From Arcobacter sp. CECT 8985 (GTDB taxonomy: Bacteria; Campylobacterota; Campylobacteria; Campylobacterales; Arcobacteraceae): a DNA stretch of 33,737 nucleotides. Within the stretch, counting starts at the first letter, position 1. Every line of letters begins with the position of its first letter. Both the position numbers and the translations under genes were made by a program. Positions 1 through 33,737 of the stretch are shown piece by piece. The stretch is taken from the NCBI RefSeq assembly GCF_004116495.1, contig NZ_PDKC01000029.1:1-33737 (forward strand), given 5' to 3'. Under the pieces are notes generated by a model that was not told the origin of the DNA, did no database searches, and saw only the letters and a list, made by a program, of their open reading frames with translations.

Positions 1-93
1 TATATATACTTTTATAATCATGATTTATAACAGAAAAATAACAGACATTAAGAATAATATAAGTTTAAAAAATTCATAAAACATTAATAATAT

Positions 94-110
94 TTGGATA
101 AAATTTTGAC
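94..110 (+). promoter_or_regulatory. Promoter of ispG, very close to the start codon
   Basis: An extended -10-like element (TTGGATAAAAT, 94-104; core TAAAAT 99-104) lies only 6 nt before the ATG at 111. The same TTGGATAAAAT string occurs before hldD (7433-7443). No purine-rich ribosome binding site is seen between it and the ATG. A second -10-like TATAAT is at 13-18 and could give a longer leader. Confidence 0.45.
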
Positions 111-1169
111 ATGATAAAAAGATATCCAACAAAAAAAATATATGTAGGAAATGTTCCTATTGGTGGAGATGCACCAATTTCTGTACAATCAATGACGTAT
201 TCTAAAACATCTGATGTAAAAGCAACAGTAGAACAAATAAATAAATTACATTTTGCAGGAGCAGATATTGTAAGAGTTGCAGTACCAGATAAGGATGCAG
301 CAAATGCTTTAAAAGAGATAAAAAGTCAAGTTGCTTTACCTATTGTTGCAGATATACATTTTAATTATAGACTTGCATTAATTGCAGCTGAAGTGGTTGA
401 TTGTATTAGATTAAATCCAGGAAATATAGGTGATAAAAAAAGAGTTGAAGAGGTTGTTAAAGCTTGTCAACAAAGAAATCTACCTATTAGAATTGGCGTG
501 AATTGTGGATCTTTAGAAAAAGAGTTTGAGAATAAATATGGTCAAACTGCGCAAGGTATGATTGCAAGTGCTGATTATAATATTAAATACCTTGAAGACT
601 TAGGATTTACAGATATTAAAGTATCTTTAAAAGCTAGTGATGTTCAAAGAACAGTAGAAGCGTATAGAGGATTAAGACCTTTAAATAATTATCCATTTCA
701 TTTAGGAGTAACTGAAGCTGGTACTCAATTTCATTCAACTGTAAAATCTTCAATTGCTCTTGGAAGTCTGCTTCTTGATGGTATTGGAGATACTTTAAGA
801 GTATCAATGACAGGTGAGCTTGAAAAAGAGATTGAAGTAGGGCGAGCAATCTTAAAAGATGCTGGACTTGTAAAAGAGGGATTAAATATTATCTCTTGTC
901 CAACTTGTGGAAGAATTGAAGCTGATTTAGTAAATGCAGTAGCCCTTGTTGAAGAAAGAACAAAACATATAAAAACACCTTTAAATGTTTCAGTTATGGG
1001 ATGTGTTGTAAATGCACTTGGAGAAGCAAAAAGTGCAGATGTAGCAATTGCTTATGGAAAAGGAAGCGGTCTTATAATTAAAAAAGGTGAAACAATTGCC
1101 AAACTACCTACAGATAAACTACTTGATAAATTCTTAGAAGAAGTAGAAAAAGAAGCAAAAGAAAAATAG
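111..1169 (+). CDS. ispG: 4-hydroxy-3-methylbut-2-enyl diphosphate synthase IspG
   Basis: Penultimate enzyme of the non-mevalonate (MEP) isoprenoid pathway. It reductively converts ME-cPP to HMBPP in the cytoplasm using a [4Fe-4S] cluster. The 352-aa protein has the family N-terminus ([20 protein letters not shown], then VQSMT), a TIM-barrel region, and the C-terminal cluster ligands C263 and C266 (SCPTCGR), C298 ([11 protein letters not shown]) and E305. Length and motifs match the short bacterial form. The ATG at 111 is supported because the conserved N-terminus begins within a few residues, although no ribosome binding site precedes it. A 67-bp gap separates it from dnaB, which has its own promoter-like sequence, so the two need not share a transcript. 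Confidence 0.97.
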
Positions 1170-1202
1170 CATTCTTTTTCTTCTTTGTTAGCTACTATTA
1201 GA

Positions 1203-1232
1203 TATAATAAAACTCTTATATAAATATGGAGA
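1203..1232 (+). promoter_or_regulatory. Promoter and ribosome binding site of dnaB
   Basis: A perfect TATAAT is at 1203-1208, and GGAGA at 1228-1232 lies 4 nt before the ATG at 1237. No -35 consensus is seen, as is usual for sigma-70 promoters in Campylobacterota. Confidence 0.5.
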
Positions 1233-1236
1233 TTTA

Positions 1237-2676
1237 ATGGATAGCGTATATAGTATAAATATAGAAAGAGCAGTACTTAGTTCAATACTTTTTAATCCTG
1301 AAGAAATAGAAGAAATTTTAGCAATATTAAAGCCAAAAGATTTTTATCTTCCAGCACATCAAAAAATATTTGAGGTTATGACAAAACTTTATAGTGATGA
1401 TATGCCAATTGATGAAGAGTTTATTAGAAAAAGAGTAAGTACAAAAGATGTTGATGATTCTATTTTAATAGAGATTCTTTCTGCAAATCCAATAACAAAT
1501 ACAATAGCTTATGTAAAAGAGATAAAAGACTCAAGTGTAAAAAGAGAACTTGCTTCTTTAGCAACTACTATAAAAAAAGTTTCAATAGAAGATGAAGTTT
1601 CAGCAAATGATGCTCTTGATACAATTCAAGGAGCACTTTACAAAATCTCAACAGATAGTGCAACTTCAGAACTAAAAGACATGCAAGCAATTACCGGTGA
1701 TACTTTAGCATATATTAAAAAAATGAAAGAGTTAGGAAATCATCACTTAATTGGTGAAACAACTGGATTTTATGACTTAGATAAAAGAACAACTGGATTT
1801 AATGAAGGGGACTTAGTAATAATAGCTGCAAGACCAGCTATGGGGAAAACAGCTTTAGTTTTAAATATGGCTTTAGCCAATGTTGAAGCAAATAAAGGTG
1901 TAATCTTCTTCTCTCTTGAAATGCCAGCAGAACAACTTATGCTAAGAATGCTTGCAGCAAAAACCTCTATACCTTTACAAAACTTAAGAAAAGGTGATAT
2001 GGATGACCAACAATGGAGTAATCTATCAGGAGCTTTTGAAGATTTGAATAATAAAAAACTTTTTGTTGATGATGGTGGAAGCGTAAATATTAATCAACTA
2101 AGAGCAAGAGTGCGAAAACTTGCACAAAATGAGGATAATGATATCTCTTTAGTAGTGATTGATTATTTGCAACTAATGCAAGGAACTGGAAATAAAGATA
2201 GACATCAAGAAGTATCAGATATTTCAAGGGGACTTAAAATGCTTGCAAGGGAGATGAAAATTCCTATAGTTGCACTATCTCAGCTAAATAGAGGACTTGA
2301 AAATAGACCAGATAAAAGGCCAATGTTATCAGATCTTAGAGAATCTGGTGCTATTGAGCAAGATGCTGATATTATTATGTTTGTTTATAGAGATGATGTA
2401 TATAAAGAAAGAGATGAAGCAAGAAAAGAAAAAGAAGCCAAAGATAAAGGTGAAGAGTACAAATCAACTTTTGTTAATAAACCAGTTGAAGAAGCAGAAA
2501 TAATAATAGGAAAACAAAGAAATGGACCAATAGGTACTGTTAAACTTGATTTCCAAAAACAGTTTACAAGATTTGTAAATAAAGAAAATAGAAGTGATGC
2601 ACCAATTGAAGTTGTATTTGAAAGTGTAGCAGATGCAAATAAAGAGACAAATATAGATGTACCACAAATTCTTTAG
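1237..2676 (+). CDS. dnaB: Replicative DNA helicase DnaB
   Basis: Hexameric replicative helicase that unwinds DNA 5'-3' ahead of the replication fork and interacts with primase. The 479-aa protein has an N-terminal helical DnaB domain (about 1-105), a linker, and a RecA-like ATPase domain (about 170-460). The Walker A motif is ARPAMGKTA (198-206), Walker B is LVVIDYLQLM (305-314), and the family segment HQEVSDISRGLK follows (323-334), then an ALSQLNRGLE stretch. No intein or insertion is seen; length is normal. A charged, Lys/Glu-rich stretch at about 388-410 is a local expansion. It lies alone between ispG and galU with no obvious partner gene. Confidence 0.97.
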   Translation: MDSVYSINIERAVLSSILFNPEEIEEILAILKPKDFYLPAHQKIFEVMTKLYSDDMPIDEEFIRKRVSTKDVDDSILIEILSANPITNTIAYVKEIKDSSVKRELASLATTIKKVSIEDEVSANDALDTIQGALYKISTDSATSELKDMQAITGDTLAYIKKMKELGNHHLIGETTGFYDLDKRTTGFNEGDLVIIAARPAMGKTALVLNMALANVEANKGVIFFSLEMPAEQLMLRMLAAKTSIPLQNLRKGDMDDQQWSNLSGAFEDLNNKKLFVDDGGSVNINQLRARVRKLAQNEDNDISLVVIDYLQLMQGTGNKDRHQEVSDISRGLKMLAREMKIPIVALSQLNRGLENRPDKRPMLSDLRESGAIEQDADIIMFVYRDDVYKERDEARKEKEAKDKGEEYKSTFVNKPVEEAEIIIGKQRNGPIGTVKLDFQKQFTRFVNKENRSDAPIEVVFESVADANKETNIDVPQIL

Positions 2677-2684
2677 TAAGTTTG

Positions 2685-2715
2685 TGATAAAATAAATAAT
2701 TATAGTTAAATAGGA
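2685..2715 (+). promoter_or_regulatory. Promoter-like sequence and RBS of galU
   Basis: TGATAAAAT at 2685-2693 is a -10-like element of the type seen elsewhere in the window. AGGA at 2712-2715 lies 9 nt before the ATG at 2725. Confidence 0.35.
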
Positions 2716-2724
2716 TTTTATAAG

Positions 2725-3543
2725 ATGATTAGAAAATGTTTATTTCCAGCAGCAGGATATGGAACAAGATTTTTACCTGCAACAAAAGCAACTCCAAAAG
2801 AGATGTTACCAGTACTTACAAAACCACTTATTCAATATGGAGTTGAAGAGGCAATTGAAGCAGGAATTGATACTATGGCAATAGTAACAGGTAGAGGTAA
2901 AAGAGCTATTGAAGACCACTTTGATATATCTTATGAGTTAGAGCATCAAATTAAAGGTACAAATAAAGAGCACTATTTACATGATATTAGAGAAGTAATA
3001 GAAAATTGTACTTTTTCATATACAAGACAGACGCAAATGAAAGGTTTAGGTCATGCAATCTTAACAGGACAAACATTAATTGGAAATGAACCATTTGCAG
3101 TTCTTCTAGCAGATGATTTGTGTGACAATGAAGGTAATGCTGTGTTAAAACAGATGGTTGATTTATATGAAAAATATCAATGTTGTATAGTTGCAATAGA
3201 AGAAGTACCAAAAGAACATACAAATAAATATGGAGTTATTTCAGGTAATGAAATAGAAGAGGGTATTTTTATGATTGATAATATGGTTGAAAAACCAGAA
3301 CCTGAAGATGCACCATCAAACTTAGCAATAATAGGAAGATATATTTTAACTCCTGATATTTTTGATATTATTAAAGATACAAATCCTGGAAAAGGTGGAG
3401 AAATACAAATTACAGATGCTCTTTTAACTCAAGCAAAAAAAGCAATGGTTTTAGGATTCAAGTTTAAAGGTGTTAGGTTTGATTGTGGAAGTATTGATGG
3501 ATTTGTAGAAGCAACAAATCATTTTTATAATAAAAGTAAATAG
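2725..3543 (+). CDS. galU: UTP-glucose-1-phosphate uridylyltransferase GalU
   Basis: Makes UDP-glucose from UTP and glucose 1-phosphate in the cytoplasm. UDP-glucose feeds LPS/capsule synthesis and is the substrate of the Ugd encoded at 13886. The 272-aa protein carries the nucleotide-binding signature GYGTRFLPATKATPKEMLP (11-29), QMKGLGHAI (104-112), LADD (128-131) and VEKP (188-191), all standard for bacterial GalU. It is about the family's usual length. pgi follows after 39 nt, a sensible pairing for hexose-phosphate supply. Confidence 0.96.
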   Translation: MIRKCLFPAAGYGTRFLPATKATPKEMLPVLTKPLIQYGVEEAIEAGIDTMAIVTGRGKRAIEDHFDISYELEHQIKGTNKEHYLHDIREVIENCTFSYTRQTQMKGLGHAILTGQTLIGNEPFAVLLADDLCDNEGNAVLKQMVDLYEKYQCCIVAIEEVPKEHTNKYGVISGNEIEEGIFMIDNMVEKPEPEDAPSNLAIIGRYILTPDIFDIIKDTNPGKGGEIQITDALLTQAKKAMVLGFKFKGVRFDCGSIDGFVEATNHFYNKSK

Positions 3544-3552
3544 AAAAACACA

Positions 3553-3569
3553 AGTTTTGTGCCAAAACT
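3553..3569 (+). repeat. Perfect 7-bp inverted repeat between galU and pgi
   Basis: AGTTTTG, a 3-nt spacer, then CAAAACT. It could be a small hairpin in a galU-pgi transcript or an operator half-site pair. No T-run follows, so it is not a convincing terminator. Function unknown. Confidence 0.35.
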
Positions 3570-3582
3570 ATAAAGGTAAGAA

Positions 3583-4791
3583 ATGAAATATAGTAAAAGT
3601 TTTTATCAAATAAAATCAAATGAATATATTTTTGAAAATGTAAAAGATGAACTTAATAAAGTTGGTTATTATTCTCTTCCTTTTCAAGACACTTCAAAAG
3701 TAAAAGAGTTTGCAAAAGAAGTAAAACAAAAAAATATTGCTATTATTGGTATTGGTGGAAGTACTTTAGGTACATTTGCTATTTATCAATTTTTAAAAAG
3801 AACAAATAATTTTATAAAGAAACTTCATTTTTTTGAATCAACAGATCCAACTGATATAAAACAAAGAGTAAATAAATTAGACTTAGAAGATACACTTTTT
3901 TTAGTAATAAGTAAATCAGGAACAACAATAGAGACTATTTCTATTTTTAAATATTTAGCTAGTTTAGTAAAAATAGACTCTTCAAACTGTGTTATTATAA
4001 GTGAAAATGATAGTAAACTTACTGCATTTGCAAAGAAAAATAGTATGAAAACATTTGATATTCCTAAAAATGTAGGTGGAAGATTTTCAGTATTTTCAAA
4101 TGTGGGACTTCTTCCTTTAGCCATATTAGGAGTAGATTTAGATGAACTTTTAGCAGGTGCTACTGAAGTTCATAATAGTTTTTTTACAAAACAGAAGTAT
4201 TATAACATCTTGATGGAAAAAGCAAGGTTTATGATAGAAAACAAGAATAGGTTCAATATAAATGTAGTTTTTTCATATTCAGCTAGCTTAGAAGGTTTTA
4301 ATAAGTGGTATATACAACTATGGGGCGAGAGTTTAGGAAAAATCAATATAAATGGAACTAAACAAGCATTAACTCCAATAGGACTTATAGGTCCAGTTGA
4401 TCAACACTCATTTTTACAATTAATTGCACAAGGTAAAAGAGATAAAACAGTAACATTTATTAAAGTTGCAAATTTTGGAAATGATATAAAAATACCAGCA
4501 AATACATTAAATGGCTTTGATGATTTAAAATATATAGATAATATATCTTTTGCAGATTTAATAGATGAACAAGCAAATGCAACAATACAATCAATAAAAG
4601 AGTTAAGCGATATTCCATATGATATAATAACTATAAATAAAGTGGATGAATTTAATATCGCAAAATTAATGTATAGTTATCAGTTATTAACTTCAGTAGT
4701 TGGAAAATTTGTACAAATTGATACTTATAATCAACCAGGAGTAGAAGCTGGTAAAATTATATTAAAAGAGAAACTAAATAGTAAGGCTTAA
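3583..4791 (+). CDS. pgi: Glucose-6-phosphate isomerase (short form)
   Basis: Interconverts glucose 6-phosphate and fructose 6-phosphate, linking central carbon flow to nucleotide-sugar supply (GalU on one side, the mannose/fucose branch through ManC on the other). The 402-aa protein has the two SIS-type sugar-phosphate sites IGIGGSTLG (55-63) and SKSGTT (110-115), the PGI segment GGRFSV (165-170), GESLGK (248-253) and DQHSFLQL (273-280), plus QPGVEAGK near the C-terminus. It is much shorter than the roughly 550-aa enterobacterial enzyme, but this short form is normal in Campylobacterota. The ATG at 3583 has GGTAAG just upstream. It ends 2 nt before the next gene. Confidence 0.94.
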   Translation: MKYSKSFYQIKSNEYIFENVKDELNKVGYYSLPFQDTSKVKEFAKEVKQKNIAIIGIGGSTLGTFAIYQFLKRTNNFIKKLHFFESTDPTDIKQRVNKLDLEDTLFLVISKSGTTIETISIFKYLASLVKIDSSNCVIISENDSKLTAFAKKNSMKTFDIPKNVGGRFSVFSNVGLLPLAILGVDLDELLAGATEVHNSFFTKQKYYNILMEKARFMIENKNRFNINVVFSYSASLEGFNKWYIQLWGESLGKININGTKQALTPIGLIGPVDQHSFLQLIAQGKRDKTVTFIKVANFGNDIKIPANTLNGFDDLKYIDNISFADLIDEQANATIQSIKELSDIPYDIITINKVDEFNIAKLMYSYQLLTSVVGKFVQIDTYNQPGVEAGKIILKEKLNSKA

Positions 4792-4793
4792 TT

Positions 4794-5528
4794 ATGGTAC
4801 ATGAAGAACTTTGGGAAAAATATGATGAGTTTATTCCATATGAATTACAGATGAGTTTTGATATTAGACTTTGTAATGTTATAAATATGTTAAATTACTT
4901 TTTTCAAGATTTGATAGTAAGAAAACCAAGCTTTTCTAAAGTTCATTTTTATCTTGCAGGTTCATGTATAAAAAAAGACACTTTTAGAGATATTGATATG
5001 ATATTTCCTTCAAAAGAAATGATGCTTGAATTAAATCAATGCTTAGATCAAAGCTATTTTGAATATGAAAATAATTCTATGACATATAAATTTAATGATG
5101 AAATATTTCAGTTAGTATTTAGACCAAAGTTTGAAAATAAATCTTTAGAGTTTACTGTAAGTGGATTTGATTTTGATTCTACAAAGATTGGTTTTGAGTG
5201 TTGTTTAGATACACAAACAAAAGAAGTAGAAATTATTAAAGGTGATATTAGAAAAGAGTTTATATCTTACATTGAAACAAAAGTTAATAATCTTAATAAA
5301 ATTAGTGTAAATCCCTTTGTTTCACTACAAAGAGCAATTCATTTTCTAAAAAGAGGTGATGAGGTTCCTTATAGTGTATTTTTAGACATATGCTCTAGTA
5401 TTGCTGATATTAAGATAAAAGAGAATGAAGATATAAATAAACATTTTCAAAGACTTCAAGGTAATCCAAAAAAATTGGAAAATATTAAAGAAGCAATTAG
5501 TGAATATATAGAAGAACACAAAAAATAA
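4794..5528 (+). CDS. Uncharacterised nucleotidyltransferase-fold-like protein
   Basis: I do not recognise a named family. The 244-aa soluble protein contains LAGSCIKKDTFRDIDMIF (54-71), which resembles the pol-beta superfamily signature: a Gly-Ser turn, then Asp-hydrophobic-Asp (D66, D68). A possible third acidic position is in SGFDFDSTKIGFE (123-135). A segment FVSLQRAIHFLKRG (175-188) resembles the helical part that follows such cores. There is no signal peptide or membrane segment. It starts 2 nt after pgi and so is probably co-translated with it. An NTP-dependent transferase is plausible, but the substrate cannot be told. It could also be a toxin-type minimal NTase, though no antitoxin-like partner lies beside it. 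Confidence 0.6.
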   Translation: MVHEELWEKYDEFIPYELQMSFDIRLCNVINMLNYFFQDLIVRKPSFSKVHFYLAGSCIKKDTFRDIDMIFPSKEMMLELNQCLDQSYFEYENNSMTYKFNDEIFQLVFRPKFENKSLEFTVSGFDFDSTKIGFECCLDTQTKEVEIIKGDIRKEFISYIETKVNNLNKISVNPFVSLQRAIHFLKRGDEVPYSVFLDICSSIADIKIKENEDINKHFQRLQGNPKKLENIKEAISEYIEEHKK

Positions 5529-5558
5529 TAAATAAACTTATTTTTAATTAAATTAATA

Positions 5559-5587
5559 TATAATTTTTAAAATTATTTTTTTAAAGG
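5559..5587 (+). promoter_or_regulatory. Promoter and RBS of the pseudopilin-gmhB pair
   Basis: TATAAT at 5559-5564 lies within a very AT-rich 65-bp gap, and AAGG at 5584-5587 lies 6 nt before the ATG at 5594. It would serve the pseudopilin and gmhB. Confidence 0.45.
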
Positions 5588-5593
5588 TTATAT

Positions 5594-5989
5594 ATGAAAC
5601 AGGCATTTTCACTATTGGAACTGGTTTTTGTACTTGTAATACTTGCACTTATTGGAAGTTATGCAATTCCCAAATTTATGAATACAAGAGATGCTGCACT
5701 CATAACAACAGTAAAAAGAGATGTAACCACAATCTTAAGTTCAATTCAATCTCAGTACTTATTGGATGGTAAAATAGAAGATATATCAGATTCTATAAAA
5801 ATCAATAGTTCAAGTTGGTATTTTGAAAATAATTCAATTATATACAAAACAAATAATAGTAATTGTATAACTATATATGTAGATAGAGCAAGTCATAAAT
5901 TGAAATTAAACATTAATGAAACAAATGATAATATTTGTTCAAAGTTAAAAAAAGCAGGGATAGAGAATAGTTCCATAGATTTATATTAA
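5594..5989 (+). CDS. Type IV pilin-like (pseudopilin) protein
   Basis: A 131-aa protein with a class III signal: short leader MKQA, then FSLLELVFVLVILALIG, a hydrophobic helix with the conserved mature Glu5 (E9 of the precursor). Prepilin peptidase would cleave between A4 and F5; the -1 residue is Ala rather than the usual Gly. The small C-terminal globular part has two cysteines (C91, C115) that may form a disulfide. The role would be a subunit or minor subunit of a type II secretion, type IV pilus or DNA-uptake pseudopilus. No other such gene lies nearby, so the machine it serves is elsewhere. It is 8 nt upstream of gmhB and probably co-transcribed with it. Confidence 0.85.
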   Translation: MKQAFSLLELVFVLVILALIGSYAIPKFMNTRDAALITTVKRDVTTILSSIQSQYLLDGKIEDISDSIKINSSSWYFENNSIIYKTNNSNCITIYVDRASHKLKLNINETNDNICSKLKKAGIENSSIDLY

Positions 5990-5997
5990 GGATAATA

Positions 5998-6516
5998 ATG
6001 TATAAAGCCTTTTTTTTAGATAGAGATGGTGTGATTAATGTAGATAAAAGTTATGTATATAAAGTAGAAGATTTTGAGTTTATCGATGGTGTTTTTGATA
6101 CTTTGAAATATATTCAAGATAAAGGATACAAACTATTTATTATTACAAATCAATCAGGAATAGGAAGAGGTTATTATACAATTGAAAATTTTTTAGAATT
6201 GACATCATGGATGAAAGCTGAATTTGAAAAAAATAAAATAAAAATAGAAGAAGTTCAATACTGCCCACATGCTCCAGAAGAGAACTGTAACTGCCGTAAA
6301 CCAAAAACAGGCATGATTGATAATATTCTAAAAAATTATGAAATAGACTTAGAAAACTCTTGGCTAGTTGGTGATAAAGATTCAGATATAAAATGTGCTA
6401 ATAATGCAAATATTAAAAATAGTGTACAAGTAAAATCAGGTCAAAAGTTTGATGAGAATAAATCAGATGCTAAATATGTATTAGAAAATATAATAGAGTT
6501 GAAAAAATTAGTGTAA
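5998..6516 (+). CDS. gmhB: D-glycero-D-manno-heptose-1,7-bisphosphate 7-phosphatase GmhB
   Basis: HAD-superfamily phosphatase of the ADP-heptose pathway. It removes the 7-phosphate from heptose 1,7-bisphosphate, between the kinase and adenylyltransferase steps of HldE. The 172-aa protein has the HAD nucleophile motif LDRDGVIN (D8, D10), the Thr/Ser motif ITNQSG (49-54), the GmhB-specific zinc-site residues C89, H91, C97 and C99 (CPHAPEENCNC), RKPKTGM, and the acidic motif VGDKDSD (124-130). A Shine-Dalgarno AAGGA overlaps the pseudopilin stop codon. hldD and hldE lie beyond the ligase gene. gmhA, the first pathway gene, is not in the window. Confidence 0.93.
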   Translation: MYKAFFLDRDGVINVDKSYVYKVEDFEFIDGVFDTLKYIQDKGYKLFIITNQSGIGRGYYTIENFLELTSWMKAEFEKNKIKIEEVQYCPHAPEENCNCRKPKTGMIDNILKNYEIDLENSWLVGDKDSDIKCANNANIKNSVQVKSGQKFDENKSDAKYVLENIIELKKLV

Positions 6517-6520
6517 AGAA

Positions 6521-6541
6521 AAAAAGTATTTTGTACTTTTT
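6521..6541. terminator. Probable bidirectional terminator between gmhB and the ligase
   Basis: Convergent genes are separated by only 23 bp. AAAAAGTA, a 5-nt loop and TACTTTTT form an 8-bp stem, with T-rich flanks in both directions. The stem overlaps the ligase stop codon (6540-6542 on the - strand). The stem is AT-rich, so strength is uncertain. Confidence 0.55.
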
Positions 6542-7346
6542 ATTCTTCTTTTCTTACTCTCATAAATGAAGCGAATTTTGGTTTTTTATTTTTTGTAAAG
6601 CCATAGTATTTAAAAGTCACTGTTTCTCCTATTTTTGGGTAGTTATATCTTTGTTTATTTGAAAATCCTCCTCCAAGATTAAATATTACTCCATTTTCTA
6701 ATTTTATTTTTAGGCTTTTCATTCTTTCTTTATCTTCTTTATCAAAGTTTATACCAATTACTTTACCTTCTGTATCAAAAAACTTTTTTACTTTTAAAAT
6801 ATTTTTATTTCTTCCTGTAAAATAGTCTAAAGTTCCATTTTTTATAACTACTCCTTCAGCATTTTTTGAAAGTAATTTTTCAAGGAATTTATCTAAATCT
6901 TTTTTACTTTCGCATTTTATTTGTTTGATAAATTCCACATGTTTATTTGGGTGTTTGAGAAACCACTTTTTTGCTTTGTTTAGTCTTTGTAACAAGTCAC
7001 CTTTTGCTTCTGGAACTTCAAAAATATTAAATGTGATTTGATTCCATTTTTTACTAGGATTACTATCAAGTACAATGCTTTGAATATTTTCAAAATCACC
7101 TCTTTTAGTCCATAATTCACCATCAAGCTTAAAATTTGGAAAATTTTTTATAAACTCTTTTGGTACAAAAATTTCATGTCCATTTTTACTTAAAAATTTT
7201 TTACCATTCCAAAATCCACGAATTCCATCAAGTTTTTCACTCATATACCAACCTTTGATATTTTGGCTTTTATAAATTTTTGGTTTTTGAAGTTCAATTG
7301 CAAATAATAAACTAATGCTAGTTAATAATAAAAATAGTAGTTTCAT
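6540..7346 (-). CDS. ligE: Secreted ATP-dependent DNA ligase, LigE type
   Basis: Minimal ATP-dependent DNA ligase, 268 aa, with a clear N-terminal signal peptide (MKLLFLLLTSISLLFA, likely cleaved before IELQ), so it acts in the periplasm. Ligase motifs: I EKLDGIR (37-43) with adenylated Lys38; III ELWTKRGDF (77-85); FNIFEVP (106-112); IV EGVVIKN (164-170); V LKVKKF (184-189); then a short OB-type domain ending FKYYGFTKNKKPKFASFMRVR. No BRCT or zinc domain is present. Periplasmic LigE ligases occur in naturally competent and host-associated Proteobacteria and are linked to extracellular or incoming DNA. The gene is the only - strand gene and splits gmhB from hldD. Start supported by AAAGG at 7353-7357 (- strand). 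Confidence 0.92.
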   Translation of the reverse strand: MKLLFLLLTSISLLFAIELQKPKIYKSQNIKGWYMSEKLDGIRGFWNGKKFLSKNGHEIFVPKEFIKNFPNFKLDGELWTKRGDFENIQSIVLDSNPSKKWNQITFNIFEVPEAKGDLLQRLNKAKKWFLKHPNKHVEFIKQIKCESKKDLDKFLEKLLSKNAEGVVIKNGTLDYFTGRNKNILKVKKFFDTEGKVIGINFDKEDKERMKSLKIKLENGVIFNLGGGFSNKQRYNYPKIGETVTFKYYGFTKNKKPKFASFMRVRKEE

Positions 7347-7352
7347 AATAGA

Positions 7353-7381
7353 CCTTTATAAAAATAATTTATTTAATTATA
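7353..7381 (-). promoter_or_regulatory. Promoter and RBS of the ligase
   Basis: On the - strand, TATAAT (7376-7381) and the ribosome binding site AAAGG (7353-7357) precede the ATG at 7346. The 125-bp gap to hldD also holds the divergent hldD promoter. Confidence 0.45.
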
Positions 7382-7432
7382 TTTTAATAAAATAAATTAA
7401 ATAACGCCCTTAAAAGCTAATTTAATTCAATT

Positions 7433-7466
7433 TTGGATAAAATATTTTACTTTACAGATAAGTGAG
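7433..7466 (+). promoter_or_regulatory. Promoter of the hldD-hldE-apt-trpB-dedA-pepA run
   Basis: TTGGATAAAAT at 7433-7443 is an extended -10-like element, 28 nt before the ATG at 7472. GTGAG at 7462-7466 is a weak ribosome binding site. No later gap up to pepA is larger than 11 nt, so this may drive all six genes. Confidence 0.45.
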
Positions 7467-7471
7467 ATATT

Positions 7472-8479
7472 ATGAAATATAGTGATATAGACTTTAATAA
7501 TAAAACAATTTTAATTACAGGTGCAGCGGGTTTTATAGGTTCGAACCTATGCTTTTATTTTCAAGAAAATTACCCAAATGCGAATATTATTGCACTTGAT
7601 TGCTTCCGTTCAGGAGAGACTTTTTCAAATGGAAACCTTAAGAGTTTTGGACATTTTAAAAATCTTTTAGGTTTTAAAGGTATTGTAATAAGTAGTGATA
7701 TAAATGATAAAGAACTTTTAAAAGATTTAGAAAACTCATATACTTTTGATTATATTTTTCATCAAGCAGCTATTTCAGATACTACAGTTCAAGAACAAGA
7801 TTTGATGGTAAAAACTAATGTAAATGCATATGAAGATTTATTAAAAATAGCAATTAAACATAAAGCAAATATGATTTATGCAAGTAGTGCTGCAACTTAT
7901 GGTGATAGTAATAGATTTGAAATAGGATATGAACAACCAAATAATGCTTACGGATTTTCAAAAGTTATGATGGATAATATCACATATAAATACCTAAAAG
8001 AAAATATTGGTATAAGTATTGTGGGACTAAAATATTTTAATGTATATGGGCAAAGAGAGTTTTTCAAAAATAAAACTGCTTCAATGGTAGTACAATTTGG
8101 ACACCAAATTTTAAATAATCTTACTCCAAAACTTTTTGAAGGAAGTGACAAAATACTTAGAGATTTTATATATATTGAAGATGTTATTCAAGCAAATATT
8201 AAAGCTTGTAATCCTAAAAAAAGTGGTGTTTACAACGTAGGTACAGGAAAAGCTAGAAGTTTTGAAGATATTGTAAATATCTTACAACAAGAACTAAAAA
8301 TAGACAATGGAAAAGAGTATATTCCAAATCCATATATTGGAGCTTATCAGTTCTTTACTCAAGCAAATATTGACTCAACAAAACAAAATTTAGGTTATGA
8401 GCCAAGATATGAACTAGAAGATGGAATAAAAGCATATATTGATGATATCAAAAGATTATTTGAAACTGAGGTAAAATAG
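7472..8479 (+). CDS. hldD: ADP-L-glycero-D-manno-heptose 6-epimerase HldD
   Basis: Last step of ADP-L-glycero-D-manno-heptose synthesis for LPS inner core; it epimerises C6 of ADP-D,D-heptose. The 335-aa extended SDR has the NAD(P)-binding GAAGFIG (17-23), a catalytic YGFSK (Y160, K164), ASSAATYGD before it, and the HldD-type segments YFNVYGQRE and DKILRDFIYIEDV. Length fits the family (about 310-340). Its stop codon is directly followed by the hldE ATG (no gap), which supports coupled translation and the pathway assignment. Confidence 0.93.
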   Translation: MKYSDIDFNNKTILITGAAGFIGSNLCFYFQENYPNANIIALDCFRSGETFSNGNLKSFGHFKNLLGFKGIVISSDINDKELLKDLENSYTFDYIFHQAAISDTTVQEQDLMVKTNVNAYEDLLKIAIKHKANMIYASSAATYGDSNRFEIGYEQPNNAYGFSKVMMDNITYKYLKENIGISIVGLKYFNVYGQREFFKNKTASMVVQFGHQILNNLTPKLFEGSDKILRDFIYIEDVIQANIKACNPKKSGVYNVGTGKARSFEDIVNILQQELKIDNGKEYIPNPYIGAYQFFTQANIDSTKQNLGYEPRYELEDGIKAYIDDIKRLFETEVK

Positions 8480-9904
8480 ATGCTAAGTAATGATACAAAA
8501 AAACCAAATATTTTAGTTATTGGTGATTTGATGATAGATCACTATTTATGGGGAAGTTGTGATAGAATCTCTCCTGAAGCTCCTGTTCAAGTAATTGATG
8601 TAAAAAAAGAGACTACAGTTTTAGGTGGAGCAGGAAATGTTATAAATAACCTTCTTTCACTTGGAAGTGAAGTGGGAGTAATCTCTGTTGTTGGAGATGA
8701 TGATGTTGCAAAAGAGTTAAAATCAATGCTTGATAAAGAAGGTGCAAAGTCATTTTTAATTGAACAAAAGAATAGAAAAACATCTAAAAAATCAAGAATA
8801 ATGGCATCTCACTCTCAAGTTGTAAGGTATGACCATGAGAGTAAAAACTCTATTTCATTTGATAGTGAAAAGAAGATTTTTGAGAAATTCCAAGAACTAA
8901 TAAATAGATATGATATTATACTTTTTTCTGATTATGGAAAGGGAGTAATTACAAAAGATTTATCTAAAAAAATTATAGATTATGCAAAAAAATATGATAA
9001 AAAAGTAATAGTTGATCCAAAGGGTGATGACTATTCAAAATATGAAGGTGCATACTTTTTAACTCCAAATAAAAAAGAGGCTCAAATAGCTTCAAAAGTT
9101 CAGATTGAAAATAGTGATAATTTAAAGCAAGCACTTAAAAAACTAAAAGATATAGCTTCACTTGAATATTCAGTTATTACACTAAGTGAACAAGGAATTG
9201 CACTTTTAAAAGATGATGAAGTTATCTTAAGACCAACAGTTGCAAGAGAAGTTTTTGATGTAACAGGTGCAGGTGATACAGTTCTTGCTTCACTTGGTTT
9301 TGCTCTTAGTTTAGGTAAAGATATTATAGAATCAATAGAGTTTGCAAATCTTGCAGCTGGCGTTGTTGTTGGGAAATTAGGAAGTGCAACAGTAAGCTTA
9401 GATGAAATAGAAGAGTACAAATCAAGCTTAAATAAAAGTTCAATAGAACAACACATAAAAACATTTGATCAAATAGAAAAAATTTCAAATAGACTAAAAG
9501 AACAAAATAAAAAAATAGTATTTACAAATGGATGCTTTGACATACTTCACAAAGGTCATGTAAGTTATTTAAATACTGCAAAATCATTTGGTGATGTACT
9601 TATTTTAGGACTTAATTCAGATGATAGTGTGAAAAGATTAAAAGGTGAAAACAGACCTATAAACACTCAAGATGACAGAGCATATATACTTAGTGCACTT
9701 GAATGTGTAGATTTTGTAGTGATATTTGATGAAGATACACCATATGACTTAATCTCACTTATCAAACCAGATGTACTAGTAAAAGGTGCAGATTATGATG
9801 GAAAAGAAGTAGTTGGAAGTGATATCGCAAAAGAGACAAAATTGGTTGAGTTTGTTGATGGAAAAAGTACTACAAAAACAATACAAAAAATACAAGGTAA
9901 CTAA
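8480..9904 (+). CDS. hldE: Bifunctional heptose 7-phosphate kinase / heptose 1-phosphate adenylyltransferase HldE
   Basis: Carries out two steps of ADP-heptose synthesis, phosphorylation at C1 and transfer of AMP, with GmhB acting in between. The N-terminal ribokinase-like domain (about 1-315) has [11 protein letters not shown] (48-58) and the catalytic VTGAGDT (261-267). The C-terminal adenylyltransferase (about 340-474) has [16 protein letters not shown] (349-364), the HxGH-type nucleotide-binding site, and ends [11 protein letters not shown]. The 474-aa length matches the fused enterobacterial form. It abuts hldD exactly and overlaps apt by 1 nt. Confidence 0.95.
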
Positions 9905-10452
9905 TGAAAGAGCTAAGCAGTCAAGATAAAACAAGAATATTAAGTAGTATTAGAGATATAAATGATTTTCCAAAAGAAGGAATTGTTTTTAAAGATATCA
10001 CAACACTTTTAAATGATAAAGAGGCTTTTAATCTACTTATGAATCACCTTCAAAATAGATATAAAGATTATGATTTAGATTATGTTGCAGGGATTGATAG
10101 TAGAGGATTTATATTTGGTGCAGCACTTGCAGATAGATTGAAAATCGGTTTTGTTCCAGTTAGAAAAAAAGGAAAATTACCAAGTACAACAGTTTGTGAA
10201 AAGTATGAGTTAGAGTATGGGTTTGATGAAGTAGAGATTCATTTAGATGCTTTTCATGAAAAAGAGGGTGCAAGAGTTTTACTAATTGATGATTTAATTG
10301 CAACTGGTGGAACAGCAAATGCCTCAGCAAAACTTATAAAAAAAATAAAAGCCAATTTAGTTGAAGCATGCTTTTTACTTAATTTATCATTTTTAGATGG
10401 TAAAAAAAGAGTAGAAGAGCATACAAAAGTTTATACGATATTTGATGTGTAA
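9904..10452 (+). CDS. apt: Adenine phosphoribosyltransferase
   Basis: Purine salvage: adenine plus PRPP gives AMP and pyrophosphate. The 182-aa protein has the Apt N-terminal part ([18 protein letters not shown]), [11 protein letters not shown] (62-72) and the PRPP loop [17 protein letters not shown] (125-141). It starts in the last base of the hldE stop codon. A metabolic link to heptose synthesis is not obvious; co-location may reflect a shared transcript only. Confidence 0.94.
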
Positions 10453-10463
10453 GGAAGAAAATA

Positions 10464-11672
10464 ATGAATGATTATATCCCAAAAAAAAGTAAGTTTGATC
10501 CAGATGAAGATGGACACTTTGGCATATTTGGTGGGAAGTATGTTCCTGAAACATTGATTCCTATTCTTGAAGATTTAGAAAAAGAGTACAAAAAGTATAG
10601 ATTTGATAAACAGTTTTGGAATGAAGTAAATGCTTTACTTAAAGATTATGTAGGAAGAGAGACACCTTTATATCATGCAAAAAGTATAAGTGAAGAAGTT
10701 GGAGCAAAAGTATATTTAAAAAGAGAAGATTTAAATCATACTGGTGCACATAAAGTAAATAATGTAATAGCTCAAGGCCTTTTAGCAAAAAAACTTGGTA
10801 AAACAAAAGTAATTGCTGAAACTGGTGCAGGACAACACGGTGTTGCAACTGCTACAATTGCTGCACTTTTAGGTTTAGAGTGTACTGTTTTTATGGGTGC
10901 AAAAGATGTACAAAGACAAGAGCTAAATGTATTTAGAATGAAACTTCTTGGAGCAAAAGTAGTTGCAGTTGAAAGTGGTAGTAAAACTTTAAAAGATGCT
11001 ATGAATGATGCTATTAGATATTGGGTTACAAATGCAAGAGATACTTTTTATATAATTGGAACAGTTGCAGGTCCTCATCCTTATCCAATGATGGTAAGAG
11101 ATTTTCAAGCAATTATAGGTTATGAAGCTAGAAAACAAATACTTGAAAAAGAGAATAGACTTCCTGATTATGTTGTGGCTTGTATTGGTGGTGGAAGTAA
11201 TGCAATAGGAATGTTTTCACACTTTTTAGAAGATGAAGAAGTAACTTGTATAGGAATAGAAGCAGGTGGCCTTGGACTTGATACAAATAAGCATGGGTGT
11301 AGTTTACAAAAAGGAAGTCCAGGTGTTTTGCATGGACAGTGTTCATACTTACTTCAAGACAAAAATGGTCAAGTAACAGAAGCACACTCAATTAGTGCAG
11401 GACTTGATTATCCAGGAATTGGACCAGAACACTCATTTCACAAAGATAATAATACAGTGCAGTATGATTCAATTACAGATGATGAAGCAATTGAAGCTTT
11501 TGTATGGTTAAGTCAAAAAGAGGGAATTATTCCAGCTTTTGAAAGTGCTCATGCCATAGCATATCTTAAAAAAGCAAAAGATAAATTCAAAGATAAAATA
11601 GTAATCGTAAATTTATCTGGTAGAGGTGATAAAGATATGATTCAAGCAAAATCACTTTTACATTTTGACTAA
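10464..11672 (+). CDS. trpB: Tryptophan synthase beta chain
   Basis: PLP enzyme that joins indole and serine to make tryptophan. The 402-aa protein has the start [13 protein letters not shown], the PLP lysine K97 in [10 protein letters not shown] (91-100), the catalytic glutamate E119 in AETGAGQHG (118-126) and the phosphate loop GGGSNAIG (242-249). It ends with a normal NLSGRGDKD motif. This is the TrpB1 type that normally pairs with TrpA, but trpA is not beside it. AAGGA after the apt stop gives a good ribosome binding site. It is followed 11 nt later by the DedA gene. Confidence 0.95.
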
Positions 11673-11683
11673 AGAAGTGAGTA

Positions 11684-12373
11684 ATGCAAAAATATTTTAG
11701 AAAATTACAGACTCACTCGGGGAAAATACTTGCAGCTTTTCTTATAGTATTTTTCTCATTTTTGGCATATAACTTATATCAAGCACCAGTTAGTGGCTTT
11801 GAAAATAAGTTTATGTTTTTACTTAAAGAGTATGGATATATCATACTTTTTGCATGGGGAATGCTTGAAGGTGAAGCAGGTCTTATTATGGCAGGACTTT
11901 TATCTCATACAGGAGATATGACTTTATATATAGCTATTTTTGTAGCTGGACTTGGTGGTTTTGCAGGAGATCAAGTATATTTTTATATAGGAAGATTTAA
12001 TAAAGCTTATGTGCATAAAAAATTTAAAGGTCAAAGACGAAAGTTTGCACTTGCACATTTGATGTTAAAAAAACACGGTTGGCCTATTATTTTTATGCAA
12101 AGATATATGTATGGAATGAGAACAATAATTCCTATATCAATAGGACTTACAAGATATAGTGCAAAAATGTTTGCATTTATAAACTTACTTAGTGCTTGGT
12201 GTTGGGCATCACTTACAATAATTCCTGTTTGGTATTTTGGTGAAGAGATACTTGTAGTTCTTCATTGGGCAAAAGAGCATTGGTATTTTGCATTACCTTT
12301 TGCACTTGTATTTGGTGGAAGTATAATATACTATTTTAATAAAGCCTCAAAGAAAAAGGAGAGAGAAATATGA
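11684..12373 (+). CDS. DedA-family integral membrane protein
   Basis: A 229-aa inner-membrane protein with several hydrophobic helices (about 16-32, 50-72, 78-96, 158-182 and 200-217) and family motifs: E62 in MLEGEAG (60-66), GDQVYFYIGR (95-104) and QRYMYGMRTIIP (139-150). DedA proteins are proton-dependent membrane proteins; some flip or recycle lipid carriers such as undecaprenyl phosphate, and others affect envelope stability. That would suit an envelope-biosynthesis region, but the substrate here is not known. It ends with a basic cytoplasmic tail and overlaps pepA by 4 nt. Confidence 0.88.
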   Translation: MQKYFRKLQTHSGKILAAFLIVFFSFLAYNLYQAPVSGFENKFMFLLKEYGYIILFAWGMLEGEAGLIMAGLLSHTGDMTLYIAIFVAGLGGFAGDQVYFYIGRFNKAYVHKKFKGQRRKFALAHLMLKKHGWPIIFMQRYMYGMRTIIPISIGLTRYSAKMFAFINLLSAWCWASLTIIPVWYFGEEILVVLHWAKEHWYFALPFALVFGGSIIYYFNKASKKKEREI

Positions 12374-13773
12374 AAATAAATCTAGTAGAAAAGAGTAAAA
12401 AACTAAAATCTTCAGTGGAGATAATAGTACTTAATGATATAGAAAAATCAAAAGACAAAAAAGTATTAAAAACTTTAAATTTTGAGCCAAAAGATGAATC
12501 AGTTGCTTTTTTAGTAGAGAGTAATAAAATCTATGTAGGTTGTGAAAACAAAGATTATGATAGTGTTGCAATTGCAACTGCAACTGCTATTAAAAAATTC
12601 ACTTCTACTACAACAAAAACTGCAAAAATAACGTTAGATGATACAAAACTTTTAAATGCAGTAGTTGAAGGTGCACTTCTTGGAAGTTATAGTTTTACTA
12701 CTTATAAATCAGAACAACCAAAAAGTAAAAAACAAGAGTTAAATATAGTAGTAGAAAAAGTTACAAATGAACTTGAAAAAGTAGTTGAAAACTCTATAAT
12801 TATCTCTGATAGTGTAAATAAAGTAAGAGATATGGTAAACACTGCACCAGCTGATTTTTATCCAGAAGTAATGGCTAAAAAAGCAAAAGAAATAGCAAGT
12901 GAAACTGAATTAGAGTGTAAAATATTTGATGAAAAATACCTAGAAAAAAATGGAATGAATGCAATGCTAAGTGTTGGTAGAGCTTCAGTTCACGAATCAA
13001 AACTAATTCATCTATCTTATAAACCAAAAGATGCAAAGAAAAAGATAGTATTAGTAGGTAAAGGTCTTACTTATGATGCAGGTGGACTTTCACTTAAACC
13101 AGCTGATTATATGACTACTATGAAATCAGATAAATCTGGTGGTTGCGCAGTTTTAGGAATAGTAAATGCAGCATCACTTTTAAATCTACCAATTGAAATT
13201 CATGCAATTGTAGGTGCAGTTGAAAATATGATAGGTGGAAATGCTTATAAGCCAGATGATGTATTAACTGCAAGAAACGGTAAAACAATAGAAGTTAAAA
13301 ATACAGATGCAGAAGGAAGACTAGTACTTGCTGATTGTTTATGTTATGCACAAGATGAAATAAAAGATATTGATTATATTTTTGATTATGCAACACTTAC
13401 AGGAGCTTGTGTAGTTGGAGTAGGTGAATATACTACTGGAATCATGGGAAATTGTGAAAAACTAAAAAGAAAAGCAGTATCAAATGCACTTACTTCAGGT
13501 GAATATGCTACATCACTTGACTTTAATAGATTTTTGAAAAAAACACTAAAATCAGAAGTTGCAGATATAAATAATATAGCAAGTACAAGATATGGTGGAG
13601 CAATTACAGCTGGAATTTTCTTAGATCACTTTATAAAAGAAGAGAATAAAGATAAATGGCTACACTTTGATATAGCTGGACCTGCTTACGTTGAAAAAGC
13701 TTGGGGATATAATCCATTTGGAGCAAGTGGAGCGGGTGTGAGAATGACACTTGAACTATTAAAAAACTTATAA
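12370..13773 (+). CDS. pepA: Leucyl aminopeptidase (M17 family)
   Basis: Two-metal cytosolic aminopeptidase that releases N-terminal residues from peptides. The 467-aa protein has a variable N-terminal domain (about 1-140) and the catalytic M17 domain. That domain holds GKGLTYDAGGLSLKP (230-244), MKSDKSGG (251-258) and NTDAEGRL (311-318), which carry the metal ligands and active-site Lys/Arg. It ends ASGAGVRMTLELL. In some bacteria PepA also binds DNA; nothing in this sequence bears on that. It overlaps the DedA gene by 4 nt and is the last gene before a GC-rich hairpin and the polysaccharide locus. Confidence 0.94.
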   Translation: MKINLVEKSKKLKSSVEIIVLNDIEKSKDKKVLKTLNFEPKDESVAFLVESNKIYVGCENKDYDSVAIATATAIKKFTSTTTKTAKITLDDTKLLNAVVEGALLGSYSFTTYKSEQPKSKKQELNIVVEKVTNELEKVVENSIIISDSVNKVRDMVNTAPADFYPEVMAKKAKEIASETELECKIFDEKYLEKNGMNAMLSVGRASVHESKLIHLSYKPKDAKKKIVLVGKGLTYDAGGLSLKPADYMTTMKSDKSGGCAVLGIVNAASLLNLPIEIHAIVGAVENMIGGNAYKPDDVLTARNGKTIEVKNTDAEGRLVLADCLCYAQDEIKDIDYIFDYATLTGACVVGVGEYTTGIMGNCEKLKRKAVSNALTSGEYATSLDFNRFLKKTLKSEVADINNIASTRYGGAITAGIFLDHFIKEENKDKWLHFDIAGPAYVEKAWGYNPFGASGAGVRMTLELLKNL

Positions 13774-13784
13774 TATACAATCAA

Positions 13785-13808
13785 AAGGCGCGATTTCACT
13801 CGCGTCTT
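13785..13808 (+). terminator. GC-rich hairpin after pepA
   Basis: AAGGCGCGA, a 6-nt loop (TTTCAC) and TCGCGTCTT form a 9-bp stem with one G-U pair. It is unusually GC-rich for this DNA. On the + strand no T-run follows. On the - strand TTTTGATT follows, as in an intrinsic terminator. It may still end the hldD-pepA transcript or protect its 3' end. Confidence 0.45.
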
Positions 13809-13844
13809 ACTAACTACTTAACAAACTTTTCACCAACTTTTGAC

Positions 13845-13872
13845 TAAAATAAAAAAAACAAAATTTTTAAGG
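13845..13872 (+). promoter_or_regulatory. Promoter-like sequence and RBS of ugd
   Basis: TAAAAT at 13845-13850 is a -10-like element. AAGG at 13869-13872 is the nearest ribosome binding site, with a rather long 13-nt spacing to the ATG at 13886. Confidence 0.35.
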
Positions 13873-13885
13873 CAGTTTTAAAAAT

Positions 13886-15070
13886 ATGAATACTAAAAAA
13901 TATAAAATAGCAATAGCAGGAACTGGATATGTAGGACTTAGTAACGGAGTTTTACTATCTAAAAATAATGAAGTAATTGCATTAGACATAATTCCTGAAA
14001 AAGTAGAACTATTAAATAAAAAAATATCTCCAATAGAAGATAAAGAGATACAAGAGTATCTATCAAATAAAGAACTTAATTTCAAAGCAACTTTAGATAA
14101 AAATGAAGCTTATAAAGATGCTGATTTTATTATCATTGCAACACCAACTGACTATGATACACAGACTAATTACTTTAATACAAAAAGTGTAGAAGCAGTT
14201 ATCTCTGATGTTTTAGAAATAAATCCAAAAGCAACTATGATAATAAAATCAACAGTTCCTGTAGGATATACAAAATCAATAAAAGAAAAATTTAATACTG
14301 AAAATATAATCTTTAGTCCAGAGTTTTTAAGAGAAGGAAAAGCACTATATGATAATTTATATCCAAGTAGAATCATAGTAGGTGAACAAAGTCAAAGAGC
14401 TAAAACTTTTGCCTCGCTTTTAGCACAAGGTGCAATAAAAGAAGATATATCAACGCTTTTTATAGATAGTACTGAAGCAGAAGCAGTTAAGCTTTTTTCA
14501 AATACATATTTAGCTATGAGAGTTGCATACTTTAATGAACTTGATAGTTATGCCCAATCAAACAATCTAAATACAAAACAAATCATTGAAGGCGTTGGAC
14601 TAGATCCAAGAATTGGAAGTCACTATAATAATCCAAGCTTTGGGTATGGAGGTTATTGTTTACCAAAAGATACAAAACAATTAAGAGCAAACTATAAAGA
14701 AGTACCAAATAATCTAATTTCAGCAATTGTAGATGCAAATAGTACAAGAAAAGATTTTATTGCTGATAGTATTATTGCTAAAGCTCCTAAAACTGTAGGA
14801 ATATATAGATTAGTGATGAAATCAGGAAGTGATAACTTTAGAGCAAGCGCAATACAAGGAATAATGAAAAGAATCAAAGCAAAAGGAATTGAAGTAGTTG
14901 TTTACGAACCAGCTTTAAATGAAGAGGAATTTTTTCACTCAAAAGTTATAAAAGATTTAAATGAATTCAAAAAAATAAGTGATGTAATAGTAGCAAACAG
15001 AATATCACAAGATATAAAAGATGTAGAAGAGAAAATCTACACAAGAGATATATTTAATAGTGATAGTTAA
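13886..15070 (+). CDS. ugd: UDP-glucose 6-dehydrogenase
   Basis: Oxidises UDP-glucose (from GalU) to UDP-glucuronate with two NAD+. The 394-aa protein has the Rossmann motif GTGYVGLS (12-19), FSPEFLREG (143-151) and the catalytic cysteine C258 in [11 protein letters not shown] (253-263), all typical of the E. coli-like (about 388 aa) Ugd. The product is the substrate for the epimerase gene that follows. The gene stands in its own small unit, with gaps of 112 bp upstream and 146 bp downstream. Both gaps contain a rare CGCG-containing motif (see findings). Confidence 0.95.
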
Positions 15071-15185
15071 ATGAGACGCGAATTCAATCACATTCTTTTT
15101 ATATAACTAATTGTATACAAATAAAAGATAAAAAAGTTTCAAAAAAGTCACTAGTTTAATCAAATTTAAAAGCTAATTTAAGTAA

Positions 15186-15209
15186 GATAATTCCAATTAT
15201 TTTAGAGGG
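15186..15209 (+). promoter_or_regulatory. Promoter-like sequence and RBS before the polysaccharide operon
   Basis: GATAAT at 15186-15191 is a -10-like element. GAGGG at 15205-15209 is a strong ribosome binding site, 7 nt before a TTG start codon at 15217. The 146-bp gap (15071-15216) is the last gap above 25 bp in the window. Confidence 0.4.
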
Positions 15210-15216
15210 AATTAGA

Positions 15217-16305
15217 TTGAAAATATTAGTGACAGGAACAGCGGGATTTATAGGAAGTCATCTAGCTATTAAGCTACTTGAAAGAGGTGATGAAGTGGTA
15301 GGATTAGATAATATAAATGACTACTATGACCAAAATGTAAAGTATGGAAGATTACAAAGAGGTGGGATTATTGATTCACTAGAAGAGGGTGAAGATATTC
15401 CATATGGAAAGCTACTAATATCAAAGAAAAATAGCAATTATAAATTTATAAAATTAAACTTAGAAGATAAAGAAAAAGTAACTAAACTTTTTGAAGATGA
15501 AAAGTTTGATGCAGTATGCAATCTAGCTGCACAAGCAGGAGTTAGATATAGTCTAACAAATCCAGATTCTTATATCCAAAGTAATATAGTTGGTTTTTTA
15601 AATTTATTAGAAGCATCTAGACATAATAATGTAAAGAATTTTTCTTATGCATCAAGTTCTTCAGTCTATGGATTAAATGAAGAGCTACCTTTTTCTACAA
15701 ATCATAATGTAGATCATCCAATTTCACTTTATGCAGCTAGTAAAAAATCAAATGAATTAATGGCACATACTTATAGCCATCTTTATGGTATCTCTACTAC
15801 TGGACTTAGATTTTTTACGGTATATGGGCCATGGGGTAGACCCGATATGGCACTGTTTTTATTTACAAAAGCAGCCTTAGAAAATAGAAAAATTGATGTT
15901 TTTAATAATGGTGAAATGCTAAGAGACTTTACTTATATTGATGATATAGTAGAAGGTGTTATTAGAGTTATTGATAATCCAGCAAAACCAAATGAAACTT
16001 GGGATAAAAAAGAAGCATCAACTTCAAGTGCACCATACAAAGTATATAATATTGGAAATAATAACCCTGTAAAACTTATGGATTTTATAGAAGCTATTGA
16101 AAATAAACTTGGTAAAAAAATAGAAAAAAATATGATGCCAATACAAGCAGGTGATGTACCTGCAACATTTGCAGATGTAAATGACTTAGTTCAAGATTTA
16201 GGTTATAAACCAGCAACACCAATTCAAAAAGGAATAGATAATTTTGTAGATTGGTACTTAGAATTCTTTGGATATGGTAAAAAAGGAAATAAAATCAATG
16301 GATAA
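15217..16305 (+). CDS. UDP-glucuronate 4-epimerase
   Basis: Extended SDR that interconverts UDP-GlcA and UDP-GalA. The 362-aa protein has GTAGFIG (7-13), ASSSSVYG (145-152), the catalytic YAASK (Y172, K176), the segment [15 protein letters not shown] (198-212) and the late motif [10 protein letters not shown]. The last two are typical of the UDP-glucuronate epimerase group (LspL/GAE-like) rather than GalE. The start codon is TTG, supported by GAGGG 7 nt upstream and by the Rossmann motif beginning at residue 2. Upstream ugd makes its substrate. Confidence 0.88.
16283..16287 (+). promoter_or_regulatory. RBS that sets the start of the WbpO/TviB-type dehydrogenase
   Basis: AAGGA lies 10 nt before the ATG at 16298. 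The in-frame ATG at 16268 has no purine-rich site before it and would add ten residues not seen in the family. Confidence 0.6.
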
Positions 16306-17542
16306 AATATGTATTATTGGCCTTGGGTATGTAGGTCTTCCTCTTGCTCATGCCTTTTCTGCTAAATACAACGTAGTTGGTTTAGATATATATCAAACTA
16401 GAATAGATGAATTAAACAAAGCACATGATAGAACACTTGAATTATCAAGTGAACAGTTAAAAGAAGCACTTGATAATGGTATTAAATTTACATGTAACAT
16501 AGAGGATATAAAAGATTGTAATATTTTTATAGTTACAGTTCCAACTCCAATAGATAAAAATAAACAACCTGATTTAACTCCTTTAGTAAAAGCAAGTGAA
16601 ACTGTAGGAAAAATACTTAAAAAAGATGATATTGTTATATATGAAAGTACTGTTTATCCAGGTGCTACAGAAGAGGTATGTGTACCAATACTAGAGAAAT
16701 TTTCAAATCTAGAATTTAATAAAGATTTTTATTGTGGATATAGTCCTGAAAGAATAAACCCAGGAGATAAAAAACATACAGTTACAAAAATACTTAAAGT
16801 AACATCAGGTTCAACACCAAAAATTGGACAAAAAGTTGATGAACTTTATTCTTCAATTATTACTGCTGGAACACACTTAGCTCCTACAATAAAAGTAGCA
16901 GAAGCTGCAAAAGTAATAGAAAATTCTCAAAGAGATATAAATATAGCTTTTGTAAATGAACTATCAATTATATTTAATAAACTAGATATCGATACAAATG
17001 CAGTATTAGAAGCAGCAGGTACTAAATGGAATTTCTTGCCTTTTAGACCTGGACTTGTAGGAGGTCATTGTATTGGTGTAGATCCATATTATTTAACTCA
17101 TAAAGCACAAAGTATTGGTTATAATCCAGAGATAATACTTGCAGGTAGAAGATTAAATGATAATATGGGAATTTATGTAGCAAATCAAGTTATAAAACTT
17201 ATGATAAAAAAAGGACAAAAAATTGAAGGCTCAAATGTCTTAGTTCTTGGAATAACATTTAAAGAAAATTGTCCTGATATTAGAAATAGTAGAGTAATAG
17301 ATGTAATAGAAGAACTTCAAGAATTTGGATGTAATATCACTGTGTCAGATTATTGGGCAGATAAAGATGAAGTAAAATATGAGTATGATATAAATTTAAA
17401 AAATGAAGTAAAATTTGAAGATTATGAAGCAATAGTTTTAGCAGTTGCACATGATAATTATAAAGTTTTAAATTTGAAAAATGATAATAATATTGTTTAT
17501 GATATTAAATCTATTTTAGAAAAAAGTGATGGGAAATTATAA
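16298..17542 (+). CDS. Nucleotide-sugar dehydrogenase, WbpO/TviB type (UDP-HexNAc 6-dehydrogenase)
   Basis: Oxidises a UDP-N-acetylhexosamine (GlcNAc or GalNAc) to the uronic acid. The 414-aa protein has [10 protein letters not shown] (8-17), TVPTPID (80-86), [12 protein letters not shown] (115-126), [11 protein letters not shown] (147-157) and the catalytic cysteine C258 in [14 protein letters not shown] (254-267). These are typical of the WbpO/TviB/CapL group and clearly differ from the Ugd at 13886. I cannot decide between GlcNAc and GalNAc as substrate. The start at 16298 overlaps the epimerase by 8 nt. It gives the locus a second, N-acetylated uronic acid. Confidence 0.87.
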
Positions 17543-17544
17543 AA

Positions 17545-18912
17545 ATGACTAATTTGATATTATGTGGAGGAAGTGGTACAAGGCTTTGGCCAATAAGTAG
17601 AACACTTATGCCTAAGCAATTTGTAAAACTTTTTGATGATAAATCTCTTTTTCAGTTAACAGTTGAACGAAATTCAAAAACATGTGATACTCAATTTATG
17701 GTATCAAATAGTGAACAATATTTTCTTGCTATTGATCAATTAGAAGAATTGAATAAATCTGAAAATAAATATTTATTAGAACCAATAGGAAGAAATACTG
17801 CACCTGCAATTGCACTTGCATGCTTAGAATTGGATGAAGAAGAGATTGTTTTAGTAACTCCAAGTGACCATTTAATTAAAAATCAAATGGAGTATGAAAA
17901 AGTCTTAAAAGAAGCTATATCTTTAGCAAAAGAAGATTATTTAGTAACTTTTGGTATAACTCCTGCTTATCCTGAGACAGGTTATGGTTATATTGAATCA
18001 GATGGATATGATGTAAAAGCATTTCATGAAAAACCAGATGAAAATACAGCGAAGAAATATTTAGAATCTGGAAATTATTATTGGAATAGTGGAATGTTTT
18101 GCTTTAAAGCGGGAGTTTTTTTAGATGAGTTGAAGAAATATTCTCCAAGTATATATACTGCAAGTATAAAAGCAATAAAAAATGCAAAAAAGAATACTAT
18201 GACAAGAATAAATCATGAAGATATGATAAATATTCCAGAAGATAGTATTGATTATGCAGTGATGGAAAAATCAAATATAGTAAAAGTTATTCCTTCTGAT
18301 ATCTCATGGTCTGATTTGGGAAGTTTTGATTCTTTGTATGAAGAATTACCAAAAGACAAAGATGGTAATACAAAAAATGAAAATTTTCTTGGAATAGATA
18401 GCAAAAACAACTTAGTTTATAGTAAAAAAAGAAAAGTAACTACAATAGATATAGAAGATTTGATTATTATAGATACATCAGATGCTTTACTTATAAGTAA
18501 AAAAGGCTCTTCTCAAAAAGTAAAACAAATAGTAAAAGAAATCAAAAAAGATTCAGAACTACATAATATACATCAAACTGCACATCGCCCATGGGGTACT
18601 TATACTGTATTAGAAGATACTCCTGGTTATAAAATAAAAAGAATAGAAGTTAAACCAGGTAAAAGACTGAGTTTACAAAAACACTTTCATAGAAACGAAC
18701 ATTGGATAGTTGTAAGTGGAACTGCAACAGTAACAGTATGTGATAAAACAAGACTTATAAGACCAAATGAATCCACTTATATAAAAATGGGTGAAATTCA
18801 TAGACTTGAGAATGAAGGTAAAATACCAGTAGTATTAATTGAAGCTCAAGTTGGTGAATATACAGGTGAAGATGATATTATAAGAATTGAAGATGATTTT
18901 GAAAGAAAATAA
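17545..18912 (+). CDS. manC: Mannose-1-phosphate guanylyltransferase / mannose-6-phosphate isomerase
   Basis: Makes GDP-mannose, and usually also mannose 6-phosphate from fructose 6-phosphate. The 455-aa protein has an N-terminal GMP-type transferase domain with GGSGTRLWPISR (8-19), EPIGRNTAPA (79-88), VTPSDH (104-109), FHEKP (160-164) and YWNSGMF (179-185). A C-terminal cupin isomerase domain (about 340-455) has HRPWGTY (347-353) and QKHFHRNEHW (378-387). The phosphomannomutase needed between the two activities is not in the window. The next two genes use GDP-mannose. It starts 2 nt after the dehydrogenase. Confidence 0.93.
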   Translation: MTNLILCGGSGTRLWPISRTLMPKQFVKLFDDKSLFQLTVERNSKTCDTQFMVSNSEQYFLAIDQLEELNKSENKYLLEPIGRNTAPAIALACLELDEEEIVLVTPSDHLIKNQMEYEKVLKEAISLAKEDYLVTFGITPAYPETGYGYIESDGYDVKAFHEKPDENTAKKYLESGNYYWNSGMFCFKAGVFLDELKKYSPSIYTASIKAIKNAKKNTMTRINHEDMINIPEDSIDYAVMEKSNIVKVIPSDISWSDLGSFDSLYEELPKDKDGNTKNENFLGIDSKNNLVYSKKRKVTTIDIEDLIIIDTSDALLISKKGSSQKVKQIVKEIKKDSELHNIHQTAHRPWGTYTVLEDTPGYKIKRIEVKPGKRLSLQKHFHRNEHWIVVSGTATVTVCDKTRLIRPNESTYIKMGEIHRLENEGKIPVVLIEAQVGEYTGEDDIIRIEDDFERK

Positions 18913-18933
18913 AATATTATAGGATTAAAATTT

Positions 18934-20076
18934 ATGGATAAAAAAGTTGCATTAATTACAGGTATTACAGGACAAGATGGTTCTTATTTAGCAGAGTTTT
19001 TACTAAAAAAAGGGTATGAAGTACATGGTATAAAAAGAAGAAGTTCGTTGTTTAATACAGATAGAATAGATCACTTATATCAAGGTCCTCATGCGGAAAA
19101 TAGAAATTTAGTGTTACATTATGGTGATATGACTGATAGTATGAATCTTACAAGAATTATACAAGAAACTCAACCAGATGAGATATATAATCTTGCAGCT
19201 ATGAGTCATGTTGCAGTATCATTTGAAACACCTGAATATGTGGCAAATGCAGATGGAACTGGAACACTTAGAATACTTGAAGCTGTTAAATTACTAGGAC
19301 TTAGTAAAAAGACTAAAATATATCAAGCTAGTACGAGTGAGCTTTATGGAAAAGTTCAAGAAACACCTCAAAGTGAAACTACACCTTTTTATCCAAGAAG
19401 TCCATATGCAGTTGCTAAAATGTATGCATATTGGATAACTGTGAATTATAGAGAAGCTTACGGAATGTATGCTTGTAATGGAATACTTTTTAATCATGAA
19501 AGTCCAGTAAGAGGTGAAACTTTTGTAACTAGAAAGATCACAAGAGCAGCAAGTAAAATTGCTTTAAATTTAGAAGATAAGTTATACTTAGGTAATCTTG
19601 ATGCAAAAAGAGACTGGGGACATGCAAAAGATTATGTAAGAATGATGTGGATGATACTTCAAGCAGAGCAACCAGAAGATTGGGTAATAGCAACAGGACA
19701 AACAACTGCTGTTAGAGATTTTGTAAAGTTTGCATTTTCTTATACAGGAATTACTCTTAGATTTGAAGGCGAAGGCATAGAAGAAAAAGGTATAATTGAC
19801 TCTATTGATAATGAAAGAGCAAAAAAAATTGGAGTAGATTTATCTCATTTAAAAGTTGATCAAATAGTAGTAGAAGTAGACCCAAGATATTTTAGACCTA
19901 CTGAAGTTGATCTACTTTTGGGAAATCCTAAAAAAGCAGAAGAAAAGTTAGGATGGAATAGAGAATATAATTTACAAGATTTAGTTCATGATATGATGGA
20001 ATCAGATTTAAAACTTATGACAAAAGATCAGTATTTAAAAGATGGTGGATATAAAATCATGAGTTATTATGAATAG
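18934..20076 (+). CDS. gmd: GDP-mannose 4,6-dehydratase
   Basis: First committed step to GDP-L-fucose; it forms GDP-4-keto-6-deoxymannose. The 380-aa SDR has [12 protein letters not shown] (10-21), [15 protein letters not shown] (35-49), the catalytic residues T134, E136, Y158 and K162 in STSELYG and SPYAVAK, and [15 protein letters not shown], all highly typical. Length is slightly above the E. coli enzyme. AGGA at 18921-18924 is the ribosome binding site. fcl follows after 17 nt. Confidence 0.96.
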
Positions 20077-20093
20077 AAAAGTGGTAATATAAA

Positions 20094-21152
20094 ATGCAAA
20101 AAAATTCAAAAATATATGTAGCAGGTCATAGAGGTTTAGTTGGTTCAGCTATAGTAAAAAACCTTGAAAGTAAAGGCTATACAAATATCGTAAAAAAAAC
20201 ACATAAAGAATTAGATTTAACTGACCCAAAAGCGGTGAAAGAGTTCTTTGAAAAAGAAAAGCCAGAGTATGTTATATTAGCTGCAGCAAAAGTTGGTGGA
20301 ATAGTAGCAAATAACACTTACAGAGCAGATTTTATATATGAAAATCTTGCAATTCAAAATAATGTAATACATCAAAGTTATATTCAAAAAGTAAAAAAAC
20401 TACTTTTTTTAGGAAGTACATGTATTTATCCAAAAAAAGCACCACAACCTATGAAAGAAGATTGCCTTTTGACAAGTGAGTTAGAATATACAAATGAACC
20501 TTATGCAATAGCCAAAATAGCTGGTATCAAAATGTGTGAATCTTATAATCTACAGTATGGAACTAACTTCATAAGTGTTATGCCTACAAACCTTTATGGA
20601 CCAAATGATAACTTTGATTTAGAAACTTCACATGTATTACCTGCACTTATTAGAAAAATTTATTTAGCAAAACTTCTAAATGAAGAAAAATATGATGAAG
20701 TAATAAAAGATTTAGATGTAAAAAATTTAAGCCAAGCAAAAGAATATTTATCAAAATTTGGAGTGGATGAAAAAAAAGTAGAAATCTGGGGTACAGGAAA
20801 GCCTAGAAGAGAGTTCTTGTATAGTGAAGATATGGCAGATGCGTGTGTATTTTTACTTGAAAATAGAGATTTTAAAGATACATTTGAAAAGAATTCAAAA
20901 GAGATAAAAAATACACATATAAATATAGGAACAGGTGTAGATATTTCAATCAAAGAACTTGCAGAACTTATTAAAAAAATTATAGGTTTTACAGGTGAGC
21001 TTTATTTTAATACTAATAGACCAGATGGAACTATATTGAAATTAACAGATCCAAGTAAACTTCATAACTTAGGATGGAAACATAAAGTTCAGTTAGAAGA
21101 TGGAATTAAGACAATTTATAATTGGTATTTAAAAGAAAAAAGGTTTTTTTAA
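20094..21152 (+). CDS. fcl: GDP-L-fucose synthase
   Basis: Epimerises and reduces GDP-4-keto-6-deoxymannose to GDP-L-fucose with NADPH. The 352-aa SDR has [10 protein letters not shown] (10-19), AAAKVGGI (63-70), the catalytic GSTCIYP (S108) and EPYAIAK (Y137, K141), and [14 protein letters not shown]. It is about 30 residues longer than E. coli WcaG, with a Lys/Glu-rich insertion at about 192-225. With gmd it shows that the glycan probably contains L-fucose. Its stop codon overlaps the cysD ATG by 1 nt. Confidence 0.94.
21139..21143 (+). promoter_or_regulatory. RBS that sets the start of cysD
   Basis: AAAGG inside the 3' end of fcl lies 8 nt before the ATG at 21152. An in-frame ATG at 21122 lacks such a site and would add a Lys-rich extension not found in CysD. 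Confidence 0.6.
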
Positions 21153-22063
21153 TGTTGGCAAAAAATAGATTAACTCATCTAAAACAACTTGAATCTGAAT
21201 CAATGCATATAATGAAAGAAGTAGTAGCAGAATTTGAAAATCCTGCAATGCTTTATAGCGTAGGTAAAGACAGTTCTGTAATGCTTCATTTACTTCAAAA
21301 AGCCTTTTATCCAGCACCTCCACCACTTCCTTTAGTTCATGTTGATACAAAATGGAAGTTTAAAGAGATGATAGAATTCAGAGATAGAAGAGCAAAAGAA
21401 GTGGGAATGGAATTAATTACATATTCTAATCCAAAAGGAATAGAGATGAATATTTCACCATTTACCCATGGAAGTGCACTTCATACTGAAATAATGAAAA
21501 CAGAAGCTTTAAAACAAATGCTTAATAAATACAAGTTTGATGCAGTATTTGGTGGAGCAAGAAGAGATGAAGAAAAATCAAGAGCAAAAGAGAGAATTTA
21601 TTCCTTTAGAGATAAAAACCATAGATGGGATCCAAAAAATCAAAGGCCAGAATTATGGAACATCTATAATGGTAAACATTTAAAAGACGAGTCTATTAGA
21701 GTATTCCCGCTTTCAAATTGGACAGAGTTAGATATATGGCAATATATTTATTTAGAAAAAATACCAATTCCATCTTTATATTTTTCTAAAAAAAGACCAG
21801 TTGTAGAATATATGGGTACAAAAATTTTAGTTGATGATGATAGAATGCCTGAAGAATTAGCTAAGACTGCAAAGATTGAAGATGTTAGATTTAGAACACT
21901 AGGGTGCTATCCTTTAACTGGTGCAGTTAATTCAACAGCTACTACACTACCTGAAATAATTCAAGAGATGTTAGTTTGTCGTACTAGTGAAAGACAAGGA
22001 AGATTAATAGACTCTGATGGAGATGCATCAATGGAGAAAAAGAAACAAGAGGGGTATTTCTAA
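21152..22063 (+). CDS. cysD: Sulfate adenylyltransferase subunit 2 CysD
   Basis: PP-loop ATP pyrophosphatase subunit of ATP sulfurylase; with CysN it makes adenylyl sulfate (APS) from sulfate and ATP. The 303-aa protein matches E. coli CysD in length and has the PP-loop [13 protein letters not shown] (35-47), [10 protein letters not shown], the segment [16 protein letters not shown], and the C-terminal [13 protein letters not shown]. In this locus it starts a sulfate-activation block between fucose synthesis and the exporter, suggesting that PAPS for sulfation is the purpose. The cysN ATG follows 1 nt after the stop codon. Confidence 0.96.
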
Positions 22064-22064
22064 G

Positions 22065-23525
22065 ATGTCACATCAATCAAATTTAATTTCAAAAAATATA
22101 GAAGAGTATTTAAATCAACATGAAAATAAAGAAATTCTTAGATTTATTACTTGTGGCTCTGTAGATGATGGAAAAAGTACGCTGATTGGAAGACTTCTTT
22201 TTGATAGTAAAATGATATTTGAAGATCAGTTAGCGGCCATTGAAAAAGATAGTAAAAAAAGTGGAACGACTGGAGATAAAATGGATCTTGCACTTTTAGT
22301 CGATGGACTTGCAAGTGAACGAGAGCAAGGTATTACTATTGATGTTGCATATAGATTCTTCTCAACTGATAAAAGAAAATATATTATTGCAGATACTCCT
22401 GGCCATGAACAATATACTAGAAATATGGCAACTGGTGCTTCAACTGCAGATTTAGCTATAATTTTAATAGATGCACGGCAAGGAGTTTTAACTCAAACAA
22501 AAAGACATTCATATATTGCATCTCTTTTAGGAATCAAAAATTTAATTGTTGCAATAAATAAAATGGATTTAGTAGATTTTTCTGAAGAGATATTTGAAAA
22601 TATTAAAAATGATTATGAAAAGATTGTAGCTTATTTACCTCATAATGCTGATTTAAATATTGATTTTATTCCTATCTCTGCATTAAATGGAGATAATATA
22701 TTAAATAAATCAGAAAATACTCCTTGGTACAATAATAAACCATTAATGGAAATATTAGATACTGTAAATATTTCTAAAGAAGAAAATAATTCATTTAGAT
22801 TTCCAGTTCAATATGTAATAAGACCTCATTTAAACTTCAGAGGTTTTTCAGGAACTATAGCTAGTGGAGAAATTAAAGTAGGAGATAAAATAACTGTATT
22901 ACCATCTTTTAAAACTTCAAAAATAAAATCAATAGTATCAAATGATATTAAAAATTTGAAACCAGTTGGAAAAGATGAAAAAGTAGAAACAATTGAAAAT
23001 GCATTTGCTCCTATGTCTACTACCCTTACATTAGAAGATGAGATAGATATATCAAGAGGTGATATGATTGTAAAATCAGATGATATACCAAAAGTATCAA
23101 ATCATTTATCTGCTATGATTGTATGGATGGATGAAATACCTTTGAAATTAAATCAAAATTATATTATAAAAAGAGCTACGAGTGTAATAAATGGAACATT
23201 TAATTCAATTGAATACAAAAAAAACATAAATACTTTTGAAGAAATAGAAGCTGATTCTTTAGCGTTAAATGATATTGCAAAATGTACAATTTCTTTAGAT
23301 AGAGATATTGCTGTAGATTCATATAATAAAAATAGATATACTGGAAGTTTTATTATTATTGATAAATATACAAATTCAACAGTTGGTGCTGGTATGATTA
23401 TCTCTTCAATTATTGGTGAAACTTCACATATTCTTAATTCAAAAGATTATAAAAAAGCAGAAATTGAGTTAAATGAATATATAAGAAGAAATTATCCTGA
23501 ATGGAAATGTAAGGCAATTTTATAA
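22065..23525 (+). CDS. cysN: Sulfate adenylyltransferase subunit 1 (GTPase) CysN
   Basis: GTPase subunit that drives APS formation by CysD. The 486-aa protein has the EF-Tu-like G motifs GSVDDGKST (31-39), DTPGHEQ (110-116) and NKMD (165-168), followed by beta-barrel domains. It lacks a C-terminal CysC fusion; two separate APS kinase genes follow instead. The start at 22065 is preferred over an in-frame ATG at 22017, because AAGAGGGG (22047-22054) lies 10 nt before it and the longer form overlaps cysD. It directly abuts the next gene. Confidence 0.95.
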   Translation: MSHQSNLISKNIEEYLNQHENKEILRFITCGSVDDGKSTLIGRLLFDSKMIFEDQLAAIEKDSKKSGTTGDKMDLALLVDGLASEREQGITIDVAYRFFSTDKRKYIIADTPGHEQYTRNMATGASTADLAIILIDARQGVLTQTKRHSYIASLLGIKNLIVAINKMDLVDFSEEIFENIKNDYEKIVAYLPHNADLNIDFIPISALNGDNILNKSENTPWYNNKPLMEILDTVNISKEENNSFRFPVQYVIRPHLNFRGFSGTIASGEIKVGDKITVLPSFKTSKIKSIVSNDIKNLKPVGKDEKVETIENAFAPMSTTLTLEDEIDISRGDMIVKSDDIPKVSNHLSAMIVWMDEIPLKLNQNYIIKRATSVINGTFNSIEYKKNINTFEEIEADSLALNDIAKCTISLDRDIAVDSYNKNRYTGSFIIIDKYTNSTVGAGMIISSIIGETSHILNSKDYKKAEIELNEYIRRNYPEWKCKAIL

Positions 23526-24251
23526 ATGTATAAAGATTCAAATATAAGATCTATTGTAAAAGGTATATCTTGGAGAATAATAGCAACAACAACGACTATT
23601 TTAATAGTTTATATATTTTTTGATAGATTAGATTTAGCAATAGCTGCAGGAATGCTAGAAACAGTTCTAAAAATAGGACTTTATTGGGCACATGAAAGAG
23701 CTTGGTTTAAAATCAATTGGGGAAGAAAAAAAATAAAGCCATTTAATCTTTGGTTTACGGGACTTCCACTTTCAGGTAAAACTACAATTGCAAATGAAGT
23801 TTTTAATGAACTTAAAAAACTTGATATTCCACTTGAAAGATTAGATTCAAAAGATATCAGAGATGTTATCCCTGATGTTGGTTTTTCAAGAGAAGATAGA
23901 AATAGACATATGCATAGAATTGGACACCTAATCAAAACATTACAAAATAATTCTGTATCAACAGTATCATCTTTTGTTAGTCCATATAGAGAATCAAGAA
24001 AAGCAATTAGAGAAATGGTTCAAAATAATATAGTGGTATATGTAAAAGCTGATATTGAAACTTGTAAAAAAAGAGATTATAAAGGTGTATATGAAAAAGC
24101 ACTAAAAGGTGAATTAGAAAATTTTACAGGTATTAGTGATATTTATGAAGAGCCTCAAAAAGCTGAAATTGTTATAGATACTACTGAAGTTTCTGTAAAA
24201 GATGCAAGTAAAATAATAATTGAATTTCTTAAAAATAAGTACATCAAATGA
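23526..24251 (+). CDS. DUF2061 membrane domain fused to an APS-kinase-like domain
   Basis: A 241-aa two-domain protein. Residues 1-66 look like DUF2061: [20 protein letters not shown], then two membrane helices (about 15-31 and 36-53) and [14 protein letters not shown]. Residues 70-241 form a P-loop kinase related to CysC, with GLPLSGKTT (79-87), FVSPYR (150-155), [10 protein letters not shown] (183-192) and ENFTGI (198-203). It differs from the CysC encoded next door: [10 protein letters not shown] becomes [10 protein letters not shown], and DRVENIRR becomes DRNRHMHR, so several APS-contacting positions are changed. It could be a membrane-bound APS kinase or a kinase for another substrate. 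It abuts cysN exactly and overlaps cysC by 4 nt. Confidence 0.82.
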
Positions 24252-24901
24252 ATGAAATATATATAAAAAACAAACATGAAAATGATGAAAATATTGTTTG
24301 GCATTCTCAAAATATAACAAAAGAAAAGAGAATAATGTTATTTCATCAGAAACCTTGTATCCTTTGGTTTACTGGTCTTTCAGGTTCTGGTAAATCAACT
24401 ATTGCAAACGCAGTTGAAGTTGAACTTTATAAAAGAGGTCAAAAAACATATCTTTTAGATGGAGATAATGTAAGACATGGATTAAATAAAGATCTTGGTT
24501 TTTCTGAAATTGATAGGGTAGAAAATATTAGAAGAATAGGAGAGGTATCTAAACTTTTTGTAGATAGTGGGCTTATTGTTTTGACTGCTTTTATATCCCC
24601 TTTTAAATCAGATAGACAAATAGCAAAATCTTTGGTAAAATATGATGAGTTTATAGAAATTTTTGTAGATACACCTCTTGAAATTTGTGAAAGTAGAGAT
24701 CCAAAAGGATTATATAAAAAAGCAAGAGATGGTGCAATCAAAAATTTCACAGGAATTTCTTCTCCTTATGAGAAACCAGAAGAACCACAAATACACATAA
24801 GAACAGATAAAAACTCAATTGAAGAGTGTGTAGATATAGTAATAAATCATTTGATACAATATGGTTATATACAAGGAAATGAAAACGATTATGCAATATA
24901 A
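24248..24901 (+). CDS. cysC: Adenylyl-sulfate kinase CysC
   Basis: Phosphorylates APS at the 3' position to give PAPS, the universal sulfate donor. The 217-aa protein has the usual N-terminus ([15 protein letters not shown]), P-loop GLSGSGKST (43-51), [17 protein letters not shown] (70-86), [11 protein letters not shown] (89-99), AFISPF (114-119) with the Ser of the family, [10 protein letters not shown] (151-160) and [10 protein letters not shown]. All substrate residues look intact, so this copy is probably the true APS kinase. It follows a divergent paralogue and is followed by CysQ, which removes the product of PAPS use. Confidence 0.94.
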
Positions 24902-25655
24902 AAATATAAATATAGAAGATATAAAAAATATAGCTTTAGAAGCAGGTAAGTTAACTATGAAGGTTTATAACAAAGATTTTCAAGTTGATTATAAAGATGA
25001 TAAATCACCACTTACAGAAGCAGATATAAAATCAAATGAATTAATTTGTAAATCTTTAAATAAATTATATCCAAATATTCCAATTATGTCTGAAGAGAAC
25101 AAGCAAGTTGATTATGAGATAAGAAAAAATTGGGATTGTTACTTTTGTGTAGATCCAATAGATGGAACAAAAGAATTTATCAAAAAAAATGGTGAATTCA
25201 CAGTAAATATTGCTCTTATTCATAATAATACTCCAATAATGGGTGTAGTTTATGCACCAGCATTAGGTGATCTTTATTGGGCAGATGGAAAATCTTCATA
25301 TAAAAATGGTGAAAAGTTACCATTAAAAACAAATAATAATCCAAAAGAAAAACTATTTGTAGTTGCTTCAAAATCACATCTTTCAAGTGAAACTCAGGAT
25401 TTTATAAATAATTTAGATAGTAAAGAAATAGAACAAGTATCAAAAGGAAGTTCCTTAAAACTATGTATGGTAGCAGTTGGTGAAGCAGACATATATCCAA
25501 GACTTGCTCCAACAATGGAGTGGGATACAGCAGCCGCTGATGCAGTTGTAAGATGTGCAGGGAAGATGACTTATGTATTTGATAAAAATGGTTCAAGAAA
25601 GTCTGTTGTTTATAATAAAAATAATTTATTAAATCCTTGGTTTGTGGTGAAGTAG
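24891..25655 (+). CDS. cysQ: 3'(2'),5'-bisphosphate nucleotidase CysQ
   Basis: Mg-dependent phosphatase of the inositol monophosphatase superfamily; it converts PAP, left after sulfotransfer or PAPS reduction, to AMP. The 254-aa protein has SEEN (67-70), the metal motif DPIDGTKEF (88-96) and EWDTAAADA (210-218). I place the start at the ATG 24891, 13 nt after AAGGA (24873-24877) and overlapping cysC by 11 nt. In-frame ATGs at 24861 and 24879 have poor or too-close ribosome binding sites. Its presence next to a PAPS set and a sulfotransferase domain fits PAP clean-up after glycan sulfation. Confidence 0.9.
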
Positions 25656-25657
25656 TT

Positions 25658-26470
25658 TTGAGATATATAAAAGAGTTTTTTAGATTTTTAAATCATATAA
25701 GAAATAGTAGAAAACTACTGTTTACTTTAGCTTACAATGACTTTAAACAGCAGTATTTAGGATCATATTTAGGAATATTGTGGGCAGTGATTAGGCCAGC
25801 ATTGTTTATAGGTGTTATTTGGTTTGTATTTACAGTAGGGTTCAAATCAAGACCAACAGATGATGGAACTCCTTTTGTACTTTGGTTACTTTGTGGAATG
25901 ATTCCTTGGTTCTTTTTCTCTGAAGCAGTAAACAAAGGAATGAGTGCAATAGTAAGTAATGCCTACTTAGTAAAAAAAGTAGCTTTTAGAGTAAGTATAT
26001 TACCTCTTGTAAAAGTCTTATCCTCACTTGGAATTCATATTGTCTTAGTTTGTTTATTAATTATTGCATTTTTATTAAATGGGTTTTTCCCCACAATTTA
26101 TTGGTTACAACTTCCTTATTATATAGTTTGTACTGTTATTTTGACTTTAGGTCTTGGATGGCTAACTTCATCTTTACGAGTATTTATAAAAGATGTAGGT
26201 GAGATAATAGGAGTAGTTATACAGTTTGGTTTTTGGCTTACACCAATTTTCTGGTCATTTAAAATTATTCCTTTAAAGTATCACTATTTAGTAAAATTAA
26301 ACCCGATGGTGTATGTAGTTGAAGGTTTTAGAAATACATTTATAAGTAAAGTATGGTTTTGGCAAAATATAAATGATACAGTGCAGTTTTGGATAATAAC
26401 TATTGTATTCTTAATTCTTGGTTCAATAGTCTTTAAAAGACTTAGACCTCACTTTGGAGATGTGTTGTAA
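25658..26470 (+). CDS. wzm: Polysaccharide ABC exporter, permease subunit (Wzm type)
   Basis: ABC-2 type membrane subunit that exports a lipid-linked polysaccharide, O-antigen or capsule, across the inner membrane. The 270-aa protein has an N-terminal amphipathic region (LAYNDFKQQYLGSYLGILWA), about six membrane helices, and the family stretch GFWLTPIFWSFKIIP then LNPMVYVVEGFRN. I prefer the TTG start at 25658, 5 nt after GGTGAAG (25646-25652). An upstream in-frame TTG at 25637 lies inside cysQ without a ribosome binding site. It pairs with the ATPase gene, which overlaps it by 1 nt. The symbol rests on family type and pairing. Confidence 0.9.
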   Translation: MRYIKEFFRFLNHIRNSRKLLFTLAYNDFKQQYLGSYLGILWAVIRPALFIGVIWFVFTVGFKSRPTDDGTPFVLWLLCGMIPWFFFSEAVNKGMSAIVSNAYLVKKVAFRVSILPLVKVLSSLGIHIVLVCLLIIAFLLNGFFPTIYWLQLPYYIVCTVILTLGLGWLTSSLRVFIKDVGEIIGVVIQFGFWLTPIFWSFKIIPLKYHYLVKLNPMVYVVEGFRNTFISKVWFWQNINDTVQFWIITIVFLILGSIVFKRLRPHFGDVL

Positions 26471-27798
26471 TGAAAAAAGATATAGCAGTAAGTTTACAAA
26501 ACATCTCAAAAGTTTATAAACTATATGATAAACCAATAGATAGATTAAAAGAGTCATTAAACCCTTTTAAAAAGAAGTATCATAAAGAGTTTTATGCACT
26601 TAGAAATATAAATCTTGAGATAAAAAAAGGTGAAGTCTTAGGTATAGTAGGGGTGAACGGTGCAGGAAAATCAACACTACTTAAAATCATCTCAGGTGTG
26701 CTTACTCCAACAAATGGAAGAGTTAATATCCACGGACGAATAAACGCTATACTTGAACTTGGAAGTTCACTAAAACCAGAGATGACTGGGCGAGAAAATA
26801 TAAAACTAAATTTGCAGTTAAATGAAATAGAAAAAAATAGAGAAAAAATAACGGAAGAGATTATAGAGTTTGCAGATATTGGTGAGCATATAGACCAACC
26901 AGTTAAAAGCTATAGTAGTGGTATGAAAGCAAGACTTGGCTTTGGTATAGCAACATCCACCAATCCTGATATTTTAATAGTAGATGAAGTACTTGCTGTT
27001 GGAGATGTGTTATTTCAAAGAAAATGCTATGCAAAAATAGAAAAACTTTTCAAAGATGGAAAAACAGTGATATTTGTATCTCATAATGCTCAGTCAGTAG
27101 TAGAGTTTTGTACTCGTGCAGTTCTTCTTTATGATAGAGAAATTATTTTGGATGATACTCCTAAAAAGGTAACTGATTATTATCAAAAGCTTGTGTTTAG
27201 TAAAAATCATAGTAGTATTTTAAAAGAACTTAATAATATTGATAAAATCGTAGATAATAGCAAAGTTAAAATACTTCAATTAGCTAAAAATAAGTTATCT
27301 AATGAATCTAAATTTAAAAAGTCCAAAAATTATATTGAAGGGTTAAAATGTAATCCCCAAGTTTCAGGTGATTCTGAAATTATTTTAAAAGATTTTTTTA
27401 TTTTGGATACACAAAATTATATAGTAAATGTTTTGAAAACAGGGCAAAACTATAAACTTTATGTTGAAGCAGAGTTAGATAAAGATTATCAGAATTTATC
27501 TTTTGGTATATCATTTTTAAATGTTCAAGGTACCCATTTGAGTTGTATAAGAGAATATTTGAAAGATAGAATTAATATTTATAATAGAAAAATCAAATTT
27601 TATTTAAATTTTAAATGTAATTTTTTACATGGAAAATATTTTATAAAAATTCAATTTAGTGAAAATGAAAAAAGTCTTTATATTAATCATGACTGTTCAA
27701 TTTTTCAAATTGAAAAAGAAAAGCATAAATTTCAAGAGAAAATGTGTATAGTTGATATAGAACCAAGAATAGAAAAAATAATAAATATGGAAGAATAA
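26470..27798 (+). CDS. wzt: Polysaccharide ABC exporter ATPase with C-terminal glycan-recognition-like domain (Wzt type)
   Basis: ATPase partner of Wzm. The 442-aa protein has an ABC domain (about 1-240) with Walker A GVNGAGKST (61-69), signature YSSGMKARLG (148-157), Walker B ILIVDEVLAVGD (168-179) and the H-loop SHN (204-206). A linker and a beta-rich C-terminal extension (about 295-420) follow. In E. coli O8/O9a, such extensions bind the modified non-reducing end of the glycan and make export depend on chain capping. Base composition drops sharply after the ABC domain: 40% G+C at 26641-26760, 22% at 27241-27300 and 15% at 27541-27600. This suggests a swapped C-terminus. It overlaps the next gene by 1 nt. 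Confidence 0.9.
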   Translation: MKKDIAVSLQNISKVYKLYDKPIDRLKESLNPFKKKYHKEFYALRNINLEIKKGEVLGIVGVNGAGKSTLLKIISGVLTPTNGRVNIHGRINAILELGSSLKPEMTGRENIKLNLQLNEIEKNREKITEEIIEFADIGEHIDQPVKSYSSGMKARLGFGIATSTNPDILIVDEVLAVGDVLFQRKCYAKIEKLFKDGKTVIFVSHNAQSVVEFCTRAVLLYDREIILDDTPKKVTDYYQKLVFSKNHSSILKELNNIDKIVDNSKVKILQLAKNKLSNESKFKKSKNYIEGLKCNPQVSGDSEIILKDFFILDTQNYIVNVLKTGQNYKLYVEAELDKDYQNLSFGISFLNVQGTHLSCIREYLKDRINIYNRKIKFYLNFKCNFLHGKYFIKIQFSENEKSLYINHDCSIFQIEKEKHKFQEKMCIVDIEPRIEKIINMEE

Positions 27799-30401
27799 TG
27801 AATAAGAAGCCTGAAGATCAATTTAAATCAAATCACTATCAGCGACATAATGAAGCTCGATTTAATCATTTGGAGTCATTAAGCATAGATTTTAATGATA
27901 AAACAGTATTAGAATTAGGAGCTGGGATTGGAGATCATACAGAATTTCTTTTAAGTCTAGGTGTAAAAAATATAACTAGTTTAGAAGGTAGAAAAGAAAA
28001 TTTTGATATTTTACAAGAAAGATTCAAATCTAATGAAAAAGTAAAACCTTTATTATATAATTTGGATTTGGATAGTCATAATAATTTAAATGAAAAATTT
28101 GATATTGTATATTGTTATGGATTACTTTATCATATATCTAAACCTAAAGAATTAATTGAATTTTTAGCAGAACATACTAAAGAAATTTTATTACTTGAAA
28201 CTTGTGTAAGTTATGAGAGTAATAATGCATCAAATATTGTTGAAGAAGATAAAGAATCTTTTAGTCAAAGTGTAACTGGTTATGGATGTAGACCTGCACG
28301 AAATTGGCTTTTTGATGAATTGAAAAAAAATTATGAGTATGTTTATATGCCAATAACACAACCAGATCATGAAGAATTTCCAAAAGATTGGACAAAAAAA
28401 GTTTATACTAAAGGTAATTTAACAAGAGCTGTTTTTGTAGCTTCCAAAAAAGAATTAAAAAATTCTTTATTAAAAAATAATGTCCTCATGTTTCAAAAAG
28501 AGATATATGAAATACTAGATAACAAAGATGAACCTTTTAGAAGATATTATTCTCAGCATGGAGAAGATTATCTTTTGTGGAAGTTTTTTGACTTTAAAAA
28601 AGATGGTTTTTTTGTGGAGGTTGGAGCATTTGACGGTGTGCACCTAAGTAATACTTACTCTTTTGAACTTGAAGGTTGGAACGGTATATGTGTAGAGCCT
28701 GGACAATACTTTGAAAACTGTAAAAAAAATAGACCAAACTCAATATGCATAAATGCTGCATGTGTAGGAAGTGAGGATATAAAAGAGATAACTTTTTATG
28801 AAGAAGAATTAGGATTATTATCTTCTCTTGATATATCAACTGAAAAAAAAGAAGATATCGAAAAAAGATATGAAAATAGAAAACTAGAATTTTTAGGACA
28901 TAAAGAAAAAACAGTAAAAGCAAAAACACTCAATAGTATTTTAGAAGAAAATGATGTATCTGAAATAGATTTTATTACTATAGATGTAGAAGGAGCTGAA
29001 ATAGATGTTTTAAAAGGTTTTAACTTACACAAATATAAACCTAAAGTAGTTATCTTAGAAGCAAATGATGAAGAGCATAAAAAAGAGCTAATAGACTATA
29101 TGACTATTGATAATAATTATTTATTTTCAAGAAATATTGATTTTAACTTAATCTTCGTTTTGTATGAATATGACTCTTTTAAAATTGGAAAAATAAAAAT
29201 TAACTGTAGTATAGAAAAACAGTTGCACCCTCTTGGTCTTAAGTATACTCTTCCTGATTATTTATCTGGTCTACAATATTATAATGGTGAAAATATTATT
29301 TATACATTATGGGATAGATTTATAAGTTTAGAAAAAAAGAACCAAGAAATAGAGGAAAAAGAGAAAATCATAAAAAAGAAGAACCAAGAAATAGAGGAAA
29401 AAGAGAAAATCATAAAAAAGAAGAATCAATCATTAGCATATTTTAAGCCTTTAGAAAAATATTTAGAAAAAATTGTAAATATTTCAATAAAAATACATCC
29501 TTTAGAAAAATATAAAGAATATAAGAATTTGTTAAACTCATATCATAAACTAAAAGAAAATGAGAATAGGCATAATAATTTTTTAACTTTGCCCACAGAT
29601 GATTTTTTTAGTGCAAGGAATAAAAAGTATTATATCTCAGAACTTGATGAGCCTATTCTCATCTATCAAGTTGGAAAAGTAGGCTCATCAACTATTTATG
29701 AATCATTAAAAGATAAAGTAAAAGATGTCCCTATATACCAAATACACAATATTGAAACAGCAGATGAAATTTTAAAAAAAGAAAAACAAAAAGGTTTTAT
29801 GGAAGGCCTTCATCATTTAACTATTGGATCAGAATTAAATCAAATAATCAAAAATAATCCTCAAATTCATTGGAAGCTGATAGTAGGTATTAGAGAACCA
29901 ATACATCGGTGGTTATCAGATATTTTTCAAAATATCAATGAAAGATATAATTATTTTGTAAAAGAAGATGGTGATTTAAAATATGATAAATTGATTGATT
30001 TTGTAAAAGAATCTTTAGAAACAGAGCCAATGCAAGATTGGTTTATTAATGAACTTGAAAAAACATTTAAAATAAAATTATCTGAAATTAATTTTAATAA
30101 AAATAAAGGCTATTTTATTTATAAGAAAAATGGTATGGAAATATTGTTTTATCAATTAGAATGTTTAAAGTCTGACTTTAATAATATGTTTAAAGATTTT
30201 TTACCAGACTATAATATCTCTTTGCAAAATGCAAATGAATCTACAGATAAAAAATATTATATACAGTACAAAAAACTACAAGAACTATTAACTTTTGATG
30301 AAGATTATTTAAGAGAATTTTATTATAAAAAATCAGTTACAAGATTTTTTTATACAGACTTACAAATAGAAAATTTTATAAATAAATGGAAAGGTAAATA
30401 A
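27798..30401 (+). CDS. Multidomain methyltransferase - FkbM methyltransferase - coiled coil - sulfotransferase protein
   Basis: An 867-aa cytoplasmic protein with no signal peptide or membrane helix. Domain 1 (about 1-215) is a class I SAM methyltransferase: YQRHNEARFNHLESL (14-28) and motif I VLELGAGIGDHT (37-48). Domain 2 (about 250-455) is an FkbM methyltransferase: YSQHGEDYLL (251-260), FFVEVGAFDGVHLSNTYSFE (271-290) and ITIDVEGAEIDVLKGF (393-408). A coiled coil (510-545) holds two identical 14-residue units. The C-terminal domain (about 618-867) has YQVGKVGSSTIYESL (623-637) and REPIHRWLSDIFQN (699-712). These resemble the 5'-phosphosulfate loop (K626) and 3'-phosphate site (R699, S707) of PAPS sulfotransferases. 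Position after wzm-wzt suggests a chain-end modifier or terminator. The domain calls are fairly sure; the role is inferred. Confidence 0.8.
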   Translation: MNKKPEDQFKSNHYQRHNEARFNHLESLSIDFNDKTVLELGAGIGDHTEFLLSLGVKNITSLEGRKENFDILQERFKSNEKVKPLLYNLDLDSHNNLNEKFDIVYCYGLLYHISKPKELIEFLAEHTKEILLLETCVSYESNNASNIVEEDKESFSQSVTGYGCRPARNWLFDELKKNYEYVYMPITQPDHEEFPKDWTKKVYTKGNLTRAVFVASKKELKNSLLKNNVLMFQKEIYEILDNKDEPFRRYYSQHGEDYLLWKFFDFKKDGFFVEVGAFDGVHLSNTYSFELEGWNGICVEPGQYFENCKKNRPNSICINAACVGSEDIKEITFYEEELGLLSSLDISTEKKEDIEKRYENRKLEFLGHKEKTVKAKTLNSILEENDVSEIDFITIDVEGAEIDVLKGFNLHKYKPKVVILEANDEEHKKELIDYMTIDNNYLFSRNIDFNLIFVLYEYDSFKIGKIKINCSIEKQLHPLGLKYTLPDYLSGLQYYNGENIIYTLWDRFISLEKKNQEIEEKEKIIKKKNQEIEEKEKIIKKKNQSLAYFKPLEKYLEKIVNISIKIHPLEKYKEYKNLLNSYHKLKENENRHNNFLTLPTDDFFSARNKKYYISELDEPILIYQVGKVGSSTIYESLKDKVKDVPIYQIHNIETADEILKKEKQKGFMEGLHHLTIGSELNQIIKNNPQIHWKLIVGIREPIHRWLSDIFQNINERYNYFVKEDGDLKYDKLIDFVKESLETEPMQDWFINELEKTFKIKLSEINFNKNKGYFIYKKNGMEILFYQLECLKSDFNNMFKDFLPDYNISLQNANESTDKKYYIQYKKLQELLTFDEDYLREFYYKKSVTRFFYTDLQIENFINKWKGK
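29337..29420 (+). repeat. Two identical 42-bp tandem units in the coiled-coil coding region
   Basis: Positions 29337-29378 and 29379-29420 are identical (unit begins AAGAACCAAGAAATAG). The next 9 bases (29421-29429) begin a third copy with one change. The unit is 14 codons, so copy-number change keeps frame and adds or removes two heptads (residues 514-527 and 528-541). Confidence 0.95.
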
Positions 30402-31270
30402 TGGAAAACTTGAAAATATCAGTAATTACACCATCTTTTAATAGCGCAGACTATATTGAGAGAGCAATTAAAAGTGTAATTGATCAAAATTATAATAATT
30501 TCGAACATATAATTATAGATAATTGTTCTACTGATGGAACAATAGAAATACTTAAAAAATATCCTCATCTTATATGGAAAAGTGAAAAAGATACGGGACA
30601 ATCAAATGCTATGAATAAAGGTTTTGAATTAAGTAGTGGAGAAATTATAGTATATTTGAATTGTGATGATTATTTTAAAACAGACACTTTTTTTCAAGTT
30701 AATGAGTGTTTTAATAAAGATCAAAATATTAAAATTTTATTTGGTAATGTATATATTCATTTGCTAGATGGTAGAAATGTTGAAGTGGAGCCAAAAGTAT
30801 ATTTTCAAGATATCATATATCATTGGGAAGGTTGGAAAAAAATAGGAGATAATAAATTTCAATCTAATTTTCCAAATAATCCAGTACAATACTTCTATAA
30901 AAGAGAAGTACAATCTTTAATTCCATTTAATGAATCTAATCACTATACAATGGATTTAGAATTTTTAGTAAATGTAACATATAAATATAAAGAAAATATA
31001 AAAAAAGTCAATCATATATTTGGGCATTATATTTTACTTAATGATGCTAAAAGTATTGCAGCACAAAGAAAAAAAGATTATTGGACGTATAAAACTTTTT
31101 CATATATAGATGACAAATTAAAAGTTTTTGACTTAGATTATATTATTCAATACAAAAATAGACAATCCGTTGGTTATTTAAATAAAACATTAGAACAATT
31201 TGAAAAAAATAAATATTCTCAGAGTACAAAACAATTATTAAAAGAACTTCTAAAAAGGTTATTTAAATGA
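30401..31270 (+). CDS. Family 2 glycosyltransferase
   Basis: GT-A fold glycosyltransferase, 289 aa, probably acting at the inner face of the membrane on a lipid-linked glycan. It has the N-terminal ISVITPSFNSADYIERAIKS (6-25), the nucleotide site DNCSTDGT (40-47), TGQSNAMNKGFELSSGE (65-81) and the metal motif NCDDYF (87-92). The second half is less conserved, ending in a Lys/Leu-rich tail (QLLKELLKRLFK) that may touch the membrane. Donor and acceptor cannot be told; GDP-fucose or a UDP-uronic acid made upstream are candidates. It overlaps both neighbours, by 1 nt and 4 nt. Confidence 0.88.
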   Translation: MENLKISVITPSFNSADYIERAIKSVIDQNYNNFEHIIIDNCSTDGTIEILKKYPHLIWKSEKDTGQSNAMNKGFELSSGEIIVYLNCDDYFKTDTFFQVNECFNKDQNIKILFGNVYIHLLDGRNVEVEPKVYFQDIIYHWEGWKKIGDNKFQSNFPNNPVQYFYKREVQSLIPFNESNHYTMDLEFLVNVTYKYKENIKKVNHIFGHYILLNDAKSIAAQRKKDYWTYKTFSYIDDKLKVFDLDYIIQYKNRQSVGYLNKTLEQFEKNKYSQSTKQLLKELLKRLFK

Positions 31271-33321
31271 AAAATATCTTAATTTATTCTCCTGTTCCAA
31301 TCTTTCCTGCTATTCAAGGGAATAGAAAACGAATATTTAATATGATACAAAGTTTAAAAAATGAATATAATTTATTTTTAATAATATATGGTAATGTCCA
31401 ACAAATTGAAAATGAAAAAGACTTTTACAATGATGCTTTTAAAGCAACATTTATATATCCGCAGGGAATTAATCATAGCTTTTTATTTAATAGAAATATT
31501 AATATAGATGATGCTTACGAGAATGGACTTGGTGAATATGTATCAGAGATTTGTAATACTCATAACATAGATATTTATTTGCATAATTATATTTTTCAAT
31601 CTAAAGTATTAGAATTTGTACCAAATAGTATTTTGAAAATAATTGATACACATGATAAATTTAAAGATAAATATAAATTAGCAAAATGGTATTCATACAG
31701 TGAAGAAGAAGAATCAAAAGGTGTGTCAAGAGCTGATGTTATTTTAGCTATACAAGATGAAGAAAAAAAATATTTTGAATCAATTACAAGTAAAAAAGTA
31801 ATAACAGTAGGACATTTATCAGAATCAAACTTTTTAAATAAAGAATATAATGATTTGAAAAATATAGGTATTATAAGTTCAGGACATATTAGAGATTTTT
31901 TAGCAGTTGAAAAATTCGTTCAACAATTTATAAAAAATGATATTAAAGGTGTAACTTTAAATATTGCAGGAATGGTTTGTGAAAAATTAGAACCGTTATA
32001 TAATCATCCTAATATTAATTATTTATGGTTAGTAGATGATTTAAAAGATTTTTATAAATCAATTGAATTATGTATTATTCCTCCCGAAGATGGGACTGGA
32101 CTAAAGATTAAATCAGTTGAAGCACTATCTTATGGTGTGCCAATTATTTCAACAAAACATGGTTTTGTAGGAATTGAAACAAATGATTATTTTCATCAAG
32201 CAAAAAATGTAGATGAATTAATGAACTATATTATAGAAATACAAAAAAATAGTATTTTAAACGCATTGCAAATAAAATCAAAAACTGTTTTTAATAAATA
32301 TCAGAAATTACAGAAAAATAATTTAAAAATAGCATTTAATCATGTAAAAAATAAAGGCTTAACAGAGATTTTAGAGCAACTTAAACAAAATGGGTATAAT
32401 TCTTTTTTAAATTCAGATGAATTAACTAGAAAAATTATGAAATTAATGCTTAATCGAGGAGAAGAAGCAATAGATATTGGTGTTAATTATGGTCAGTTTC
32501 TATTTTATTTATCAAATTTAGTTGGGGTAGATGGAAAAGTTCTGGGTTTTGAACCAATAAAAGAGTTATTTGAATTAAATCTAGCAAAAATTGAAGAACA
32601 GAAAATGACAAATATCCTTTTACATAATTTTGCATTGTCTAATAGTGAAGGGATATCTGAATTTACAGTTTTTAATGAGCGAAAAGGATATTCAGGTTTA
32701 AAAGAGAATGTAATCCTTGATTCTTCTTTTGACGTAAATAATAAATCTAAAATAGAAGTTATAGTAAAAAAACTTGATATATTTCTTTCTGATTTTAAAA
32801 AGTTAAAATTAATAAAAATTGATGTTGAAGGAGCTGAATTGTTGGTTCTTAAAGGAGCGGAAGAATTATTATTAAAATTTAGACCAATTATTATTTTTGA
32901 GTTTGGGATGAGAACTGCAAAAAGCTTTAATTATGATCAACAAGATATTTATAATTTCTTTATAGAAAGAAATTATTCTATATATATTATGTCAGGATTA
33001 AAATTAAATTCATTTGAAGATTTTTTATTAGCTGATAGTTTTATTTACAATTTTATTGCTATTCATAATGAGCAAAAAGATAGTATAGATATCCTTAATC
33101 AGTATTCTAATAGCTATCTTGAACAAATTAATATTGATAAAAACTTATCTTGCATTCAAAGTCTAAAATCTAATAAAATATTTGTATATAACAACAATAA
33201 ACAATATTCTAAATTAATAAATATATTGGAAAAATTAAGTTCTATAAGTTTTTTTAAATCACCTATAAAGAAATTTCAAGCGTATAAAAGTCTTATGCGA
33301 ATATATCAAGAGTTGAAATGA
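31267..33321 (+). CDS. Glycosyltransferase - FkbM methyltransferase fusion
   Basis: A 684-aa two-domain protein. Residues 1 to about 360 form a GT-B glycosyltransferase (family 4-like): an N-terminal ILIYSPVPIFPAIQGNRKRI (4-23) and the donor-site segment DGTGLKIKSVEALSYGVPII (275-294). Residues about 385-600 form an FkbM methyltransferase: AIDIGVNYGQFLFYL (401-415), GKVLGFEP (423-430) and LIKIDVEGAELLVLKGAEEL (515-534). A tail of about 80 residues has no clear motif. Such a fusion would add a sugar and O-methylate it or its neighbour. It is the second FkbM domain in two of three consecutive genes. It overlaps the neighbours by 4 nt each. Confidence 0.85.
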   Translation: MKNILIYSPVPIFPAIQGNRKRIFNMIQSLKNEYNLFLIIYGNVQQIENEKDFYNDAFKATFIYPQGINHSFLFNRNINIDDAYENGLGEYVSEICNTHNIDIYLHNYIFQSKVLEFVPNSILKIIDTHDKFKDKYKLAKWYSYSEEEESKGVSRADVILAIQDEEKKYFESITSKKVITVGHLSESNFLNKEYNDLKNIGIISSGHIRDFLAVEKFVQQFIKNDIKGVTLNIAGMVCEKLEPLYNHPNINYLWLVDDLKDFYKSIELCIIPPEDGTGLKIKSVEALSYGVPIISTKHGFVGIETNDYFHQAKNVDELMNYIIEIQKNSILNALQIKSKTVFNKYQKLQKNNLKIAFNHVKNKGLTEILEQLKQNGYNSFLNSDELTRKIMKLMLNRGEEAIDIGVNYGQFLFYLSNLVGVDGKVLGFEPIKELFELNLAKIEEQKMTNILLHNFALSNSEGISEFTVFNERKGYSGLKENVILDSSFDVNNKSKIEVIVKKLDIFLSDFKKLKLIKIDVEGAELLVLKGAEELLLKFRPIIIFEFGMRTAKSFNYDQQDIYNFFIERNYSIYIMSGLKLNSFEDFLLADSFIYNFIAIHNEQKDSIDILNQYSNSYLEQINIDKNLSCIQSLKSNKIFVYNNNKQYSKLINILEKLSSISFFKSPIKKFQAYKSLMRIYQELK

Positions 33322-33737
33322 ATAAAAAAATTTTAATAGTTTTCCCTCATAACCCTTTTTTATTAGAAAATGGAGTTCACTCAAGGTTTTATGAACTAAT
33401 TAAATATCTAAATAATAAAAATGCAGAAGTAGATATTTTATCTCATAAAAATTTTGTTGATGATTGGACGATATATGATAAAAGTTTAATAACTAATTTA
33501 TACCTTAGTGATTTTAAAAATATATTTACTTTAAAATATCGTATAAAAAATAGATTAAAAAGATTTTTATATAGAAAAAATTATCTTGAAAATTTTTCTA
33601 GTGAAGAAATGAAATCTATGTTTGTTCAAATACTTGATAATAAATATGATTTTATTGTTTTTTCATATATTCAATGGGTTAATTTATTAAAAAATGTTAA
33701 TACAAAAAAAACAAAAAAAATAATTATGATAGAAGAC
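33318..33737 (+). CDS. Glycosyltransferase, N-terminal part (cut by window end)
   Basis: The open frame starts at ATG 33318, overlapping the previous stop by 4 nt, and runs to the end of the window without a stop (140 codons). The start KKILIVFPHNPFLLENGVHS, followed by RFYELIKYLNNKNAEVDILS, is the usual acceptor-side Rossmann half of a GT-B glycosyltransferase (family 4-like). The donor-binding half lies outside the window, so the family call is tentative. It shows that the polysaccharide operon continues. Confidence 0.7.
   Translation, partial: MNKKILIVFPHNPFLLENGVHSRFYELIKYLNNKNAEVDILSHKNFVDDWTIYDKSLITNLYLSDFKNIFTLKYRIKNRLKRFLYRKNYLENFSSEEMKSMFVQILDNKYDFIVFSYIQWVNLLKNVNTKKTKKIIMIED

Follow-up and report, generated by a model that had tools for sequence, protein, structure and literature searches.

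A candidate sulfate chain terminator encoded beside wzm and wzt in Arcobacter sp. CECT 8985

The non-reducing ends of O-polysaccharides exported by ABC transporters are known to carry methyl, methyl-phosphate or Kdo caps, which control chain length and export. Every terminated O-polysaccharide characterised so far has a Wzt with a recognition domain, and the terminated O-polysaccharides of Klebsiella have a terminator with a coiled coil (PMC11231755). In the characterised systems a long coil has the terminator at its distal end and the polymerase side at the other, and the catalytic head of WbdD is N-terminal to its coil (PMC11231755). The main text on the Klebsiella terminators contains no word starting with "sulf-" (PMC11231755). 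Some ABC-exported sulfated capsules have loci with PAPS genes and sulfotransferases, and their sulfate is part of the repeat unit (PMC11641403). In the O-antigen of Aeromonas salmonicida no sulfate was detected despite the presence of a sulfotransferase gene by wzt (PMC4483657).

Gene organization and the 867-aa protein

The window analysed here is a stretch of 33,737 nucleotides, positions 1 to 33,737 of contig NZ_PDKC01000029.1. It contains the gap-free run cysN-cysC-cysC-cysQ-wzm-wzt-867-aa gene-glycosyltransferase gene (Table 1). A sequence-only reading of this DNA had placed a full PAPS set upstream of the 867-aa gene, and the profile matches to CysD, CysN, DUF2061-CysC, CysC and CysQ show that the set is real. 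The CysD of the window is 87% identical to the CysD encoded in the wzm-wzt locus of a related genome, L151. The recognition-type domain that had been ascribed to the C-terminus of Wzt was also recovered: Wzt_C occupies residues 298-417 (PF14524, E 8e-12), so the exporter has the adjacent recognition domain that accompanies coiled-coil terminators.

Table 1. Annotated features of the window (coordinates in nucleotides)
Feature	Position	Strand	Evidence
CysD, sulfate adenylyltransferase small subunit	21122..22063	+	PF01507, E 1.5e-56
CysN, sulfate adenylyltransferase large subunit	22017..23525	+	NF003478 above cut-off, E 2e-203
DUF2061-APS kinase fusion (CysC)	23526..24251	+	PF09834, 3e-16; PF01583, 2e-44
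APS kinase CysC	24248..24901	+	NF003013, 1e-94, above cut-off
CysQ, 3'(2'),5'-bisphosphate nucleotidase clearing the by-product PAP	24861..25655	+	TIGR01331, 3e-84, above cut-off
Wzm, ABC-2 polysaccharide export permease	25637..26470	+	PF01061, 1e-16
Wzt, export ATPase with C-terminal Wzt_C recognition domain	26470..27798	+	PF00005, 1.5e-24; PF14524, 8e-12
Proposed terminator (MT-FkbM-helix-sulfotransferase), 867 aa	27798..30401	+	ORF, Pfam, structure models
SAM methyltransferase domain, core match residues 37-128	27906..28181	+	PF08242/PF13649, E ~7e-7
FkbM methyltransferase domain, residues 274-435	28617..29102	+	PF05050, 3e-20; TIGR01444, 9e-19
Helical spacer, residues 498-544	29289..29429	+	Model and repeat analysis
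NKWYS-type sulfotransferase domain, residues 600-867	29595..30398	+	Pfam, alignment, fold
5'-phosphosulfate-binding loop GKVGSST, residues 626-632	29673..29693	+	Conservation in 59 sequences
3'-phosphate-binding motif REPIHRWLS, residues 699-707	29892..29918	+	Conservation in 59 sequences
GT2 glycosyltransferase	30401..31270	+	PF00535, 2e-26
GT1 glycosyltransferase-FkbM fusion	31267..33321	+	PF13692, 2e-9; PF05050, 8e-21

The 867-aa gene is the only sulfotransferase gene found in the genome when three families were searched. The profile search detected neither Sulfotransfer_1 nor Sulfotransfer_3 in the genome, and its single NKWYS gene is the 867-aa gene itself. A second CysD is encoded elsewhere in the genome, adjoining a gene of the PAPS-reductase family. 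Since no other sulfotransferase was found and the second CysD stands beside such a gene, the PAPS cassette of the window looks dedicated.

The ATG of the 867-aa ORF overlaps the stop codon of wzt by one base, in agreement with the overlap claimed earlier. The four segments that had been described in this frame are present in the same order according to the ORF, Pfam and the model, the coil segment being weak. Methyltransf_12/25 was matched at residues 37-128 (E ~7e-7) and is followed by an FkbM domain that passes TIGR01444 with 68.3 bits against a cut-off of 37.7. The C-terminal part matches NKWYS, PF10364, at residues 718-852 (E 2e-9; 37.9 bits against a gathering cut-off of 25.1). Because the full-length model was computed without aligned relatives, its methyltransferase domains are poorly modelled (pLDDT mostly 24-66), and just the helix and the sulfotransferase domain were used from it. 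Relatives of the whole protein were found neither among 60 related genomes nor in the wider genome collection, and the N-terminal half has no relative in viral contigs.

Between the methyltransferase and sulfotransferase domains, the full-length model contains a continuous charged helix of about 47 residues. Part of it is encoded by a 42-bp tandem repeat (29332-29429; 2.4 copies, 96% matches), which gives rise to a 14-aa repeat. The hydrophobic residues occupy essentially one heptad position, and the heuristic coil score was equalled or exceeded by 69 of 1000 shuffles. Of the coiled coil that had been proposed at residues 510-545, the helix thus stands, at residues 498-544; the spacer is a short charged helix whose coiled-coil character is weak at best.

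The C-terminal sulfotransferase domain

Residues 600-867 were modelled with a pLDDT of 91.9. When this model was compared with VIA-align, all 50 of the 50 best matches listed were PAPS sulfotransferases or their close kin (Z 7.4-10.1), including Teg12 (Z 10.1), StaL (9.4), SULTs and heparan 3-O-sulfotransferase (8.2). The rmsd values of the sulfotransferase matches are 3.6-5.6 Å. Foldseek alone returned nothing significant for the same model, the best E being 0.085. At the sequence level, the NKWYS-type family profile reaches the heparan sulfate 3-O-sulfotransferases with E 0.001.

The motifs GKVGSST and REPIHRWLS were found exactly where the sequence-only reading had located them. Residues Y623, G626, K627, V628 and R699 are invariant across 58 relatives sharing 22-32% identity, and S630, H650, P701 and S707 are nearly invariant. 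The PAPS-site pattern, GKV-S followed by R-x-P-x5-S, is kept at conserved spacing in 59 sequences and corresponds to the 5'-PSB and 3'-PB (R-x7-S) motifs of the superfamily. The predicted fold and the conserved motifs support the assignment of the C-terminal domain as a PAPS-type sulfotransferase, as suggested before.

Above the cut-off, PF10364 is absent from all other genomes among 397 of the phylum; a weak match in one of them (L023) fell in a helicase-like ORF and was discarded. In distant taxa, PAPS genes are located within 8 kb of 16 of the 79 NKWYS-type genes. The open full-text papers searched contain no account of the NKWYS motif or of a sulfated terminator.

The gene slot after wzt in related genomes

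In the O9 locus of E. coli HS the gene order is wzm-wzt-wbdD-wbdA, and in one genome of the collection (L132) a WbdD relative occupies the slot after wzt. A long-coil protein is encoded by the first gene after a Wzt_C-type wzt in 18 of 40 loci of the phylum, compared with 8 of 157 elsewhere. These observations show that the 867-aa gene lies in the position used by terminators in other genomes. A methyltransferase with a coil is the common terminator make-up in the phylum, also beside the closest Wzt relative (L148). The recognition domain of the window Wzt does not group with those of other sulfotransferase-associated Wzt proteins.

A Sulfotransfer_3-like head joined to a coil is encoded in seven other genomes of the phylum, in six of them beside wzm/wzt. 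The head is conserved and the coils range from about 60 to more than 200 residues. Two genomes, L151 and L136, show the order cysDNCCQ-wzm-x-wzt-MT-ST/coil, that is, the same parts as the window, unfused and with one inserted gene (x). The double-CysC cassette is present in 5 of the 7 genomes with a sulfotransferase-coil protein versus 14 of 290 genomes otherwise. Kinship of the NKWYS and Sulfotransfer_3-like heads was considered and rejected: the profile comparison aligned the P-loop strand alone and was not significant, and the two are treated here as unrelated or very distant.

The sulfotransferase-coil proteins beside wzm/wzt, together with the long-coil enrichment, probably place the 867-aa protein in a wider class. 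Sulfate may even serve a group of glycans exported by Wzm/Wzt as a general signal for ending the chain, with at least two unrelated sulfotransferase types having entered the terminator slot independently (NKWYS with two methyltransferases here, a Sulfotransfer_3-like head on a variable coil in the seven genomes), often with a dedicated cysD-cysN-cysC-cysC-cysQ cassette. We put forward this generalization tentatively, at somewhat less than even odds.

Proposed function and comparison with known systems

We propose that the 867-aa protein terminates the chains of a Wzm/Wzt-exported surface glycan and places sulfate from PAPS, together with O-methyl, at the non-reducing end. The probability of this proposal is estimated at about 0.5, and the locus is best read as encoding a terminator that adds sulfate (plus methyl). 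The NKWYS-type domain would transfer sulfate from PAPS to the lipid-linked chain at its non-reducing end, where at least one of the two methyltransferase domains would also add O-methyl. PAPS would be supplied by the adjoining cysDNCC genes and PAP cleared by CysQ. The modified end would halt elongation by the neighbouring glycosyltransferases and would be bound by the Wzt_C domain, which would lead to the export of capped chains only. The helix would hold the active sites at a distance from each other and might act as a ruler.

The strongest competing explanation is that the protein sulfates and methylates the repeat unit, along the chain or on a side branch before export, and that another protein ends the chain. 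Repeat-unit sulfate is known from ABC-exported capsules whose loci include PAPS genes and sulfotransferases (PMC11641403), a classic ruler would be longer than this helix, and the majority of NKWYS-type genes in other taxa stand alone without a nearby Wzt. Another FkbM domain is present in the downstream glycosyltransferase fusion, so methylation may be general. The 867-aa gene nevertheless lies where many loci have their terminator gene, and its product includes a fused spacer. The exporter has the recognition domain that accompanies capped chains in characterised systems (PMC11231755), and there is no second terminator candidate within the window, although the contig stops at position 33737. 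Repeat-unit tailoring is considered possible, at odds of roughly one in three.

It is distinctly less probable that the cap read by Wzt is the work of one or both N-terminal methyltransferases, with the fused sulfotransferase decorating the glycan elsewhere. The frequency of methyltransferase-coil proteins in the phylum, including the one next to the closest Wzt relative, and the N-terminal catalytic head of WbdD (PMC11231755) would fit such a division of labour, but other genomes have a sulfotransferase-like head alone on the coil, and the PAPS cassette runs directly into wzm. The C-terminal domain could also be a binding domain with a sulfotransferase fold that transfers no sulfate, or act on lipid or protein. 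The annotation of PF10364 reads just "putative capsular polysaccharide synthesis", the search of solved structures yielded no member of the family, and the motif name is absent from the literature searched; the PAPS-contact positions are kept, however, and PAPS genes recur near the family in distant taxa, which makes this explanation very improbable.

For the terminator proposal, the points counted in favour were the fold, the PAPS-site residues, the PAPS genes near NKWYS-type genes, the dedicated-looking cassette, the slot, the convergent sulfotransferase-coil case and the characterised Wzt recognition domains (PMC11231755). Counted against it were the short and weak spacer with catalytic domains on both of its sides, the non-significant Foldseek result, the rmsd of 3.6-5.6 Å, the Wzt_C domain that stands apart from the other sulfotransferase-associated ones, repeat-unit sulfation elsewhere (PMC11641403) and the Aeromonas salmonicida case (PMC4483657). 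If the proposal is true, a sulfate cap would be a new, charged chemistry beside methyl, methyl-phosphate and Kdo, the Wzt_C domain would be a sulfate-sugar binder, and the arrangement cysDNCCQ-wzm-wzt-sulfotransferase/coil could be used as a genomic signature to find such glycans. The sulfotransferase-coil family, with its conserved head and variable coils, would offer a natural series for the molecular-ruler idea.

The C-terminal domain corresponds to a full-length member of the stand-alone NKWYS PF10364 proteins (260-320 aa) with the same conserved sites, whereas the MT-FkbM-helix part is missing from every relative retrieved. With heparan 3-O-sulfotransferase, StaL and Teg12 the domain has the fold and the PAPS-site motifs in common but just 10-18% identity. 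The wbsalmo locus of Aeromonas salmonicida likewise has a sulfotransferase gene, ORF19, adjoining wzt in an ABC-exported O-antigen locus; its product, however, is a stand-alone protein of 216 aa with no assigned function (PMC4483657).

The sequence-only reading had regarded the protein as a WbdD whose kinase is replaced by a sulfotransferase. In its details this view was rejected: BLASTP against WbdD gave a single 21% match around the generic methyltransferase motif I (E 0.67), with no homology past it, and the sulfotransferase stands across a short spacer. Pfam and NCBIfam detected no kinase family in the 867-aa protein. As with WbdD of E. coli O8/O9a and K. pneumoniae O3/O5, the gene directly follows a Wzt_C-type wzt and precedes chain-building glycosyltransferase genes, and its product likewise combines a SAM methyltransferase with a helical spacer. 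Unlike WbdD, it has no kinase and possesses additional FkbM and sulfotransferase domains, with a catalytic domain after the spacer, on the opposite side. The coil segments of WbdD extend over about 470-596, so the spacer here is about a third as long. In contrast to the characterised coil terminators (PMC11231755), catalytic domains flank the helix on both sides. The terminators of K. pneumoniae O4, O7 and O12, which are Kdo transferases and a methyltransferase-kinase, resemble the 867-aa protein in their multi-domain logic, their Wzt recognition domain and, as far as its weak spacer goes, their coil, and differ from it in their caps, which are Kdo or methyl-phosphate (PMC11231755).

Gene run and domain composition

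The protein of 867 aa had been described, in a sequence-only reading, as two methyltransferases, a coiled coil and a sulfotransferase-like domain in one frame. Pfam searches confirmed both methyltransferases and identified the C-terminal end as NKWYS (PF10364); a predicted helix lies between the FkbM and NKWYS domains. Only the latter half of the C-terminal domain falls within the PF10364 match, and the P-loop half precedes it. A GT2 gene starts at the last base of the ORF. Starting with cysD (21122), the genes abut or overlap without a gap as far as the end of the contig and therefore appear to form one operon.

Features of the window and of loci from other genomes (L numbers)
Feature	Position	Remarks
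Proposed terminator ORF	window 27798-30401 (+)	867 aa; one base in common with the wzt stop
SAM methyltransferase domain	residues 37-128	Pfam
FkbM methyltransferase domain	residues 274-435	Pfam
Spacer helix	residues 498-544	
42-bp tandem repeat encoding the helix	window 29332-29429	2.4 copies, 96%
NKWYS PF10364	residues 718-852	Pfam
Genes 5′ of the ORF		CysD, CysN, DUF2061-APS kinase fusion, second APS kinase, CysQ, Wzm, Wzt (with Wzt_C domain)
APS kinase with N-terminal DUF2061 membrane domain, then second APS kinase	window 23526-24251	pair in about 20/298 genomes of the phylum
GT1 glycosyltransferase fused to further FkbM methyltransferase	window 31267-33321	
Next gene	window 33318-33737	broken by contig end; locus without its 3′ part
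Sulfotransferase-coil proteins	L138:2675-3985; L136:8191-9216; L187:11618-13234	also in L188, L189, L155, L190
Sulfotransferase-coil gene and second sulfotransferase	L190 (G328):3-956, 1818-2639	
Two stand-alone sulfotransferases	L139 (G259):8316-9959	Sulfotransfer_2 and _3 types; directly after Wzt_C wzt
Schlafen/AlbA_2-type protein	L151 (G321):1205-2554	between wzm and wzt
NKWYS fused with TPR, B12-radical SAM and GT2 domains	L039:7989-14741	2250 aa
Two NKWYS stretches and GT in one fusion	L049:144-3116	
Sulfotransfer_3, WbsX and NKWYS fusion	L087:1642-5232	
Two NKWYS sulfotransferase-like genes	L024:8773-9636, 11956-12786	Vibrio campbellii exopolysaccharide locus

The C-terminal domain and its probable PAPS supply

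Relatives of the C-terminal domain, mostly stand-alone proteins of 260-320 aa, were collected from 79 loci of Proteobacteria, Bacteroidetes, Firmicutes, Chloroflexi, Cyanobacteria, Planctomycetes and others. Y623, G626, K627, V628 and R699 (numbering of the 867-aa protein) never vary in the alignment of 59 sequences, and S630, H650, P701 and S707 hardly do. These residues form the PAPS signature of sulfotransferases, a P-loop-like 5′-PSB and an R-x7-S 3′-PB. The comparison with PAPS sulfotransferases that had been proposed as a check was performed with an AlphaFold2 model of residues 600-867 (pLDDT 91.9). Foldseek alone gave no significant match, with SULT and tyrosylprotein sulfotransferase structures among its top rows; with a second structural aligner, all of the 50 best rows were sulfotransferases or close kin, and the glycopeptide sulfotransferases Teg12 (Z 10.1, rmsd 3.8 Å, 179 residues) and StaL stood at the top. 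Heparan 3-O-sulfotransferases appeared in these rows (Z 8.2) and were also found by sequence with the family profile (E 0.001). Of the 79 relatives, 16 have genes for PAPS synthesis no more than 8 kb away; they belong to Enterovibrio/Grimontia, Bacteroidales and several Bacillales. The sulfotransferase fold can safely be assigned, and the predicted activity is likely.

Within the host genome NKWYS occurs once, in the window gene, and Sulfotransfer_1 and Sulfotransfer_3, the other families searched, have no match. On another contig a second CysD-like frame adjoins a PAPS-reductase-family frame and presumably belongs to the assimilatory pathway. The cassette in the window therefore seems to be an additional copy with a dedicated role.

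Position after wzt and role of the 867-aa protein

Among 40 Wzt_C loci of the phylum, a long coiled coil, scored heuristically, is encoded directly 3′ of wzt in 18, versus 8 of 157 other locus genes (Fisher p 5e-9, which is optimistic because the genomes are related). Many of these proteins are a methyltransferase plus coil, and a clear WbdD relative occupies the position in L132.

The protein would cap the non-reducing end of the glycan with sulfate, O-methyl or both. The main rival is that it sulfates the repeat unit instead, as some loci with PAPS genes and sulfotransferases are known to do (PMC11641403). Judged from gene context and domains, the protein's role is best explained by a terminal cap, given the PAPS cassette, a Wzt that has a recognition domain, the gene's position in the terminator slot, and the sulfotransferase and methyltransferases on a helical spacer. 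The observation behind the earlier proposal of a sulfate/methyl terminator is confirmed, and the proposal itself is supported in part. The spacer is a single short helix of weak coil character by the heuristic score, and no ruler function is therefore claimed. A change in copy number of the 42-bp repeat would shorten or lengthen it in frame.

The sulfotransferase-coil family and known systems

A different protein, with a sulfotransferase-like head followed by a repeat-built coil, is encoded in 7 of 298 genomes of the phylum. In six of them its gene adjoins wzm/wzt; in the seventh, G323, the contig ends too soon for these genes to be seen. The conserved head carries LGMHRSGTSAL and PYRNPxEVAxSL and gives a weak but recurring Sulfotransfer_3 match (best 3e-6); whole-protein identity to the L138 member is 36-62%. 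Coils range from about 60 to >200 residues, making the family a candidate series of natural molecular rulers. Strong APS kinases occur in 6 of the 7 genomes versus 40/290 others, and the DUF2061-CysC + CysC pair in 5 versus 14/290, counts that ignore relatedness; no true APS kinase was found in G328. This wider class is arguably more testable than the window protein.

The G321 locus reads cysD-cysN-cysC-cysC-cysQ-wzm-(AlbA_2 protein)-wzt-methyltransferase-like-sulfotransferase/coil-GT, its Cys proteins being 69-87% identical to those of the window. The methyltransferase-like protein (214 aa) was called by motif I only and matched no Pfam family. G321 shows the window arrangement with the functions on separate proteins and one gene inserted. 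One clade of the Wzt tree holds the window Wzt, the sulfotransferase-associated Wzt proteins and that of L148; in the recognition-domain tree the sulfotransferase-associated proteins cluster and the window's forms a separate long branch.

The gene order in E. coli HS (O9) is wzm-wzt-wbdD-wbdA. The Y-x-S-[RK]-S-W-K motif ending complete sulfotransferase-coil proteins resembles SRSWRMTKGYR after the coil of WbdD. If the cap is terminal, the 867-aa protein would be a new variant of chain terminator, with a sulfotransferase.
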